Assembly (NCBI RefSeq): GCF_902832885.1
Contig: NZ_CADFDK010000002.1
Location: 682,001-746,000 of the forward strand
Length of the DNA stretch: 64,000 nucleotides
Direction: 5' to 3'
From: Burkholderia seminalis DSM 23518
GTDB lineage: Bacteria > Pseudomonadota > Gammaproteobacteria > Burkholderiales > Burkholderiaceae
Shown here one piece after another: positions 1 to 64,000 of the stretch (positions are counted from its first letter, which is position 1; each line of letters opens with the position of its first letter). The notes under the pieces are model-generated. The model was not told the origin of the DNA. It worked only from the letters and a program-made list of their open reading frames with translations, and did no database searches. The position numbers were made by a program, and so were the translations under genes.

Positions 1-966
1 CGCGGCCAGGATCCCGTCCGTCAGGTTCAACGAAAACTTCGGATACCGCTCGGCCTTCGCCACACCGACTTGCGCCGCACGCCGTTCGACCTGCGCATAG
101 GCGGTCAGCACGTCCGGCCGCCGCAACAACGCCTGCGAAGGCAGCGTCCCCGGCGCCCCGATCGGCGGCGCCGGGATCTCCCCGGCCTGCGCCAGCACGA
201 GCCGGTCGACCGCTTCCGGCGTGCGCCCCGAATACACGGCAATCAGGTTGAGCTGATGCGAGATCTGCGCCTGCGTCGGCGGAATCCGCGCTTCGAGCGC
301 ATCGAGCTGGTTCTGCGCGCGGGTCACGTCGAGTTCGGTCGACAACCCGAACGCCTGCCGCTTGCGCGTGAGTTCGAGCGCATGCTGGCGAATCCTCGCG
401 TTGTCCTGCAGGATCTTCAGTTCCTGCTGCGCCCAGCGCAGATCGACATACGCGGATGCCGCATCGGCCGCCAGCGCGAGCCGCATCGCGTCTTCCGCAT
501 GCTTCTGCCCGACGAGTTCAGCTTGCGCGGCGAGCAGGTCGAGGCGTTCGCCGCCGAACACATCGGGCGACCAGCTCAGCGCGAGCCCGGCACCTGCCTG
601 CCGCACGTAGCCGAGCGGCGGCGGCGTGTTCTGCCGCGCGTCGGACGCGTGCGCGGTCGCGTCGAGTTCGGGCAGCAGCACCGCACGTTTCTGCACGGTC
701 AGCGCCTGTGCCTGCTTCACGCGTTCTGCCGCGGCCTGCAGATCGAGGTTGCCGTCGAGCACGGTCGCGATCAGTTGATCGAGCACGGGATCGTGGAATT
801 GCGCCCACCAGCCGGCGGCGTCGATGTCCGCGCGCGGCACGTCGGTATCCCATGCGGTGGGCGCGAGCGTCTGGACGGATTCGGACAGCGCCGGATGCTG
901 CGCGGGCTGCACCGCGCACCCGGCGGCGAATGCGCTGACGGCCAGCGCGACGAGTAGCTTTTTCAT
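1..966 (-). CDS. Outer-membrane efflux lipoprotein, NodT/OprM family (3' part outside window)
   Basis: This is the outer-membrane channel of a tripartite efflux pump. Translation from the ATG at 966 gives a lipoprotein signal with a lipobox ending in Cys17 (AFAAGC). The periplasmic helical repeats typical of TolC-type factors follow, including DVFGGERLDLLAAQAEL and LRRPDVLTAYAQVERR. The frame stays open to base 1, so about 322 codons are present and the C-terminal third lies outside the window. It begins 16 nt after the stop of the MFS pump and is the last visible gene of a HlyD-MFS-OMF operon. The family assignment is secure; the substrate cannot be read from sequence. Confidence 0.93.
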   Translation of the reverse strand, partial: MKKLLVALAVSAFAAGCAVQPAQHPALSESVQTLAPTAWDTDVPRADIDAAGWWAQFHDPVLDQLIATVLDGNLDLQAAAERVKQAQALTVQKRAVLLPELDATAHASDARQNTPPPLGYVRQAGAGLALSWSPDVFGGERLDLLAAQAELVGQKHAEDAMRLALAADAASAYVDLRWAQQELKILQDNARIRQHALELTRKRQAFGLSTELDVTRAQNQLDALEARIPPTQAQISHQLNLIAVYSGRTPEAVDRLVLAQAGEIPAPPIGAPGTLPSQALLRRPDVLTAYAQVERRAAQVGVAKAERYPKFSLNLTDGILAA

Positions 967-982
967 GATGATGACCTTGGCC

Positions 983-2557
983 TCAGTGCGCGTCCGGCGG
1001 CGGCGCGTTCAACGTAATGGGTTTGGAAAACACGACGGCGAGCAGCGCGACGACGAAACACAGCGACAGCGCGTAATACGCATCCGCATAAGTGAGCGTC
1101 AGCGCTTCGCGATAGATCAGCCGATGCAGGTTCGCGAGCCCGGCCTGCGCGGTATTCAGCGTATTGCCTGCGACGGAGCCCCAGTACGCGGCCTGTCGAT
1201 CGAGCAGCGACGCGATCTGCGGTTCGCCGGCGCTCACGTGCTCGTTCAGGCGCAGATAGTGAAAATTCAGCCGGTCGTTGAGCATCGTCGCGCTCACCGC
1301 GATGCCGATCGCGCCGCCGAGGTTGCGCATCAGGTTGAACAGGCCGCTCGCGGATTTGAGCCGCGACTGCGGCAGCGAGCCGAGCGCCATCGTCACGATC
1401 GGCGGCACGCTGAACTGCTGGCCGATGCCGCGCAGTGCTTGCGGCAGCAGCAATTCGCGCCAGCCCCAGTCGTGCGTGATCGGCGTGTACAGGTAGCAGC
1501 CGAGGCCGAAACAGATCAGCCCGAACACGAGCAGCGCGCGCAGGCTGAAGAAGCGCGCGGCGAACGCATAGGCGCAGAGCGCGACCAGCTGGAACGCCCC
1601 GACCGACAGCAGCGCGATGCCGATCTGCAGCGAGCTGAATGCGCGCACCTGCGCAAGAAACAGCGGCGTCAGGAACACGGTCACGAAGATCCCGATACCG
1701 GTCACGAACGACAGCAGGCTGCCGATGCCGAAGTTGCGCACGGCGAGCGCGCGCAGGTCGACGATCGGATCCTTCGCGGTCAGCGCATGCACGAGGAACA
1801 GGAAGCCGCAGATGCCGGAAATCCATGCGCAGATGATGATCACGTCGTCCCCGAACCAGTTCTTGCGCGGGCCTTCCTCGAGCACGTATTCGAGGCAGCC
1901 GAGAAAGCCGGACATCAGCACGATGCCGAGATAGTCGCCGCGCTTGATGAGGCTCAGGTCGGGCTCGTCGATATGCACGTAGCGCGGCACGAGCACGGCC
2001 ACCGCGATGCCCGGCACGAGGTTCAGGTAGAACAGCCAGTGCCACGACCATTGGTCGGTGATCCAGCCGCCGATCACCGGGCCGATCGCCGGGGCGAGCG
2101 AGGCAAGCGCGCCGATGGTCGTCGACGCGATCAGCCGCTGCTTGCCGGGGAACAGCACGAACGCGGTGGTGAACACGGTCGGGATCATCGCGGCGCCGAG
2201 CGCGCCTTGCAGCCCGCGAAACAGAATCATCGAGTTGATGTCCCACGCGAGCCCGCACAGCATGCTGGTGATCGTGAAGCCGACGGCCGACGCAACGAAC
2301 AGCCAGCGCGTCGACATCACCTTCGACAGCCAGCCCGACATCGGGATCACGATGATCTCGGCGATCAGGTAGGCCGTCTGCACCCACGACAGTTCGTCCT
2401 GGCTCGCGGAAAGCCCGCCGCCGATGTCGCGCAGCGACGACGCGACGATCTGGATGTCGAGCGTCGCCATGAAAAAGCCGACGCACATCAGCGCGAACGC
2501 GAATACGCGCTGCTTCGTCGGTTGCGACGCGGGGTCGCCGGAAAACGCGGTGGTCAT
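983..2557 (-). CDS. DHA2-family MFS drug transporter (EmrB-like)
   Basis: A 524-residue proton-driven inner-membrane exporter of the 14-helix DHA2 class. The early acidic motif LDIQIVASSLRDIG lies near residues 33-46, and the antiporter motif GPVIGGWITDQWSWHW near residues 159-174. The length matches EmrB (about 512). It starts 13 nt after the HlyD adaptor with a GGGAG ribosome site, and the outer-membrane factor follows, so the three form a complete tripartite pump in one operon. The neighbouring MarR regulator suggests substrate-induced expression. The likely substrates are hydrophobic drugs or phenolics, which is inferred only from the family. Confidence 0.95.
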   Translation of the reverse strand: MTTAFSGDPASQPTKQRVFAFALMCVGFFMATLDIQIVASSLRDIGGGLSASQDELSWVQTAYLIAEIIVIPMSGWLSKVMSTRWLFVASAVGFTITSMLCGLAWDINSMILFRGLQGALGAAMIPTVFTTAFVLFPGKQRLIASTTIGALASLAPAIGPVIGGWITDQWSWHWLFYLNLVPGIAVAVLVPRYVHIDEPDLSLIKRGDYLGIVLMSGFLGCLEYVLEEGPRKNWFGDDVIIICAWISGICGFLFLVHALTAKDPIVDLRALAVRNFGIGSLLSFVTGIGIFVTVFLTPLFLAQVRAFSSLQIGIALLSVGAFQLVALCAYAFAARFFSLRALLVFGLICFGLGCYLYTPITHDWGWRELLLPQALRGIGQQFSVPPIVTMALGSLPQSRLKSASGLFNLMRNLGGAIGIAVSATMLNDRLNFHYLRLNEHVSAGEPQIASLLDRQAAYWGSVAGNTLNTAQAGLANLHRLIYREALTLTYADAYYALSLCFVVALLAVVFSKPITLNAPPPDAH

Positions 2558-2570
2558 CGTCGGCTCCCGC

Positions 2571-3665
2571 TCAGTTCGCGTGGTCGGTGTGCACGGTCAC
2601 GACCGCGGAGAGGCCGGGGCGCAGCACGTGATCGATACCGGGTTGCGGATCGAGATGCACGCGCACGGGCACGCGCTGGACGATCTTCGTGAAGTTGCCG
2701 GTCGCGTTCTCGGGCGGCAGCACGCTGAAGGTCGCGCCGGTCGCGGGCGCGAGGCTGTCGACGCGGCCATGCAGTTTCGTGCTCGACGCATCGAGCGACA
2801 CGTCGACGCGATCGCCCGCGCGCATCTTGCGCAGCTGGTCTTCCTTGAAGTTCGCATCGACCCACAGTCCGGAAGCCGGCACGACGGTCAGCAGCGGCAC
2901 GCCGACGTTCGCGAGCATGCCGACACGGCCCGTGCGGTTGCCGACGTAGCCGTCGACGGGCGAGCGGATCGTCGTGTATTCGACGTTGAGCGCCGCGACG
3001 CGCTGCGCGGCCAGCGCGGTGTTCACGCGGGCCCGTGCATCGGCGAGCTGCGCGCCGAGCACGTCGAGCTGTCGCTTCGAGGCGAGCAGCGCGGCGTCGC
3101 TGCGTTCGACGGCCGCGCCGGCTTTCGAGTAATCGGCGTCGGCGCGCTCGACGATCTGGTTCGATACGGCGTCGGATTTGACGAGTTCGCGGTAGCGCAC
3201 GCGGTCCGATGCGGCACGCGTCAGTTCGGCCGACGACGCGTTCTTGTCCGCCGCGTGCTGGCCGATCACCGCGAATTGCAGTTGCTGCTTCGCTTCGAGT
3301 TCGGTGACGGCGGAGCGCGCGCTGTCGACTTCGGCGCTCGCTTGCGCGAGCTTCGCGTCGTAGTCGCGTGCGTCGAGCTGCACGAGCACGTCGCCGGCCT
3401 TCACGCGCTGGTTGTCGGTCACGAGGATCTTGTCGACGAAACCGCTGACCTTCGGCGCGAGCACGGTCACGTCGCCGCCGACGTACGCATCGTCGGTGCT
3501 CTCCTGGAAGCGCAGCACGAACAGCCAGTCGAGCGCGGCCGCGGCCACGACGACGACGACGGCGCCTACCGCGATTCGCATCCACGGCACGCGGCGTTGC
3601 TGCTTCGCGGGCTGCTCGGTTGTGGCTGCTTCGCGTGACGCGGCAGCGGCTTGGGTCGTTTCCAT
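2571..3665 (-). CDS. HlyD/EmrA-family periplasmic adaptor of the efflux pump
   Basis: A 364-residue membrane-fusion protein linking the DHA2 pump to the outer-membrane channel. One N-terminal membrane segment (about residues 31-51) follows a short basic cytoplasmic tail. The lipoyl half-motif STDDAYVGGDVTVLAPKVSG comes next, then an alpha-hairpin coiled coil rich in Ala/Glu, the second lipoyl half and a beta-barrel ending in LRPGLSAVVTVHTDH. The ATG at 3665 is chosen because the longer reading has no conserved sequence upstream of METTQAAA. The start lies 10 nt from a palindrome that recurs upstream of the MarR genes, so this is probably the first gene of the repressed pump operon. Confidence 0.94.
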   Translation of the reverse strand: METTQAAAASREAATTEQPAKQQRRVPWMRIAVGAVVVVVAAAALDWLFVLRFQESTDDAYVGGDVTVLAPKVSGFVDKILVTDNQRVKAGDVLVQLDARDYDAKLAQASAEVDSARSAVTELEAKQQLQFAVIGQHAADKNASSAELTRAASDRVRYRELVKSDAVSNQIVERADADYSKAGAAVERSDAALLASKRQLDVLGAQLADARARVNTALAAQRVAALNVEYTTIRSPVDGYVGNRTGRVGMLANVGVPLLTVVPASGLWVDANFKEDQLRKMRAGDRVDVSLDASSTKLHGRVDSLAPATGATFSVLPPENATGNFTKIVQRVPVRVHLDPQPGIDHVLRPGLSAVVTVHTDHAN

Positions 3666-3674
3666 CGATTCACC

Positions 3675-3694
3675 TATGTATATGCACTTATAAA
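3675..3694. promoter_or_regulatory. Candidate MarR operator upstream of the efflux operon
   Basis: TATGTATATGCACTTATAAA matches the site at 5256-5275 in 18 of 20 positions and has a near-palindromic core (TGTATATGCA). It sits 10-29 nt upstream of the HlyD start codon, overlapping where the operon promoter or leader should be. MarR proteins bind such short palindromes. Which of the two local MarR proteins binds here is unknown. Confidence 0.6.
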
Positions 3695-3733
3695 AACGAA
3701 AGACGGCGTGCCGTCCGTCGGGGAAGTCGTCGA

Positions 3734-4165
3734 TCAGCGTTCCGGCAGGTTGTGCGTGATCCGGAACAATTCGTCTCTGAGGCGGGCCGCCTGTGCCGAC
3801 CCGAAACACCGCTCGAATGCTTCCTGCGCGGCGAGCCAGTGCACGTGCGCATCGGCGACCTTGGTTTCGCCGTGCGCGGTGAGCGCGAACGTCTGGCCGC
3901 GGCACGGCGGCTCGATCCGGCCCGTCACCAGCGCCGCGCCGACGAGCGGCTTGAGCGCGCGCAGCAGCGCGGTGCGTTCGATCACCAGCACGCTCGACAA
4001 GGTTGCCATCGTGAGGCCGGGCTGGTCGCGCAGCAGCGCGAGAATGCTGTACTGCGACGGCGTGACGCCCGCGCGCGACAGATAGCGCTCGTAGAACTGC
4101 GAGATTCGCCGGGCGGCCTGGCGGACCGCAAAGCAATCGTCGTCGGTGAGCGTGGTCTTGTGCAT
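3734..4165 (-). CDS. MarR-family transcriptional regulator, probable efflux-operon repressor
   Basis: A 143-residue winged-helix regulator. The DNA-binding region runs from SQYSILALLRDQPGLTMATL through VLVIERTALLRALKPL. It is clearly paralogous to the MarR encoded at 5285-5713: both share the pattern RQAAR..-Q-YERxL-GVTPxQxSI. The start is uncertain. ATG at 4165 gives MHKTTLTDD, and a GTG at 4171 would add two residues; neither has a good ribosome site. The start region itself lies in the palindrome CATGTGCACATG, suggesting autoregulation. It is transcribed towards the pump operon with a 68-nt gap, so it could be co-transcribed with it. Confidence 0.92.
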   Translation of the reverse strand: MHKTTLTDDDCFAVRQAARRISQFYERYLSRAGVTPSQYSILALLRDQPGLTMATLSSVLVIERTALLRALKPLVGAALVTGRIEPPCRGQTFALTAHGETKVADAHVHWLAAQEAFERCFGSAQAARLRDELFRITHNLPER

Positions 4166-4174
4166 GTGCACATG
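4161..4174. promoter_or_regulatory. Palindrome over the MarR start codon
   Basis: CATGTGCACATG is a perfect 12-bp palindrome that contains alternative start codons of the MarR gene on the minus strand. Its TGCACATGCACA reading differs from the core TGCATATGCACA of the site at 5256 by one base. It is a candidate autoregulatory operator. Confidence 0.45.
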
Positions 4175-4272
4175 TTAGGGCGGGGGATCGCGTGAAGCGA
4201 TGGGCGGGGCGGGATCAGATTGGTGTCGTGGCTGTACCAATCGACTGCAACATGGCGCGTTCGCGCGCCCGG

Positions 4273-5193
4273 TCAGGCCGCGGCGGGAACGATCCAGCCT
4301 TCGCGGTCGCAATAGGCGGCCGTGTAGTCGATGAACGCCTTCACCTTCGCGGGCAGCAGCACGCGGTTCGCGTACGCGAGCTTGATCTCGACGGATGCGT
4401 CGACGAGGTCGGCGTCGGGCAGCAGTTGCACGAGCGCGCCCGACGCGAGTTCGGCCTGGACGAGCGTTTTCGGGACGACGCCGATGCCGAAGTCGTTCAT
4501 CACCATTTCGCGGTTGAAGACGGGGCTGTTCGACGAGATGTCGAAGCGGAACGGCACGGTCAGCAGGTCGCCGTCGACGCGAAACGACAGGGCGGGGCGG
4601 CGCAGCGAAGGCGAGATCGGCACGAACGGATGATCGGCCAGGTCGGCCGGCGTTTCGGGGCGCGCATGCGCTTGCAGATACGCGGGCGTCGCGACGATCA
4701 CGACCGGAATGCGCTCGATCAGCCGCACGACGGTCGATTCGCTCGTCAGCATGTACGGCACGACGATGCCGATGTCGTAGCCTTCGCCGACGAGATCGAC
4801 CGGGCGCTCGGTCAGCGTGACGTCGAGGCGCACCTTCGGATGCGCGCTCTTGAAGCCGGCGATCAGCGGCACGAGGCGGTTCAGCGCGGCCGTCGTGTGC
4901 GCGACGAGGCGCAGCAGGCCTTCGGGTTCGCGGTTCTGCGTCTGCGCTTCGACCTCGAGCGCGTCGAGTTCGTCGAGCACGGCCGCGCAGCGTTCGTAGA
5001 TGCGCTCGGCCGTTTCGGTCAGCGACACCTGGCGCGTGGTCCGGTGCAGCAGCCGGCTGCCGAAACGCGCTTCCAGATCCGCGACCGCGCGCGACACGAC
5101 CGGCCGCGCGAGACCGTGCATGTCGGCGGCGCGCGTGAAGCTGCGCATCTCCACCACCGACCGGAAAATCCGCAGCTTGTCGATGTAGTCCAT
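4273..5193 (-). CDS. LysR-family transcriptional regulator
   Basis: A 306-residue LysR protein. The N-terminal winged helix (MDYIDKLRIFRSVVEMRSFT, then AADMHGLARPVVSRAVADLE) is followed by a LysR substrate domain. The internal ATG at 5193 is preferred to upstream starts because it has GGAG at good spacing and begins at the conserved LysR N-terminus. It resembles the large clade of CrgA-like regulators. It is divergent from the second MarR gene with a 91-bp shared control region holding a palindrome. The target genes are not evident; the adjacent efflux and MarR genes are candidates only by position. Confidence 0.93.
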   Translation of the reverse strand: MDYIDKLRIFRSVVEMRSFTRAADMHGLARPVVSRAVADLEARFGSRLLHRTTRQVSLTETAERIYERCAAVLDELDALEVEAQTQNREPEGLLRLVAHTTAALNRLVPLIAGFKSAHPKVRLDVTLTERPVDLVGEGYDIGIVVPYMLTSESTVVRLIERIPVVIVATPAYLQAHARPETPADLADHPFVPISPSLRRPALSFRVDGDLLTVPFRFDISSNSPVFNREMVMNDFGIGVVPKTLVQAELASGALVQLLPDADLVDASVEIKLAYANRVLLPAKVKAFIDYTAAYCDREGWIVPAAA

Positions 5194-5255
5194 GTCCGTC
5201 TCCTTGACGCGAGGGCCGGCAGCCGGCCGCGTTACGGCGGAGTGTACATTGACTT

Positions 5256-5275
5256 TATGCATATGCACATATAAA
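5256..5275. promoter_or_regulatory. Candidate MarR operator in the LysR/MarR divergent region
   Basis: TATGCATATGCACATATAAA contains the perfect palindrome TGCATATGCA. It ends 9 nt before the MarR start codon and is 18/20 identical to the site upstream of the efflux operon at 3675. It is the best-formed of the three copies. Confidence 0.6.
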
Positions 5276-5284
5276 TTGCGGAGC

Positions 5285-5713
5285 ATGAACGACACCTCGA
5301 TTGCCCAGGCGTGCCACTGCCTCGCGCTGCGTCAGGCGGCGCGCTTCGTCACGCAACTGTACGAACGCCATCTGGCCCCGGTTGGCGTCACGCCCGCGCA
5401 GTTCTCGATCATGGCGAACCTCACGCGCCGGCCCGGCCTGCTGATGAGCGAACTCGCCGAGACGCTCGTGATGGATCGGACGACCTTGCTGCGCGGGCTG
5501 AAACCGCTGCAGCGCGACGGTTTCGTCATGACGACCGCGTCCGAGCACGATGCGCGCGCGCATGTGCTGCACCTGACGAAGCTCGGCGAGCGCACGTTCG
5601 CACGGGCGCGGGTCGCGTGGCAGGCCGCGCAGGACGAATACGAGGCGCAGGTCGGCCGCGATCGCGCGAATGCCTTGCGCGACGAGCTGTTCGGCCTGAC
5701 GGCGGAACGCTAG
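5285..5713 (+). CDS. MarR-family transcriptional regulator (second paralogue)
   Basis: A 142-residue winged-helix regulator starting MNDTSIAQ. The recognition region runs from PAQFSIMANLTRRPGLLMSE to METTDRT-like residues (VMDRTTLLRGLKPLQRDGF), followed by a basic wing (SEHDARAHVLHLTKLGER). A GCGGAG ribosome site precedes the ATG at 5285; a longer reading from 5192 has no conserved sequence. It is paralogous to the MarR at 3734-4165. The two lie on either side of the LysR gene and both have TGCA-ATGCA palindromes at their 5' ends, so cross-regulation is plausible. Confidence 0.93.
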   Translation: MNDTSIAQACHCLALRQAARFVTQLYERHLAPVGVTPAQFSIMANLTRRPGLLMSELAETLVMDRTTLLRGLKPLQRDGFVMTTASEHDARAHVLHLTKLGERTFARARVAWQAAQDEYEAQVGRDRANALRDELFGLTAER

Positions 5714-5779
5714 GCGAACTGGAGCGGATTTCGATCCAATGATGGCGCTGGTGGTCGATTTCTGAGAGAAGTGGTTTTT

Positions 5780-5815
5780 AAACTGTCCGGATTAATCCTG
5801 ATCTGGACAGTTTTT
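5780..5815 (+). terminator. Rho-independent terminator after the MarR gene
   Basis: The 9-bp arms AAACTGTCC and GGACAGTTT enclose a 16-nt loop and are followed by TT. It lies 67 nt past the MarR stop and 76 nt before the aconitase X start. Confidence 0.75.
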
Positions 5816-5890
5816 GTTTCCAGTTGTAAAGTCCTCTGACGGATCACACGAACCGGCGCACTGCCGGGCACGAGTCACGAGGAGCAACCG

Positions 5891-7138
5891 ATGCTGCAGT
5901 TGAGCGACCGCGACGACGCGATGTTGCGCGGGGATTTCGGCGACGGCGTCGCGCGCGCGATGCGGATCGTCGTGCGTACCGCGCACGTGATGTCCGCGCC
6001 GCACCTGATCGACATCACGTCCGCCCACATCGACGGCTGTCTTTACCACGGCCGGACGAGCCTCGATTTCGTCGAGTATTTCGTCGACACCGGCACGAAG
6101 GTCGCGGTGCCCACCACGCTGAACGTCGGGTCGCTCGACCTGATCCATCCCGAGCTGTACCACGGCGACCGCGCGATCCAGCGCGACGCGCAGCGCCTGA
6201 TGGATGCGCATCTGCAGCTCGGTTGCGAATCGAGCTTCACGTGCGCGCCGTATCAGCTGAAGCATCGTCCCGCGAAGGGCGAGCAGATTGCGTGGGCCGA
6301 ATCGAATGCGATCGTGTTCGCGAACTCGGTGCTCGGCGCGCGCACGAGCCGGTACGGCGATTTTCTCGACCTGGCCGCCGCGATCACCGGGCGCGCACCG
6401 TATGCGGGGCTCCATGTCGAAGCGAACCGCGCCGCGCGGCTCGTGTTCAACGCGCCGGATTTCACCGGCCTGCCGTCGCGCGACATCTACTTTGCCGCGC
6501 TGGGTCTGCTGATCGGCCGGATCGCGGGCGCGGTCGTGCCGGCGATCGTCGGGTTGCCGGCGGACACCACCGAGGACGAACTCAAGGCACTCGGTGCGGC
6601 CGCCGCGTCGAGCGGTGCGGTCGCGCTGTTTCATGCGGTGGGCATCACGCCGGAAGCGCCGACGCTCGACGTCGCATTGCACGGGCAAGCGGCGCAACGC
6701 ACGGTCGACGTCGCGATGGCCGATCTCGACGCGATTCGCCGCACGCTGAACCACGGCGCGGCCGGCGATCCCCTCGTCGCGGTCGCGCTCGGCACGCCGC
6801 ATTTCTCGCTGGCCGAATTCCGCACGCTCGACACGTTGCTCGACGCGTTCGACGGCAAGCCGGCGTGCGATTTCTACGTGAACACGAGCCGCTTCATCCT
6901 GTGGGAGCTGGAGGAGGCCGGCCTCGCGCGCAAGTTCGCCGCGCGCGGCATCCAGATCGTCGTCGATACCTGCACGTACATCACGCCCGTGATGAAGCAG
7001 ATGTCGGGGCTCGTGATGACCAATTCGGGGAAATGGGCGTCGTATGCGCCCGCGAACATCGGCGTGACGGTCGCGTACGGCAGCATGCGCGAATGCGTGC
7101 GCTCGGCGTACGAAGGAAAGGTGCGATTCGATGACTGA
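5891..7138 (+). CDS. Aconitase X catalytic (large) subunit
   Basis: A 415-residue protein of the AcnX/DUF521 hydro-lyase family. Recognisable blocks are ITSAHIDGCLYHGRTSLDF, VPTTLNVGSLDLIHPE, CAPYQLKHRPAKGEQIAWAE, and near the C-terminus VDTCTYITPV with SGLVMTNSGKWASYAP. Characterised bacterial two-subunit AcnX enzymes include cis-3-hydroxy-L-proline dehydratase; whether this copy has that substrate is inference. The start has a GAGGAGC ribosome site. The ORF overlaps the small subunit by 8 nt, which implies translational coupling. No proline-racemase or transporter genes flank it, so the substrate is not supported by context. Confidence 0.9.
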   Translation: MLQLSDRDDAMLRGDFGDGVARAMRIVVRTAHVMSAPHLIDITSAHIDGCLYHGRTSLDFVEYFVDTGTKVAVPTTLNVGSLDLIHPELYHGDRAIQRDAQRLMDAHLQLGCESSFTCAPYQLKHRPAKGEQIAWAESNAIVFANSVLGARTSRYGDFLDLAAAITGRAPYAGLHVEANRAARLVFNAPDFTGLPSRDIYFAALGLLIGRIAGAVVPAIVGLPADTTEDELKALGAAAASSGAVALFHAVGITPEAPTLDVALHGQAAQRTVDVAMADLDAIRRTLNHGAAGDPLVAVALGTPHFSLAEFRTLDTLLDAFDGKPACDFYVNTSRFILWELEEAGLARKFAARGIQIVVDTCTYITPVMKQMSGLVMTNSGKWASYAPANIGVTVAYGSMRECVRSAYEGKVRFDD

Positions 7139-7580
7139 AGCCGTGGGCAAGGGTCTGACGGGCGACACGCTCGTGCCGGGCAGCGCGTGCGCGCGCCCGT
7201 TCGTGCTCGACAAGCCGCTCAGCTTCTGGGGCGGCTACGACTCGGGCGCGGGCAGGATCGTCGATCGCGGCCATCCGCAGGCCGGCGCGAGCCTCGCCGG
7301 CAAGGTGATGGTGATGCCGCATGCGAAGGGTTCGAGTTCGAGCAGCAGCGTGCTCGCGGAAGCCGTGCGCAACGGCACGGGGCCGGTCGGGATCGTGCTG
7401 AAGGAGCGTGACTTGATCCTCTCGATCGGTGCGATCGTGGCGGCCGAACTGTATGCGATCGCGGTGCCGGTGGTGTGCGTGAGCGACGACGTGTACGACG
7501 CGATCGCCGCCGCGACCGGGGAGGTGCGGATCGAGGCGGGCGACGGGGAAGGGGGCGCGCGGATCGTCGTCGGGGGCTGA
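7131..7580 (+). CDS. Aconitase X swivel-domain (small) subunit
   Basis: A 149-residue DUF126/AcnX small subunit. It provides the swivel domain that closes the active site of the large subunit. The conserved core DRGHPQAGASLAGKVMVMPH is followed by a run of serines at residues 68-73 (KGSSSSSS), the family hallmark, and AVPVVCVSDD towards the C-terminus. It overlaps the large-subunit gene by 8 nt, so the two are made together. In monomeric AcnX proteins these two domains are fused, so the split arrangement identifies the heterodimeric bacterial type. Confidence 0.9.
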   Translation: MTEAVGKGLTGDTLVPGSACARPFVLDKPLSFWGGYDSGAGRIVDRGHPQAGASLAGKVMVMPHAKGSSSSSSVLAEAVRNGTGPVGIVLKERDLILSIGAIVAAELYAIAVPVVCVSDDVYDAIAAATGEVRIEAGDGEGGARIVVGG

Positions 7581-7600
7581 CGCGTCGTGCGCGTATCGTG

Positions 7601-8203
7601 TCAGAGAAAGCGGATGTTCGGCGTATCGTCATGCGTGAGCGACAGCGCGTGCCGGGCGGCATTCATCTCGCGTTTGCCGCCGGGCTGCGTGAGCCGCCGG
7701 ATTTCCGGCCACGCGATCACGCCGAACATGGTGCGCAGGATCGTACTCAGCACGAAGAGGCCAATCGCGGTGCTGCCGAACCACGCCACCATGTCGAGCA
7801 TGCCGTCCGTGCTGCGTTGCAGTGCGGACATGATGCCGGTGACGAAGGCCATGGCGACCAGAATGGCGATCGTCACGAATACGTCGGTGCGGGCACCGGC
7901 GACTTCGGCGGTGCGAACGAGATACACCGAACCGTCCGTGACGTTGCGAATGCCGTAGATGGCGGCGCGATCCGGGCTTCGGACGTAAGCAACATTCAGC
8001 CGGTCGCCGGCGCCGATGAACAGGCTTCGCGCGCTGTCCGTCCTGACCGTGAGCGGTGCGTCGAACGTGTCGAGTTGCAGCACGATTTCCTCGATGCCTT
8101 GCGTGGTCCAGCCGAGGTTGTTGCTCCAGACTTTCGTCCTGATCGTATTCTGGCTCACGGACGTCACGGCGCCGGTCGCGATCTGCATCACACGATCGGT
8201 CAT
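7601..8203 (-). CDS. Membrane protein of unknown function (second of a coupled pair)
   Basis: A 200-residue protein that I do not recognise. The N-terminal half looks like a soluble beta-rich domain ending LFIGAGDRLNVAYVRS. Two hydrophobic helices follow (VFVTIAILVAMAFVTGIMSA and MVAWFGSTAIGLFVLSTIL), then a short basic tail. The start at 8203 forms an ATGA overlap with the upstream gene. The layout repeats that of the neighbour: a small domain with an FIGAGD motif, two membrane spans and a cytoplasmic tail. The two may therefore be diverged tandem duplicates. Confidence 0.8.
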   Translation of the reverse strand: MTDRVMQIATGAVTSVSQNTIRTKVWSNNLGWTTQGIEEIVLQLDTFDAPLTVRTDSARSLFIGAGDRLNVAYVRSPDRAAIYGIRNVTDGSVYLVRTAEVAGARTDVFVTIAILVAMAFVTGIMSALQRSTDGMLDMVAWFGSTAIGLFVLSTILRTMFGVIAWPEIRRLTQPGGKREMNAARHALSLTHDDTPNIRFL

Positions 8204-8745
8204 CCGATGCTCCGTTCCGCCTTGAATCCGGCGGGTTCGTTTCGCCACTTTTCCTGGGCCTCGCGCCGCTGGGGCCGGAAGACCCGTTCGGACAGGCCGG
8301 CGATCGCGAGCAGGGTGCCCAGCAGGCTGATGATGCTCACGAGCACGGCCAGCGCGATGACGAGCGCCCAGCCCGCTTTGAACGCAGCCGCGCCGATCAG
8401 CAGGCTCAGCATGAACAGGCACGACGCCCATGCCAGCAGCGACAGGTTGCGGCGCTTTTGTCCGAGCGCATCGTAAGGCGCGATCGCCAGATCGCCGCTT
8501 CTGAGCCACGCGATCCGGTGGCGGCCGCGATCGTCGAAGACGCACGCGCGCACGGCCATCCCGGGCTTCAATCGATCGATCTGCCTGAAGGCCGCCGCGT
8601 CGATATCGCCGGCGCCGATGAAGTAGCAGACGTTCTGCATCGTGAGTCGGTAAAGCGGCACCTTCGCGATATTGGCCTCGACCCGGACGAGGTTCGTATC
8701 GATACGGTCGATCGTCGCTTCGATCAGCGTGGTCTGATTGGACAT
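8200..8745 (-). CDS. Membrane protein of unknown function (first of a coupled pair)
   Basis: A 181-residue protein of unknown function starting MSNQTTLIEATID. It has a soluble N-terminal part (YFIGAGD, KPGMAVRACVFDDRGRHRIA) and two hydrophobic helices (LLAWASCLFMLSLLIGAAAF and ALVIALAVLVSIISLLGTLL), ending in a basic tail. An upstream ATG at 8787 would add 14 poorly conserved-looking residues; neither start has a clear ribosome site. It shares a 4-nt stop/start overlap with the next gene, so the products probably act together at the inner membrane. Confidence 0.8.
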   Translation of the reverse strand: MSNQTTLIEATIDRIDTNLVRVEANIAKVPLYRLTMQNVCYFIGAGDIDAAAFRQIDRLKPGMAVRACVFDDRGRHRIAWLRSGDLAIAPYDALGQKRRNLSLLAWASCLFMLSLLIGAAAFKAGWALVIALAVLVSIISLLGTLLAIAGLSERVFRPQRREAQEKWRNEPAGFKAERSIG

Positions 8746-8837
8746 GGGGCGGGAGAGTGCGCCGGTGGCGCCGCTTTGGCTTGGCATTGATCATACCGAT
8801 GAAACCGCGGGCCGGCACCTCGTGCCGGGGCCCGGCA

Positions 8838-12029
<3,192 letters not shown>

Positions 12030-12053
12030 CGGGACGGCCGCGCGTCGCGGCGG

Positions 12054-12464
12054 TCACTCCATCTCGACGCGTTGCGCCTCGCGCTCTTCCGCTTCCAGCA
12101 TCGCCTTGACGATCAGGTAGACGGCGGGCAGATCGTCGTCGTCGCGTTTCCAGTCGACGGCTTCCTCGATGTCCGCGGCGACCATCCGGCTGTCGCGCAG
12201 CCGGATGAAGGCATCGACGACGGCCGGATCGTTGCGGTTCAGGAAGCCGGTGTTCGAGAACGCCAGCTCCTCGACATTCAGCAGCGCCTGCCAGCTCATC
12301 GTGCGGACGGCGGCCGGATGGCTGCGGCGCCGCAAGCCGAGCGCCCGCTGCGCGGGGCCGCCGACGACACGCTGAAGATCGACGACCGCCTGCCGCGCGG
12401 CGCGCTCGAAGTGGACGGGATTGAAGCCGGGTTGCTCGGGATCGAATGCGGATGACTGGAACAT
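12054..12464 (-). CDS. Small protein of unknown function under a LexA-type promoter
   Basis: A 136-residue soluble, acidic, mostly helical protein (MFQSSAFDPEQPGFNP onwards) that I do not recognise. It has no membrane span or signal peptide. The C-terminal half is strongly charged and predicted helical, ending EAEEREAQRVEME. The start at 12464 has a good GAGG ribosome site; an upstream in-frame ATG at 12557 lies inside the promoter and is rejected. Its promoter carries a 16-bp LexA box over the -10 element, so expression should rise on DNA damage. It ends 24 nt from fadH, transcribed towards it. A role in the SOS response is inferred from the promoter alone. Confidence 0.82.
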   Translation of the reverse strand: MFQSSAFDPEQPGFNPVHFERAARQAVVDLQRVVGGPAQRALGLRRRSHPAAVRTMSWQALLNVEELAFSNTGFLNRNDPAVVDAFIRLRDSRMVAADIEEAVDWKRDDDDLPAVYLIVKAMLEAEEREAQRVEME

Positions 12465-12521
12465 GGTCGCCTCACTAAAGACCGTCTCGGGTGACGGAAT
12501 TCGGGTCAAATGACGCAGAAA

Positions 12522-12557
12522 CACTGTAAATATATACAGTGATCGACGCACTTTCAA
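12522..12557 (-). promoter_or_regulatory. LexA (SOS) box overlapping a sigma-70 promoter
   Basis: On the plus strand, CACTGTA and TACAGTG are perfect 7-bp arms around AATATA. They include CTGT-N8-ACAG at 12524-12539, the LexA consensus. On the minus strand, the -35 TTGAAA (12552-12557) and the -10 TATATT (12529-12534) are exactly 17 nt apart, and the -10 lies inside the LexA box. This is a textbook repressible SOS promoter for the gene starting at 12464. Confidence 0.85.
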
Positions 12558-12602
12558 GCCCCCGATGACAGCAGGCGGCAGTCGTCCGGCAACCGGGCCG
12601 GT

Positions 12603-13496
12603 TCAGACCGCCGCCGCGATCGTCTCCCGCAGCCACCGATGCGCCGGGTCGCGATGCACGCGTTCATGCCACAGCATCGACATTTCATAGCCGGGCACCT
12701 CGACCGGTGCGTCCACCACGCGCAACGCGGGCACGTCGCGCACCAGCCGCTCGGGCAGCATCGCGACGAGATCGGTGCTCGCGACGGCCGACATCACGAA
12801 CAGGAAGTGCGGCACCGACAGCACGACGCGCCGCGTGGCGCCGACCCTCGCGAGCACTTCGTCCGTCACGCCGAAGAAGCCGCCGCCGTCGGGCGACACG
12901 ATCACGTGTTCGAGCGTGCCGAACTGCGCGAGCGTCGGGCGCCGCTTCAGCTTCGGATGCCCGGCGCGGCCGATGAGCACGTAGCGTTCGACGAACAGCG
13001 GCAGGCGCCGCATGCCGGCCGGCGACCCGTCGCTCGTATGGAACACGAGGTCGATGCCGTTTCGTTCGGTATCCTGCTCGATGCGTGGCGGCACGAGTTC
13101 GACCACGGCGAGCCGCGTACCGGGCGCGGCCGAGCGCAGCGTATTCAGCGCGGGCAGCACGATCGTCGATTCGCCGTAGTCGGTCGCGGCCACGCGCCAC
13201 GTGTTCGTCGCGGTCGCGGGATCGAACGGCGTGGCCGGCACCACCGCGCGCTCGATCGCTTCGAGCGCATCGCGCAACGGCTCGCGCAGCGCTTCCGCAC
13301 GCGCGGTCGGCCGCATCCCGCGCGGCCCCGGCAGCAGCAGCGGATCGCCGAACAGGTCGCGCAGCTTCTGCAGCTGCACGCTGACCGACGGCTGCGACAT
13401 GTTCAGCTTCCCGGCCGCGCGCGTGACGTTGTGCTCGGCCAGCAGCACGTCCAGCGTGACGAGCAGGTTCAGATCGAACCGTCTGAGATTGTCCAT
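12603..13496 (-). CDS. LysR-family transcriptional regulator (NodD/LinR-like)
   Basis: A 297-residue LysR regulator. The N-terminal helix-turn-helix (LNLLVTLDVLLAEHNVTRAA, then MSQPSVSVQLQKLRDLFGDP) belongs to the clade with NodD, LeuO and LinR. The substrate domain follows. It is divergent from a quinone-reductase gene across 86 bp containing a short inverted repeat, the usual arrangement for a LysR protein controlling its neighbour. The effector is probably a quinone or aromatic electrophile, an inference from the neighbour's function. Confidence 0.94.
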   Translation of the reverse strand: MDNLRRFDLNLLVTLDVLLAEHNVTRAAGKLNMSQPSVSVQLQKLRDLFGDPLLLPGPRGMRPTARAEALREPLRDALEAIERAVVPATPFDPATATNTWRVAATDYGESTIVLPALNTLRSAAPGTRLAVVELVPPRIEQDTERNGIDLVFHTSDGSPAGMRRLPLFVERYVLIGRAGHPKLKRRPTLAQFGTLEHVIVSPDGGGFFGVTDEVLARVGATRRVVLSVPHFLFVMSAVASTDLVAMLPERLVRDVPALRVVDAPVEVPGYEMSMLWHERVHRDPAHRWLRETIAAAV

Positions 13497-13503
13497 GGCT
13501 ATA

Positions 13504-13517
13504 CCTGGAATATCAGG
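13504..13517. promoter_or_regulatory. Candidate LysR-type operator
   Basis: CCTG-GAATAT-CAGG is a perfect 4+6+4 inverted repeat in the 86-bp region between the LysR gene and the quinone-reductase gene. It lies 7 nt upstream of the LysR start codon, where autoregulatory LysR sites often sit. Confidence 0.4.
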
Positions 13518-13582
13518 AATTCATTTCAAATATACCTTCGGCAGGCGCATCCTGCAGTCATTCAATCGACGGAGTGACGAAC

Positions 13583-14362
13583 ATGAATGTGCTGATCGTG
13601 TATGCCCATCCCGAACCGCGGTCGCTGAACGGCGCGTTGCGCGACTTTGCCGTCGGGCATCTCGAGGCGGCCGGCCACGCGGTGCAGGTGAGCGACCTGT
13701 ACGCGATGAACTGGAAGGCGATATTCGATGCGAACGACGTGACCGACCATGCGCCCGGCGCGCGTTTCGATCCGTCGCTCGATTCGAAGCGCGCGTTCGC
13801 GGCGGGCACGCAAAGCGACGACATCGCACGCGAGCAGGAGAAGCTGAAGTGGGCCGACGCGGTGATCCTGCAGTTTCCGCTGTGGTGGTTCTCGATGCCG
13901 GCGATCATGAAGGGCTGGTTCGAGCGCGTGTATGCATACGGCTTTGCGTACGGGGTCGGCGAGCATTCCGATACGCACTGGGGCGATCGCTACGGCGAAG
14001 GCAGGATGACCGGCAAGCGGGCGATGGTGGTCGTCACGACGGGCGGGTGGGAGTCGCACTACAGCCCGCGCGGCATCAACGGGCCGATCGACGACGTGCT
14101 GTTCCCGATCCATCACGGCGTGCTGTATTACCCGGGGTTCGACGTGCTGCCGCCGTTCGTGATCTACCGGACGGGGAAGATGAACGACGCGCGCTTCGAC
14201 GAAACGCGCGCGGCGCTCGGCCGGCGTCTCGACGATCTGTGGACCACGCCGCCGATTCCGTTCCGTCGGCAGAACGCGGGGGAATACGCGATTCCGGCGC
14301 TGACGCTGAAGGACGACATCGCGCCGGGGCAGGTGGGATTCGCGGCCCATCTGGCCGCATGA
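13583..14362 (+). CDS. NAD(P)H:quinone oxidoreductase, flavodoxin-like fold
   Basis: A 259-residue soluble flavoprotein of the NQO1/KefF (Flavodoxin_2) family, which reduces quinones by two electrons. It opens MNVLIVYAHPEPRSLNGALR, the phosphate-binding start of the fold. The FMN/FAD-contact block FPLWWFSMPAIMKGWFERV follows near residues 97-115, then VVVTTGGWESHYSPRGINGP. The ATG at 13583 has a CGGAG ribosome site; a GTG 9 nt upstream overlaps that site and is rejected. The divergent LysR regulator suggests induction by quinones or related electrophiles. Confidence 0.93.
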   Translation: MNVLIVYAHPEPRSLNGALRDFAVGHLEAAGHAVQVSDLYAMNWKAIFDANDVTDHAPGARFDPSLDSKRAFAAGTQSDDIAREQEKLKWADAVILQFPLWWFSMPAIMKGWFERVYAYGFAYGVGEHSDTHWGDRYGEGRMTGKRAMVVVTTGGWESHYSPRGINGPIDDVLFPIHHGVLYYPGFDVLPPFVIYRTGKMNDARFDETRAALGRRLDDLWTTPPIPFRRQNAGEYAIPALTLKDDIAPGQVGFAAHLAA

Positions 14363-14417
14363 CGGCTGCCGCGCACCGCGTGCGCGGCGACACGGACGAC
14401 CGTTCCCAAACGCAAAG

Positions 14418-14459
14418 CGACACGAGCGGCCCGCGAGACTTCACCGGCCGCTCGTGTCG
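14418..14459. terminator. Bidirectional terminator-like hairpin between convergent genes
   Basis: Perfect 14-bp arms CGACACGAGCGGCC and GGCCGCTCGTGTCG surround a 14-nt loop. The hairpin lies between the converging quinone-reductase and catC genes. There is no long U tract, but the stem is very stable. Confidence 0.7.
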
Positions 14460-14501
14460 TACATCGCGCGGCCGTGGGTCACGGCCGCGATTCATCGTGG
14501 C

Positions 14502-14792
14502 TCAGCGATCGTCGTCCCGGATCGACGAAGGGTGCCGGCACAGCGCCCGCACGTCCATCTCCATGTACGGGAACAGCGGCAACTGGCTCAGCAGGTCATG
14601 CAGCTGCTGCACGCTTTCGACGTCGAAGATGCTGACGTTCGCGTACTGCCCGGCGATCCGCCACAGATGCCGCCAGACGCCTTCGTTCATCAGCCGCTGG
14701 CACATCGCCTTTTCTTCCGCCTTCAGCGTGGCCGCCTTGACCGGATCCATGTCCGCCGGCAGGCGAACGGTCATTTCCACATGAAACAGCAT
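14502..14792 (-). CDS. catC: Muconolactone delta-isomerase
   Basis: A 96-residue protein that isomerises muconolactone to beta-ketoadipate enol-lactone, the third step after catechol ring cleavage. The start MLFHVEMTVRLPADMDP and the block EGVWRHLWRIAGQYANVSIF are typical, and the length equals the family norm (92-96). It is the last gene of catBAC, 43 nt after catA. The following genes for beta-ketoadipate breakdown are not in this window and must lie elsewhere. Confidence 0.97.
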   Translation of the reverse strand: MLFHVEMTVRLPADMDPVKAATLKAEEKAMCQRLMNEGVWRHLWRIAGQYANVSIFDVESVQQLHDLLSQLPLFPYMEMDVRALCRHPSSIRDDDR

Positions 14793-14835
14793 CCTGCACT
14801 CCTTGAATGATCGATGCGTCGAACGCGGCGCGCGC

Positions 14836-15738
14836 TCAGGCCTGTGCGCGTGCGCGCTCGACTTCGCTGCCCGGCACGTGCTGCTTGTCCTTGAGCAGCG
14901 AGAAATCGAAGTCGATCAGCGCGAACTGCCCGTCGACGCCATACGGCTCGCCTTCCGCGCCTTCGGCCTGCTTGACCGGCGGGATCAGCCCGTCGCGCGT
15001 CGCGAACGCGAAGTCGTCCCACAGATGCGGATCGCCGTCGATGTTGATCTGCGTCGTCAGCTTACGATAACCGTCGGCCGAAACGAAGAAGTGAATGTGC
15101 GCCGGACGGTGGCCGTGGCGGCCGAGCTGGTCGAGCAGCTGCTCGGTCTTGCTGCCCGGCGGCACGCTGTAGCCGACCGGCAGCACGCTGCGGAAGCTGT
15201 AGCGGCCGTCGGCGTCGGTCCGGATCGAGCGGCGCAGGTTGAACGCGGGCTGCGACTGATCGAAGTACGAGTAGTTGCCCAGATGGTTCGCGTGCCACAC
15301 CTCGACGAGCGCGTTCGCGAGCGGCGCGCCGTTCTCGCCGAGTACCCGGCCGCGCATGATCAGCGTCTGGCCCGGATCGGTGCCGTCGTCGAGACGCGCG
15401 TGGCCGACCGATTCCGGCGCACCGGCGACGTACAGCGGCCCTTCGATCGTGCGCGGCGTGCCGCCCTGGATGCCGGCCTTTTCCTCGGCCTCGTCCATCC
15501 GCACGTCGAGGAAGCGCTCGAGGCCGAGGCCCGCGGCAATCAGCCCGAATTCGCGGCCGGCTTCGTTCAGGTAGTTCAGCGCGGTCCAGAACTCGCTCGG
15601 CTGCACGTCGAAGTCCTCGATCGTGTAGCAGATGTCCTTCACGATCCGGTTGACGATCGCGCGCACGCGCGGGTTGCCGGGTTTCTCGGCGGCGTCGTCG
15701 AAGGTCTGCAGCAGTGCGTCGATGGCTTGCTTGTTCAT
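14836..15738 (-). CDS. catA: Catechol 1,2-dioxygenase
   Basis: A 300-residue intradiol dioxygenase converting catechol to cis,cis-muconate. After a helical dimerisation N-terminus, the catalytic domain shows the ferric ligands: a Tyr in NYSYFD (156 or 158), Tyr190 in PVGYSVPP, and His214/His216 in RPAHIHFF. The length is within the usual 300-311. The start ATG at 15738 begins MNKQAIDALLQTF. It lies between catB and catC in one minus-strand operon and uses the catechol produced by the nearby anthranilate dioxygenase. Confidence 0.97.
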   Translation of the reverse strand: MNKQAIDALLQTFDDAAEKPGNPRVRAIVNRIVKDICYTIEDFDVQPSEFWTALNYLNEAGREFGLIAAGLGLERFLDVRMDEAEEKAGIQGGTPRTIEGPLYVAGAPESVGHARLDDGTDPGQTLIMRGRVLGENGAPLANALVEVWHANHLGNYSYFDQSQPAFNLRRSIRTDADGRYSFRSVLPVGYSVPPGSKTEQLLDQLGRHGHRPAHIHFFVSADGYRKLTTQINIDGDPHLWDDFAFATRDGLIPPVKQAEGAEGEPYGVDGQFALIDFDFSLLKDKQHVPGSEVERARAQA

Positions 15739-15770
15739 CTGTGTCTCCGGTTTCGGTTGTCGTGTGGGGA

Positions 15771-16904
15771 TCAGCGGGCGTCGCGTCGCATCCGTTCGAT
15801 GCGGGCCCAGTCGAAGGTGATGCCGAGGCCGGGCGCAGCCGGCAGATGCAGCTTGAAATCCTGGTAGCGCAGCGGCTCGACGAGGATTTCCTCGGTGAGC
15901 AGCAGCGGGCCGAACAGTTCGGTGCCCCATTTCAGCGAATCGAACGTGCTGAACAGCTGCGCGGACGCCATCGTGCCGGCCGCGCCTTCGAGCATCGTGC
16001 CGCCGTACAGCTCGATGCCGGCCGCCGCGGCGATCGACGCGACGCTCGCCGCGCCCTGCAGGCCGCCCGACTGCGCGATCTTCACCGCGAACACGTCGGC
16101 CGCGCGGTCCTGCGCGAGTGCGAACGCGTCGACCGGGCCGTGCAGCGCCTCGTCGGCCATGATCGGCACCTGCGCGAGCTGCGTGAGGCGTTTGAGCCCC
16201 GCGCGGTTGGTCGCGGCGATTGGCTGCTCGACGAGGCTCACGCCGGCTTCGGCCAGCCGCGCGCCGGCCCAGATCGCATCGGTTTCGCTCCAGGCCTGGT
16301 TCACGTCGACGCGCACGTCGCCGCGCTCGCCGAGCGCACGCTTGATCGCGACCACGTGCGCCACGTCGTCGACAACCGCGTTCGAGCCGATCTTCAGCTT
16401 GAACGCACGATGGCGGCGCGCGTCGAGCATCGCTTCGGCCTCCGCGATGTCGCGCTGCGTGTCGCCGCTCGCGAGCGTCCAGGCGACATCGACCGCATCG
16501 GTCCGGCGGCCGCCGAACAGCTCGGACAGCGGCACGCCGAGGCGCCGCGCCTGTGCGTCGAACAGCGCGGTCTCGATCGCGCACTTCGCGAAACGGTTGC
16601 CCTGGAACAGCTTGCGCGCACGCGCCAGCGCGGCGCCGGGGCGTGTCGCGTCCATGCCCTGCAGCAGCGGCGCGAAGTAGGTGTCGATGTTGACCTTGAT
16701 GCTTTCGGGGCTCTCCTCGCCGTAGGCGAGGCCGCCGATGGTCGTCGCCTCGCCGACGCCTTCGATACCGTCCGTGCATCGAACCCGGACCAGCACGAGG
16801 GTCTGGCAATTCATCGTCGCGACCGACAGTTTGTGGGGCCGGATCGTCGGCACGTCGACGAGCAGCGTGTCGATGCGTTCGATGGTGGCGGCAGTTGCTA
16901 TCAT
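15771..16904 (-). CDS. catB: Muconate cycloisomerase
   Basis: A 377-residue enolase-superfamily enzyme closing cis,cis-muconate to muconolactone. Catalytic residues are visible: the K-x-K pair Lys169/Lys171 (FKLKIG), and metal ligands Asp200 (VDVNQAW), Glu226 (VEQP) and Asp251 (ADEALHG). The ATG at 16904 has a strong AGGAGG site; a longer reading to 16979 overlaps the promoter. It is the first gene of catBAC and divergent from catR, the arrangement in which CatR with muconate activates catB. Confidence 0.97.
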   Translation of the reverse strand: MIATAATIERIDTLLVDVPTIRPHKLSVATMNCQTLVLVRVRCTDGIEGVGEATTIGGLAYGEESPESIKVNIDTYFAPLLQGMDATRPGAALARARKLFQGNRFAKCAIETALFDAQARRLGVPLSELFGGRRTDAVDVAWTLASGDTQRDIAEAEAMLDARRHRAFKLKIGSNAVVDDVAHVVAIKRALGERGDVRVDVNQAWSETDAIWAGARLAEAGVSLVEQPIAATNRAGLKRLTQLAQVPIMADEALHGPVDAFALAQDRAADVFAVKIAQSGGLQGAASVASIAAAAGIELYGGTMLEGAAGTMASAQLFSTFDSLKWGTELFGPLLLTEEILVEPLRYQDFKLHLPAAPGLGITFDWARIERMRRDAR

Positions 16905-16995
16905 GCGATTCCTCCTGTTGGTGCACATGGTAGGAATTCCCGCCCCGCGTCGTCCAACACTCTTTCCGACTACTTCCATACCTTTGAGGCATGAA
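16905..16995. promoter_or_regulatory. Divergent catR/catBAC control region
   Basis: These 91 bp separate the divergent catB and catR start codons and must hold both promoters and the CatR operator. CatR/BenM-type proteins bind ATAC-N7-GTAT-like sites; only imperfect matches such as CATACC near 16977 are visible, so the exact operator is not assigned. Confidence 0.6.
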
Positions 16996-17889
16996 ATGGA
17001 ATTGCGTCAGCTCCGCTACTTCATCGCCGTCGCCGAGGAAATGAACATCACGCGGGCGGCGGAGCGGCTGCACATGACGCAGCCGCCGCTGAGCCGCCAG
17101 CTCCAGGCGATCGAGGACGAAATCGGGTTGCCGCTGTTCGAGCGCGGCGCGCGGCCGCTGAAGCTGACCGATGCGGGGCGCGTGTTCTATGCGCAGGCGA
17201 AGCGCCTCGTCGACCAGGCCGACGAGCTCGGCCCGCTGACGCGGCGGCTTGCGCAGCTGTCGGAGCGGATCGTGATCGGCTTCGTGCCGTCGACGCTGTA
17301 CGGCGCGCTGCCGGACGTGATCCGCGCGTTTCGCGAGGCGCAGCCGGACGTCGAGCTGTCGCTGATCGAGATGTTCACGCTCGAACAGCTCGGCGCGCTG
17401 AAGGGCGGGCGGATCGACGTCGGGTTCGGCCGCCTGCGCTTCGACGACGACCAGCTGGTGCGCGAGGCGCTGATCGAGGAAAAGCTGATCGCGGCGCTGC
17501 CGGTCGGGCATCCGCTCGCCGATCCGGCCCGGCCGCTGACGCTCGCGGATATCGCGAACGAGACGATGATCGTCTACCCGAGCACGCCGCGGCCGAGCTT
17601 CGCCGATCAGCAGCTGTCCGCGCTGCGCGACGGCGCGGTCGTGCCGGCGGCCGTTCACGAGGTACGCGAGTTGCAGACGGCGCTCGGGCTCGTCGCCGCG
17701 CAGGTCGGCGTGTCGCTGGTGCCGGAGAGTGTGGAGGGCGTGCGCGTGCGGGGCGTCGTCTACCGGCGGCTGCCGGAGCCGGCCGCGACGTCGCCGATCA
17801 TCATGAGTCGCCGGCTGCACGGCGAAAGCGCGGCCACGGCGGCGTTCTGCGCGATTGCGCGGGAGATGATCGCGTCGGCGGCGCAATGA
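16996..17889 (+). CDS. catR: LysR-family activator of the catechol genes
   Basis: A 297-residue LysR regulator of the CatR/BenM clade, which senses cis,cis-muconate. The start MELRQLRYFIAVAEEMNITR, followed by AAERLHMTQPPLSRQLQAIE, is the hallmark of this clade. The effector domain includes RIVIGFVPSTLYGALPDVIR. It is divergent from catBAC with a 91-bp shared region, as in Pseudomonas and other Burkholderia. The neighbouring pathway and the clade-specific N-terminus together make the identification strong. The ATG at 16996 is chosen over one 5 nt earlier in another frame. Confidence 0.94.
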   Translation: MELRQLRYFIAVAEEMNITRAAERLHMTQPPLSRQLQAIEDEIGLPLFERGARPLKLTDAGRVFYAQAKRLVDQADELGPLTRRLAQLSERIVIGFVPSTLYGALPDVIRAFREAQPDVELSLIEMFTLEQLGALKGGRIDVGFGRLRFDDDQLVREALIEEKLIAALPVGHPLADPARPLTLADIANETMIVYPSTPRPSFADQQLSALRDGAVVPAAVHEVRELQTALGLVAAQVGVSLVPESVEGVRVRGVVYRRLPEPAATSPIIMSRRLHGESAATAAFCAIAREMIASAAQ

Positions 17890-18018
17890 CCGCCGTGGGT
17901 GCGATGAATCGCAACTAACGGTCTGTTTGGGCGGACGCCGCCGAATGGGGCCAGGGCGGTGCGGCGCGATGCCGTTGCGGCTCGCGCGAAAGCCGGCCGG
18001 CCAGCCTGGCGGTCGCGG

Positions 18019-18978
18019 CTACCGCTTCGCGTCGAGCGTCTCCGACGGCGATTCGCCGAACTTTTCCCGATACGCGATCGCGAAGCGTCCGAGGTGCGTA
18101 AACCCGCAATCGAGCGCGACTTCGGCGATCCGCCGGCCGGCCGCCGCGCCGCGCAGCAGCTCGCGCGCATGGTCGAGCCGCGTCGCGCGCAGGTATTGCA
18201 TCGGGCTCATGCCGCGGAACTGCAGGAAAGCGTCGCGCAGCGTCCGTTCGGGCACGTTGGCGGCCTGGACGATATCGGCGAGCTGCAGCGGCTGCGCATA
18301 GTGCGCGTTCACGAACTCCTGCGCGCGCCGCACGAAGCCCGGCGCGGGGTCGCGGTGCGTCGCGCGCAGCACCGACGGCGGATGGCCTTCGATCAGCAGG
18401 TCAATCAGCAAATGCTCGAGCTGCGACGCGACACGCGGGTTCGCGTTCGCGCGCTCGAGCAGTTCGGGCGACCGCGCGACAAGCATCAGTTGCTGGCGCC
18501 ACGCGGAAAGCGCGGCGTCGCTGATGTGCAGCACGGGGTCGAGCGTCGCGCGCGGGTCGCCGGTCAGCGCGCCGACGGTCGCCGCGTCGATGCGCAGCAC
18601 GAACTGCTCGCAATCGGCCGACAGCACCGCGTCGAAGCGCTCGCCGGGCGCGCACAGCACGCCGGTCTGGCCGTCGACGCCGAGCTGCCGCCCCATCGCG
18701 CGCACCTCGGCCTGGCCGGACAGGCAGAACATCAGCAGGTAATAGCCGTCGACCGCGTCGACCTGCACGCGCATCGCGTCGCCGAATGCGATCGTGCCGA
18801 TCCCGAGCCCGCCCAGCTTGACGAAATCCATGTGCGACGCGCCGTGCACGCGGCCGTTCGGCAGCAGTGCATGCGGCTGCATCACGCGCGAGATGCGCTC
18901 GCGCGTCTCGTCGAGATCGCGGGATTCGAACAGCCGGTGCGCGCGCAGCGCGGACGGCTCGAACGACGTTGGGGACAT
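18019..18978 (-). CDS. andR: AraC/XylS-family regulator of anthranilate dioxygenase (AndR-like)
   Basis: A 319-residue activator. The N-terminal AraC_binding_2-type sensor has the [15 protein letters not shown] block. The C-terminal AraC double helix-turn-helix has [20 protein letters not shown], then [20 protein letters not shown] and [20 protein letters not shown]. It is divergent from andAc with a 213-bp region, matching the AndR position described for B. cepacia anthranilate degradation. Anthranilate or a close relative is therefore the expected inducer. It also lies back to back with catR, so both regulators of the pathway sit together between the two operons. Confidence 0.9.
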
Positions 18979-19080
18979 GGGCCTCAGCCTTGGTATGGGC
19001 GACGCGCGCTTCGATCCGACGAATGGGTCGCGATCGTGCGCCGGGTCGCGTGTGCCGTCATGCTAGCGCAGAAATCCGCC

Positions 19081-19115
19081 GAAAGTGGATATTGCGCCGC
19101 CGCAATCGCACTTTC
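19081..19115. promoter_or_regulatory. Compound inverted repeat upstream of andAc
   Basis: Two nested arm pairs, GAAAGTG/CACTTTC and ATTGCG/CGCAAT, form a 35-bp dyad centred between the AndR and andAc start codons, 77 nt upstream of the andAc ATG. The position and symmetry fit a regulator-binding site for the and operon. AraC/XylS proteins usually use direct repeats, so the binding protein may be another factor. Confidence 0.5.
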
Positions 19116-19191
19116 CGGATAGACGACGAATATTAGCTTTTCAAAAATCGGCTCCATGCATTCAACGAAATCGATCGACAAGGAGTCCGAC

Positions 19192-20463
19192 ATGGAGCAG
19201 ACAGAATCGCCCGTCGTTTTCGCCGAGCGCGGCGACGCATCCGACGTGACCTTTCCGCACGACGACGGCTCGCGCGTGCCGTACAAGGTGTTCAGCTCGC
19301 GTGCGGTCTACGATCGCGAGCAGGAGCGCATCTTCCGCGGGCCGACATGGAACTTCGTCGCGCTCGAAGCGGAAATCCCGAAGGCCGGCGACTTCAAGAG
19401 CACGTTCGTCGGCGACACGCCGGTGGTCGTCACGCGCGCCGAGGACGGCACGCTCTCGGCGTGGGTGAACCGCTGCGCGCATCGCGGCGCGCAGGTGTGC
19501 CGCAAGTCGCGCGGCAACGCGAGTTCGCACACGTGCGTGTATCACCAGTGGAGCTTCGACAGCCAGGGCAACCTGCTCGGCGTGCCGTTCCGGCGCGGCC
19601 AGAAGGGGATGACCGGGATGCCGGCCGACTTCGACCCGAAGCAGCACGGGCTGCGCAAGCTGCGCGTCGACAGCTATCGCGGGCTCGTGTTCGCGACCTT
19701 CAGCGACGCCGTCGCGCCGCTGCCCGAGTATCTCGGCGAGCAGATGCGCCCGTGGATCGACCGGATCTTCCACAAGCCGATCGAGTATCTCGGCTGCACG
19801 CGCCAGTATTCGAAGTCGAACTGGAAGCTGTACATGGAGAACGTGAAGGACCCGTATCACGCGAGCATGCTGCACCTGTTCCATACGACCTTCAACATCT
19901 TCCGCGTCGGGATGAAGGCGCGTTCGATTCCGGACGCGAACCACGGGCTGCACAGCATCATCACCGTGACGAAGACGAACGACGACACGTCGGCCGCGTA
20001 CAAGCAGCAGAACATCCGGTCGTTCGACGAAGGTTTCCATCTCGAGGACGAATCGATCCTCGATCTCGTGTCGGAATACGACGAGGACTGCACCAACCAT
20101 ATCCAGCCGATCTTCCCGCAGCTCGTGATCCAGCAGATCCACAACACGCTGGTCGCGCGGCAGATCCTGCCGAAGGGTCCCGACAACTTCGAGCTGATCT
20201 TCCACTTCTTCGGGTACGCGGACGACACGCCCGAGCTGCGCGCATTGCGCATCAAGCAGGCGAACCTCGTCGGGCCGGCCGGCTACATCTCGATGGAAGA
20301 CACCGAAGCGACCGAGCTCGTGCAGCGCGGCACGATACGCGATGCCGATGCGACGTCGGTGATCGAGATGTCGCGCGGCAATCCGGACCAGCAGGACACG
20401 GTGATCACCGAAAGCCTGATCCGCAAGTTCTGGGTCGGCTACCAGAAGCTGATGGGCTATTGA
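19192..20463 (+). CDS. andAc: Anthranilate 1,2-dioxygenase large (alpha) subunit
   Basis: A 423-residue catalytic subunit of a Rieske non-haem iron oxygenase turning anthranilate into catechol. The Rieske ligands are Cys95-x-His97 and Cys115-x2-His118 (NRCAHRGAQVC, HTCVYHQW). The mononuclear iron site is D220-x2-H223-x4-H228 (KDPYHASMLHLF), with a further Asp near 370. The start at 19192 has AAGGAG upstream; an earlier ATG at 19156 is less likely. It is the first of four co-directional genes in the order alpha, beta, ferredoxin, reductase, as in the B. cepacia three-component AndA system. Confidence 0.96.
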   Translation: MEQTESPVVFAERGDASDVTFPHDDGSRVPYKVFSSRAVYDREQERIFRGPTWNFVALEAEIPKAGDFKSTFVGDTPVVVTRAEDGTLSAWVNRCAHRGAQVCRKSRGNASSHTCVYHQWSFDSQGNLLGVPFRRGQKGMTGMPADFDPKQHGLRKLRVDSYRGLVFATFSDAVAPLPEYLGEQMRPWIDRIFHKPIEYLGCTRQYSKSNWKLYMENVKDPYHASMLHLFHTTFNIFRVGMKARSIPDANHGLHSIITVTKTNDDTSAAYKQQNIRSFDEGFHLEDESILDLVSEYDEDCTNHIQPIFPQLVIQQIHNTLVARQILPKGPDNFELIFHFFGYADDTPELRALRIKQANLVGPAGYISMEDTEATELVQRGTIRDADATSVIEMSRGNPDQQDTVITESLIRKFWVGYQKLMGY

Positions 20464-20477
20464 GGCGGGAGCGAAAA

Positions 20478-20954
20478 ATGACGGAAGACATGAAGACCTG
20501 GTTCGAGATTTACATGCTCCAGAACCGCTATATCGGGCACCTCGACAACGACCGGCTCGAACACTGGCCGGAGATGTTCACCGAGGACTGCACGTACGAG
20601 ATCGTGCCGAAGGAGAACGCCGATCTCGGGCTGCCGGTCGGGATCGTCCATTGCACGAACCAGCGGATGCTGCGCGATCGCGTGGTGTCGCTGCGGCACG
20701 CGAACATCTACGAGGAGCACACGTACCGGCACATGACGTCGGGCCTGACGATCGTCGCGGAACGCGACGGCGAGATCGACACCGAGAGCAACTACGTCGT
20801 CGTGCAGACGCGCAGCAACGGCGAGTCGAACGTGTACCAGGCCGGCAAGTACTACGACACGGTCGTGCGCACGCCCGACGGGCTGCGCTACAAGACCAAG
20901 CGGGTGATCTACGACACGCCGCGCGTGCAGACGCTGCTCGCGACGCCGATCTGA
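20478..20954 (+). CDS. andAd: Anthranilate 1,2-dioxygenase small (beta) subunit
   Basis: A 158-residue beta subunit of the SnoaL-like ring-hydroxylating dioxygenase family. It is structural and forms the alpha3beta3 oxygenase with AndAc. Typical blocks are LEHWPEMFTEDCTYEIVPKE, RMLRDRVVSLRHANIYEEH and YQAGKYYDTVVRT. It starts 14 nt after andAc with a GGGAGCG ribosome site. The length matches family members (about 155-165). Confidence 0.95.
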   Translation: MTEDMKTWFEIYMLQNRYIGHLDNDRLEHWPEMFTEDCTYEIVPKENADLGLPVGIVHCTNQRMLRDRVVSLRHANIYEEHTYRHMTSGLTIVAERDGEIDTESNYVVVQTRSNGESNVYQAGKYYDTVVRTPDGLRYKTKRVIYDTPRVQTLLATPI

Positions 20955-20971
20955 CGAAGCAAGGAAACGAC

Positions 20972-21298
20972 ATGACCGAAGCAACGCTGGCCGAGTGGCA
21001 TCCGCTCGGCGCTTTCGACGAATTCTCCGAAGACGAACCGGCGGCGCGCGTCGCCGGCCAGAAGCCGATCGCCGTGTTCCGGATCGGCGACGAACTGTTC
21101 GCGATGCACGACCTCTGCACGCACGGCCATGCGCGGCTGTCCGAGGGTTACGTGGAGGACGGCTGCGTCGAGTGCCCGCTGCACCAGGGGCTGATCGACA
21201 TCCGCACCGGTGCGCCGAAATGCGCGCCGATCACCGAGCCGGTAAGGACCTATCCGATCCGGATCGTCGACGGGCAGGTGGAAGTCAATGTCGGCTGA
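20972..21298 (+). CDS. andAb: Rieske ferredoxin of anthranilate dioxygenase
   Basis: A 108-residue [2Fe-2S] Rieske ferredoxin carrying electrons from AndAa to the oxygenase. The ligands are Cys49-x-His51 (DLCTHGHARL) and Cys68-x2-His71 (VECPLHQG). The length is standard for biphenyl- or naphthalene-type ferredoxins. Its end overlaps the start of the reductase gene by 11 nt, implying translational coupling. Its presence shows that this is a three-component enzyme, not the two-component AntABC type. Confidence 0.96.
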   Translation: MTEATLAEWHPLGAFDEFSEDEPAARVAGQKPIAVFRIGDELFAMHDLCTHGHARLSEGYVEDGCVECPLHQGLIDIRTGAPKCAPITEPVRTYPIRIVDGQVEVNVG

Positions 21299-22508
21299 TC
21301 CGTTCGTGATCGTCGGCGCCGGCCATGCGGCGCGGCGCACGGCCGAAGCGCTGCGCGAGCGCGATGCGGCGGCGCGCATCGTGATGATCGGCGCGGAGCG
21401 CGCGCTGCCGTACGACCGGCCGGCGCTGTCGAAGGATGCGCTGCTGACGGACGGCGGCGAGCAGCGTGCGTTCGTGCGCGACGCGGCGTGGTACGACGCG
21501 CAGCGCATCGAGCTGCGGCTCGGCACGCGCGTCGACGCGATCGAGCGTGATGCGCGGCGCGTACGGCTCGACGACGGCACGACGCTGCCGTACGCGCGGC
21601 TCGTGCTCGCGACGGGGTCGCGCGTACGCACGTTCGGCGGGGCGGTCGACGAAGGCGTCGTGCCGCACTATGTTCGCACGGTCGACGATGCGCGTGCGTT
21701 GCGTGCGCGACTGGCGCCGGGCCGCCGCGTGGCGGTGCTCGGCGGCGGTTTCATCGGCCTCGAGGTCGCGGCGGCGGCACGCCAGCTCGGCTGCGACGTG
21801 ACGGTGATCGATCCGGCGCCGCGCTTGCTGCAGCGCGCGCTGCCGGAGGTGGTCGGTGCGTATGCGCGTCGGTTGCACGACACGCGTGGCGTGGCGTTCC
21901 GGATGGCGACGCTGCCGCGTGCGATCCGCCGCGCGCCGGGCGGCGCCGCGATCGTCGAGACCGATCGCGGCGACGTGCCGGCCGATATCGTCGTGGTCGG
22001 CATCGGCGTGGTACCGAACGTCGAGCTTGCGCAGGCGGCCGGGCTCGACGTCGACAACGGGATACGCGTCGACGCGGGCTGCCGTACGGCCGATCCGGCG
22101 ATCTTCGCGGCGGGCGAGGTGACGATGCACTTCAATCCGCTGCTGGGGCGCCACGTGCGGATCGAGTCGTGGCAGGTGGCCGAAAACCAGCCGGCCGTCG
22201 CGGCGGCGAACCTGCTCGGCGCCGACGAAACCTATGGCGAGCTGCCGTGGCTGTGGTCCGATCAGTACGACTGCAACCTGCAGATGCTCGGGCTGTTCGG
22301 CGGCGAACGCACGATCGTCGTGCGCGGCGATCCGGCGAGCGGGCCGTTCACGGTGTTCGGGCTTGGCGACGACGGCAGGATCGTCGCGGTGGCCGCGGCG
22401 AACCTCGGGCGCGACATCGGCGCATCGCGCCGGCTGATCGCGGCAGGGGCGGTGCCCGACCCGGCGAAGCTGGCCGATCCGGCGGTGAACCTGAAGACTT
22501 TCCTGTAA
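21288..22508 (+). CDS. andAa: Ferredoxin reductase of anthranilate dioxygenase
   Basis: A 406-residue FAD/NADH reductase of the BphA4 type. The FAD site FVIVGAGHAARRTAEALRE is near the N-terminus, the NAD site VAVLGGGFIGLEVAAAAR near residue 148, and the second FAD-contact motif near TADPAIFAAGEV. A C-terminal reductase domain begins around RIESWQVAENQPA. It is the last gene of andAcAdAbAa. A small GC-rich hairpin at 22520-22537 follows the stop, without a U tract. Confidence 0.95.
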   Translation: MSADPFVIVGAGHAARRTAEALRERDAAARIVMIGAERALPYDRPALSKDALLTDGGEQRAFVRDAAWYDAQRIELRLGTRVDAIERDARRVRLDDGTTLPYARLVLATGSRVRTFGGAVDEGVVPHYVRTVDDARALRARLAPGRRVAVLGGGFIGLEVAAAARQLGCDVTVIDPAPRLLQRALPEVVGAYARRLHDTRGVAFRMATLPRAIRRAPGGAAIVETDRGDVPADIVVVGIGVVPNVELAQAAGLDVDNGIRVDAGCRTADPAIFAAGEVTMHFNPLLGRHVRIESWQVAENQPAVAAANLLGADETYGELPWLWSDQYDCNLQMLGLFGGERTIVVRGDPASGPFTVFGLGDDGRIVAVAAANLGRDIGASRRLIAAGAVPDPAKLADPAVNLKTFL

Positions 22509-22617
22509 CGGCGGCGCGCGCGGTGTGCGTGCACCGCATGCGCCTGCGCGGCCCGCGCGTTTGTCGGTTGCGGCGAAATCGGGGATATTAGCGGCATCGC
22601 CGATCCGCCGGTCCGCC

Positions 22618-23904
22618 ATGACGCCAGACAAAGCCCTCGAACTGAAACGCAGCAAGCGCCGCGCGCTGTGGCTGCTGCTGGCCGCCGTCGCGGTGTTCGT
22701 CACGACGATCCTGCTGCCGCGCGGCCCGTGGGTCGACGGCTTCAAGGCCGTGGCCGAAGCCGCGATGGTCGGCGCGCTCGCCGACTGGTTCGCGGTCGTC
22801 GCGCTGTTCCGCCGCGTGCCGATTCCGTTCGTGTCGCGCCATACCGAGATCATTCCGAAGAACAAGGACAAGATCGCCGACAACCTCGCGGTGTTCGTGC
22901 GCGAGAAGTTCCTCGGCCCCGACGCGCTCGCCGCGCAGATCCGCCAGCACGATCCCGCGCGGAAACTCGGTGCGTGGCTCGGCGAGCCGGCGAACACCGA
23001 TGCGCTCGGCGGCTACGTGACGAGGCTGATGAGTTTCGCGCTCGACATGACCGACGACGCGCGGATCCAGACGTTCGTGCACGACGCGTTCCGCGCGGTG
23101 CTCGACCGGGTCGACCTGTCGCAGTCGGCCGGCGCGATCCTCGATACGCTGACGAAGGACGGCCGCCACCAGGCGCTGCTCGACGACGCGATAGAACAGG
23201 TAGTGGACGTGCTCGACAAGGAGGAGAACCGAGAGGTGATCGCGGGCTTCATCGTCGAATGGCTGAAGACGCAATACCCGAAGGTCGAGAAGATCATGCC
23301 GACGCAATGGTTCGGCGAGAACGGCGCGCGGATGCTCGCGAGCGCGGTGAGCCGCGTGCTCGAAGGCGTGGCGGCCGACCCCGAGCACGAGCTGCGGCAG
23401 CGCTTCGACCGGACGGTCGCGCGACTGACCGAGCGGCTGAAGCACGATCCGGCGTTCGTCGCGAAGGGCGAGGAGATCAAGCGCTATATCCGCGACGGCG
23501 ATGCATTCAACGAGTATGCGCGCGACTTGTGGGACCAGTTGCGCGCGTGGCTGAAGGCCGATCTTGCCCGCGCCGATTCGGCGCTGCACCGGCAGGCCGC
23601 GACGCTGGGCGGCTGGCTCGGCGCGCGGCTGTCGGAGAGCCCGGCGCTGCGCGCGTCGCTGAACGAGCATGTCGAGAAGGCCGTGCACGAGATGGCGCCG
23701 GATTTCGCCGATTTCCTGATGCGCCACATTCGCGATACGGTGCGCAACTGGGATGCGCGCGAGATGTCGCGGCAGATCGAATTGAACATCGGCAAGGATC
23801 TGCAGTACATCCGCATCAACGGCACGCTGGTCGGCGGGCTGATCGGGCTCGGGCTGTATCTGGTGTCGCTGGTGCCGCGCTGGGCGGCGGGGTGGCTGCC
23901 TTGA
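22618..23904 (+). CDS. DUF445 family membrane protein (YjiN-like)
   Basis: A 428-residue DUF445 protein of unknown biochemical role. One membrane segment near the N-terminus (about residues 14-32, ALWLLLAAVAVFVTTILLP) is followed by the family signature VAEAAMVGALADWFAVVALF. A long soluble helical region comes next, then a second membrane segment at the C-terminus (NGTLVGGLIGLGLYLVSLV). The central part probably sits outside the cytoplasm. It is a single-gene unit closed by a strong terminator at 23959-23986 and has no evident functional link to its neighbours. Confidence 0.92.
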   Translation: MTPDKALELKRSKRRALWLLLAAVAVFVTTILLPRGPWVDGFKAVAEAAMVGALADWFAVVALFRRVPIPFVSRHTEIIPKNKDKIADNLAVFVREKFLGPDALAAQIRQHDPARKLGAWLGEPANTDALGGYVTRLMSFALDMTDDARIQTFVHDAFRAVLDRVDLSQSAGAILDTLTKDGRHQALLDDAIEQVVDVLDKEENREVIAGFIVEWLKTQYPKVEKIMPTQWFGENGARMLASAVSRVLEGVAADPEHELRQRFDRTVARLTERLKHDPAFVAKGEEIKRYIRDGDAFNEYARDLWDQLRAWLKADLARADSALHRQAATLGGWLGARLSESPALRASLNEHVEKAVHEMAPDFADFLMRHIRDTVRNWDAREMSRQIELNIGKDLQYIRINGTLVGGLIGLGLYLVSLVPRWAAGWLP

Positions 23905-23958
23905 CGCGCCCATGCCGTTGAACGGCGGCGCCGGCGCGGCCACGAGTACCGCACAACG

Positions 23959-23986
23959 GGCGCGATGCCGGGCACGCGCTTTTTTT
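23959..23986 (+). terminator. Rho-independent terminator after the DUF445 gene
   Basis: The stem GCGCG/CGCGC extends through TGC/GCA with one bulged A and is followed by seven T residues (23980-23986). It serves the plus-strand gene ending at 23904 and abuts the 3' end of the convergent antitoxin gene. Confidence 0.85.
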
Positions 23987-23987
23987 G

Positions 23988-24287
23988 TCATGCGTGCGCT
24001 TTCGCGCCGTGCAGCTGCAGGCCGAGCGCCTTGATGACTTTCAGGATCGTGCCGAAGCTCGGATTGCCGTCGTGCGACAGCGCCTTGTACAACCCTTCGC
24101 GCGACAGGCCCGCATCGCGCGCGACCTGCGACATGCCGCGTGCGCGTGCGATCACGCCGAGCGCGTGCGCGATGAAGGCCGGATCGTCGCCGGCCTCCTG
24201 CAGGCAGGCCTCGAAGTAGTCGGCCATGTCGTCTTCGGTTTTCAGGGGTTCGGCCGAATCCCACGGCCGGGTGCGGATCTTGTCCAT
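23988..24287 (-). CDS. HTH antitoxin of a HigBA-like addiction module
   Basis: A 99-residue protein of the 'addiction module antidote protein' family (COG3636 type). The helix-turn-helix is visible in ARGMSQVARDAGLSREGLYK, followed by ALSHDGNPSFGTILKVIKAL, the family C-terminal signature. It starts 3 nt after the toxin gene on the same strand, so this is the toxin-first arrangement. The product would neutralise the toxin and, with it, repress the shared promoter upstream of 24629. Confidence 0.92.
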   Translation of the reverse strand: MDKIRTRPWDSAEPLKTEDDMADYFEACLQEAGDDPAFIAHALGVIARARGMSQVARDAGLSREGLYKALSHDGNPSFGTILKVIKALGLQLHGAKAHA

Positions 24288-24290
24288 CGA

Positions 24291-24629
24291 TCACTCCATG
24301 TCGAGGCGCGCGAGCATCGCGTGCGCGGCGCGTATGTCGGCCAGTTGCGTCGATTGATCGCCGCCGCAGCGCAGGATGACCCGGATCGGTCCGCGCCGAA
24401 CGGAGTAGACGCGATAGCCGGGGCCATGGTCGATCCGCATTTCGACGACCGGCGAGCCGGCGGACTTCCGGTCGCCCGGGTTGTCCATCGACAGGCGGTC
24501 GATGCGAGCCTGGATGCGGCGCTTCGTGACGCGATCCTGCCGGCCGGCAAACCAGGCGTCGAAGACGTCGGTGGTTCGGGCACTGAACGTAGGTGCACGG
24601 TAGGGCGTCGATGGCAGTATGTCAACCAT
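24291..24629 (-). CDS. RelE/HigB-like toxin (phage-derived Gp49 family)
   Basis: A 112-residue protein of the RelE/ParE superfamily in its COG3657 branch, predicted to cleave mRNA at the ribosome. Signature parts are FDAWFAGRQDRVTKRRIQAR and MRIDHGPGYRVYSVRRGPIR, then LRCGGDQSTQLADIRAA; the YRVYSVRRG strand is the most conserved segment of this branch. The N-terminus appears about ten residues longer than many relatives, so an internal start is possible. It pairs with the HTH antitoxin immediately downstream. Both genes look intact. Confidence 0.9.
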   Translation of the reverse strand: MVDILPSTPYRAPTFSARTTDVFDAWFAGRQDRVTKRRIQARIDRLSMDNPGDRKSAGSPVVEMRIDHGPGYRVYSVRRGPIRVILRCGGDQSTQLADIRAAHAMLARLDME

Positions 24630-24967
24630 GGTTCACAGAAAAAAGGGGCGGTGGCAAGTCGATTCGCGGCTGCTGCGGTAGGGCCGTCCGCCTCGCTTGG
24701 GTGCCGATTGGCCGTTCGGCCGAAGTCGAAATCTTTCGAATCCGTCTACAATCAAACACGTCCTTGCCGCTCGTGCATGCTCGTCGCGCACGGGTGGGTC
24801 CGTTCGTCCTCCGGCATCCGGGGGCGCCGCCGCGCATCGTTCGTCGCGCGGCGGGAAGTGCCGTGGTCTGTGTCCAGTAGGTAGAGCGTCCGCGTGCCGT
24901 AGGCCGGCGCGCGTCATGTACGCCGCGCGCCCGTAGGCCGGGCAGGCGGCATAACCGAGAGTCCCCC
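24630..24967. other. Intergenic region between the toxin-antitoxin pair and the ALS operon
   Basis: No gene is supported in these 338 bp. TACAAT at 24747-24752 is a fair -10 element for plus-strand transcription and would give the acetolactate-synthase mRNA a leader of about 210 nt. The motif CCGTAGGCCGG occurs twice in slightly different form (near 24897 and 24932). The divergent toxin promoter must also lie here. Confidence 0.4.
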
Positions 24968-26608
24968 ATGAAAGCATCGGATCTGTTCGTGAAGGCGCTG
25001 GAAGCCGAAGGCGTCGAGTACGTGTTCGGTATTCCCGGCGAAGAAAACCTCGATCTGCTCGAATCGCTGCGGCGATCGAAGATCAAGCTCGTGCTGACCC
25101 GGCACGAGCAGGCGGCCGGGTTCATGGCCGCCACCTACGGCCGCCTGACGGGCCGCACCGGCGTGTGTCTCGCGACGCTCGGGCCGGGTGCGACGAACTT
25201 CGTCACGGCCGCCGCGTATGCGCAGCTCGGCGGCATGCCGATGCTGATGATCACCGGGCAGAAGCCGATCAAGTCGAGCAAGCAGGGCCACTTCCAGATC
25301 GTCGACGTGGTGGACATGATGCAGCCGCTCACGAAATTCACGCGGCAGATCGTGTCGATCGGCAATATCCCGTCGGCCGTGCGCGAGGCGTTCCGCCGCG
25401 CGGAGGAGGAGCGCCCGGGCGCGGCGCACCTCGAATTGCCGGAAGACATCGCGCACGAGGAGGGCGACGGCAAGCCGATCCCGCGCAGCTACAGCCGGCG
25501 GCCGGTGGCCGAGGAGAAAGCGGTCGCGCGTGCGGTCGACGCGATCCAGGCCGCCCGCCATCCGCTGCTGATGATCGGCGCGGGCGGCAACCGCAAGACC
25601 ACCTGCAAGATGCTGCTCGAATTCGTCGACAAGACGGGCATCCCGTTCTTCACCACGCAGATGGGCAAGGGCGTGATCGACGAGACCCATCCGCTGTGGC
25701 TCGGCAATGCGACGCTGTCCGACGGCGATTTCGTGCATCGCGCGATCGAGCATGCGGACTGCATCATCAACGTCGGCCACGACGTGATCGAGAAGCCGCC
25801 GTTCTTCATGCGCACCGACGACAAGACGGTGATCCACGTGAACTTCCTCGGCGCGCAGGTCGATCCCGTCTATTTCCCGCAGATCGAAGTGGTCGGCGAC
25901 ATCGCGAATGCCGTGTGGCAAATGAAAGAGGCCATGTCGCCGCAGCCGCACTGGGATTTCGCGCGCTTCGCGATGATCAAGGAGCATTTCGACGCCCATC
26001 TGGAGAAGGGCCAGCACGATCCGCGCTTCCCGATGTACCCGGTGCGGATCGTCAACGACCTGTACAACGCGCTGCCGGTCGACGGCATCGTCTGTCTCGA
26101 CAACGGGATGTACAAGATCTGGTTCGCACGCTACTGGCGTGCGCACGAGCCGAATTCGCTGCTGCTCGACAACGCGCTCGCGTCGATGGGCGCCGGCCTG
26201 CCGTCGGCGATCGCGACGAAGATCGTGCATCCGCAGCGCAAGGTGATCGCCGTGTGCGGCGACGGCGGCTTCATGATGAATTCGCAGGAGCTCGAGACGG
26301 CCGTGCGGCTGAAGCTCGACCTCGTCGTGATGATCCTGCGCGACGACGCGTTCGGGATGATTCGCTGGAAGCAGGAGAACATGAATTTCCCCGATTACGC
26401 GATGACGCTGCAGAACCCCGATTTCGTGTCGTATGCGCAAAGCTACGGCGCGCACGGGCATCGTGTCGAATCGGCCGACGATCTCGAGCCGCTGCTGCGC
26501 GAGTGCTTCTCGTCGCCGGGCGTGCACGTGATCGACGTGCCGATCGATTACTCGGACAACGAGCGCGTGCTGAACCGCGAGATCAAGCGCCTGTCGGCAC
26601 AGCTCTGA
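24968..26608 (+). CDS. Acetolactate synthase, catabolic (AlsS-like) large subunit
   Basis: A 546-residue thiamine-diphosphate enzyme condensing two pyruvates to acetolactate. The N-terminal VFGIPGEENLDLLESL is followed by the catalytic Glu in LTRHEQAAGFMAATYGRLTG. The cofactor motif starts at CGDGGFMMNSQEL and ends at ILRDDAFGMI, where Asp replaces the usual second Asn as in AlsS. No regulatory small-subunit gene is adjacent, which also fits the AlsS type. The operon partner is an aldehyde dehydrogenase 29 nt downstream. No alsD or acetoin gene is nearby, so the physiological role is open. Confidence 0.88.
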   Translation: MKASDLFVKALEAEGVEYVFGIPGEENLDLLESLRRSKIKLVLTRHEQAAGFMAATYGRLTGRTGVCLATLGPGATNFVTAAAYAQLGGMPMLMITGQKPIKSSKQGHFQIVDVVDMMQPLTKFTRQIVSIGNIPSAVREAFRRAEEERPGAAHLELPEDIAHEEGDGKPIPRSYSRRPVAEEKAVARAVDAIQAARHPLLMIGAGGNRKTTCKMLLEFVDKTGIPFFTTQMGKGVIDETHPLWLGNATLSDGDFVHRAIEHADCIINVGHDVIEKPPFFMRTDDKTVIHVNFLGAQVDPVYFPQIEVVGDIANAVWQMKEAMSPQPHWDFARFAMIKEHFDAHLEKGQHDPRFPMYPVRIVNDLYNALPVDGIVCLDNGMYKIWFARYWRAHEPNSLLLDNALASMGAGLPSAIATKIVHPQRKVIAVCGDGGFMMNSQELETAVRLKLDLVVMILRDDAFGMIRWKQENMNFPDYAMTLQNPDFVSYAQSYGAHGHRVESADDLEPLLRECFSSPGVHVIDVPIDYSDNERVLNREIKRLSAQL

Positions 26609-26637
26609 ATTCCCCGTTCACCGGAAGGAGTCGTTCC

Positions 26638-28071
<1,434 letters not shown>

Positions 28072-28096
28072 CGCGCCGGCCGCGGCGTCAGTCCAC

Positions 28097-28140
28097 AACG
28101 GCACGCAGGCAGGCGATCGGGCCGGCCTGCGTGCCGTTTT
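28097..28140 (+). terminator. Rho-independent terminator of the ALS/ALDH operon
   Basis: Perfect 14-bp arms AACGGCACGCAGGC and GCCTGCGTGCCGTT enclose a 14-nt loop and are followed by TT. It begins 26 nt after the ALDH stop codon. Confidence 0.9.
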
Positions 28141-28304
28141 CATTGCGCCGCGCGCATCGGTCCGGCATCGCGCGCGTACCGCCGCGCGGCGGGCCGCCCG
28201 ACGCGCGCTCGACTGCGGGCCTCGCCTCGTGATGTAATCGCGCCAAACTGCGGACCGGGGCACGGCACCGGAAAGCGCGAATTCATTCTTCACGAGGTCG
28301 ATTC

Positions 28305-29888
28305 ATGTCCCCCGTCTCGGCATTCAAGCTGGTTCTGTTGTCATTCCTGGCGATCGTCGCGCTCGAATGCATCGCCAAGCGGTTGCGGTTGCCGCCCGCG
28401 GCCGCGCTGCTGATCGGCGGTATCGGGATCGCATTCATTCCCGGCCTGCCGCCGATCAACCTCGATCCCGAGCTGGTGCTGCTGGTGTTCCTGCCGCCGC
28501 TGCTGATGGACGGCGCGTACTTCTCCGTATGGGAAGAGTTCAAGCGTAACGTCGGCGGTATCCTGATGCTCGCGATCGGCGCGGTCGTCTTCACGACGTT
28601 CGCGGTCGGTTTCGCCGTGCACTGGGTCGTGCCGGCGCTGCCGTGGGCCGCGTGCTTCGCGCTCGGCGCGATCGTGTCGCCGCCCGACGCGGTCGCCGCG
28701 AAAGCCGTGCTCGAACGTGTCGCGCTGCCGCGCCGGCTGATGGTGCTGCTCGAAGGCGAGAGCCTGCTGAACGACGCGGCCGGCCTCGTGCTGTTCCGCT
28801 TCGCGGTCGCGGCCGCCCTCACCGGTGCGTTCAGCCTCGAGCATGCGGTCGTGCGTTTCGCGGAACTCGGGCTCGGCGGCGTGGTGGTCGGCTTCGTGAT
28901 CGGCCGGCTCGTCGTGTGGTTCCTGAAGCTGCTCGACGACGACTATCTCGTGATCACCGTCGCGGTGATCGCCGGCTGGATCGCGTACATCGCGGGCGAA
29001 ATGGTCGAGGTGTCGGGCGTGATCGCGACGGTCACGGCCGGCATGATCATCGGCTGGCATCAGCACGAGGTGTTCTCGGCCGCCGTGCGCACGCGCGGCA
29101 CCGCATTCTGGCAGGTCATCGTGTTCCTGCTCGAAGCGATGGTGTTCGTGCTGATCGGGCTGTCGCTGCGCGGCGCGATTCACCGGCTCGGCGGCTTCGA
29201 GCAGGTGCTCGCCACGATGGTGCCGCCGGTGGTCGCGGTGCTGGCGGCGGTGATCGTGTCGCGCTTCGTGTGGATCTACGCGGTCGAGGCGCTGAAGTGG
29301 CCGGTGCGCGGGATCGCACGGCGCGGCGAAGCGCCCGACTGGAAGGCCGCGACGATCATGAGCTGGGCCGGGATGCGCGGGGTCGTGACGCTCGCGATCG
29401 CGCTGTCGCTGCCCGAGGCGTTGCCCGGCCGCGACGTGATCCTGGTCGCGTCGTTCGCGGTGATCCTCGTCACCGTGCTGCTGCAGGGCACGACGATCGG
29501 GCCGTTGATCCGGCTGCTGCGCCTGCCGCAGCGCGAGGAGCGCGCCGCGCACCATCTGACCGAGCCGCAGACGTGGGCGCACGTCGAGGCCGCGCAGCTC
29601 GCGGCGATCCAGCCGCTCGTGCGCGACGAGCACGGCGTCGTGATCCATCCGCGCCTGCTCGAGCAATACACGTATCGCGCGGAGCTGACCGAACGCTCGA
29701 AGAACGAACCCGAGTACCCGGCGGAAGTGCGCACCGCGCACTACGACGTCGTGCTGGCCGCGATCAGGGCCGGGCGTGCGGAACTGTTGCGCCTGCATCG
29801 GTCGGGGCGCATCCACGACGAGATGCTGCACACGCTCGAACGCGATCTCGACCTGCAGGAAGTGTCCGCGCAGCACGCGCGCGGGTAA
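28305..29888 (+). CDS. Na+/H+ antiporter, CPA1/NhaP type
   Basis: A 527-residue cation/proton antiporter with about 12 hydrophobic helices. CPA1 hallmarks are present: LPPLLMDGAYFSVWEEFKRN, the discontinuous helix ALGAIVSPPDAVAAKAV, and the ion-binding Asn-Asp in LLEGESLLNDAAGLVLF. Later blocks are WAGMRGVVTLAIALSLPEAL and a soluble C-terminal tail of about 110 residues. The start ATG at 28305 has CGAGG upstream. It is a single-gene unit. It exports Na+ (possibly K+) in exchange for protons and so contributes to pH and salt balance. Confidence 0.94.
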   Translation: MSPVSAFKLVLLSFLAIVALECIAKRLRLPPAAALLIGGIGIAFIPGLPPINLDPELVLLVFLPPLLMDGAYFSVWEEFKRNVGGILMLAIGAVVFTTFAVGFAVHWVVPALPWAACFALGAIVSPPDAVAAKAVLERVALPRRLMVLLEGESLLNDAAGLVLFRFAVAAALTGAFSLEHAVVRFAELGLGGVVVGFVIGRLVVWFLKLLDDDYLVITVAVIAGWIAYIAGEMVEVSGVIATVTAGMIIGWHQHEVFSAAVRTRGTAFWQVIVFLLEAMVFVLIGLSLRGAIHRLGGFEQVLATMVPPVVAVLAAVIVSRFVWIYAVEALKWPVRGIARRGEAPDWKAATIMSWAGMRGVVTLAIALSLPEALPGRDVILVASFAVILVTVLLQGTTIGPLIRLLRLPQREERAAHHLTEPQTWAHVEAAQLAAIQPLVRDEHGVVIHPRLLEQYTYRAELTERSKNEPEYPAEVRTAHYDVVLAAIRAGRAELLRLHRSGRIHDEMLHTLERDLDLQEVSAQHARG

Positions 29889-30364
29889 GCGGGCGCGACC
29901 CGTCATCCCACGGGCCGGCGTTCTGCCGGCCCTGCACCGCGCGCGGCCGATCCTTCCCCGCCGCGCGATGTTGCTCCCGCCCACCAGCCGATTCGACCTG
30001 TCGGAATCCGGCCCTCAATACCACCGGCAAACAGCCTTGCAGACCATGCAAGCCTTATGGCGCCGGTCTCGCAAACGTTATCGTCTTTCGAATCCGGAAA
30101 TGATCAGATTTATCTGATTCCGTCTCTTTCTGCATATTTGGCAAAACTAAACCGGAAGGAGATAGATGCTGTGTTCTAATTTCATTTAGAATCAGCCGGT
30201 TATCTTTATTGAGAGAAAGAATGCGGAGGTAATGCGGTTGCCGATGAGGAAGGAATCGGCGTCTCAAGCCCCGCAAGGCAGTGCCGACAGGCCAAATCGG
30301 CGGAATCAGGCGGGTTTTTCAACCGCCAAAATAAGATAGTGTCCAAGTCGGATAAACAACTCCT
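29889..30364. other. AT-rich control region upstream of the Wsp operon
   Basis: These 476 bp contain no supported gene. From about 30060 onward the composition drops well below the local GC level. Visible elements are a perfect inverted repeat ATCAGAT-TT-ATCTGAT at 30103-30118, and a GGCGG/CCGCC hairpin near 30328-30347 just before the first wsp start codon. AT-rich upstream DNA in a GC-rich genome often attracts H-NS-like proteins, which is an inference here. Confidence 0.6.
30103..30118. promoter_or_regulatory. Perfect inverted repeat in the wsp upstream region
   Basis: The arms ATCAGAT and ATCTGAT are separated by TT, forming a 16-bp operator-like dyad 247 nt upstream of the first Wsp gene. 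There is no U tract, so it is more like a protein-binding site than a terminator. Confidence 0.45.
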
Positions 30365-31498
30365 ATGAAAGAATCGATTGGAGATTCGGCGTTTGAAACT
30401 GTATTTATGAAAGAATCGAGCAGTGATAATGCCTCGGATTGCCTTGAATCGGGGTTATCGGTCCTTCTGGTCGACGATCAACCGTTCGTCGGCGAGGTGA
30501 TCCGCCGCGCGCTGCGCAGCGAGCACGACATCGATCTGCACGTGTGTACCGACGCGCACCGGGCGATGGCGGTCGCGCGCGACGTGAAGCCGACGGTGAT
30601 CCTGCAGGACCTCGTGATGCCGGAGATCGACGGCCTCGATCTCGTCCGCGCGTGGCGCGCCGACGCCGGCACCGCGCGGGTGCCGATCATCGTGCTGTCC
30701 GCGAAGGAGGAGCCGATCGTCAAGCGCGAGGCGTTCATCGCCGGCGCGAACGACTATCTGGTGAAGCTCCCCGACGCGATGGAGCTGACCGCGCGCATCC
30801 GCTATCACTCGAATTCGTACCTGATGTCCCGGCAGCGCGACGAGGCGCTCGATTTCCTGTCGCACGACATGCGTTCCCCGCAGACGTCGATCCTCGCGCT
30901 GCTCGACGTCTACCGCGCCGAACACGGCGACATGCCGGCGATCATGGAGCGCATCGCCGGCCATGCGCGGCGTGCGCTGGCGCTTGCCGACGGCTTCATC
31001 CACCTGACCCGCGCGCAGTCCGAGCGCCGCGCGCACGAGGTCTTGAGCCTCAACGAGATCGTGGTCGATGCCGTCGACCAGCTGTGGGAGAAAGCGGCCG
31101 GGCTCGGCTGCCGGGTCGTCGCGCACGTGCCCGACACCGAGTGCGTGACGATGGGCGACCGCATGATGCTCACGCGCGCGGTCGCGAACCTGATCGACAA
31201 CGGGCTGAAGTACGGCCCGGCCGGCACGGACGTGCACTGCACGCTGAGCAGCGAGGACGGCGCCTGGCTGATCGGCGTCGAGGATGGCGGCGCCGGCATC
31301 GCGCCCGAGCAGCGCACGGCCGCGACCGAGTCGTTCGTGCAGCTCGAAACCGTGAACGGCGCGGCGCGCGGCGGCTTCGGCCTCGGGCTTGCGTTCGTGC
31401 GCGCGACGGCGGCGCGGCATCGCGGCCAGATCCTGATGCGCAATACGGCGCGCGGCTTCATGGTCGCGCTTCGGCTGCCGGCGCAAGCGGAGCGGTGA
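30365..31498 (+). CDS. wspHRR: Hybrid response regulator/histidine kinase of the Wsp system
   Basis: A 377-residue protein with an N-terminal receiver domain (phospho-acceptor Asp82 in LQDLVMPEIDG). A histidine-kinase part follows, with His167 in FLSHDMRSP, the N box LIDNGLKYGP, and G boxes VEDGGAGI and GGFGLGLAFV. No membrane span or GGDEF domain is present. B. cenocepacia wsp clusters carry such a protein (WspHRR) in place of the diguanylate cyclase WspR, and this gene heads the cluster here. Two possible starts (30365 and 30407) carry the same 13-nt sequence, and neither has a strong ribosome site. Its output partner is unknown. Confidence 0.92.
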   Translation: MKESIGDSAFETVFMKESSSDNASDCLESGLSVLLVDDQPFVGEVIRRALRSEHDIDLHVCTDAHRAMAVARDVKPTVILQDLVMPEIDGLDLVRAWRADAGTARVPIIVLSAKEEPIVKREAFIAGANDYLVKLPDAMELTARIRYHSNSYLMSRQRDEALDFLSHDMRSPQTSILALLDVYRAEHGDMPAIMERIAGHARRALALADGFIHLTRAQSERRAHEVLSLNEIVVDAVDQLWEKAAGLGCRVVAHVPDTECVTMGDRMMLTRAVANLIDNGLKYGPAGTDVHCTLSSEDGAWLIGVEDGGAGIAPEQRTAATESFVQLETVNGAARGGFGLGLAFVRATAARHRGQILMRNTARGFMVALRLPAQAER

Positions 31499-31624
31499 TT
31501 TCGCGGCGCGGCCTGCCGGCGCCGCGTCGTCCGCATCCGACCCCGATGCGCTCGTGGCGCGCCGACCGGCGCGCAGGCGGGCGCGGATTTTTTCAACGCT
31601 GATTTTAGAAAGCCCATAACGAAC

Positions 31625-33301
31625 ATGGCCACCGTGACGCCCCGCGCGACCAATGAAAGCCTGCATCCGACGATCGGCGCTGCCCGGCTGACGCTCGGCA
31701 ATCGCATCCTGCTCAGCTTCGGCGTGTTGTTCGTGCTGATGCTGGTGACAGCCGGCGTGTCCTACGAGCGACTGCGCGCGATCAACGCCGAAGCCATCAG
31801 CATCGAGCGCGACTCGCTGCCCGGCGTGTACCTCGCGTCATCGCTGCGCGGCTCGGTCAACGAATCGTTCATGCTGTTGCAGCAGGCAACGTTCGTCGAT
31901 ACCGACCCCGACAGCGTGCATCGCGATCTCGCGAAGATCGCCGACGCGATGAAGGAAGTCGAGGCGCTGTCGGTCGACTATCAGGCCACGACGTTCCGCG
32001 ACGACGACCGGCAGCGGTTCGCCGCGTTTCGCGGCGCATACGATCGTTACCTGCCGCTCCTGAGCGACGCGATTCAGAAGACCCGCGCGTCGCACGACGA
32101 CGCGGTCGCGGCATACACCAAGGCGCAACCGGCCTGGGCCGAGGTCGTGCGCAACGCCAACGTCCTGGTCCAGGAGAACCGCAAGTTCGCCGAGCAGTCC
32201 GCGAAGCTGATCCGCGAATCCGTGCAGGACACCGAGGTCGTGCTCGCGACCGCGCTCGCGTTCGTGCTGCTGTCCGCGCTCGGGCTCGGCTACGTGCTGT
32301 ACCGTTCGGTGACCGTTCCGATGGCGCGCCTGGTGGAAGTGCACGACGTGATGCGCACCGGCAACCTCACGCGCCGCCTCGACCTGCGTCGCCGCGACGA
32401 ATTCGGCACGCTCGAGACGGGCTTCAACCGGATGGCCGACGAGCTGACCGAACTCGTCGCGCGCGCGCAGCAGTCGTCGCTGCAGGTGACCACGTCGGTG
32501 GCCGAGATCGCGGCGACGTCGCGCGAGCAGCAGGCGACCGCGAACGAAACCGCGGCGACGACGACCGAGATCGGCGCGACCTCGCGCGAGATCTTCGCGA
32601 CCTCGCGCGACCTGCTGCGCACGATGAACGAGGTGGCCGGCGTGGCCGAGCAGTCGGCGACGCTCGCCGGCGTGAGCCAGAGCGGGCTCACGCGGATGGG
32701 CGAGACGATGCGCAGCGTGATGGACGCGGCCGGCTCGGTGAACGCGAAGCTCGCGATCCTCAACGAGAAGGCGCTGAACATCAACCAGGTGGTCGCGACC
32801 ATCACCAAGGTGGCCGACCAGACCAACCTGCTGTCGCTGAACGCGGCGATCGAGGCCGAGAAGGCCGGCGAGTACGGTCGCGGCTTCGCGGTCGTCGCGA
32901 CCGAGATCCGTCGCCTGGCCGACCAGACGGCCGTCGCGACCTACGACATCGAGCAGACGGTGAAGGAAATCCAGTCGGCCGTGTCGGCGGGCGTGATGGG
33001 GATGGACAAGTTCTCCGAGGAAGTGCGCCGCGGGATGCTCGACGTGCAGCAGGTCGGCGGGCAGCTGTCGCAGATCATCGCCGAGGTGCAGACGCTCGCA
33101 CCGCGCTTCCAGATGGTCAACGAGGGGATGCAGACGCAGGCGAACGGCGCCGAGCAGATCACGCAGGCGCTGTCGCAACTGTCGGAGGCCGCGCAGCAGA
33201 CGGCCGAGTCGCTGCGCCAGTCGTCGCAGGCGATCGACGACCTGACGCTGGTGGCGAACCAGTTGCGCACCAGTGTGTCGCGCTTCAAGGTCGACGCGTG
33301 A
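31625..33301 (+). CDS. wspA: Wsp methyl-accepting chemoreceptor
   Basis: A 558-residue receptor. The first membrane segment (about residues 27-46) is followed by a periplasmic four-helix region, a second segment (about 203-222), a HAMP domain and a long cytoplasmic signalling coiled coil. The hairpin tip carries [20 protein letters not shown], the receptor hallmark. WspA responds to surface contact or envelope stress in Pseudomonas. Here it begins 126 nt after the hybrid regulator, and its stop overlaps the next start by 4 nt. The C-terminus (RFKVDA) lacks the CheR-tethering pentapeptide. Confidence 0.95.
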
Positions 33302-33810
33302 CGCGCGCCGATCCGCAGAACGGCGCGCAGGCGCTGTTCCTGATGTTCGAGCTCGACGGCGAGCGTTATGCGCTCGACGCGGCCGGCATCGACGAGGTGC
33401 TGCCGCTCGCGGACACGAAGGCCGTGCCCGGCGCGCCCGACTGGATCGCCGGGCTGTTGATGCGCGCCGGCCAGCCGGTGCCGGTGATCGACGTGCCGAT
33501 GCTGGCGCTCGGGCGGCGCGCGCACGCGCTGCGCTCGACGCGGCTCGTGATGGTCCGCTACCGCGCGGGCGAGGCCGGTGTCGAGCGCACGCTCGGCCTG
33601 ATCGTCGAACGTGCGACGCAGACGATGCGGATCGACCGCGCGGCGTTCCACGCGAGCGGCATCTCGACCGCGCGCACGCGCTGGCTCGGGCACGTCGCCA
33701 ATACGCCTGACGGCATCGTGCAGCAGGTGTCGGTGTCCGACCTGATCGATGACGTGGCGCGCCTGTATCTGTTCGATGGCCTGCCGGGCCACGGGGGGGA
33801 GTTCGCATGA
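33298..33810 (+). CDS. wspB: CheW-like coupling protein of the Wsp system
   Basis: A 170-residue single CheW domain linking receptor and kinase. The typical opening [20 protein letters not shown] and the core [20 protein letters not shown] are visible. It starts with GTG inside the wspA stop (GTGA overlap) and ends in an ATGA overlap with the CheR gene, so translation is coupled on both sides. It is the first of two CheW-type proteins in the operon, as in Pseudomonas Wsp. Confidence 0.94.
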
Positions 33811-35186
33811 AAGCGTCCGAATCGCGATTTCGCGGCTGGCTGTTGCGCGAGACCGGCATCGACCCCGATTCGCTCGGCAACGATTTTCTGACGCGGGCGC
33901 TGACGGAGCGCGTGCATGCGCTGCAGGCGGACGGCGAGCGGCTGCCGTCGGCGGCGCGGCCGCCGGTCACGCCGGAGGCGCTCGACGCGTACTGGCAGCA
34001 GTTGAACGCATCGGCCGACGAGCGGCGCGCGCTGATCGAGCTGTTCGTCGTGCCCGAGACGTGGTTCTTCCGCGACCGCGAGGCGTTCGCGACGCTCGCG
34101 CGGCTGGCGGCCGAACGGCTTGCCGCGCTGCCCGGCCGGGTGATCCGCGTGCTGAGCGCGCCGTGCTCGACGGGCGAGGAGCCGTATTCGGCGGCGATGG
34201 CGCTGCTCGACGCGGGGCTCGAGCCGGCCAGCTTCACGATCGACGCGATCGATCTCAGCGCGCGCGCGATCGAGTACGCGCGGCTCGGCTGTTACGGACG
34301 CAACGCGTTTCGCGGCACGGCGACGGAGTTTCGTTCACGGTATTTCACGCCGGCCAGCGACGGCTGGCTGCTCGACGAGCGCGTGCGCGCCTGCGTGCAG
34401 TTTCGTCACGCGAATCTCGTCGAACCGGCCGCGGATACGGGCATTCGCTACGATTTCGTGTTCTGCCGCAACGTGCTGATCTATTTCGACCGCGACGCGC
34501 AGGATCGCGTGATCCGCTCGCTCGACGCGCTGCTCGTCGACGACGGCATGCTGTTCGTCGGGCCGGCCGAAACGGGCGTCGCGATGCGGCACGGAATGCG
34601 CTCGGCGCGCGTGCCGCTGGCATTCGCGTTTCATCGCGAGCCGGCCGGCACGGCGGCCGACGCGGCCGCGGCTGCGGCGGCGCCGTACCGGCGCACCGAG
34701 CGCTTCACGGTCGCGCCGCTCGCCGCGACGCGCTCGGTGCTGGCCGTTGCGCCGCCGTCCTGGCCGGGTGATGCGCGTCAGCCGTTCGCGGTGCCGCCGC
34801 CGGCCGTGAACACGGCCACCTTCGATGCGCGGGCCGACCTGTCGGCCGCGACGGCCGAAGCGGTCGCGCCGGTTGCCGAAGCCGTCGCGCCGACACTCGA
34901 GGATGCGCAGGCGCTCGCGAACGCCGGCGCATTCGACGAGGCCGAGCGCGTGCTCGCGCAGTTCTCGGCGCGCGTCGGCCCGCATGCCGATGCGTTCTAC
35001 CTGAACGGATTGATCGCGGATGCGCGCGGGCGCGCCGCGGAAGCGGGCGACTTCTACCGGAAGGCGCTGTACCTGCGACCCACGCACCACGAAGCGCTGA
35101 CCCATCTCGCGACGCTGCTCGACGTCGGCGGCGATCGTGCGGGCGCGCAATGGCTGCTCGAGCGCGCACGGCGCTCGGCCGGCTGA
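33807..35186 (+). CDS. wspC: CheR-type methyltransferase with C-terminal TPR
   Basis: A 459-residue enzyme that methylates glutamates of WspA using S-adenosylmethionine. The CheR domain (about residues 1-280) shows LFVVPETWFFRDREAF, VLSAPCSTGEEPYSAAMALL and FVFCRNVLIYFDRDAQ. An Ala/Pro-rich linker leads to TPR-like helices (about 365-459) with YLNGLIADARGRAAEAGDFY. The CheR-TPR fusion is characteristic of WspC. It overlaps wspB by 4 nt. A 46-nt gap to the second CheW gene is the largest internal gap after wspA. Confidence 0.95.
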   Translation: MKASESRFRGWLLRETGIDPDSLGNDFLTRALTERVHALQADGERLPSAARPPVTPEALDAYWQQLNASADERRALIELFVVPETWFFRDREAFATLARLAAERLAALPGRVIRVLSAPCSTGEEPYSAAMALLDAGLEPASFTIDAIDLSARAIEYARLGCYGRNAFRGTATEFRSRYFTPASDGWLLDERVRACVQFRHANLVEPAADTGIRYDFVFCRNVLIYFDRDAQDRVIRSLDALLVDDGMLFVGPAETGVAMRHGMRSARVPLAFAFHREPAGTAADAAAAAAAPYRRTERFTVAPLAATRSVLAVAPPSWPGDARQPFAVPPPAVNTATFDARADLSAATAEAVAPVAEAVAPTLEDAQALANAGAFDEAERVLAQFSARVGPHADAFYLNGLIADARGRAAEAGDFYRKALYLRPTHHEALTHLATLLDVGGDRAGAQWLLERARRSAG

Positions 35187-35232
35187 CACGATGACGGAAT
35201 CGGGACCGACACCGCGATGACCAGAGGAATTC

Positions 35233-35937
35233 ATGAACCGCGCCGCCGCTGCCATTGACGACACGACGATCGACGTCGACGATTGCTGGAACCGGATCGG
35301 CACGCGCGGCGACCGCTCGTGCGAGCGGCTGAACGACTGCCTGCGCTGCCTGAACTGTCCGGTCTACGCGTATCACGCGGCGAAGCTGCTCGAGCGCCCG
35401 CTCGACGTGGCCGAGATGGCCGACGCGACGCGCCGGATCAGTGCGTTCGGCGCGACGCGCGCGGGCGACGACGGCGACACGCACCACGCGGCGCTGGCGT
35501 TCCGCGTGGCCGACGAATGGCTTGCGCTGCCGATCGGCGTGCTGCGCGAGATCGCCGGCACACGCCCGATCCATTCGCTGCCGCATCGCCGCCATTCGGC
35601 CGTGCGCGGCGTGGTCAACATCCGCGGCACGCTGCGCATCGCGATCTCGATCGGCGCGTTGCTCGGCCTCGATGCCGGCAAGGGCGGCGACCGCGACGGC
35701 GACGGCCGCTTCACGCGGCTGCTGGTCGCCGCGCACCAGGGCGAGCCGGTCGTGTTTCCGGTCGACGAAGTCGAGGGCGTGCTGCGCTACGGCGCGTCCG
35801 ACTGGGTGCCGGTGCCCGCGACCGTCGGGCGCGCGAGCGCCGGGCTGTCGCGCGGCGTGCTGTCGTGGCGCGGCAAGTCGGTGGGCCTGCTCGACGACGA
35901 CCGTCTGTTCGACGCCGTGACACGGAGCATGCGATGA
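35233..35937 (+). CDS. wspD: Second CheW-like coupling protein, WspD type
   Basis: A 234-residue CheW protein with an N-terminal extension rich in cysteine (LNDCLRCLNCPVYAYHAAKL, about residues 34-53), a feature of WspD-type proteins. The CheW domain starts near residue 95 (ALAFRVADEWLALPIGVLRE) and includes VRGVVNIRGTLRIAISIGAL. It is joined to wspE by an ATGA overlap. The role of the cysteine cluster is unknown; it could bind a metal or form disulfides. Confidence 0.93.
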   Translation: MNRAAAAIDDTTIDVDDCWNRIGTRGDRSCERLNDCLRCLNCPVYAYHAAKLLERPLDVAEMADATRRISAFGATRAGDDGDTHHAALAFRVADEWLALPIGVLREIAGTRPIHSLPHRRHSAVRGVVNIRGTLRIAISIGALLGLDAGKGGDRDGDGRFTRLLVAAHQGEPVVFPVDEVEGVLRYGASDWVPVPATVGRASAGLSRGVLSWRGKSVGLLDDDRLFDAVTRSMR

Positions 35938-38243
35938 GCGGTGATGACGACCTGAGCCACCTGTCGCTGCTCGAGCTGTATCGCGAGGAGACGCGCACGC
36001 AGACCCAGGCGCTGTCCGAGCGGCTGCTCGCGCTCGAATCGGGCGAGCCCGACTCGGTCGCGCTCGAAGCCTGCATGCGCGCCGCGCATTCGCTGAAGGG
36101 GGCCGCGCGCATCGTCGGCGTGCCGCTCGGCGTCGACATCGCGGGGCGGATGGAGGAGTGCTTCGTCGCCGCGCAGGCCGGCACGATCTCGCTGACGGCC
36201 ACGCACGTCGACGTGCTGCTCGCCGGCGTCGATCTGCTGGTGCGCGTCGGCGATCCGCAGGCGCAGCCCGTCACGTCGACCGAGATCGACGTGTTCGCGG
36301 CCGCGCTCGCGGGCGCCGACGGCGCGCAGACGATGCAGGCGCCTGCCGGGATGCCGCCGCCGGTGCCGCCGCCTGCCATGCCGTATCGCGACCACGACGG
36401 CGCGGCGAACGAGCCGGTCGGCGCGAGCGCCGCGGTGCCGCCGCTCGCGGTGTCGGGCGCGGCGCCCGATCCGGCGCAGGCCGGCCGCGTGGCCGGCGCC
36501 GGCGCGATGCGCCGCGTGCGGGCCGATACGCTGAACCGGCTGCTGAGCCTGTCCGGCGAATCGCTGGTCGAATCGCGCTGGCTCAAGCCGTTCGCCGAAT
36601 CGATGCTGCGCGTGAAGCGCGCGCAGCGCGACGCGGCCCGTTCGCTCGATCTGATGTACGAACAATTCGCCGACGATCTCGACGCGGGCATGCTCGCGTC
36701 GATGAACGAAGTGCGGCACATGCTCAACGACCTGCAGCGTTCGCTGGCCGAGCGCATGGACGAATTCGACCGCTTCGAGCGGCGCAGCACGCATATCGCC
36801 GAGCAACTGTACGACGAGGCGTTGCAGTGCCGGATGCGGCCGTTCGGCGACGCGACGCGCGCGTATCCGCGCATCGTCCGCGATCTCGCGCGTTCGCTCG
36901 GCAAGCAGGTACGCTTTTCGATCGTCGGCGAGAGCACGCAGGTCGATCGCGACATCCTCGACCTGCTCGACGCGCCGCTCGGCCATCTGCTGCGCAACGC
37001 GATCGATCACGGCGTCGATTCGCCCGATGCGCGGCGTGCGCGCGGCAAGCCGGCCGAGGCCAGCGTGACGCTGGAGGCGCGCCACAGCGCCGGCTCGCTG
37101 CTCGTCAGCGTGATCGACGACGGGCCGGGCGTCGACATGGACGCGCTGCGCGCGGCCGTCGTGCGCCAGCGCCTGACCGACGACGAGACGGCCGCGCGGC
37201 TGTCCGACCCCGAGCTGCTCGAATTCCTGCTGCTGCCGGGCTTCTCGATGCGCGATGCGGTGACCGACGTGTCGGGGCGCGGCGTCGGCCTCGATGCGGT
37301 GCAGGAGATGGTGCGCGGCGTGCGCGGCGCGGTGCGGATCTTCAACGAACCGGGCGCGGGCATGCGCTTCGTGCTGCAGCTGCCGCTCACGCTGTCGGTG
37401 ATCCGCAGCCTGCTCGTCGAAGTCGGCGGCGAGCCGTATGCGTTCCCGCTCGCGCATGTGCGCCGCACGCTCGAACTCGCGCACGACGACATCGACGTGC
37501 TCGAAGGGCAGCCGCATTTTCCGTTCGACGGCCGGCGCGCGGGCCTGGTCGCCGCGCACCAGCTGCTCGACGCGGGCGAACCCGACGTCGCGCGCACGAG
37601 CACGGCCGTCGTGGTCGTCGGCGGCGAGCCCGAGCTGTACGGCGTCGCGGTCGACCGTTTCCTCGGCGAGCGGATGCTCGTCGTGCAGCCGCTCGACAGC
37701 CGCCTGAACAAGATCCAGAACATCGCGGCCGGCGCGCTGCTCGAGAACGGCGACCCGGTGCTGATCGTCGACGTCGAGGACCTGATCCGCTCGGTCGACA
37801 AGCTCGTGCGCGGCGGGCAGCTTGCGCGGGTCACGCGCGACCCGCAACTCGCGTTCGCCGATCGCCGCCGCCGCGTGCTCGTCGTCGACGATTCGCTGAC
37901 GGTGCGCGAGCTCGAACGCAAGCTGCTGGAAAAGCGCGGTTACGACGTGACGGTCGCGGTCGACGGGATGGAGGGCTGGAACGCGGTGCGCAGCGATACG
38001 TTCGATCTCGTCGTGACCGACGTCGACATGCCGCGCATGGACGGCATCGAACTCGTCACGCTGATCAAGGGCGATCCGATGCTCAAGCGCGTGCCGGTGA
38101 TGATCGTGTCGTACAAGGATCGAGACGAGGATCGCCGTCGCGGGCTCGACGCCGGCGCCGACTACTACCTCGCGAAGAGCAGCTTCCACGACGAGGCGCT
38201 GCTCGATGCCGTGCACGACCTGATCGGGGGTGCACGCGGATGA
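35934..38243 (+). CDS. wspE: CheA-type histidine kinase with receiver domain
   Basis: A 769-residue hybrid kinase. The N-terminal Hpt domain has His52 in AAHSLKGAARIVG. A Pro/Ala-rich linker (about residues 120-190) leads to the dimerisation and ATPase region, with LRNAIDHGVDSPDARRARGK and VIDDGPGVDMDALR, then a CheW-like domain (LSVIRSLLVEVGGEPYAFPL). A C-terminal receiver domain with Asp near 696 (VVTDVDMPRMDG) ends the protein. WspE phosphorylates WspR and WspF in Pseudomonas. With no WspR gene here, the hybrid regulator at 30365 and the CheB at 38240 are the likely targets. Confidence 0.96.
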   Translation: MSGDDDLSHLSLLELYREETRTQTQALSERLLALESGEPDSVALEACMRAAHSLKGAARIVGVPLGVDIAGRMEECFVAAQAGTISLTATHVDVLLAGVDLLVRVGDPQAQPVTSTEIDVFAAALAGADGAQTMQAPAGMPPPVPPPAMPYRDHDGAANEPVGASAAVPPLAVSGAAPDPAQAGRVAGAGAMRRVRADTLNRLLSLSGESLVESRWLKPFAESMLRVKRAQRDAARSLDLMYEQFADDLDAGMLASMNEVRHMLNDLQRSLAERMDEFDRFERRSTHIAEQLYDEALQCRMRPFGDATRAYPRIVRDLARSLGKQVRFSIVGESTQVDRDILDLLDAPLGHLLRNAIDHGVDSPDARRARGKPAEASVTLEARHSAGSLLVSVIDDGPGVDMDALRAAVVRQRLTDDETAARLSDPELLEFLLLPGFSMRDAVTDVSGRGVGLDAVQEMVRGVRGAVRIFNEPGAGMRFVLQLPLTLSVIRSLLVEVGGEPYAFPLAHVRRTLELAHDDIDVLEGQPHFPFDGRRAGLVAAHQLLDAGEPDVARTSTAVVVVGGEPELYGVAVDRFLGERMLVVQPLDSRLNKIQNIAAGALLENGDPVLIVDVEDLIRSVDKLVRGGQLARVTRDPQLAFADRRRRVLVVDDSLTVRELERKLLEKRGYDVTVAVDGMEGWNAVRSDTFDLVVTDVDMPRMDGIELVTLIKGDPMLKRVPVMIVSYKDRDEDRRRGLDAGADYYLAKSSFHDEALLDAVHDLIGGARG

Positions 38244-39259
38244 ACATCGGTATCGTCAACGACCTGCCGCTGGCCGTGGAGGCGCTGCGCCGCGTGATCG
38301 CGCTGCGCGCGGACCACCGCGTGCTGTGGGTCGCGACCGATGGCGACGAGGCCGTGGATTTCTGCGTCGCGCAGCCGCCCGACGTCGTGCTGATGGATCT
38401 CGTGATGCCGAAGGTCGACGGCGTCGCGGCGACGCGCCGGATCATGGCGCGCGCGCCGTGCGCGATCCTGATCGTCACGGCGAGCGTCAGCGCGAACACG
38501 TCGTCGGTGTACGAGGCGATGGGAGCCGGTGCGCTCGATGCGGTCGACACGCCGACCCTCGCGCTCGGGCTGTCGACCGACGCGTCGCCGCAGGCGCTGC
38601 TCGCGAAGATCGACCAGATCGGCCGGCTGCTCGAAAGCCGGACGGCCGCGCTCGTGCCGCCGGGGCCGGCGCCCGCGCGCGGCCAGCCCACGCTCGTCGC
38701 GATCGGCGCGTCGGCGGGCGGACCGACCGCGCTCACCGCGCTGTTGCGCGCGCTGCCGGCCGATTTCCCGGCGGCGCTCGTGATCGTCCAGCACGTCGAC
38801 CAGGCGTTCGCGTACGGGATGGCCGAGTGGCTCGACGGCTATACGCGGCTGCCGGTGCGCGTCGCGCGGCAAGGCAGCGTGCCGCAGGCCGGCGAGGTAC
38901 TGCTGGCGGCCACCAACGATCACCTTTACCTGTCGCCGCGCGGCGTGCTCGGCTATACGCAGCATCCGGTCGAGACGCCGTACCGGCCGTCGATCGACGT
39001 GTTCTTCAACAGCGTCGCCGACGGCTGGCAGGGCGACGCGCTCGGCGTGCTGCTGACCGGCATGGGACGCGACGGTGCGCTCGGCCTGAAGGCGATGCGC
39101 GCGAAGGGGTGCTACACGATCGCGCAGGACGAGGCGACCAGCGCCGTCTACGGGATGCCGAAGGCGGCCGCGGCGATCGGCGCGGCGTCGGCGATCCTGC
39201 CGCTCGAGCGGATCGCGCCCCAGCTGATCTCGCGCATCACGCGCCCGCTGCGCGACTGA
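38240..39259 (+). CDS. wspF: CheB-type methylesterase
   Basis: A 339-residue receptor demethylase. The N-terminal receiver domain has Asp53 (LMDLVMPKVDG). The esterase domain has the catalytic triad Ser in AIGASAGGPTAL, His in VIVQHVDQAF and Asp in LLTGMGRDGALGL. Loss-of-function mutations in wspF produce wrinkly or small-colony biofilm variants in Pseudomonas and Burkholderia. It is joined to wspE by an ATGA overlap and ends the operon; the next element is a fluoride riboswitch 58 nt downstream. Confidence 0.96.
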   Translation: MNIGIVNDLPLAVEALRRVIALRADHRVLWVATDGDEAVDFCVAQPPDVVLMDLVMPKVDGVAATRRIMARAPCAILIVTASVSANTSSVYEAMGAGALDAVDTPTLALGLSTDASPQALLAKIDQIGRLLESRTAALVPPGPAPARGQPTLVAIGASAGGPTALTALLRALPADFPAALVIVQHVDQAFAYGMAEWLDGYTRLPVRVARQGSVPQAGEVLLAATNDHLYLSPRGVLGYTQHPVETPYRPSIDVFFNSVADGWQGDALGVLLTGMGRDGALGLKAMRAKGCYTIAQDEATSAVYGMPKAAAAIGAASAILPLERIAPQLISRITRPLRD

Positions 39260-39316
39260 CGGCACGCGGCGGGCCGCATTGCGGGCGATGCGCGGCGTCG
39301 CGTACAATGGCGGCCT

Positions 39317-39410
39317 GCGGAGATGGCATGCCTCCCTGCGGCCGTTGCCGGCGCGTTGCGCGCGGGGCGGCCCTCAACCGCCGGTTTGCCCGGCTGATGA
39401 TGCCTGCGTG
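39317..39410 (+). ncRNA. Fluoride riboswitch (crcB motif)
   Basis: The conserved parts of the fluoride aptamer are all present in order. P1 is GGAG/CTCC (39319-39322 with 39332-39335) around ATGGCAT. AACCGCC begins the second stem, with GCCGG/CCGGC at 39380-39394, and GGCTGATGATGCC ends it. The pseudoknot GGCAT (39325-39329) with ATGCC (39400-39404) is exact. An extra GC-rich stem of about 35 nt fills the variable position between P1 and the AACCGCC block. It lies 83 nt upstream of a CLC gene with fluoride-type residues. Confidence 0.94.
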
Positions 39411-39492
39411 TTCCTGGGTCGTCAGGAGGTCGCAGGCCGTCCATGCGGTATTCTGCCGCCCAGGTTTTGATGTTCCGTCGAATCTGGAAATC

Positions 39493-40734
39493 ATGTTTTT
39501 CACGACTTCTTCCGATCTTCTCGCGACCGTGCGCTACGTATGCCGCTGGCTCGCGCTCTCGGCGCTGCTCGGCGCGCTCGCGGGCACGGCTTCCGCGTTG
39601 TTCCTGATCGCGCTCGACTGGGCGACCGGCACGCGCGTCGCGCATCCGTGGCTGCTGTGGGGGCTGCCGGCCGCCGGTTTCGCCACTGGCTGGACCTATC
39701 ACCGTTTCGGCCAGTCGGTCGCGCGCGGCAACAACCTGCTGATCGACGAGATCCACGATCCTAAGGCGCTCGTGCCGAAGCGGATGGCGCCGCTCGTGCT
39801 CGTCGCGACCGTCGTCACGCATCTGTTCGGCGGCTCGGCCGGCCGCGAGGGCACGGCCGTGCAGATGGGCGGCGCGCTGGCCGATCGCATCACGCACGTG
39901 TTCAGGCTCGATCGCGAGCATCGCCGCGTGCTGCTGATGGGCGGCATCGCGGCCGGTTTCGCGTCGGTGTTCGGCACGCCGCTCGCGGGTGCCGTGTTCG
40001 GGCTCGAGGTGCTCGCGATCGGGCGCGTGCGGTACGACGCGCTGCTGACCTGCGTCGCGTCGGCGATCGTCGCGGACGTCGTGTGCCGCGCGTGGGGCGT
40101 GCATCACACGGCCTATGCGATTCCGTTCGTGCCGGCCGTGTCGGCGACGGGGCTGGTCGTGACGATCGTCGCGGGCGTCGCGTTCGGCGTCGTCGGGCGG
40201 CTGTTCGCGTTCGCGACGCATGCGCTTACCGCGTGGTTCCGCGGCGTCGTCCGCCATGCGCCGCTGCAGCCGGTGCTCGGCGGCCTGCTGGTCGCGGTGG
40301 CGGCCACCGTGCTGAACGTGCCGCAGTACCTCGGCCTCGGCATCCCGACGATCGAAGCGGCATTTCACGGCCCGCTGCCGCTCTACGATTTCGCGGGCAA
40401 GTTCGCGTTCACGGTCGTCACGCTCGCGTCGGGATTCAAGGGCGGCGAAGTGACGCCGCTGTTCTATATCGGCGCGACGCTCGGCAACGCGCTCGGCCAG
40501 GTGCTGGCGCTGCCGGTGCCGGTGCTCGCGGGGCTCGGGTTCGTCGCGGTGTTCGCGGGCGCGGCCAACACGCCGATCGCGTCGACGATCATGGCGATCG
40601 AACTGTTCGGCGCGGACATCGGCGTGTATGCGATCGTCGCGTGTGTCGTCGCGTACCTGTTTTCGGGGCACGCGGGGATTTATCGCGCGCAGCGCGTGGC
40701 GGTGGGCAAGGGGACACAGGCCGGGGCGGAGTGA
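39493..40734 (+). CDS. CLC-type fluoride/proton antiporter (EriC-F), usually labelled chloride channel
   Basis: A 413-residue CLC protein with about ten hydrophobic helices. The gating glutamate is Glu119 in GSAGREGTAVQMGG. The chloride-selective motif GSGIP is replaced by G79-N-N-L-L, so the central Ser is an Asn. In CLC-F proteins this position is not serine and GREGT replaces GREGP, which fits this protein. The upstream fluoride riboswitch independently indicates fluoride export. The start MFFTTSSDL at 39493 has GGA upstream; earlier in-frame ATGs at 39397 and 39400 lie inside the riboswitch. A stop at 40734 is followed by strong hairpins. Confidence 0.92.
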   Translation: MFFTTSSDLLATVRYVCRWLALSALLGALAGTASALFLIALDWATGTRVAHPWLLWGLPAAGFATGWTYHRFGQSVARGNNLLIDEIHDPKALVPKRMAPLVLVATVVTHLFGGSAGREGTAVQMGGALADRITHVFRLDREHRRVLLMGGIAAGFASVFGTPLAGAVFGLEVLAIGRVRYDALLTCVASAIVADVVCRAWGVHHTAYAIPFVPAVSATGLVVTIVAGVAFGVVGRLFAFATHALTAWFRGVVRHAPLQPVLGGLLVAVAATVLNVPQYLGLGIPTIEAAFHGPLPLYDFAGKFAFTVVTLASGFKGGEVTPLFYIGATLGNALGQVLALPVPVLAGLGFVAVFAGAANTPIASTIMAIELFGADIGVYAIVACVVAYLFSGHAGIYRAQRVAVGKGTQAGAE

Positions 40735-40783
40735 GGCGCGCAAGCGGCAGCGGTCGAAGCCGTTCGAGCGTGCCGTTTGACGA

Positions 40784-40850
40784 ACCGGAACCCCGGATCG
40801 AGGTGTGCTTCGACGAAAACCGGGTTCCGGTGATCCGGCGGATCACCGGA
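40784..40850. terminator. Overlapping hairpins between convergent genes
   Basis: Arms ACCGGAACCCCGG (40784-40796) and CCGGGTTCCGGT (40820-40831) can pair with one bulged base. A second perfect 11-bp hairpin, TCCGGTGATCC/GGATCACCGGA (40826-40850), shares TCCGGT with the first, so the two are mutually exclusive. They lie between the converging CLC and riboflavin-synthase genes and probably end transcription from both sides. Confidence 0.65.
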
Positions 40851-40859
40851 CACGCGGCT

Positions 40860-41573
40860 TTACTGCTTCGGCAGCCGCGCGACGTTGCGCGCGAGCAGTT
40901 CCTCGATGTCGATGCCTTTTTCCGCCAGCAGCGCGGTGACGACGCCGTTGAGTTCGCCGAGCGTTTCCTTGACCGCTTCGCGGATCGTATCGACGACCAC
41001 CTGCGTGCTGCGCTCGATCTCGATGTTGACCTTGTCGTTGACGCCTTTCGCATCGAAGGTCGTCGCGCGGCGCGTTTCGGGAATCAGCCAGATATCGAAC
41101 CAGCCTTCGTCGCGGTTCACGTCCGAGACCGTGAGGCTGCAGCCGTTGATCGCGATATAGCCCTTCGCGAACACATAACGCTTGAACTCGGCGGGCACGC
41201 CGATGCGGATCATCCGGTTGTGTTCGGACGTCGCGATGTGCAGGATGGTGCCCGGGAAGTCGACATGGCCCGACAGCGGATGCCCGCCGATTTCCGCGCC
41301 GTCCTTCGCGGCCCGTTCGACGTTGATCCGCGAGCCGGTCGCGAGATCGGCCAGCGTCGTGATTTTCAGGCTCGGCAGCATCACGTCGAAGTCGACCAGC
41401 GTCGGCGAATGGATGGTCGTCACCGTCAGGCAGACGCCGTCGACCGAGACGCTGGCCCCGATTTCGATGTCGTCGGTGAACCGCTCGGGGAATTCGATGC
41501 TGAACGTTCTCAGCTCCCCGTGATCCTTGGTGGCCTTGATGACGCCAACGCCCTGGACAATTCCTGTAAACAT
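40860..41573 (-). CDS. ribE: Riboflavin synthase (lumazine-binding, E. coli-type)
   Basis: A 237-residue protein with two lumazine-binding repeats. It converts two 6,7-dimethyl-8-ribityllumazines to riboflavin. The first repeat starts MFTGIVQGVGVI with VSVDGVCLTVT. The second has GGHPLSGHVDFPGTI and INGCSLTVSDVNR, ending IPETRRATTF. It is about 25 residues longer than the usual 200-215 because of a helical C-terminal extension. It stands alone; no ribD, ribBA or ribH is nearby and no FMN riboswitch was found upstream. A second synthase gene probably exists in the main rib cluster. Confidence 0.9.
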   Translation of the reverse strand: MFTGIVQGVGVIKATKDHGELRTFSIEFPERFTDDIEIGASVSVDGVCLTVTTIHSPTLVDFDVMLPSLKITTLADLATGSRINVERAAKDGAEIGGHPLSGHVDFPGTILHIATSEHNRMIRIGVPAEFKRYVFAKGYIAINGCSLTVSDVNRDEGWFDIWLIPETRRATTFDAKGVNDKVNIEIERSTQVVVDTIREAVKETLGELNGVVTALLAEKGIDIEELLARNVARLPKQ

Positions 41574-41680
41574 CGTCGATCCCTCGTCGCTAATTTCCTG
41601 GCCGACATGATAAGTGATCCCGCAAGAGGCGGTGCCGCCGCGCGCGATCCGGGGGAGGCCCCGCGATATTCGGGGACATG

Positions 41681-41707
41681 AAAAAGGCCGTGCACACGGC
41701 ACGGCCT
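41681..41707 (-). terminator. Rho-independent terminator of the ABC exporter gene
   Basis: Arms AGGCCGTGC and GCACGGCCT around a 5-nt loop are preceded on the plus strand by AAAAA, which becomes a U tract on the minus-strand transcript. It lies 47 nt past the ABC transporter stop. Confidence 0.85.
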
Positions 41708-41753
41708 CGAACCGGATCTCGTGGGGCGCCCCGGCCCGGCAGTCCCGCCGGCA

Positions 41754-43649
41754 TCACCGGGCCGGGCCGGAGCGCGGCGGGCTTGCGTCAGGCTTCCGCC
41801 GGCTCCCCCAGCGGCCCGGCGGCGTGTTCGCCATGCGCCGCGGCGCATCGGCGAGCCCCTTCGCGAGTTCCAGCGCCTGCCGCTCGAACAGCCGGCGGTA
41901 GATGCCGCCGTCGATGCGGATCAGCGCGTCGTGGTTGCCTTCCTCGATCACCTTGCCGCGATCGAGCACCAGCAGCCGGTCGAGCGCGCGCACCGTCGAC
42001 AGCCGGTGCGCGACCACGAGCGTCGTGCGGCCGACCATCAGCCGCTCCATCGCCTGCTGGATCAGCAGCTCGCTTTCGCTGTCGAGGCTCGACGTCGCTT
42101 CGTCGAGGATCAGGATCGGCGCGTCGGCGAGGAACGCGCGCGCGATCGCGACGCGCTGGCGTTCGCCGCCCGACAGCTTGATCCCGCGTTCGCCGACGAG
42201 CGTGTCATAGCCGTCCGGCAGCGCGGCGACGAAGTCGTGCGCGCTGGCGAGACGCGCGGCGCGCTCGATGTCGGCGCGGCTCGCGTCGGGGCGCGCGTAG
42301 GCGATGTTCTCCGCGAGCGTGCGGTGGAACAGCACGGGCTCCTGCTGCACGATCGCGATCTGGCTGCGCAGCGAATCCTGCCGCACGCGCGCGATGTCCT
42401 GGCCGTCGATCGTGATGCGGCCGCCCGACACGTCGTACAGCCGCTGGATCAGCTTGATGAACGTCGTCTTGCCCGACCCCGAGTGGCCGACGAGGCCCAC
42501 GCGCTCGCCCGGAGCGATGCGCATCGAGAAGTCGTCGTACAGCGGCACCGGATGGTTGCCGTAGCGGAACGTCACGTGCTCGAAGCGGATCTCGCCTTGT
42601 CCGATCCGGATGGCCGGCGCGTCGGAGCGGTCGTCGATGCCGAGCGGCTGGCGTTCGAGCGCGACGAGCTCTTCCATGTCGTTCACCGAGCGCTGCAGGT
42701 TGCGGATGTGCATGCCGACGTCGCGCAGGTAGCCCTGCAGCATGAAGAACATCGTCAGCGCGAACGCGATGTCGCCGACGCTCGCCTCGTCGTTCGCCCA
42801 CAGCCGCAGCGCGACGCCGATCATCGCGGCCTGCATCGCGACGAGCATCGCGCCCTGCAGCCCGCCGTTGAACGTGCCGCGCACCCACGTGCGGCGCGTG
42901 CGCTGCCGCCACTTGCCGATCACGCGCGCGAGCCGCGCTTCCTCGCGCGTTTCCGCGCCGAAGGCCTTGACCACGGCGTTGCAGCTGACGGCGTCGGCGA
43001 GGGCGCCGCCCATGCGCGTATCCCACAGGTTGCCGAGCCGCGCGGCCGGCGCGACGATGCCGAGCGACACCGCGACCGTCACCGAGATGTACAGCAACGA
43101 GCCCGCGCCAACGACGAGCCCCATCACGGGCCAGTGCGTACCGAGCAGCACGGTGGCGCCGACCAGCATCGTGACCGACGGCAGCAGCGCGATCAGCACC
43201 GTGTCGTTCAGCAGGTCGAGCGCCCAGATGCCGCGCGTGATCTTGCGTACGGTCGAGCCCGCGAAGCTGTTCGCGTGCCAGTCGGTCGAGAAGCGCTGCA
43301 CGCGATGGAACGACGCGGCGGCGATCTCGCTCATCATCTTCAGCGTGAGCGTGATGATGTTCAGGTACACGCCCTGGCGCAGCACCGTCGCGCCGATGCC
43401 GAGCGCCGCGAGCATGCCGAACGCGGCGAGGGCCGAATGCCACGCGGCGGCACGGTCGGTGAGGCCGGTCGACAGTGCGTCGACGAGGCGGCCGGCGAAC
43501 AGCGGCGTGAGGACGTCCGCGAGCGCGGCGAACAGCGCGAGGCCCGCGACCGTGGCGGTGCGTGCCGGCTGCTTGCGCCAGTAACGAAGGGTGAAGCCGA
43601 AGACGGCCCGGAATGCGTGGCCGCCCAGATGGGAGGTTTTTCTGGTCAT
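41754..43649 (-). CDS. ABC exporter, fused permease and ATPase
   Basis: A 631-residue half-transporter. The N-terminal six-helix permease (about residues 30-330) is followed by the ATPase with Walker [10 protein letters not shown], a Q loop in [12 protein letters not shown], the signature [15 protein letters not shown], Walker [13 protein letters not shown] and the switch His in VVAHRLS. The C-terminal tail (after about 600) is Pro/Arg-rich and poorly structured. It probably works as a homodimer. The family includes MsbA-like lipid and drug exporters, and the substrate is not deducible. It stands alone with its own terminator. Confidence 0.94.
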
Positions 43650-44138
43650 TTATCGTTGCCCGGCGCATCGCGCGACGGGACTTTCCGGTTCGGAGAACGT
43701 CGAAAACGCAACAGCCGGGCCGCGCGGAAAACGCGGGCGGAGCGAAAAACGGGCTGTCGGGAAAAGCGCGGCGGACGGGTTAGCGGAAAACTCGGGAGCC
43801 GGCGCGGACGGCGGGCTGGATCAGCTGCGCCGTGGGACCACGTTCGAGAAGGTGGCTGGCATTCGGAACATCTGCACCTCCTCTGAAGTGAACGTTGAAA
43901 GGACGCCGAAAAGACGTGAAAAGATTCTATCAGCAGTGTACGGCGCGCTGCAACGTCTGACGAATGCGGCGTTGCGGCGTCGATACGGTTAGTATTCAGG
44001 GTTTCGGCCCTGCTTTCGCGGGCGTCTCGCGGCGCGGCAGCGCAGGGGCCGGCAGGGGCATCGATTACACTTCGGCGTCCACGGCGCACGATGGTGCGAC
44101 CCTTGCAGATTCACCCCCGATACACTCCTGAGGAAACG
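43650..44138. other. Intergenic region between divergent ABC exporter and peroxidase genes
   Basis: No gene is supported in these 489 bp. The exporter promoter must lie in the left half and the peroxidase promoter in the right half. Five short A-tracts occur between 43703 and 43790 but are not helically phased. No clear operator or RNA structure was seen. Confidence 0.5.
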
Positions 44139-45020
44139 ATGAGCGACGTTCAGCAAGGCATCCTGGCTCCGATCGACACGGCAGCCCGGTACCTCACTTT
44201 CACGATTTCGAATGACGGCAACGTGGCGGCGGCACTGGCCGCGCTGCGCGAGATCGTCGACGGACGCGACACGGTCGTCGGTTTCGGACAGTCGCTGGCC
44301 GCTCACCTCGGGCGTCCGGTGCCGGGCCTGACCGACTTTCCTGCGTTCGCCGTGAAGGATCGCACGCTGCCGGCCACGCCGGCCGACGTATGGGTCTGGC
44401 TGCGCGCCGACGACCGCGGCGAGATCGTGCTGCGTGCGCGGGCGATCGAGCGCGCGCTCGCGCCGGCATTTGCGCTGCAGGATGCCGTCGACGGTTTCCG
44501 CTATTCGAACGACCGCGACCTGTCCGGTTACGAGGACGGCACCGAGAACCCGGAAGGCGACGACGCGGTGGCCGCGGCGATCGTCACGGGGCAGGGGGCG
44601 GGGCTCGACGGTGCGAGCTTCGTCGCGGTGCAGCAATGGCTGCACGACTTCGACCAGATGGAGCGCATTCCGTCGGGCGACATGGACAACATCGTCGGGC
44701 GCCGCCGCTCGGACAACGAGGAGCTCGACGACGCACCCGAGTTCGCGCACGTGAAGCGCACCGCGCAGGAAAGCTTCGAGCCCGAGGCGTTCATGCTGCG
44801 CCGTTCTTCGCCGTGGTCGGACGCGCGTCGCGCGGGCCTCTACTTCGTCGCGTTCGGCTGCTCGTTCCGCGCGTTCGACGTGCAGATGCGGCGGATGAGC
44901 GGCGCGGACGACGGGATCGTCGACGGCCTGTTCCGCTTCACGCGGCCGCTGACGGGCGCGTATTTCTGGTGTCCGCCGATGAAGGGCGGCAAGCTGGACC
45001 TGTCCGCGCTCGGACTGTAA
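44139..45020 (+). CDS. Dyp-type haem peroxidase
   Basis: A 293-residue dye-decolorizing peroxidase of the compact YfeX-like class. The catalytic motif GYEDGTENP (about residues 130-138) contains the distal Asp of the GxxDG block. The probable proximal haem ligand is His near 204 (FAHVKRT), and the conserved Arg lies in the IVGRRRS region. No signal peptide is present, so it acts in the cytoplasm. The start ATG at 44139 has AGGAAAC upstream. It converges on an OsmC-type peroxidase gene, and the pair suggests a peroxide-defence setting. Confidence 0.94.
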   Translation: MSDVQQGILAPIDTAARYLTFTISNDGNVAAALAALREIVDGRDTVVGFGQSLAAHLGRPVPGLTDFPAFAVKDRTLPATPADVWVWLRADDRGEIVLRARAIERALAPAFALQDAVDGFRYSNDRDLSGYEDGTENPEGDDAVAAAIVTGQGAGLDGASFVAVQQWLHDFDQMERIPSGDMDNIVGRRRSDNEELDDAPEFAHVKRTAQESFEPEAFMLRRSSPWSDARRAGLYFVAFGCSFRAFDVQMRRMSGADDGIVDGLFRFTRPLTGAYFWCPPMKGGKLDLSALGL

Positions 45021-45039
45021 GCGCGCGGCGGTATCGATG

Positions 45040-45078
45040 AACGGGCGGGTCGCGCATCATGCGCGGCCCGCCCGTTTT
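45040..45078. terminator. Bidirectional terminator between peroxidase and OsmC genes
   Basis: Arms AACGGGCGGG (45040-45049) and CCCGCCCGTT (45067-45076), with inner GCGC/GCGC and a 5-nt loop, are followed by TT. It lies between convergent genes ending at 45020 and 45125. Confidence 0.85.
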
Positions 45079-45124
45079 GCATGTCGGGCGGCGATCGCGT
45101 GTCGCGTGTCGCTCGCCGCGTGCA

Positions 45125-45526
45125 TCAGTTCAACGTCGTTTCGATCCGCGTGCCGCGCTTGATGAACTGCGTCACCGGCGTCTTCTCGCAGATTTCCGCG
45201 AGACGCTGGCGTTGCGCGTCGTCGAGCGGGCCGTCGAGCGTCACGACGCGCCGCACGTACTGCACGCCTTCACGATCGGCATGCAGCTCGGTGCGCACGG
45301 CGATGCGCCCGGCCGGCCACGTCTTGCGCTGCATGTACATGCGCAGCGTCGCGGCCGTGCATTGCGCGAGACCGGCCAGGACGAACTCGTACGGCGCCGG
45401 CCCGCGATCCTGGCCCCCTTCGCGCGGCGCTTCGTCGCCGGTCAGCGCGTGCGTGCCGGCCTGCAGCCGGACGACGTAGTCGGGTGCGTCCGCGTCGAGC
45501 ACGGCGGCGGCATGGATGAGCGACAT
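45125..45526 (-). CDS. OsmC/Ohr-family peroxiredoxin
   Basis: A 133-residue thiol peroxidase reducing organic hydroperoxides. The two active-site cysteines are Cys56 (AGLAQCTAATLRMY) and Cys113 (EICEKTPVTQ). It belongs to the YhfA-like OsmC group, and the length is typical. A small ribosome site (GGAGACT) precedes the start at 45526. It converges on the Dyp peroxidase and is followed upstream by a LysR gene on the same strand 81 nt away, which could be its regulator. Confidence 0.93.
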   Translation of the reverse strand: MSLIHAAAVLDADAPDYVVRLQAGTHALTGDEAPREGGQDRGPAPYEFVLAGLAQCTAATLRMYMQRKTWPAGRIAVRTELHADREGVQYVRRVVTLDGPLDDAQRQRLAEICEKTPVTQFIKRGTRIETTLN

Positions 45527-45607
45527 GGCAAGTCTCCGGTAAGCGGGAAGTAAAAGGCGGGCGCCGCGTGACGGCGCGCAGCCGTCAGCATACCGTCCCG
45601 GCCTGGG

Positions 45608-46531
45608 CTATGCGTTGGCGGCGCCGGCGCTGCTGCGCACGAGTGCGGCGATGCGTTCGCGTACCCACTGGTGCGCGCGATCGGTGTCGCGCGATTCATG
45701 CCAGTACGCGAGCAGCGGAAACGGCTTGAGCCGCAACGGCAGCGGCCGCACGACGATCGGCAGCAGTGCGGCCATCCGCAGCGCATACGTATGCGGCAGC
45801 GTGACCAGCAGGTCGCCCGTCGCGGCGATCTGGCACGCGGCGAAATAGTGCTGGCAGGTGAGGCGGATATCGCGGAAGCGCCCGTCGTTGCCGAGCAGCA
45901 CGTCGAGCGATTGCGGTTCGCCGAGCGACGACACCGCGATATGTCGGGCCGCGAAATAGTCGCTGCGCCGCAGCGGGTCGCCCGCCAGCGGATGATCGCG
46001 GCGCAGCGCGACGACGAGCGAATCGTCGAGCAGGTGTTCGGTGGCGATGCGCGGACCCGTCTGCACGCGACGATCGACGACGAGGTCGGTATTGCCCGAC
46101 GCGAGTTCGCGCTCGATGTCGGCCACCGCGACACGGCGGCTCACGAGTCGCAGGCCCGGCGCTTCGTCGGCGAATGCCGCGACGATCCGCGGCAACGCAA
46201 TGGATTCCAGCACGTCTCGAATGCCGACGGCGATGCTCAGGTCGAGCGTCGCGGGATCGAAGGCCGACGGATCGCGCACGGTGCGTTGCAGGCCCTTCAG
46301 ATGCAGCTGCACGTCCGCGATGATCGCGCGCGTGCGTTCGGTCGGCACGACGCGATTGCCCTGGCGCACGAACAGCGGATCGTCGAAATGCGCGCGCAGC
46401 CGGTTGAGCGCGTGCGTGACGGCCGGCTGCGTGAGATGCAGCGCGCGGGCGGCCGCGCCGATGCCGCCGTATACGTACACGGCGTCGAGCACGCGAAACA
46501 GGTTCAGGTCGAGGCGATGATCGGCAGGCAC
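45608..46531 (-). CDS. LysR-family transcriptional regulator
   Basis: A 307-residue LysR regulator when started at the GTG at 46531 (VPADHRLDLNLFRVLDAVYV). The helix-turn-helix continues AARALHLTQPAVTHALNRLR with DDPLFVRQG, the NodD/LeuO-like clade. The frame is open for a further 87 codons upstream, but that part is Arg/His-rich and looks non-coding. No ribosome site is convincing, so the start is uncertain. It reads in the same direction as the OsmC gene 81 nt downstream. An internal duplication or truncation was not seen. Confidence 0.88.
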   Translation of the reverse strand: MPADHRLDLNLFRVLDAVYVYGGIGAAARALHLTQPAVTHALNRLRAHFDDPLFVRQGNRVVPTERTRAIIADVQLHLKGLQRTVRDPSAFDPATLDLSIAVGIRDVLESIALPRIVAAFADEAPGLRLVSRRVAVADIERELASGNTDLVVDRRVQTGPRIATEHLLDDSLVVALRRDHPLAGDPLRRSDYFAARHIAVSSLGEPQSLDVLLGNDGRFRDIRLTCQHYFAACQIAATGDLLVTLPHTYALRMAALLPIVVRPLPLRLKPFPLLAYWHESRDTDRAHQWVRERIAALVRSSAGAANA

Positions 46532-46937
46532 GGCGCGCGGTGGGGGTGGTGAACGGTGGATCGATTCTAAGGGATGCGCAGGCAACGGATGCGCCGCGTG
46601 TGGTGCGTGACGTGCGTGCCGATCGAACACGTTCGATGCGTATCGATGCCGTTCGGACCGGTACGCGCGTGCGGCTTCGCCCGCGGTGCGGCACGCCACG
46701 ATGCGTGCCTCGCTTGCGTGATTCTGCATGGGCATACCGGCAATACGTGAGAGCCTGTAGTAATCCGCCATCATGCTGTCCACGTCGGCCATTTCGTGCC
46801 AAAGGCGCTACCCGTTCGGCTAAGATGCCGTCGCTTCATATTTCGGGATAGCCGTCCTGTCGCACGCATTCAAACCAAATATAAGCCTGACAGTTCGACG
46901 GTATTAGAAGAAGTCGAACAAGTCGGGGGCTTGGCCA
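46532..46937. other. Intergenic region between divergent LysR and AraC genes
   Basis: No gene is supported in these 406 bp. GTTCGAC (46893-46899) and GTCGAAC (46913-46919) form a perfect inverted repeat with a 13-bp spacer 18 nt before the AraC start, a possible operator. The region 46830-46925 is locally AT-rich, which fits promoter DNA. Confidence 0.5.
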
Positions 46938-48056
46938 GTGAATGCAGCAGATCAGCGGTGGGTCGTTATCTATTTGAGTACGGGGTTTTCGTTGGCCCAG
47001 GCCGCGCGTCTTGGCGAGGCCTTCAACCTGGCGAATCGCCTGCATGCGTACAGTGCGGATTACCAACTGAAGTACGTATCCGAAAGCGGGGGACTGTTGC
47101 AGTCGTCGTCCGGCGTGAGAATCGCGGCCGAGCCGCTCGGTGACGAGCATGGCCGTCGCGCACTCGCGTTCTTTCATCTTCACGGCGAGCGCGCGGCCGT
47201 CAACTGGAACGACGCGTTGCAGCGGCGCCTGACCGACATTCGACGGCATGCGCGCTGGATCGTCGATGCGATGGACCTGCCCGCGCTCGCGGCCACGCGG
47301 CGGCCGTCGGCGTCGATCGACGTGCGGCCGGGCCGGGGCGCGCGTCGTGGCGCGACGACGGTCGAGTTGCAGGCCGGCGAGACCGACGTGTTCGCCGCCG
47401 CGCTCGACATGTTCCGCGTCGACCTCGGCGACAGCGCCGCGCAGGAGATCGCCAGCAACATGATGCGGCCGGTCGAGCAGCGCTACGCGCAGTCGATGTG
47501 GGCGTTTCGCGAACTGAGCGCGAGCCCGCCGATCCGGATGTCGGCGCAGCGGCTGCGCGCGCAGAGCGTGAACCGCGTGTCGATCGCGAACGCCGCGCGG
47601 GTCGCCGCGATGAGCGAGCGCAATTTCCTGCGGCGCTTCAAGAAGGAGATCGGCGTGACGCCGACCGAGTTCGTTCAGCACGTGCGGCTCGAGCGTGCGT
47701 GCCACATGCTGATCCACACGACGCTGCCGGCCGACAAGGTCGCGCGGCGCACCGGGTTCGGCAGCGGCGAGCGGCTCGCGAAGCTGTTTCGGCAGCGCCT
47801 GCTGATCTCGCCGACCGAATTTCGCGTCGCCGAGCGGGACCGGCTGCTGAATCGCGGCACCATGTCGACCGAGGCGGACGAGGGTTCCGGCGCCGCGTAC
47901 CGCGCCGGCGACGGGGCGAGTTGGGACGCGTGTATCGACGCGCACGAGAAAACGGGACGGATACCCGTAAAATCGCCCTGTCGCGATCTCGATTCCCGGT
48001 TTCCATGCCCTTCCTCCCCACTACCGCCACCGCCCCTTTCTGCCCGTCGGAAGTAA
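46938..48056 (+). CDS. AraC-family regulator, GlxA-type, overlapping mntH
   Basis: A 372-residue regulator. The N-terminal part (about 1-190) resembles the DJ-1/PfpI (GATase1-like) domain of GlxA regulators but lacks an obvious catalytic Cys. The AraC HTH region (about 205-310) has VSIANAARVAAMSERNFLRR, FKKEIGVTPTEFVQHVRLER and ARRTGFGSGERLAKLF. The last 55 or so residues are low-complexity (SRFPCPSSPLPPPPLSARRK) and overlap the first 52 nt of mntH in another frame. The start at 46938 (ATG, weak site) fits the domain boundary. Its regulon is unknown; mntH is a candidate. Confidence 0.88.
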   Translation: MNAADQRWVVIYLSTGFSLAQAARLGEAFNLANRLHAYSADYQLKYVSESGGLLQSSSGVRIAAEPLGDEHGRRALAFFHLHGERAAVNWNDALQRRLTDIRRHARWIVDAMDLPALAATRRPSASIDVRPGRGARRGATTVELQAGETDVFAAALDMFRVDLGDSAAQEIASNMMRPVEQRYAQSMWAFRELSASPPIRMSAQRLRAQSVNRVSIANAARVAAMSERNFLRRFKKEIGVTPTEFVQHVRLERACHMLIHTTLPADKVARRTGFGSGERLAKLFRQRLLISPTEFRVAERDRLLNRGTMSTEADEGSGAAYRAGDGASWDACIDAHEKTGRIPVKSPCRDLDSRFPCPSSPLPPPPLSARRK

Positions 48057-49321
48057 AGGGCAGCATCACGATCGACGCCGGCGCGCCGCGCTGGCAGAAG
48101 CTCAAGCGCTTTTTCGGCCCCGGCCTGCTCGTCGCGATCGGCTACATGGATCCCGGCAACTGGGCGACCGACATCCAGGCCGGCTCGCAGTTCGGCTATT
48201 CGCTGCTGTGGGTCGTCGCGTTCTCGAGCCTCGCGGCGATCTTCCTGCAGATGCTCGCGGCGCGGCTCGGCCTCGTCGCGGGCAAGGATCTCGCGCAGGC
48301 CAGCTACGAACGCTACGGCCGGTTCGGCCGCATCGTGCAGTGGATCACCGCCGAAATATCGATCATCGCGTGCGACATCGCGGAAGTGCTCGGCTGCGCG
48401 CTGGCGTTCAAGCTGCTGCTCGGCGTGCCGCTCGCGTGGGGCGTCGTGCTGACCGCGCTCGACACGGTGATCGTGCTCGGCCTGCAGGGCAAGGGCTTCC
48501 GGCAGATCGAGGCGATCGTGCTCGGGCTGATCGCGACGATGGCGTTCTGCTTCGTCGCGCAGGTCGCGATCACGCCGCCCGACTGGCATGCGGTGGTCGG
48601 CGGGCTCGTGCCGGGCGATCCGGGCCATGACCGCAAGGACGCGATCGTGCTCGCGCTCGGCATCGTCGGCGCGACGATCATGCCGCACAACCTGTACCTG
48701 CATTCGTCGGTCGTGCAGACGCGGCATGTCGTCGGCGGCGCGCGCGGCATGATCCGCGACACGCTCGCGCTCGTGCGCATCGATACCTGCGTGTCGCTGT
48801 TCGTCGCGATGCTCGTCAATGCGGCGATCCTGATCGTCGCCGGTGCGGCGTTCCACGCGACCGGCCTGCACAACGTGACCGACATCGAGCAGGCCTACAA
48901 GCTGATTACGCCGATCGCAGGCGGCGCGGCCGCGCTGCTGTTCGGCATCGCGCTGCTCGCGTCGGGGCAAAGCTCGACGCTGACCGGCACGATCGCCGGC
49001 CAGGTGATCATGGACGGCTTCCTGCATACGAAGATCCCGTGCTACCAGCGCCGGCTGATCACGCGCGGGCTCGCGCTCGTGCCGGCGCTGATCGGCGTGC
49101 TGTGGCTCGGCGACGGGTCGGTCGGGCAACTGCTCGTGTGGAGCCAGGTGCTGCTGAGCCTGCAGCTGCCGTTCGCGATGTGGCCGCTGATCCGCTCGGT
49201 CAGCGACCGCGACACGATGGGCGAGCACACGATCGGCCGCGGGATGCAGGTCGCCGCGTGGGCGCTGTTCGTCGTCATCACCGGCACGAACCTGTTGTTG
49301 ATTACCGGTGTCGCGGGCTGA
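48005..49321 (+). CDS. mntH: NRAMP-family Mn2+/divalent-metal transporter
   Basis: A 438-residue proton-coupled metal importer with about eleven helices. Metal-binding signatures are MDPGNWATD (residues 48-56) and MPHNLYLHSS (about 226-235). The N-terminal TAPFCPSEVKGS is typical of proteobacterial members and supports the ATG at 48005, even though this overlaps the AraC gene by 52 nt. No Mn riboswitch (yybP-ykoY) is recognisable; the upstream DNA is coding. Mn2+ uptake would fit with nearby peroxide-defence genes. A perfect hairpin follows the stop. Confidence 0.95.
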   Translation: MPFLPTTATAPFCPSEVKGSITIDAGAPRWQKLKRFFGPGLLVAIGYMDPGNWATDIQAGSQFGYSLLWVVAFSSLAAIFLQMLAARLGLVAGKDLAQASYERYGRFGRIVQWITAEISIIACDIAEVLGCALAFKLLLGVPLAWGVVLTALDTVIVLGLQGKGFRQIEAIVLGLIATMAFCFVAQVAITPPDWHAVVGGLVPGDPGHDRKDAIVLALGIVGATIMPHNLYLHSSVVQTRHVVGGARGMIRDTLALVRIDTCVSLFVAMLVNAAILIVAGAAFHATGLHNVTDIEQAYKLITPIAGGAAALLFGIALLASGQSSTLTGTIAGQVIMDGFLHTKIPCYQRRLITRGLALVPALIGVLWLGDGSVGQLLVWSQVLLSLQLPFAMWPLIRSVSDRDTMGEHTIGRGMQVAAWALFVVITGTNLLLITGVAG

Positions 49322-49323
49322 TA

Positions 49324-49340
49324 CAGCCTGTCACAGGCTG
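49324..49340 (+). terminator. Hairpin immediately after mntH
   Basis: CAGCCTG-TCA-CAGGCTG is a perfect 7-bp stem with a 3-nt loop, 2 nt after the mntH stop. No U tract follows, so it may end transcription weakly or stabilise the 3' end. Confidence 0.45.
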
Positions 49341-49402
49341 ACACAGCCGCGCGGCGCGCATGCGGTAAACTGCGGCCTTTCCATCGTTGTCCGAAGTCCG
49401 TT

Positions 49403-49993
49403 ATGTGGAGTGAAATCAGCAACATCGGCGACGCCGCGCTGACCTTGCCGATCGCGCTGACCTGCGCGGCCTGGCTGGCGATGGCCGACTGGCGCCTCGC
49501 CGCCCGCTGGGGCATGCTGCTCGCCGCCGGCATGGGCGTCGTCGGCGCGACGAAGATCCTGTATGCCGGGTGCGGCATCGAGCTGCCGCAATTCGATTTC
49601 CGCGTGATCAGCGGCCATACGATGCTGTCGACGTCCGTGTGGACGGTCGCGTTGTCGATGCTGTGGCAGGCGTTCCGGCCCGGCAAGGCGCCCGGCATCG
49701 CGGCCGGGCTGGCCGTCGGCGCGATCACGGCCGTCGCGCGTGTGTTCGACCACTCGCACACGCTGCCTGAAGTCGTCGTCGGCTGGCTGCTCGGCGCGCT
49801 GGTCGCGCTGGTGTTCCTGCGCGGCTACGACGGCGCGCGGCAGCGCGCGTTCTCGCCGCGCATCGCGGCGGTTTGCCTGCTGCTCGTGTCGGGCATCGCG
49901 TACGGGCATCGCGCGCCGTTCCAGCAGATGATCGACATGCATTCGCCGCAGCTCTGCGCGTTCGTGCGCGCGCCGTCGGGCGACGGATTCTGA
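49403..49993 (+). CDS. PAP2-family membrane phosphatase
   Basis: A 196-residue integral membrane protein of the PAP2 (lipid phosphatase/haloperoxidase) superfamily. Motif 2 is SGHTMLSTS (about residues 70-78). Motif 3 is RVFDHSHTLPEVVVGWLLG (about 113-131), where a Ser-His replaces the more usual single His spacing. The first motif KX6RP is not evident. Four to five hydrophobic helices are present. Substrates in this family include undecaprenyl pyrophosphate and phosphatidate, and none can be chosen here. It is a single-gene unit 81 nt after mntH. Confidence 0.85.
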   Translation: MWSEISNIGDAALTLPIALTCAAWLAMADWRLAARWGMLLAAGMGVVGATKILYAGCGIELPQFDFRVISGHTMLSTSVWTVALSMLWQAFRPGKAPGIAAGLAVGAITAVARVFDHSHTLPEVVVGWLLGALVALVFLRGYDGARQRAFSPRIAAVCLLLVSGIAYGHRAPFQQMIDMHSPQLCAFVRAPSGDGF

Positions 49994-50428
49994 CGGCTGG
50001 CCGTTTCCCGCCGGCGTTCGTCCGGCGGTTCCCCGATCGATTGTCCCGAGCGCCATTGCGCGTCCCGCGTCGCGGAACGTCACCCTTGCCATTCCCCGAA
50101 TCGGCGCATCGGCCGGCCCGCCGGATCGTCCGTATCGGCTCGCGCGTTCGCGCAGGGGCGCGAAGGTCATGAACGGTGCCTATGACCGGGTATAACGAAT
50201 ATTCATTTCATCGATTGGCGGCATTCGCGTACGCTGGCTGACGTTCAACCGGGGCCGGCCGCCGGACTGACCGGTGCGCGTCACGATCATCTCGATATAC
50301 TCGCGGAAACCGTGCGGTGCGTCGTCACGACCGCGCACGGTCGACCGGCCCGTGTCGGCCGGGATAGGCACGGAAAAACCCGTCGCGGCAGCGTTCCGCG
50401 ACGACGAACCACGACAGGAGCCCGTCAC
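49994..50428. other. Intergenic region upstream of the SDR gene
   Basis: No gene is supported in these 435 bp. A locally AT-rich segment at about 50180-50220 (near GGGTATAACGAATATTCATT) is the likely promoter area for the plus-strand SDR/MDR operon. Open frames across the left part are short and look non-coding. Confidence 0.4.
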
Positions 50429-51217
50429 ATGACAGCCGTTTCATCGCGCCTCGCAGGCAAGTGCGCATACATTACCGGCGCCGCTGGCGGCCTCGGCCGC
50501 GCGATCGCGCGCCGGATGGTCGAGCAGGGCGCGCGCGTGTTCGTGACCGACATCGCCGAGGCGGCGGTGCTCGATGCGTTCGCGCAGGAACTCAATGCGG
50601 GCCACGCCACGCCGGTCGCGTTCGCCGCGACGCAGGACGTGCGCGACGAAGCGCGCTGGCAGGCGCTGCTGGCGCAGGCGGTCGATGCGATGGGCGGGTT
50701 GTCGGTGCTCGTCAACAACGCGGGCGTCGGCTCGATCGGTTCGCCCGCGCAGATCGAGCTGGACGAATGGCGGCGCGTGATGGCGATCAACGTCGAGAGC
50801 ATCGTGCTCGGCTGCAAGCATGCGCTGTCGTATCTGGCCGAGAGCCATCCCGCGTCGATCATCAACATCTCGTCGGTCGCCGCGTTCAAGGTCGAACCGG
50901 ATTTCACCGCGTACAACGCGTCGAAGGCGGCGGTCGCGTCGCTGACGAAGTCGGTCGCGATCGACTGCGCGCGCCGCGAAATCGACGTGCGCTGCAATTC
51001 CATTCACCCGGCGTTCATCCGCACGGGGATCGTCGAGCCGCTGTTCCAGTCGCTCGGCGAACGCGACGCGACGCGCAAGCTCGCGCGCGGCATTCCGCTG
51101 CGCCGGCTCGGCGAGCCGGACGACGTCGCGCACGCGGCGGTGTATCTCGCCTCCGACGAGAGCCGCTTCGTGACGGCCGCCGAACTCGTGATCGACGGCG
51201 GCATGTGCGCGGTCTGA
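50429..51217 (+). CDS. Short-chain dehydrogenase/reductase
   Basis: A 262-residue classical SDR using NAD(P). The cofactor motif is TGAAGGLG (residues 16-23), with NNAG in [10 protein letters not shown]. The catalytic residues are Ser in INISSVAAF, Tyr162 and Lys166 (YNASK). The C-terminal [20 protein letters not shown] followed by ELVIDGGM is typical of FabG and cyclopentanol-dehydrogenase-like members. The ATG at 50429 has ACAGGAG upstream. It lies 37 nt before an MDR reductase, so both may act in a common oxidation route of an alcohol or ketone; the substrate is unknown. Confidence 0.93.
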
Positions 51218-51254
51218 CGCGCATCCCGAACCACAACGACTGGAGGAGAACATC

Positions 51255-52271
51255 GTGTCGACACCCGTGAACCGCCAACTGCTGCTGAAGACGCGCCCCG
51301 AGGGGCGCGTCGGCCGCGAACATTTTTCGCTCGTCGAGACGCCGGTGCCGGCGCTCGCGGACGGCGAGGTGCTCGTGCGCGTGCTGTACCTGTCGATGGA
51401 CCCGACCAACCGCGTGTGGATGAGCGACGTGCCGCAGTACCTGCCGCCCGTCGCGATCGGCGAGGTGATGCGCGCGCTCGGCATCGGGCGCGTGGTCGCG
51501 TCGCGTCATGCGGGGTTCGCGCCCGGCGATCTCGTGCAGGGGCTCGTCGGCTGGCAGGACTACGCGGTCGTGCCGGCCGACCAGGCCGCGCAGCTCGTGA
51601 AGCTGCCCGCGCAGTCGGGCCTGCCGCTGCCGACGCTGCTCGGCGCGTGCGGGATGAGCGGGCTGACCGCGTACTACGGGCTGACCGACATCGCGCCGGT
51701 GCAGCCGGGCGAGACGCTCGTCGTGTCGGCGGCGGCCGGATCGGTCGGCTCGATCGCCGGGCAGATCGGCAAGATCCACGGCGCGCGCGTGGTCGGCATC
51801 GCGGGCGGCGCGGACAAGTGCCGCTATCTGACCGAGACGCTCGGCTTCGACGCGGCCGTCGACTACAAGGCCGACGATTTCCGTCAGCAACTGAAGGCGG
51901 CGACGCCGGACGGCGTGCACGTGAACTTCGAGAACGTCGGCGGCGAGGTGATGCGCGCGGTGCTGTCGCGAATGGTGATCGGCGGGCGCGTCGCGCTGTG
52001 CGGCGTGATCTCGAACTACAACAGCGGCCGCGCGGCCGACGACGTCGGCGTGCTGATCTCGAAGCGGTTGACGATGCGCGGCTTCCTGATCCTGGACTAC
52101 CGCAAGAGCCGCGAAGCCGTGCAGACGCTTGCCGGCTGGCTGCGCGACGGCCGGCTCAAGGCCGAGGAAACCGTGGCGGATGGTCTCGAGAATGCGCCCG
52201 ACGTGCTCAATCGCCTGTTCGACGGCGACCATCGCGGCAAGCTCGTGCTGCGCGTCGATCCGGATGCGTGA
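51255..52271 (+). CDS. MDR-family NADP-dependent oxidoreductase (CurA/LTB4DH-like)
   Basis: A 338-residue medium-chain reductase of the zinc-free leukotriene-B4 dehydrogenase/curcumin-reductase group, which reduces alpha,beta-unsaturated ketones. The opening NRQLLLKTRPEGRVGREHF is followed by YLSMDPTNRVWMSD, the nucleotide site VSAAAGSVGSIAGQIGK (about residues 157-173) and FENVGGEVMRAVL. The GTG start at 51255 has a strong GGAGGAG site. It is second in the operon with the SDR and is followed by a terminator at 52405-52440. Confidence 0.93.
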   Translation: MSTPVNRQLLLKTRPEGRVGREHFSLVETPVPALADGEVLVRVLYLSMDPTNRVWMSDVPQYLPPVAIGEVMRALGIGRVVASRHAGFAPGDLVQGLVGWQDYAVVPADQAAQLVKLPAQSGLPLPTLLGACGMSGLTAYYGLTDIAPVQPGETLVVSAAAGSVGSIAGQIGKIHGARVVGIAGGADKCRYLTETLGFDAAVDYKADDFRQQLKAATPDGVHVNFENVGGEVMRAVLSRMVIGGRVALCGVISNYNSGRAADDVGVLISKRLTMRGFLILDYRKSREAVQTLAGWLRDGRLKAEETVADGLENAPDVLNRLFDGDHRGKLVLRVDPDA

Positions 52272-52349
52272 CGAGGCGGAGAGGCGGGTCGCCGGTTGCC
52301 GGCGACCGGTGCCGACTACAGTGAGTTCGATTAACCGGGCCGCATTTTA

Positions 52350-52359
52350 GGACTAGTCC
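52350..52359. promoter_or_regulatory. 10-bp palindrome upstream of the fimbrial-like gene
   Basis: GGACTAGTCC is a perfect palindrome, followed by the AT-rich CATATATTGTCCC. It lies 108 nt before the fimbrial-like start and 79 nt after the MDR stop, with a terminator hairpin between it and the downstream gene. It is a possible response-regulator (NarL/FixJ-type) site. Confidence 0.4.
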
Positions 52360-52404
52360 CATATATTGTCCCGGCCGCTCTCCCTAAAGTGATTGCCAGC
52401 AGAC

Positions 52405-52440
52405 AGGCGGCGTGACCGACGCGTCACGCCGCCTTTTTTT
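52405..52440 (+). terminator. Rho-independent terminator upstream of the fimbrial-like gene
   Basis: Perfect 12-bp arms AGGCGGCGTGAC and GTCACGCCGCCT around a 6-nt loop are followed by a seven-T tract (52434-52440). It ends the SDR/MDR operon, or acts as an attenuator of the gene starting at 52467, 27 nt downstream. Confidence 0.92.
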
Positions 52441-52466
52441 GGGTCACGCGAAAGGGGAGAGGGAAC

Positions 52467-52985
52467 ATGCGAAACGACGCGAAACGGGGGGCATCGGCAT
52501 CGGGCGCGGTGCGCAATCGAACGGCGTCGCGTACGGGTGGCGTGCAGCGGATCGCTGTCGGGCTCGGTGTCGCGCTGGCCATGTCGAGTGCGATGGCAAA
52601 CGGGCAGGCGACGTCGGACGGCGTCGTGCATTTCACGGGCGCACTCGTCGATCTCTACGACGTGACGCTCGATGCGCCGTCCGGCGCGTTCGTCGAAGGG
52701 CGGGAGATGACCGGCAGCGCGGTGGCGACACTGCGGTTCGAAGCGCACGGCCGGCGCTTGCCGGGCGCGCAGGTGACGCTGGCCGCGGCCGATGGCACGC
52801 CGTTCGAGCCGGATGCCGGTTCGGGGGTACGCGCCACGTGGCGCGATGCGCGCGACGATCGAAGCGTGCCGCTGGTATCGGGGCGCGCGTATCGCGTCGG
52901 CCCGTACGGCGGTGTGATGACGGTTGCGGCGGATGACGAAACGGGCGCCGTGGCGCCCGTCGTCATCAACATCCGTCATCCTTGA
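52467..52985 (+). CDS. Secreted fimbrial-like protein of unknown function
   Basis: A 172-residue exported protein. A long n-region precedes a signal peptide with probable cleavage after residue 44 (SSAMA before NGQAT). The mature part begins GVVHFTGALVDLYDVTLDAP, close to the first strand of chaperone-usher pilins (GxxxFTGxxVD). It lacks the usual pilin cysteine pair and ends AVAPVVINIRHP, a strand-like C-terminus. No usher or chaperone gene is present. The ribosome site is GGGAGAGGGAAC. A true pilin role is uncertain. It converges on the PerM-family gene with a 9-nt gap. Confidence 0.75.
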   Translation: MRNDAKRGASASGAVRNRTASRTGGVQRIAVGLGVALAMSSAMANGQATSDGVVHFTGALVDLYDVTLDAPSGAFVEGREMTGSAVATLRFEAHGRRLPGAQVTLAAADGTPFEPDAGSGVRATWRDARDDRSVPLVSGRAYRVGPYGGVMTVAADDETGAVAPVVINIRHP

Positions 52986-52994
52986 CGGCGCGCG

Positions 52995-54047
52995 TCACTC
53001 GCCCTGTTCCGAGCGTGCATAGATGTCCCAGCTCGCCATGAACAGCGCCGCCACGAGCGGCCCGATCACGAAGCCGTTGATGCCGAACAGCGCCATCCCG
53101 CCGAGCGTCGAGATCAGCACGACCCAGTCGGGCATCTTCGTGTCCTTGCCGACGAGGATCGGGCGCAGCAGGTTGTCGACGAGGCCGATCACGCCGACGC
53201 AGAACGCGACGAGGATCACGCATTTCCAGACCGCGCCGATCATCAGGAAGTAGAGCGCCGCCGGCACCCATACGAGGCCCGCGCCGATCGCGGGCAGCAG
53301 CGACAGGAACGCCATCAGCGCGCCCCACAGCACGACGCCCTCGATGCCGAGGATCCAGAAGATCAGGCCGCCGAGCGCGCCCTGCACGAGCGCAACCGCG
53401 ATGTTGCCCTTCACGGTGGCGCGCACGACCGTCGTGAATTTCGCGAGCAGCAGGTTCTTGTGCTCGTCGTCGAGCGGCAGCGCGCGGCGCACGCGGCGGC
53501 CGATCTCGCCGCCGTCGCGCAGCAGGAAGAACACCATGTACAGCATCACGCCGAAGCTCACGATGAACTGGAACGTGTTCTGGCCGATGCTGAGCGCCTG
53601 GGTGGCCGCGAACTGGCTGATCTGCGCGGCGCCGTCGGTCAGCTTCTTCTGGATGCCCGGGATGTTGGTCAACCCGTATTTCTGCAGCAGGTGCTGGATC
53701 GACGACGGCAGCGCGTGAATGATGTCCTGGAAGTACTGCGAATAATTCGGCGGCGCCGACTTGATTTCCTGGTAGACATACGCGATTTCCTGCACGAGCG
53801 TCGCGGCGACGAACACGAGCGGCAGGATCACGATCAGGATGATCAGCGACAACGTGAGGAGCGCGGCCAGGTTGCGCCGCTTGCCGAAGCGCGCGGCGAG
53901 CCAGCGCTGCACGGGCTGGAACAGGATCGCGAGAATGGTGCCCCAGAACACGGCGCCGGAGAACGGCGCGAGGATCCAGCAGAGTCCGACGGTGACCGCG
54001 GCCAGCAGGAAATAGAAGAATTTTTGGTGATCGTGTCCGCTATCCAT
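52995..54047 (-). CDS. AI-2E/PerM-family membrane transporter
   Basis: A 350-residue inner-membrane protein with about seven or eight hydrophobic helices. Family blocks are ILAPFSGAVFWGTILAILFQ, KRRNLAALLTLSLIILIVIL and GALMAFLSLLPAIGAGLVWV, followed by NLLRPILVGKDTKMPDWVVL. Members include putative autoinducer-2 exporters and Na+/H+ antiporter-like proteins; the true substrate here is unknown. The ATG at 54047 starts MDSGHDHQKFF. It converges on the fimbrial-like gene with no room for a terminator between them. Confidence 0.92.
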   Translation of the reverse strand: MDSGHDHQKFFYFLLAAVTVGLCWILAPFSGAVFWGTILAILFQPVQRWLAARFGKRRNLAALLTLSLIILIVILPLVFVAATLVQEIAYVYQEIKSAPPNYSQYFQDIIHALPSSIQHLLQKYGLTNIPGIQKKLTDGAAQISQFAATQALSIGQNTFQFIVSFGVMLYMVFFLLRDGGEIGRRVRRALPLDDEHKNLLLAKFTTVVRATVKGNIAVALVQGALGGLIFWILGIEGVVLWGALMAFLSLLPAIGAGLVWVPAALYFLMIGAVWKCVILVAFCVGVIGLVDNLLRPILVGKDTKMPDWVVLISTLGGMALFGINGFVIGPLVAALFMASWDIYARSEQGE

Positions 54048-54283
54048 GGGTGGCGTTCGCGCAGATTGTTGCTTCGTTTGATTGAATTGCGTGGCCCGGC
54101 GCGCGATCGGCTCGCGAACGTCACGGGTTCGCGGCGGAGCGCGGCGCGGGGCGGCCCGAACGGGAGTATGCCCGCAAAGGCCCCGCGATCATAGCGGCTG
54201 CGTGTGACCCATGCGAAAACGCCGCGGCCGGGGCCGCGGCGCTGCCGGGAAGCGGGCGCGGCCCGAGGCCGCGTGCCGCATCG

Positions 54284-54868
54284 TCAGATGTTGAGCTTCG
54301 TCACCTTGGTGCCGTTCACCGACAGGTCGCCCATCAGGCCCGCGTTGGTCAGGACCAGCACCTCGACCGGTGCGGTGGCCGTGTTGGAGTCGACCGCGCC
54401 GTTCGCGCCGACCTTCACGACCGCGACCGACGCGTCGGCGCCGGCCGACCAGCCTTCGGACTTGCGGAACGAGTCGAGCGCATCCTGCGTCATGAACAGG
54501 AACACGATCGCCTTCGACTGCGCGCCGGCCTGCAGGCCGACCGACAGCGACGACGTGTTGTAGTAGCCGACGGTGCTGCCGCCGACGCGCAGCGCGCCGT
54601 TGCCGGACTGGCCGCCGACGATGAAACCGGCCTGCAGCACGTTCGGGAACACGAGCGTGCCGCGCGATTTCGCGACGAGCTCACGCGAACCCGGCACCGT
54701 CGAATAGAGGCGCGACAGCGTGGCGTTCACGCTGGCGTCGATCGACTGGCGCTTCGATGCGCTGGCGGCGGGGCTGTCGGGTTTGTCGGGCGTGGTCGTG
54801 CAGCCGGCGAGCGCGAGGCTGCCGAGCATCACGGCGGCGGCGGCCTTCATGGCGAGAGACTTCTGCAT
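54284..54868 (-). CDS. SYLF/YSC84-domain lipoprotein
   Basis: A 194-residue lipoprotein. The signal ends at the lipobox LALAGC, with Cys near residue 23. The SYLF domain starts around SRLYSTVPGSRELVAKSRGT and includes LVFPNVLQAGFIVGGQSGNG, then VGYYNTSSLSVGLQAGAQSK and SAGADASVAVVKVGANG. SYLF domains are lipid-binding in eukaryotes; the bacterial role is unclear but linked to the envelope. The start at 54868 has AGGAGAACC upstream. The next gene on the same strand encodes a DUF883 protein, and such stress-envelope genes often occur together. Confidence 0.92.
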   Translation of the reverse strand: MQKSLAMKAAAAVMLGSLALAGCTTTPDKPDSPAASASKRQSIDASVNATLSRLYSTVPGSRELVAKSRGTLVFPNVLQAGFIVGGQSGNGALRVGGSTVGYYNTSSLSVGLQAGAQSKAIVFLFMTQDALDSFRKSEGWSAGADASVAVVKVGANGAVDSNTATAPVEVLVLTNAGLMGDLSVNGTKVTKLNI

Positions 54869-54932
54869 GGCGGTTCTCCTTCGTTGTCTGATTGAAGATG
54901 GGCGGTGCGGGCAGCGGGGCGGCTGGCCGCGG

Positions 54933-55319
54933 TCAACGGCGGGACAGCAGCAGGCCCGCAACGAATGCGAGACCGGCCACGACGCCGGCGGTTTGCCACG
55001 GGTTGTCGTGCACGACCTGCGACACGCGTTCCGCCGACTCGCGCAGCCGGGCGGCCGCGCTGCCCGACGCGTAGTCGAGCGCGCCGCGTGCTTCGTCGAG
55101 CTTGGATTGCACGCGCTTGCGCAGGGCGGCGATATCGCCGTCGCCATCGTTTTTCAACAGGTCTTCCAGTTCGTCGACCAGCCCGCGCAGATCGTCGGTC
55201 ACATCCGCGTGCAGGTCGCGGGCGGCCGAGCGTGTCGTACGTCCCACGCGCCGGCCGGTGCGACGGATGTCGGAGAGGCCGCGGTCCAGCTTGTGTTCGA
55301 TCGAGTCGGTGAGCGCCAT
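54933..55319 (-). CDS. DUF883 (ElaB/YqjD-like) membrane-anchored protein
   Basis: A 128-residue protein. The N-terminal helical, charged part (SIEHKLDRGLSDIRRTGRRV then LRGLVDELEDLLKN) is followed by a C-terminal glycine/alanine-rich membrane anchor (NPWQTAGVVAGLAFVAGLLL) ending SRR. ElaB/YqjD proteins bind stationary-phase ribosomes at the inner membrane in E. coli. The ATG at 55319 has AGGAGG upstream and is favoured over a start 60 nt earlier. It precedes the SYLF lipoprotein gene by 64 nt on the same strand. Confidence 0.92.
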   Translation of the reverse strand: MALTDSIEHKLDRGLSDIRRTGRRVGRTTRSAARDLHADVTDDLRGLVDELEDLLKNDGDGDIAALRKRVQSKLDEARGALDYASGSAAARLRESAERVSQVVHDNPWQTAGVVAGLAFVAGLLLSRR

Positions 55320-55445
55320 GATGTTTATCCTCCTTCGATTCAAGGCCAATTTGAAGATAAGACGAATCCCAGCAACCAATGTGATTCACTTGACCCGATT
55401 GAGTTTCGAGACAATTTTTCAATTCGTCGGCGGAATTGCCGGGAA

Positions 55446-55462
55446 GCCCCGCCACGCGGGGC
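55446..55462. repeat. Hairpin in the region upstream of the DUF883 gene
   Basis: GCCCCGC-CAC-GCGGGGC is a perfect 7-bp stem. Together with the AT-rich DNA on both sides (55375-55440 and 55470-55560), it marks the intergenic region that also holds the minus-strand promoter of the DUF883 gene. It may end transcription from the nuclease gene at 55605. Confidence 0.45.
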
Positions 55463-55604
55463 CGCGCGAAGATTGAAAAAAATTCTCAATTGGGCGAAAC
55501 GCGTGCAGCTCAAAGCGATACGAAGTGAATGTGCGGTAAATATGGCGTCGCCCGGGGTACCAGGTAAATAGTGCCATTGCACGCGATGGGCTGATGCAAA
55601 TGCA

Positions 55605-57452
55605 CTAATCGACGCCGTACGGGCGAGCAGGGTTTGTGCCTGCGCCCGGCATTCGCGGGCCGTTGCCCAGTGCGAGGTCGACGACGACGGGATCGTGGTC
55701 CGATGACCGATACGCGTCGGGTGCGTAATAGGACGACCGATGCGCGGCCGTTTTGTAATCGGGCACCGGTTGCAGGGCAAACGGTTCATCGGCGTTGATG
55801 TGCCAGACGTGCACGGCCCTGACGCGCGCGGCCAGGCCCGGCGTCGCGAGCGCGTGATCGAGGCTGCCTGCTTCGCCGCCGAATACGTAGCTGTACGCAG
55901 TATCACCGACGAAGCGTGCCACCAGGTTCGTATAGCCGCGCGCTTCGAGCGCACGAACGGGGTCTTCCTTCGCATAGCTGTTCAGGTCGCCGATCAGCAG
56001 CACGCCGTCGGCCGCGGCGCCCGTCGGCGACGTGGCGAGCCAGTCGGCGACGCGCACGGCTGCCCGCGTGCGGGCCGCATTCCAGCAGCCCTGGCCGTCC
56101 GACTGGTCGCGATTTGCGCCGCTCGCGTTCGGGCAGTTCTTCGACTTCAGGTGATTGACCGCGACCGTGAACGCACGTGTGCCGCCGACGCGCCGGAATG
56201 TCTGCGCGAGCGGCGGCCGGTGCCGGCCGCCCAGCGTGACGGTGGCGGCGCGCCCGACCGGTTCGACCGCGCGGCTGTCGTACAGCAGCGCCACCGCGAT
56301 CGCATCGTCGCCGAGCCGCGCGGTACCGGGATCGACCGCGCGCCAGCCGTCGCCGAGTTGCGTGGCGAGACGCCGCACGGCGCTCGTGTCGCCGTGGCCG
56401 TTGTTCGCGATTTCCATCAGCCCGATCACGTCGGCGTCCAGCGCGCGCAACGCCGCGACGATCTTTGCTTCCTGCCGCGCGAATGCCGCGGGTGATTTTG
56501 CGCCGCGATCGGCCGCTGCGCCGAATCCGCCGCCGTGGCCGTCGCCGTTGAAATAGTTGAAAACGTTGAACGACACGATGCGCACGTCGGCGTCGGGATG
56601 CCGGCGTGGCGCATCGGTACGCGGATTCGTCGCGGCGTCGAACACCGGTGGTGCGCCGGCGGCCGGTTGCAGGCGCCACGCGCCGTAGCGCAGCTCGAGC
56701 ACGCCTTCGACGCCGCGCACCGTGTAGCCCGCGCGCAGCGTGTTGGCGGCGCTCAGTGCGGGTGGCGGATAGCGGACTGCCGTGCGATCGAGGCGGTTCG
56801 AGCCGTCGTCGAGCACGATGCGGTTGCGCGCGTTGGCCGCCGCGCGCGCCGCGGCCTCGGCGGGCGGCGCGACCTGGGTCGGGATGCGCAGCCGGCCGTT
56901 GCTGAGCACGACGCTGCCGTAGCGGCCGAGTTCGTGCGTGTCGCTGACGGTCAGCGTTTGCGGCAGGCGCACCAGCATGCTTTCGTGCGCGGCCAGCACG
57001 TCCGGCGTGGCGACCGGCAGCGTGAGCGTGGCGGGCGTGACCGTCTGCCCGCGTGCGCAGACGGCGATGCCGCCCGTCAGCGTGAATTGCGTGCGGCCGT
57101 ATCGATCGTCGACCCGGCCGGTGAGATGCACGAGATCGCCGGCGTTCGCGCGTGCGTTCGGCGCGTATACGAACAGGCCTTCCGGGACGCCCGGCGTGCG
57201 CTTGCGCCGCGCGTCGGCCTGCTGGACGAAGAAGCCGCCGAGGCCGTCGGCCCCGCCGAACGCCGCCGTGACGACGGCCTCGATCGACGTCGTGTGCCCT
57301 GCCGCCGGCGACGGGCCGCCGGCGCGGCGCAGGTCGGCAATCGCCGAGGTCGCGCCGCCGCAGCCGGCGCTGACCGGCAGCGCGGCCCCGGCCGGGCGGA
57401 CGAAGAGGGCGGGCAACAGCGCAACGGCAAGCAGCGGCGGCAGGCGTGACAT
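55605..57452 (-). CDS. Secreted endonuclease/exonuclease/phosphatase-family nuclease
   Basis: A 615-residue exported nuclease of the ExeM/NucH type. A signal peptide (about residues 1-23) precedes an OB-fold-like region (GDLVHLTGRVDDRYGRTQFT). The EEP catalytic domain starts near residue 290 with VRIVSFNVFNYFN. Metal and catalytic residues are seen in DADVIGLMEIANNG, VNHLKSK, LLIGDLNSYAKEDP and the final YRSSDHDPVVVDL. The ATG at 57452 has GAGGACC upstream. Secreted nucleases of this type degrade extracellular DNA for phosphate or biofilm release. It stands alone. Confidence 0.93.
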   Translation of the reverse strand: MSRLPPLLAVALLPALFVRPAGAALPVSAGCGGATSAIADLRRAGGPSPAAGHTTSIEAVVTAAFGGADGLGGFFVQQADARRKRTPGVPEGLFVYAPNARANAGDLVHLTGRVDDRYGRTQFTLTGGIAVCARGQTVTPATLTLPVATPDVLAAHESMLVRLPQTLTVSDTHELGRYGSVVLSNGRLRIPTQVAPPAEAAARAAANARNRIVLDDGSNRLDRTAVRYPPPALSAANTLRAGYTVRGVEGVLELRYGAWRLQPAAGAPPVFDAATNPRTDAPRRHPDADVRIVSFNVFNYFNGDGHGGGFGAAADRGAKSPAAFARQEAKIVAALRALDADVIGLMEIANNGHGDTSAVRRLATQLGDGWRAVDPGTARLGDDAIAVALLYDSRAVEPVGRAATVTLGGRHRPPLAQTFRRVGGTRAFTVAVNHLKSKNCPNASGANRDQSDGQGCWNAARTRAAVRVADWLATSPTGAAADGVLLIGDLNSYAKEDPVRALEARGYTNLVARFVGDTAYSYVFGGEAGSLDHALATPGLAARVRAVHVWHINADEPFALQPVPDYKTAAHRSSYYAPDAYRSSDHDPVVVDLALGNGPRMPGAGTNPARPYGVD

Positions 57453-57648
57453 GGGGCGGTCCTCGGGAAGAAAATCCGACAGTTCGGGCCTGCATCCTGA
57501 AGGCAAAATGTCAGGAAGCGGCCGAATTGGCCGTCAGGCCAGTGCCGATCGGCCAACGATGTCGGCCGGCCGCATCGCGGCTGTTACGCTTTCGCATCGG
57601 GTGCCGCGTGCCGATCGCTGCCGCGCCCCGTCCCCACAGGAGAAATCC

Positions 57649-58002
57649 ATGTCTTACATGCTGTTGATTGTCGAACCGACCGAACAGCGCGCCGAGCGCA
57701 CGCTCGACGAAGGTCAGGCGCTGTACGCGCGGATGGTCGATTTCGCCGAGACGTTGAAGGCGCGCGGCGTGCTGCGCGGCGTCGAGTCGCTGGAGCGCTC
57801 CGAGCGCGGCACGCGCGTGCAGGTGCGCGACGGCGAGACGCGCCTGCTCGACGGCCCGTTCGCGGAGGCAAAGGAAATGGTCGGCGGCTTCTTCCTCGTC
57901 GATGTCGACACGCGCGAAGAGGCGATCGAGATCGCGCGCCAGTGCCCGGCCGCGCAATGGTGCACGGTCGAGGTTCGGGCGGTGGGGCCGTGCTTCCTGT
58001 AA
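57649..58002 (+). CDS. YCII-related DGPF-domain protein (first copy)
   Basis: A 117-residue protein with the DGPF motif in LLDGPFAEAKEMVGGFFLVD. Such proteins are a hallmark of ECF42-type sigma-factor clusters, but their function is unknown. An ACAGGAG site precedes the ATG at 57649. It stands first in a plus-strand set of DGPF, DGPF, VOC and sigma factor, 125 nt ahead of the next gene. A weak TGTCAG-N17-CGTC promoter-like pair lies at 57509-57535. Confidence 0.92.
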   Translation: MSYMLLIVEPTEQRAERTLDEGQALYARMVDFAETLKARGVLRGVESLERSERGTRVQVRDGETRLLDGPFAEAKEMVGGFFLVDVDTREEAIEIARQCPAAQWCTVEVRAVGPCFL

Positions 58003-58042
58003 CGACGGCGACCCGGTATTTACCCTGATGCGTCGCGGCGCG

Positions 58043-58069
58043 TGTCGATCCGGCCGTCTTTCGTCCGTC
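58043..58069 (+). promoter_or_regulatory. Candidate ECF42-type promoter
   Basis: TGTCGA (58043-58048) followed 17 nt later by CGTC (58066-58069) fits the TGTCGA / CG-A/T-C promoter described for ECF42 sigma factors. It lies 59 nt before the second DGPF gene, whose operon encodes the sigma factor itself, consistent with autoregulation. Confidence 0.5.
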
Positions 58070-58127
58070 GTCCGGATAAGGCCCCGATGAACGGGCGCCT
58101 CCTGCCATCGACGACAAGGAGTACACG

Positions 58128-58547
58128 ATGCGATTCATGATCATGATCCGGGCGAACGCCGTCAGCGAATCCGACGCGTTGCCGGACAACCGGCTGGTCG
58201 AGGCCATGACCGTCTATCACGAGGAACTGGCCAAGGCGGGCGTGCTGCTCGACGCGAACGGGCTGCGGCCGAGCGCGCGCGGCTGGCGCGTGCGCTACAC
58301 GGGCGGCAAGGGCACGGTGGTCGACGGGCCGTTTGCCGAAACGAAGGAACTGATCGCCGGTTACACGCTGATCCAGGTGCGTTCGCGCGACGAGGCGCTC
58401 GAATGGACGCGGCGGTTTCCCGCGCCGTTCGGTGCCGAGATGGATTGCGAGATCGAGGTGCGGCCGCTGTTCGAACTCGACGACCTCACGCCGAGCGATG
58501 CGGTCGAGCGGTTCCGCGATCTCCACGTCGGCCGCGCCGGCGCCTGA
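58128..58547 (+). CDS. YCII-related DGPF-domain protein (second copy)
   Basis: A 139-residue protein with DGPF in TVVDGPFAETKELIAGYTLI. It differs from the first copy by a C-terminal tail (FELDDLTPSDAVERFRDLHV). The opening MRFMIMIRANAVSESDALP is typical of the PhnB/YCII relatives found next to ECF42 genes. An ACAAGGAG site precedes the ATG. It leads a run of closely spaced genes (38 nt to the VOC gene, then a 4-nt overlap with the sigma factor) and has its own ECF42-like promoter. Confidence 0.92.
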   Translation: MRFMIMIRANAVSESDALPDNRLVEAMTVYHEELAKAGVLLDANGLRPSARGWRVRYTGGKGTVVDGPFAETKELIAGYTLIQVRSRDEALEWTRRFPAPFGAEMDCEIEVRPLFELDDLTPSDAVERFRDLHVGRAGA

Positions 58548-58585
58548 GCGTCCACGTCGATTCAACTTCACCGGGAGCACCCGTC

Positions 58586-59002
58586 ATGCACAAGATGGTC
58601 TTCATCAACCTGCCCGTGGCCGACCTGCCGCGCTCGAAGGCGTTCTACCAGGCCCTCGGCTTCGAAGTCGTGCCGGCCTATACCAACGACCAGGCCGCCT
58701 GCATCAAGATCAGCGACACGATCTTCGCGATGCTGCTCGTGCGGCCGTTCTTCCAGACCTTTACCGGCAAGACGATCATCGATCCGGCGACGCAGGTGCA
58801 GGTGCTGTCGTGCCTGTCGTGCGACAGCCGCGCCGAGGTCGACGCGATCGTCGCGAAGGCGCTCGCGGCCGGCGGCTCCGCGCCGCAGGCCCCGCGCGAG
58901 TATCCGAACATGTACGGCCACGGGTTCGACGATCCGGACGGCCACGCATGGGAGCTGATGGCCATGCCGCTGGACGCGTCGGGCCAGGGGCAGGCGTCGT
59001 GA
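58586..59002 (+). CDS. VOC-superfamily (glyoxalase/extradiol-like) protein
   Basis: A 138-residue VOC protein. The fold is recognised from MVFINLPVADLPRSKAFYQA LGF-type opening, the block SDTIFAMLLVRPFFQTFTGK and the closing FDDPDGHAWELMAM, which holds a metal-binding Glu. It is a member of the lactoylglutathione-lyase-related group; the substrate is unknown. Its stop overlaps the GTG start of the sigma-factor gene by 4 nt, so it is tightly coupled to that gene. VOC proteins are frequent neighbours of ECF42 sigma factors, together with DGPF proteins. Confidence 0.92.
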   Translation: MHKMVFINLPVADLPRSKAFYQALGFEVVPAYTNDQAACIKISDTIFAMLLVRPFFQTFTGKTIIDPATQVQVLSCLSCDSRAEVDAIVAKALAAGGSAPQAPREYPNMYGHGFDDPDGHAWELMAMPLDASGQGQAS

Positions 59003-60267
59003 CGCTTGAGGCGACGCATCGTGCGATCGAAGCGGTCTGGCGGATCGAGGCGCCGAAGATCATCGCGCGTGCCGCGCGCGTGGTGCGCGACGTCGGCGTG
59101 GCCGAGGAACTGGCGCAGGACACGCTCGTCGCGGCGCTCGAACACTGGCCCGTCGACGGCGTGCCCGACAATCCGGCCGCGTGGCTGATGACGGCCGTGA
59201 AGCGCCGCGCGCTCGACCGTGTCCGGCAGGAGTCGCTGCATGCGGCGAAGCGCGACCAGCTCGGTCACGAGATGGACGCGCTCGAAGCGCACATCGTCCC
59301 CGACATCGCGGAGGCGCTCGCCGACGCGAGCGAGGACGACATCGGCGACGACCTGCTGCGGCTGATCTTCACGTCGTGCCACCCGGTGCTGTCGACCGAT
59401 GCGCGGGTCGCGCTGACGCTGCGGCTGCTCGGCGGGCTGACGACCGGCGAGATCGCACGTGCGTTCCTGACGCCCGAGCCGACGATCGCGCAGCGGATCG
59501 TGCGGGCGAAGCGCACGCTGTCGGCCGCGCACGTGCCGTTCGAGGTGCCGGCCGCCGATGCACGGCCGGCGCGGCTCGCGTCGGTGCTCGAAGTGATCTA
59601 CCTCGTGTTCAACGAAGGCCATGCGGCGACCGCCGGCGACGACTGGACGCGTCCGGCGCTGTGCGACGAAGCGCTGCGGCTCGGCCGCGTGCTGGCCGGG
59701 CTCGCGCCGGACGAGAGCGAAGTGCTCGGGCTCGTCGCGCTGATGGAACTGCAGGCGTCGCGCATGCATGCGCGCACCGATGCGCAGGGCCGGCCGGTGC
59801 TGCTGCTCGATCAGGATCGCAGCCGCTGGGATCCGCTGCTGATCCGGCGCGGCCTCGCGGCGCTGGAGCGGGCGACCAAGCTCGGCGGCGTGCGCGGGCC
59901 GTATGCGCTGCAGGCCGCGCTGGCGGCCTGCCATGCGCGTGCGCGGCAGGCGTCGGATACCGACTGGGCGCAGATCGTCGCGCTGTACGACGCGCTCGCC
60001 GAGGTTGCCCCGTCGCCGGTCGTCGAGTTGAATCGCGCGGTGGCGGTGGGAATGGCGTTCGGGCCGGCCGCGGCCCTCGACATCGTCGATGCGTTGCGCG
60101 ACGATCCCGCGCTCGCGCGTTATCACTGGCTGCCGAGCGTGCGCGGCGACCTGCTGGCCAAGCTCGGCCGCACCGACGAAGCCCGGCTGGAGTTCCGGCG
60201 CGCGGCGGACATGACGCGCAACGCGCGCGAACGCGAATTACTGCTCAAGCGCGCGACCGATGCCTGA
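58999..60267 (+). CDS. ECF-type sigma factor with TPR-like C-terminal extension (ECF42 group)
   Basis: A 422-residue sigma factor. Region 2 starts near residue 15 ([20 protein letters not shown], then DTLVAALEHWPVDGVPDNPA and MTAVKRRALDRVRQE). Region 4 lies near 130-190 (LRLLGGLTTGEIARAFLTPE, TIAQRIVRAKRTL). A long helical C-terminal part (about 200-422) with repeat-like helices is the ECF42 hallmark. No anti-sigma gene is present, as is usual for this group; the extension is thought to control activity. The GTG start at 58999 overlaps the VOC gene. The two upstream DGPF genes are the expected targets. Confidence 0.93.
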   Translation: MTLEATHRAIEAVWRIEAPKIIARAARVVRDVGVAEELAQDTLVAALEHWPVDGVPDNPAAWLMTAVKRRALDRVRQESLHAAKRDQLGHEMDALEAHIVPDIAEALADASEDDIGDDLLRLIFTSCHPVLSTDARVALTLRLLGGLTTGEIARAFLTPEPTIAQRIVRAKRTLSAAHVPFEVPAADARPARLASVLEVIYLVFNEGHAATAGDDWTRPALCDEALRLGRVLAGLAPDESEVLGLVALMELQASRMHARTDAQGRPVLLLDQDRSRWDPLLIRRGLAALERATKLGGVRGPYALQAALAACHARARQASDTDWAQIVALYDALAEVAPSPVVELNRAVAVGMAFGPAAALDIVDALRDDPALARYHWLPSVRGDLLAKLGRTDEARLEFRRAADMTRNARERELLLKRATDA

Positions 60268-60492
60268 TGCATGAGGCATGACCCACGCGGAGCGCGCCGA
60301 ACGCATGGTCCCGACACCACCCGCGCCCCCACCCGACACTATCGCGCGCATTGAAAAAGCCTATTGGGGGATGCGAACGCGAGCGCCTAGATTGAAGAGC
60401 ACGATGTGCGCGCCCCGGCACACGCATCGTTCCCCACATACTTCATCGGCCCGGCTTCGCACGCGGCCGCGCCGACTCGAACGGAGGCGCAA

Positions 60493-60915
60493 ATGGCTCA
60501 ACTCAAGGGCAGCAAAACCGAAGAGAACCTGAAGGCCGCATTCGCGGGTGAATCGCAGGCGAACCGGCGCTATCTGTATTTCGCTTCGAAGGCCGACGTC
60601 GAAGGGCAGAACGACGTCGCCGCGCTGTTCCGCTCGACCGCCGAAGGCGAAACGGGCCATGCGCACGGCCATCTCGAATACCTGGAAGCGGTCGGCGATC
60701 CGGCCACGGGCTTGCCGTTCGGTTCGTCGCGGCTGAATCTCGAATCGGCGATCGCCGGCGAGACGCACGAATACACCGACATGTATCCGGGCATGGCGAA
60801 GACCGCGCGGGACGAAGGCTTCGACGAAATCGCGAACTGGTTCGAAACGCTGGCGAAAGCCGAACGCAGCCACGCGAACCGCTATACGAAGGCGCTGGAC
60901 AGTCTCGTCGACTGA
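60493..60915 (+). CDS. Rubrerythrin (diiron domain only)
   Basis: A 140-residue ferritin-like protein, a peroxide-reducing rubrerythrin without the C-terminal rubredoxin domain. Diiron ligands fit Glu20 (AGESQANRR), Glu53 and His56 ([10 protein letters not shown]), Glu90/Glu93 (AGETHEYTD), and Glu124 and His127 (KAERSHANR). The ATG at 60493 has a CGGAGGC site. It heads a three-gene plus-strand set with an Fe-S oxidoreductase and DUF3501. Because its own rubredoxin is missing, electrons must come from another protein; the downstream Fe-S protein is a good candidate. Confidence 0.95.
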
Positions 60916-61037
60916 CGGGCCGCCGCGGGCCGCACGGCATCGCCGCGCGGCCGGCATGCGGCCGGCCGTTCGTTCATCGCTGCCCGCCGCGCGCGGGCGG
61001 CGCGCTCGCGCGCATGCGCGCCACGCTGGAGCGCCCC

Positions 61038-62375
61038 ATGCCCCACAAGGAAGGCAGTCTCGAAGCCCCGACCCGGCATCCGCTCGACTGGCAGTCCGAT
61101 GCGTTCTACGACCAGGCCGCGATCGATGCGGAAATGACGCGCGTGTTCGACATCTGCGCCGGGTGCCGGCGTTGCGTGTCGCTGTGCGGCGCGTTTCCGG
61201 CGCTGTTCGACCTGGTCGACGACACGCCGATGGGCGACATCGAGGAAGTGCCGAAGGCAGCGTTCGGCAAGGTCGTCGACCAGTGTTATTTGTGCGACCT
61301 CTGCTACATGACGAAATGCCCGTACGTGCCGCCGCACGCATGGAACGTCGACTTCCCGCACCTGATGCTGCGCGGCAAGGCCGCGCGCTACCGGCGCGGC
61401 GAAGTGGCGTTGCGCGACAAGGTGCTGTCGAATACAGATGCGCTCGGTCATTTCGCGGGCATTCCGATCGTCACGCAGGCCGTCAACGCGGTGAACCGCA
61501 CGCCGCCCGCCCGCCACGCGCTCGAAGCGGCGCTCGGCGTCGATCGCGACGCATGGCTGCCGGAGTTCGCGCCGCGCAAGTTCCGGCGCGCCGCGCAGCG
61601 CTCCGGCAACCCGCCCGTGCGCGACGGTGAACGCACGCCCGGCAAGGTCGCGATCTACGCGACGTGCTACGTGAATTTCAACGAACCGGGCATCGGCCAC
61701 GATCTGCTCGCGATCCTCGCGCATAACGACATCCCGTACGAACTCGTCGCGCGCGAAGCCTGCTGCGGCATGCCGCTGCTCGAGCAGGGCAACCTCGCGG
61801 GCGTGGCCGCGAAGAAGGCCGCGAACATCCCGGTGCTCGAACGCTATGCGCGCGAAGGCTACGCGCTGATCGGCGCGATTCCGAGCTGCGTGCTGATGTA
61901 CAAGAGCGAGCTGCCGCTGATGTTCCCCGGCGACGACGCGGTGCGCGCGGCGGCCGATGCGTTCTGGGATCCGTTCGAATACGTGATCGCGCGGCATCGC
62001 GACGGGCTGCTGAAGACCGATTTCAAGACCGGCCTCGGCACCGTGTCGTATCACGTGCCGTGCCATGCGCGCGTGCAGAACATCGGCCGCAAGACCGCCG
62101 ACGCGCTGTCGCTCGTGCCCGATACGCGCGTGAACGTCGTCGAGCGTTGCTCGGGGCATGCGGGCACGTTCGGCGTGAAGAAGGAATTTCATGCGGACGC
62201 GATGCGGATCGGCGCACCCGTGTTCAAGGCGATGGCCGAGCCGCGGCCGGACGTCGTGTCGTCCGACTGCGCGCTGGCCGGCCATCACATCGTGCAGGGC
62301 ATCGACGAGAAGGGGCTGCCGTCCGCGCCGCTCGCGCATCCGCTCACGCTGCTGCGCCGCGCCTACGGCGTCTGA
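61038..62375 (+). CDS. Fe-S oxidoreductase with two CCG domains (GlpC/HdrB-like)
   Basis: A 445-residue protein. Two ferredoxin-like cysteine clusters are near the N-terminus: Cys40-x2-Cys43-x2-Cys46-x3-Cys50, and Cys83-x2-Cys86-x2-Cys89-x4-Cys94-Pro. Two CCG-type domains follow, with REACCGMPL (about residue 241) and VPCHAR plus ERCSGHAGTFG (about 340 and 371), as in the HdrB and GlpC families. The ATG at 61038 has a CTGGAG site. It probably moves electrons between a soluble donor and the rubrerythrin. It is not annotated by a specific substrate. Confidence 0.9.
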   Translation: MPHKEGSLEAPTRHPLDWQSDAFYDQAAIDAEMTRVFDICAGCRRCVSLCGAFPALFDLVDDTPMGDIEEVPKAAFGKVVDQCYLCDLCYMTKCPYVPPHAWNVDFPHLMLRGKAARYRRGEVALRDKVLSNTDALGHFAGIPIVTQAVNAVNRTPPARHALEAALGVDRDAWLPEFAPRKFRRAAQRSGNPPVRDGERTPGKVAIYATCYVNFNEPGIGHDLLAILAHNDIPYELVAREACCGMPLLEQGNLAGVAAKKAANIPVLERYAREGYALIGAIPSCVLMYKSELPLMFPGDDAVRAAADAFWDPFEYVIARHRDGLLKTDFKTGLGTVSYHVPCHARVQNIGRKTADALSLVPDTRVNVVERCSGHAGTFGVKKEFHADAMRIGAPVFKAMAEPRPDVVSSDCALAGHHIVQGIDEKGLPSAPLAHPLTLLRRAYGV

Positions 62376-62403
62376 CGACGCCCGCCATCCTCGAGGACCT
62401 CTC

Positions 62404-62985
62404 ATGACGCTGACCCGCGACTCCCTGCTGACGCTCGAGGCGTACGCGAAGATCCGCCGGACCGAACACGCGCGGCTCGTCGCGTACAAGCGCCGCCGCG
62501 CGGTGGCGCTCGGCAACCATCTGCGCTTCCTGTTCGAGGACGAGACGACGATCCGCTATCAGATCCAGGAGATGCTGCACATCGAGAAGATCTTCGACGA
62601 GGCAGGCATCGAAGGCGAGCTGGACGCGTATCTGCCGCTGATACCCGACGGCACCAACCTGAAGGCGACGATGCAGATCGAATACGAGCACGAGGCCGAG
62701 CGGCGCGCGGCGCTCGCGCGGCTGATCGGCGTCGAGGATCGCGTGTACGTGCGGGTCGACGGGCATGCGAGCGTCTACGCGATCGCCGACGAGGATCTCG
62801 AGCGCGACACCGCCGAGAAGACGTCGGCCGTGCACTTCGTGCGTTTCGAACTCGACGCGCCGATGCGCGCGGCGCTCAAGGGCGGGGCGGCGCTGTCGAT
62901 CGGCTGCGATCATCCTGCCTATACGATGCAGCCGCAGCGCATCGACGCGGACGTGACCGCATCGCTGGCCGGCGACCTGCGCTGA
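62404..62985 (+). CDS. DUF3501 family protein
   Basis: A 193-residue soluble protein of DUF3501, function unknown. Conserved blocks are RRAVALGNHLRFLFEDETTI, then YQIQEMLHIEKIFDEAGIEG, and FVRFELDAPMRAALKGGAAL. No cysteine cluster or membrane segment is visible. It begins 28 nt after the Fe-S protein gene, with an ACCTCTC region rather than a strong ribosome site, and ends the unit. DUF3501 genes commonly accompany rubrerythrin and CCG-domain genes, so the three probably work together. Confidence 0.9.
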   Translation: MTLTRDSLLTLEAYAKIRRTEHARLVAYKRRRAVALGNHLRFLFEDETTIRYQIQEMLHIEKIFDEAGIEGELDAYLPLIPDGTNLKATMQIEYEHEAERRAALARLIGVEDRVYVRVDGHASVYAIADEDLERDTAEKTSAVHFVRFELDAPMRAALKGGAALSIGCDHPAYTMQPQRIDADVTASLAGDLR

Positions 62986-63197
62986 CCGAGCGCCGCGCGT
63001 CCCGCGCGCCCGGTTTCCGCCGTTCCGTTCCGACCCGAAACAGGGGGGCCGCCCGGCTGTCGCCGCGAAGATGTAACACGCGTCACGAATTTGCACGCGG
63101 AGACATACCGTGCATCGCGCGTCACCGCCCTTTCATCACTCGCAGAGAAACAATATCAAGATTGTGTACGAAGATAATCACGGCGAACGGAAATTGA

Positions 63198-63252
63198 ATG
63201 ATTTACCGATTCGTGAATCTCTCGTTACGAATTTTCCCATGATTTACCGATT
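63198..63252. repeat. Direct repeat ATGATTTACCGATT spaced 41 bp
   Basis: ATGATTTACCGATT occurs at 63198-63211 and again at 63239-63252. The start-to-start distance of 41 bp is close to four helical turns, which puts both copies on the same face of the DNA and suits cooperative protein binding. Confidence 0.6.
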
Positions 63253-63521
63253 TTAGGCAGCAGTTCCGGCGATTGTTGCCGGCAAGGGTCGGACCAGCCT
63301 GTAACCGGTTATTTCAAGCCATTCTTCATACCCTGTAGAGCCCCGCCAGGCGGGCCTTTGCAGCGACGGGCATAAAGATCTCGCAAAAAAATTCAAGCGT
63401 AAATGGATTGCGCATCAATGGCAGGTTGTTTCAGTGCGTAACATTAAGTCATTGTCATATTGAGATAAACCCTGAGGATGGTATGCTTCGTGCACAAAAA
63501 TTCCCACATTGGAGTGAGACC

Positions 63522-63560
63522 GTGATTTGTGCGCCATTGCCGGGAATCACGGCACCGTAA
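63522..63560 (+). CDS. Possible 12-codon upstream ORF (leader peptide)
   Basis: A GTG at 63522 with GGAG at 63511-63514 starts 12 codons (product MICAPLPGITAP) and stops with TAA at 63558-63560. The last three sense codons overlap the left arm of the hairpin at 63550-63573, so translation would affect folding. It is short and speculative. Confidence 0.3.
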   Translation: MICAPLPGITAP

Positions 63561-63641
63561 AAGTGCGGTGCCGAGCCGGCATGCACAACACCGGATAACC
63601 ATAATGTGCAACCTGGCCGCCCCCGCGACGCGAAGTGTCGC
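63538..63641 (+). ncRNA. Structured 5' leader with three hairpins upstream of the DUF4096 gene
   Basis: Hairpin 1 pairs CGGCACCG (63550-63557) with CGGTGCCG (63566-63573) and an outer TGCCGG (63538-63543) with CCGGCA (63576-63581). Hairpin 2 pairs TGCACA (63582-63587) with TGTGCA (63605-63610). Hairpin 3 pairs GCGAC (63625-63629) with GTCGC (63637-63641). None has a U tract, so this is a candidate cis-regulatory leader rather than a terminator. Confidence 0.5.
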
Positions 63642-63691
63642 AATGGCGCCGCCAATCGCAGCCCGGCCTGGCTGCGTGGAGAGATCTACTA

Positions 63692-64000
63692 TGTTCTTCG
63701 ATGAGCTTAACGATGAAGAGTGGTTTCGTCTTTCAACGCTGATCGCCGATGAACCCATCCGGCTGAATCGTCGCGGGCGTCCGCGCGCCGAACCGCGCGT
63801 CGTCGCCAATGCGGTGCTCTGGATCCTGACGACCGGTGAAGCCTGGTCCAAGCTGCCCGGCCGCTATCCGTCCGGGCCGACGTGCCGCCGCCGCTACGAG
63901 GAGTGGCTTGCGAACGGCACGCTGCTGCAGATGATCGACGTGCTGACCCAGTTCAGCGGGCGCACGTTCGCGTATATTCCGCCGCCGCCGGTGCCTGTGG
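63692..64000 (+). CDS. DUF4096 (IS5-type transposase-derived) protein, 3' end outside window
   Basis: At least 103 codons, open to the window end. The first 90 residues match the DUF4096/IS5-type transposase N-terminal domain: ELNDEEWFRLSTLIADE, then VVANAVLWILTTGEAWSKLP and RRRYEEWLANGTLLQMIDVL. A proline-rich stretch (AYIPPPPVPV) follows where an insertion-sequence transposase would continue. No terminal inverted repeat or target duplication was seen upstream, and the leader is elaborate. A domesticated DNA-binding regulator is therefore possible, as is an IS element ending outside. GGAGAG precedes the ATG at 63692. Confidence 0.8.

Follow-up and report, generated by a model that had tools for sequence, protein, structure and literature searches.

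A LexA-box gene of Burkholderia seminalis encodes a diverged relative of the DUF2471 family and is a candidate single-gene SOS unit

RESULTS

The gene, its promoter and its surroundings

The window analysed in the present study, a 64000-nucleotide stretch of the genome of Burkholderia seminalis DSM 23518, carries on its minus strand a gene for a DUF2471-related protein of 136 amino acids (P0001), whose translation runs from an ATG at position 12464 to a stop codon ending at 12054. The interval 12054–12557 given in the initial annotation is the extent of a TTG-started ORF of 167 amino acids; the gene proper, for the 136-residue protein, is 12464–12054. The protein is small, contains acidic stretches and displays no catalytic motif that we could recognize. 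Upstream of the ATG, on the same strand, a predicted −35 hexamer, TTGAAA (12557–12552), and a predicted −10 hexamer, TATATT (12534–12529), are separated by a 17 nt spacer, which places the promoter 93 to 65 nt upstream of the start codon. The −10 hexamer lies within the palindrome CTGT-N8-ACAG, CTGTAAATATATACAG, at 12524–12539 (read on the minus strand as CTGTATATATTTACAG), and this geometry is exactly as had been described. An operator of this form overlapping a promoter is the arrangement of the LexA (SOS) regulon, and we refer to it as the LexA box on the basis of the pattern match, its matrix score and its conservation.

A Shine–Dalgarno-like GAGG (12470–12473, minus strand) is found 6–9 nt upstream of the ATG, and GAGGCG or GAGACG is present in all 33 sequences scanned. 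Between the promoter and the GAGG, the minus strand could form a leader hairpin, CCGTC-6-GACGG (12482–12497), with perfect 5 bp arms in 24 of 33 sequences, four pairs in eight and three in one. Two divergent orthologues have altered arms that still pair and the hairpin is weakened in nine others; among shuffled sequences, 1.1% attain five pairs. An RNAalifold consensus of 12 sequences chose a different, weak helix, and the hairpin is thus a possible element with the arm counts in its favour and RNAalifold not. Downstream of the gene lies a convergent gene, named by eye as oxidoreductase-like. Neither an imu gene nor a recombinase adjoins the window gene, which is not part of an imuA-imuB-dnaE2 cassette, and the recombinase-like gene that a replication-linked recombinase pair would have directly 3′ of it was not found.

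The LexA box compared with chance and with other sites of the genome

The exact CTGT-N8-ACAG pattern occurs once in the 64 kb window, at 12524–12539. As 0.29 exact matches are expected in a shuffled window and 25 of 100 shuffles contained at least one, the bare presence of the box is weak evidence. The whole genome contains 37 exact sites, compared with 33 for the reversed control pattern. Sequences around the other 36 sites (34 loci) were retrieved and their adjacent ORFs listed; among these genes we could name by eye dinB, lexA (with two boxes), uvrA, recA and imuA, and Pfam confirmed an SRAP protein and a radical SAM protein next to two further sites, although the protein named ImuA by eye had no Pfam match. 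The lexA, recA and uvrA genes of the host, as named by eye, therefore bear the same type of operator as the window gene.

A weight matrix was trained on eight SOS sites from this genome (lexA, recA, uvrA, imuA, dinB, SplB-like and SRAP), with the window site left out; the training sites score high by construction. The window box scored 29.4 bits, which ranks it 12th of the 37 exact genome sites. The best 15 of these form a group that reaches at least 25.7 bits and includes every one of the training sites; at the 16th site the score falls to 18.0 bits. None of the random 22-mers, two million at each of two base compositions, attained the score of the window box.

The same genome holds further high-scoring LexA boxes (26.7–37.2 bits) before small uncharacterized genes at L005, L023, L024, L025 and L026. 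Among their products, those of L023 and L026 match phage families in PHROG, and those of L005 and L025 weakly match one shared PHROG. Another LexA box (L004:2995–3010) lies between divergent genes for an SRAP (YedK-like) protein and an uncharacterized 153-residue protein, the latter having, by eye, a short stretch in common with the L026 protein.

Conservation of the box and of the gene in Burkholderia

The box is kept in all 30 orthologous loci of one collection (own genome counted), letter for letter in 28 and with one inner change in two, and in all 32 named orthologous loci of another, where 31 are identical; the two sets overlap in species. Loss of the box from close relatives that keep the gene, which the initial annotation had named as an observation that would speak against its proposal, was sought in both sets and was not seen. 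The −35/17/−10 layout is likewise kept in 32 of 32 named orthologues, with TTGAAA in 31 and TTGATA in one, and TATATT is always present 17 nt from the −35 hexamer. The 390182 bases of these named loci contain 32 exact sites, every one of them in the promoter of the window gene, compared with 0 and 2 matches for two control patterns.

The named orthologues are 70–97% identical with the window protein, the closest being that of Burkholderia sp. BCC1644 (97%), and many of their hosts are members of the cepacia complex. The 12 kb locus of Burkholderia guangdongensis (L139), where identity over the alignment is 70%, still contains the gene with its box, and no match was found there for any of five neighbouring genes of the window. 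The window protein was matched in 32 of 61 sampled genomes (own counted), all of one genus, and five of 36 congeners had no match; among the genomes searched, the gene was seen only in Burkholderia. Variable codon columns number 39, 30 and 95 of 124 at positions 1, 2 and 3 respectively, and dN/dS is approximately 0.14–0.29 in the five pairs computed. These data show that the window gene is under purifying selection.

Relationship to the DUF2471 family

Against Pfam DUF2471 (PF10616) the window protein scores 22.8 bits and so fails the curated cut-off of 25, which two orthologues (in genomes G031 and G025) pass with 25.5 and 25.1 bits. A bridging alignment combined orthologues of the window protein with plasmid proteins and with strong DUF2471 proteins. 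All 12 of its members match PF10616 with E-values of 0.01 or better, and Trp58, Glu65, Ala68, Arg88, Pro113 and Val115 are invariant across the 12 sequences; in addition, tblastn of the window protein to a plasmid DUF2471 gave an E-value of 2e-15. Both the intermediates and the invariant residues thus connect the window protein with the family. Since its own score lies under the curated cut-off, we file it, on sequence grounds, as a diverged relative of DUF2471 and not as a member by the curated rule, so that the earlier statement that it has no recognized family holds for the cut-off but not for the relationship.

A 37-sequence tree places the window branch with Burkholderia plasmid members (support 99/99) and makes the L193 protein, weakly, the nearest neighbour of the window protein (89/56). 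The plasmid copies, for example that of Burkholderia ubonensis pATCC31433, are 29–35% identical in the alignment, and the B. ubonensis plasmid gene has an exact LexA box of its own; unlike the window gene, however, plasmid copies are flanked by an H-NS-like gene on one side and a recombinase gene on the other. The strong Burkholderiaceae branch is homologous with the window protein over most of its length and also has a LexA box upstream, but the window protein is only about 25–27% identical with it and falls under the Pfam cut-off, and the window copy has no adjoining recombinase-like or replication gene. Searches for DUF2471 were positive in all 61 genomes sampled from the genus, in 74 of 150 from the family and in five of 300 from the order (own genome counted in the last). 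Among 369 genomes of the class, profile A1 found nothing beyond the two copies present in the own genome.

The PADLOC anti-phage defence models did not match the window protein up to an E-value of 0.1, and PHROG contained no match for it. Phage records held no match for the strong DUF2471 protein of the own genome, and a search of viral contigs with alignment A1 found no relative. On these four results we rejected a phage or defence gene. A search of PDB sequences found no solved structure related by sequence, and an AlphaFold model made with the window protein and 32 orthologues (mean pLDDT 56, pTM 0.37) was too poor to use.

LexA boxes across the DUF2471 family

Of 36 DUF2471 loci from the genus and order searches, among them loci of further genera and of one further family (L099), 35 have an exact box no more than 350 nt 5′ of the domain. 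The family search added 26 loci, all of them with the box, so that together 61 of 62 DUF2471 loci from Burkholderiaceae and the wider searches carry a LexA box. Lower-scoring members picked from the family search (27.6–109 bits) have an exact box in 11 of 20 cases and none in nine. Two plasmid-like loci, L146 (which ends at a contig end) and L147, were excluded from the box counts; the latter, read for context, has no exact box in 12.4 kb. As judged from these predicted operators, the SOS character of the DUF2471 family is wider than the single window gene. The sole strong locus without a box, L092, has unrelated DNA at the box position. Its DNA departs from that of a sister locus beyond a point some 25 nt 5′ of the ATG, and this upstream DNA resembles the end of a group II intron.

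Plasmid relatives beside imuA-imuB-dnaE2

Of the 17 plasmid regions with annotation, seven have imuB and dnaE2 no more than 3 kb 5′ of DUF2471 and in the same orientation (2.8 kb away in L104). Three Paraburkholderia plasmids (L204, L205 and L209) have the order imuA-imuB-dnaE2-DUF2471 with a gap of 20–22 nt between the last two genes, the dnaE2 gene of L209 being missing from the gene table and located by tblastn; on three Burkholderia plasmids imuA-imuB-dnaE2 is followed by one or two small genes and then by DUF2471. An exact LexA box was found 17–21 nt before imuA in six of the six clusters read (17–19 nt in the three Paraburkholderia plasmids). Of six Burkholderia plasmid DUF2471 genes checked, four have no box of their own, one has a box with one mismatch and one has an exact box; given the box before imuA in the clusters read, several of the plasmid genes without an own box still lie in a LexA-boxed cluster. 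At five plasmid loci (L103, L199, L203, L210 and L211) the stretch read contains no exact box and no imu gene immediately 5′ of DUF2471. A tyrosine-recombinase gene comes next in nine of the 17 annotated regions, and ten of 23 plasmid records with relatives are typed as conjugative.

Relatives beside replication genes and a recombinase-like protein

Five loci read in detail (L140–L144) have an initiator-like gene nearby, assigned to Rep3 by Pfam in L140 and by eye in the others, together with KfrA_N by Pfam in L140 and L141 and ParA/ParB-like genes, named by eye, in L140, L143 and L144. In each of the five a tyrosine-recombinase-like gene lies downstream of DUF2471. As the neighbourhood of L141 and L142 is the start of the second contig in two near-complete genomes, we take the replication-linked DUF2471 locus to be on the second chromosome. 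Among 63 strong family loci, the recombinase-like gene is found downstream on the same strand in 45 (within 600 nt in 37, at 1.6–1.7 kb in eight); in the other 18 it is far away (six) or was not found at an E-value of 1e-20 (12). The genera g28 and g152 have the recombinase in 26 sampled genomes, of which just one has a DUF2471 match.

The recombinase-like protein adjoining the strong DUF2471 gene of the own genome (L140:6829–7848) is conserved across genera. In an alignment with XerD, a conserved arginine is replaced by lysine and a conserved histidine by glutamine, and in alignment A3 the corresponding positions are lysine or threonine and glutamine or arginine in nine of nine sequences. The position taken for the nucleophile is tyrosine in L143 and L144, histidine in L140–L142 and another residue in four plasmid-type sequences. 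Presuming that these arginine, histidine and tyrosine positions are the catalytic ones, the activity of this protein may be altered or lost.

DISCUSSION

The word DUF2471 occurs in none of the papers searched, nor did any title or abstract start there deal with the window gene. A study of the SOS transcriptome of Burkholderia thailandensis was reportedly made in 2013. Two hypothetical genes of beta-proteobacteria, hypA and hypB, were predicted to be LexA-regulated in a comparative study of 2012, which describes hypB as exclusive to Burkholderia (PMC3323433). LexA control was thus predicted there as it is here for the window gene, but the comparison is one of descriptions, as the passages concerned give no locus tag or sequence, and part of the present finding may therefore already have been predicted. 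A 2013 survey of SOS operons describes, in the passages concerned, other families beside imu genes (PMC3765255).

The initial annotation proposed that the gene is LexA-controlled. Strong support for this comes from conservation, from how the box scores among the sites of its genome and from the layout of the promoter, and by sequence we regard this control as near certain. Alternatively, the palindrome could have arisen by chance or could serve a repressor other than LexA. In favour of this are the bare genome count, which barely exceeds the control, and the fact that one match in the window is not rare. The matrix score, however, separates the window box from the lower-scoring sites, conservation is near total in orthologues, most paralogues also have a box and every exact site in 390 kb of orthologous loci falls in the promoter of this one gene, so that we rejected chance, in agreement with the earlier view that the box is hard to explain in that way, and consider this alternative very improbable.

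Our preferred reading, to which we assign a probability of roughly 60%, is that the window gene is a LexA-repressed single-gene SOS unit whose product would be an accessory protein of DNA-damage tolerance. By the established mechanism of LexA, the repressor bound over the −10 hexamer would block RNA polymerase, and DNA damage would lead to RecA-stimulated cleavage of LexA and so free the promoter. The protein might then act by protein contact as an accessory factor, and its likeliest partner would be either the translesion machinery of ImuA, ImuB and DnaE2 or the RecA filament by which that machinery is activated; this partner is suggested because some plasmid relatives directly follow imuA-imuB-dnaE2. 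Like that SOS mutagenesis cassette, which on some plasmids is followed by DUF2471, the window gene appears to be LexA-controlled, but it lies outside any such cassette and encodes no polymerase. The role is assigned from the neighbours of relatives, among which an imu neighbourhood points to translesion synthesis and a replication neighbourhood to replicon upkeep; the window copy has neither neighbour. A specifically translesion-accessory role is put forward only tentatively. Of the two functions originally suggested, DNA damage tolerance gains support from the imu neighbours, but nothing specific was gained for cell-cycle arrest. Counting against the accessory reading are the missing box in nine of 20 lower-scoring members, the presence of imuB and dnaE2 upstream in just seven of 17 plasmid regions and the stronger, apparently chromosomal members, which adjoin a recombinase-like gene instead.

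A different reading is that DUF2471 is LexA-controlled but serves replicon maintenance, holding or resetting replication or partition after damage together with its recombinase-like partner, the window copy being a free-standing derivative. The downstream recombinase-like gene in 45 of 63 strong loci, the initiator-like gene near five loci, with Rep3 in one, KfrA_N in two and ParA/ParB-like genes in three, and the tyrosine-recombinase gene next in nine of 17 plasmid regions would all fit such a role. The partner is nevertheless distant or was not found in 18 of the 63, almost all of the recombinase-bearing genomes of g28 and g152 have no DUF2471 match and no recombinase-like gene adjoins the window copy, and we find this reading rather doubtful. 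DinI and PsiB act on RecA and SulA acts on FtsZ, and the window protein could similarly be a brake that limits the SOS response or cell division; its small size, acidic stretches and LexA control, and the conjugative typing of ten of the 23 plasmid records, would suit such a protein. As Pfam, NCBIfam, PADLOC and PDB sequences gave no link to proteins of this type, and as the imu-linked and replication-linked copies would be left without explanation, a brake seems unlikely. The grouping with plasmid members, the restriction to Burkholderia and the missing match in five of 36 congeners would also be expected if the gene were a remnant inherited, together with its LexA promoter, from a plasmid lineage and had no DNA-damage function now, but its full-length frames are under purifying selection and the box is kept across 32 named loci despite varying flanking DNA, which makes a relic quite improbable.

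Returning to the accessory protein of DNA-damage tolerance, a broader and speculative extension, which we hold to be on balance doubtful, is that DUF2471 could be a Burkholderiaceae-specific extra component of the SOS mutagenesis machinery that connects translesion synthesis with the maintenance of secondary replicons. The family would then occur in three settings, namely on plasmids with ImuA–ImuB–DnaE2, on a large replicon with the recombinase-like protein near replication genes, and as the stand-alone window copy. The present analysis would place an uncharacterized protein family in the DNA-damage response of a multi-chromosome bacterial family and offers two concrete sets of partners, ImuA–ImuB–DnaE2 and the recombinase-like protein near replication genes. 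It also suggests that SOS control may extend to a gene adjoining the replication genes of a large replicon.
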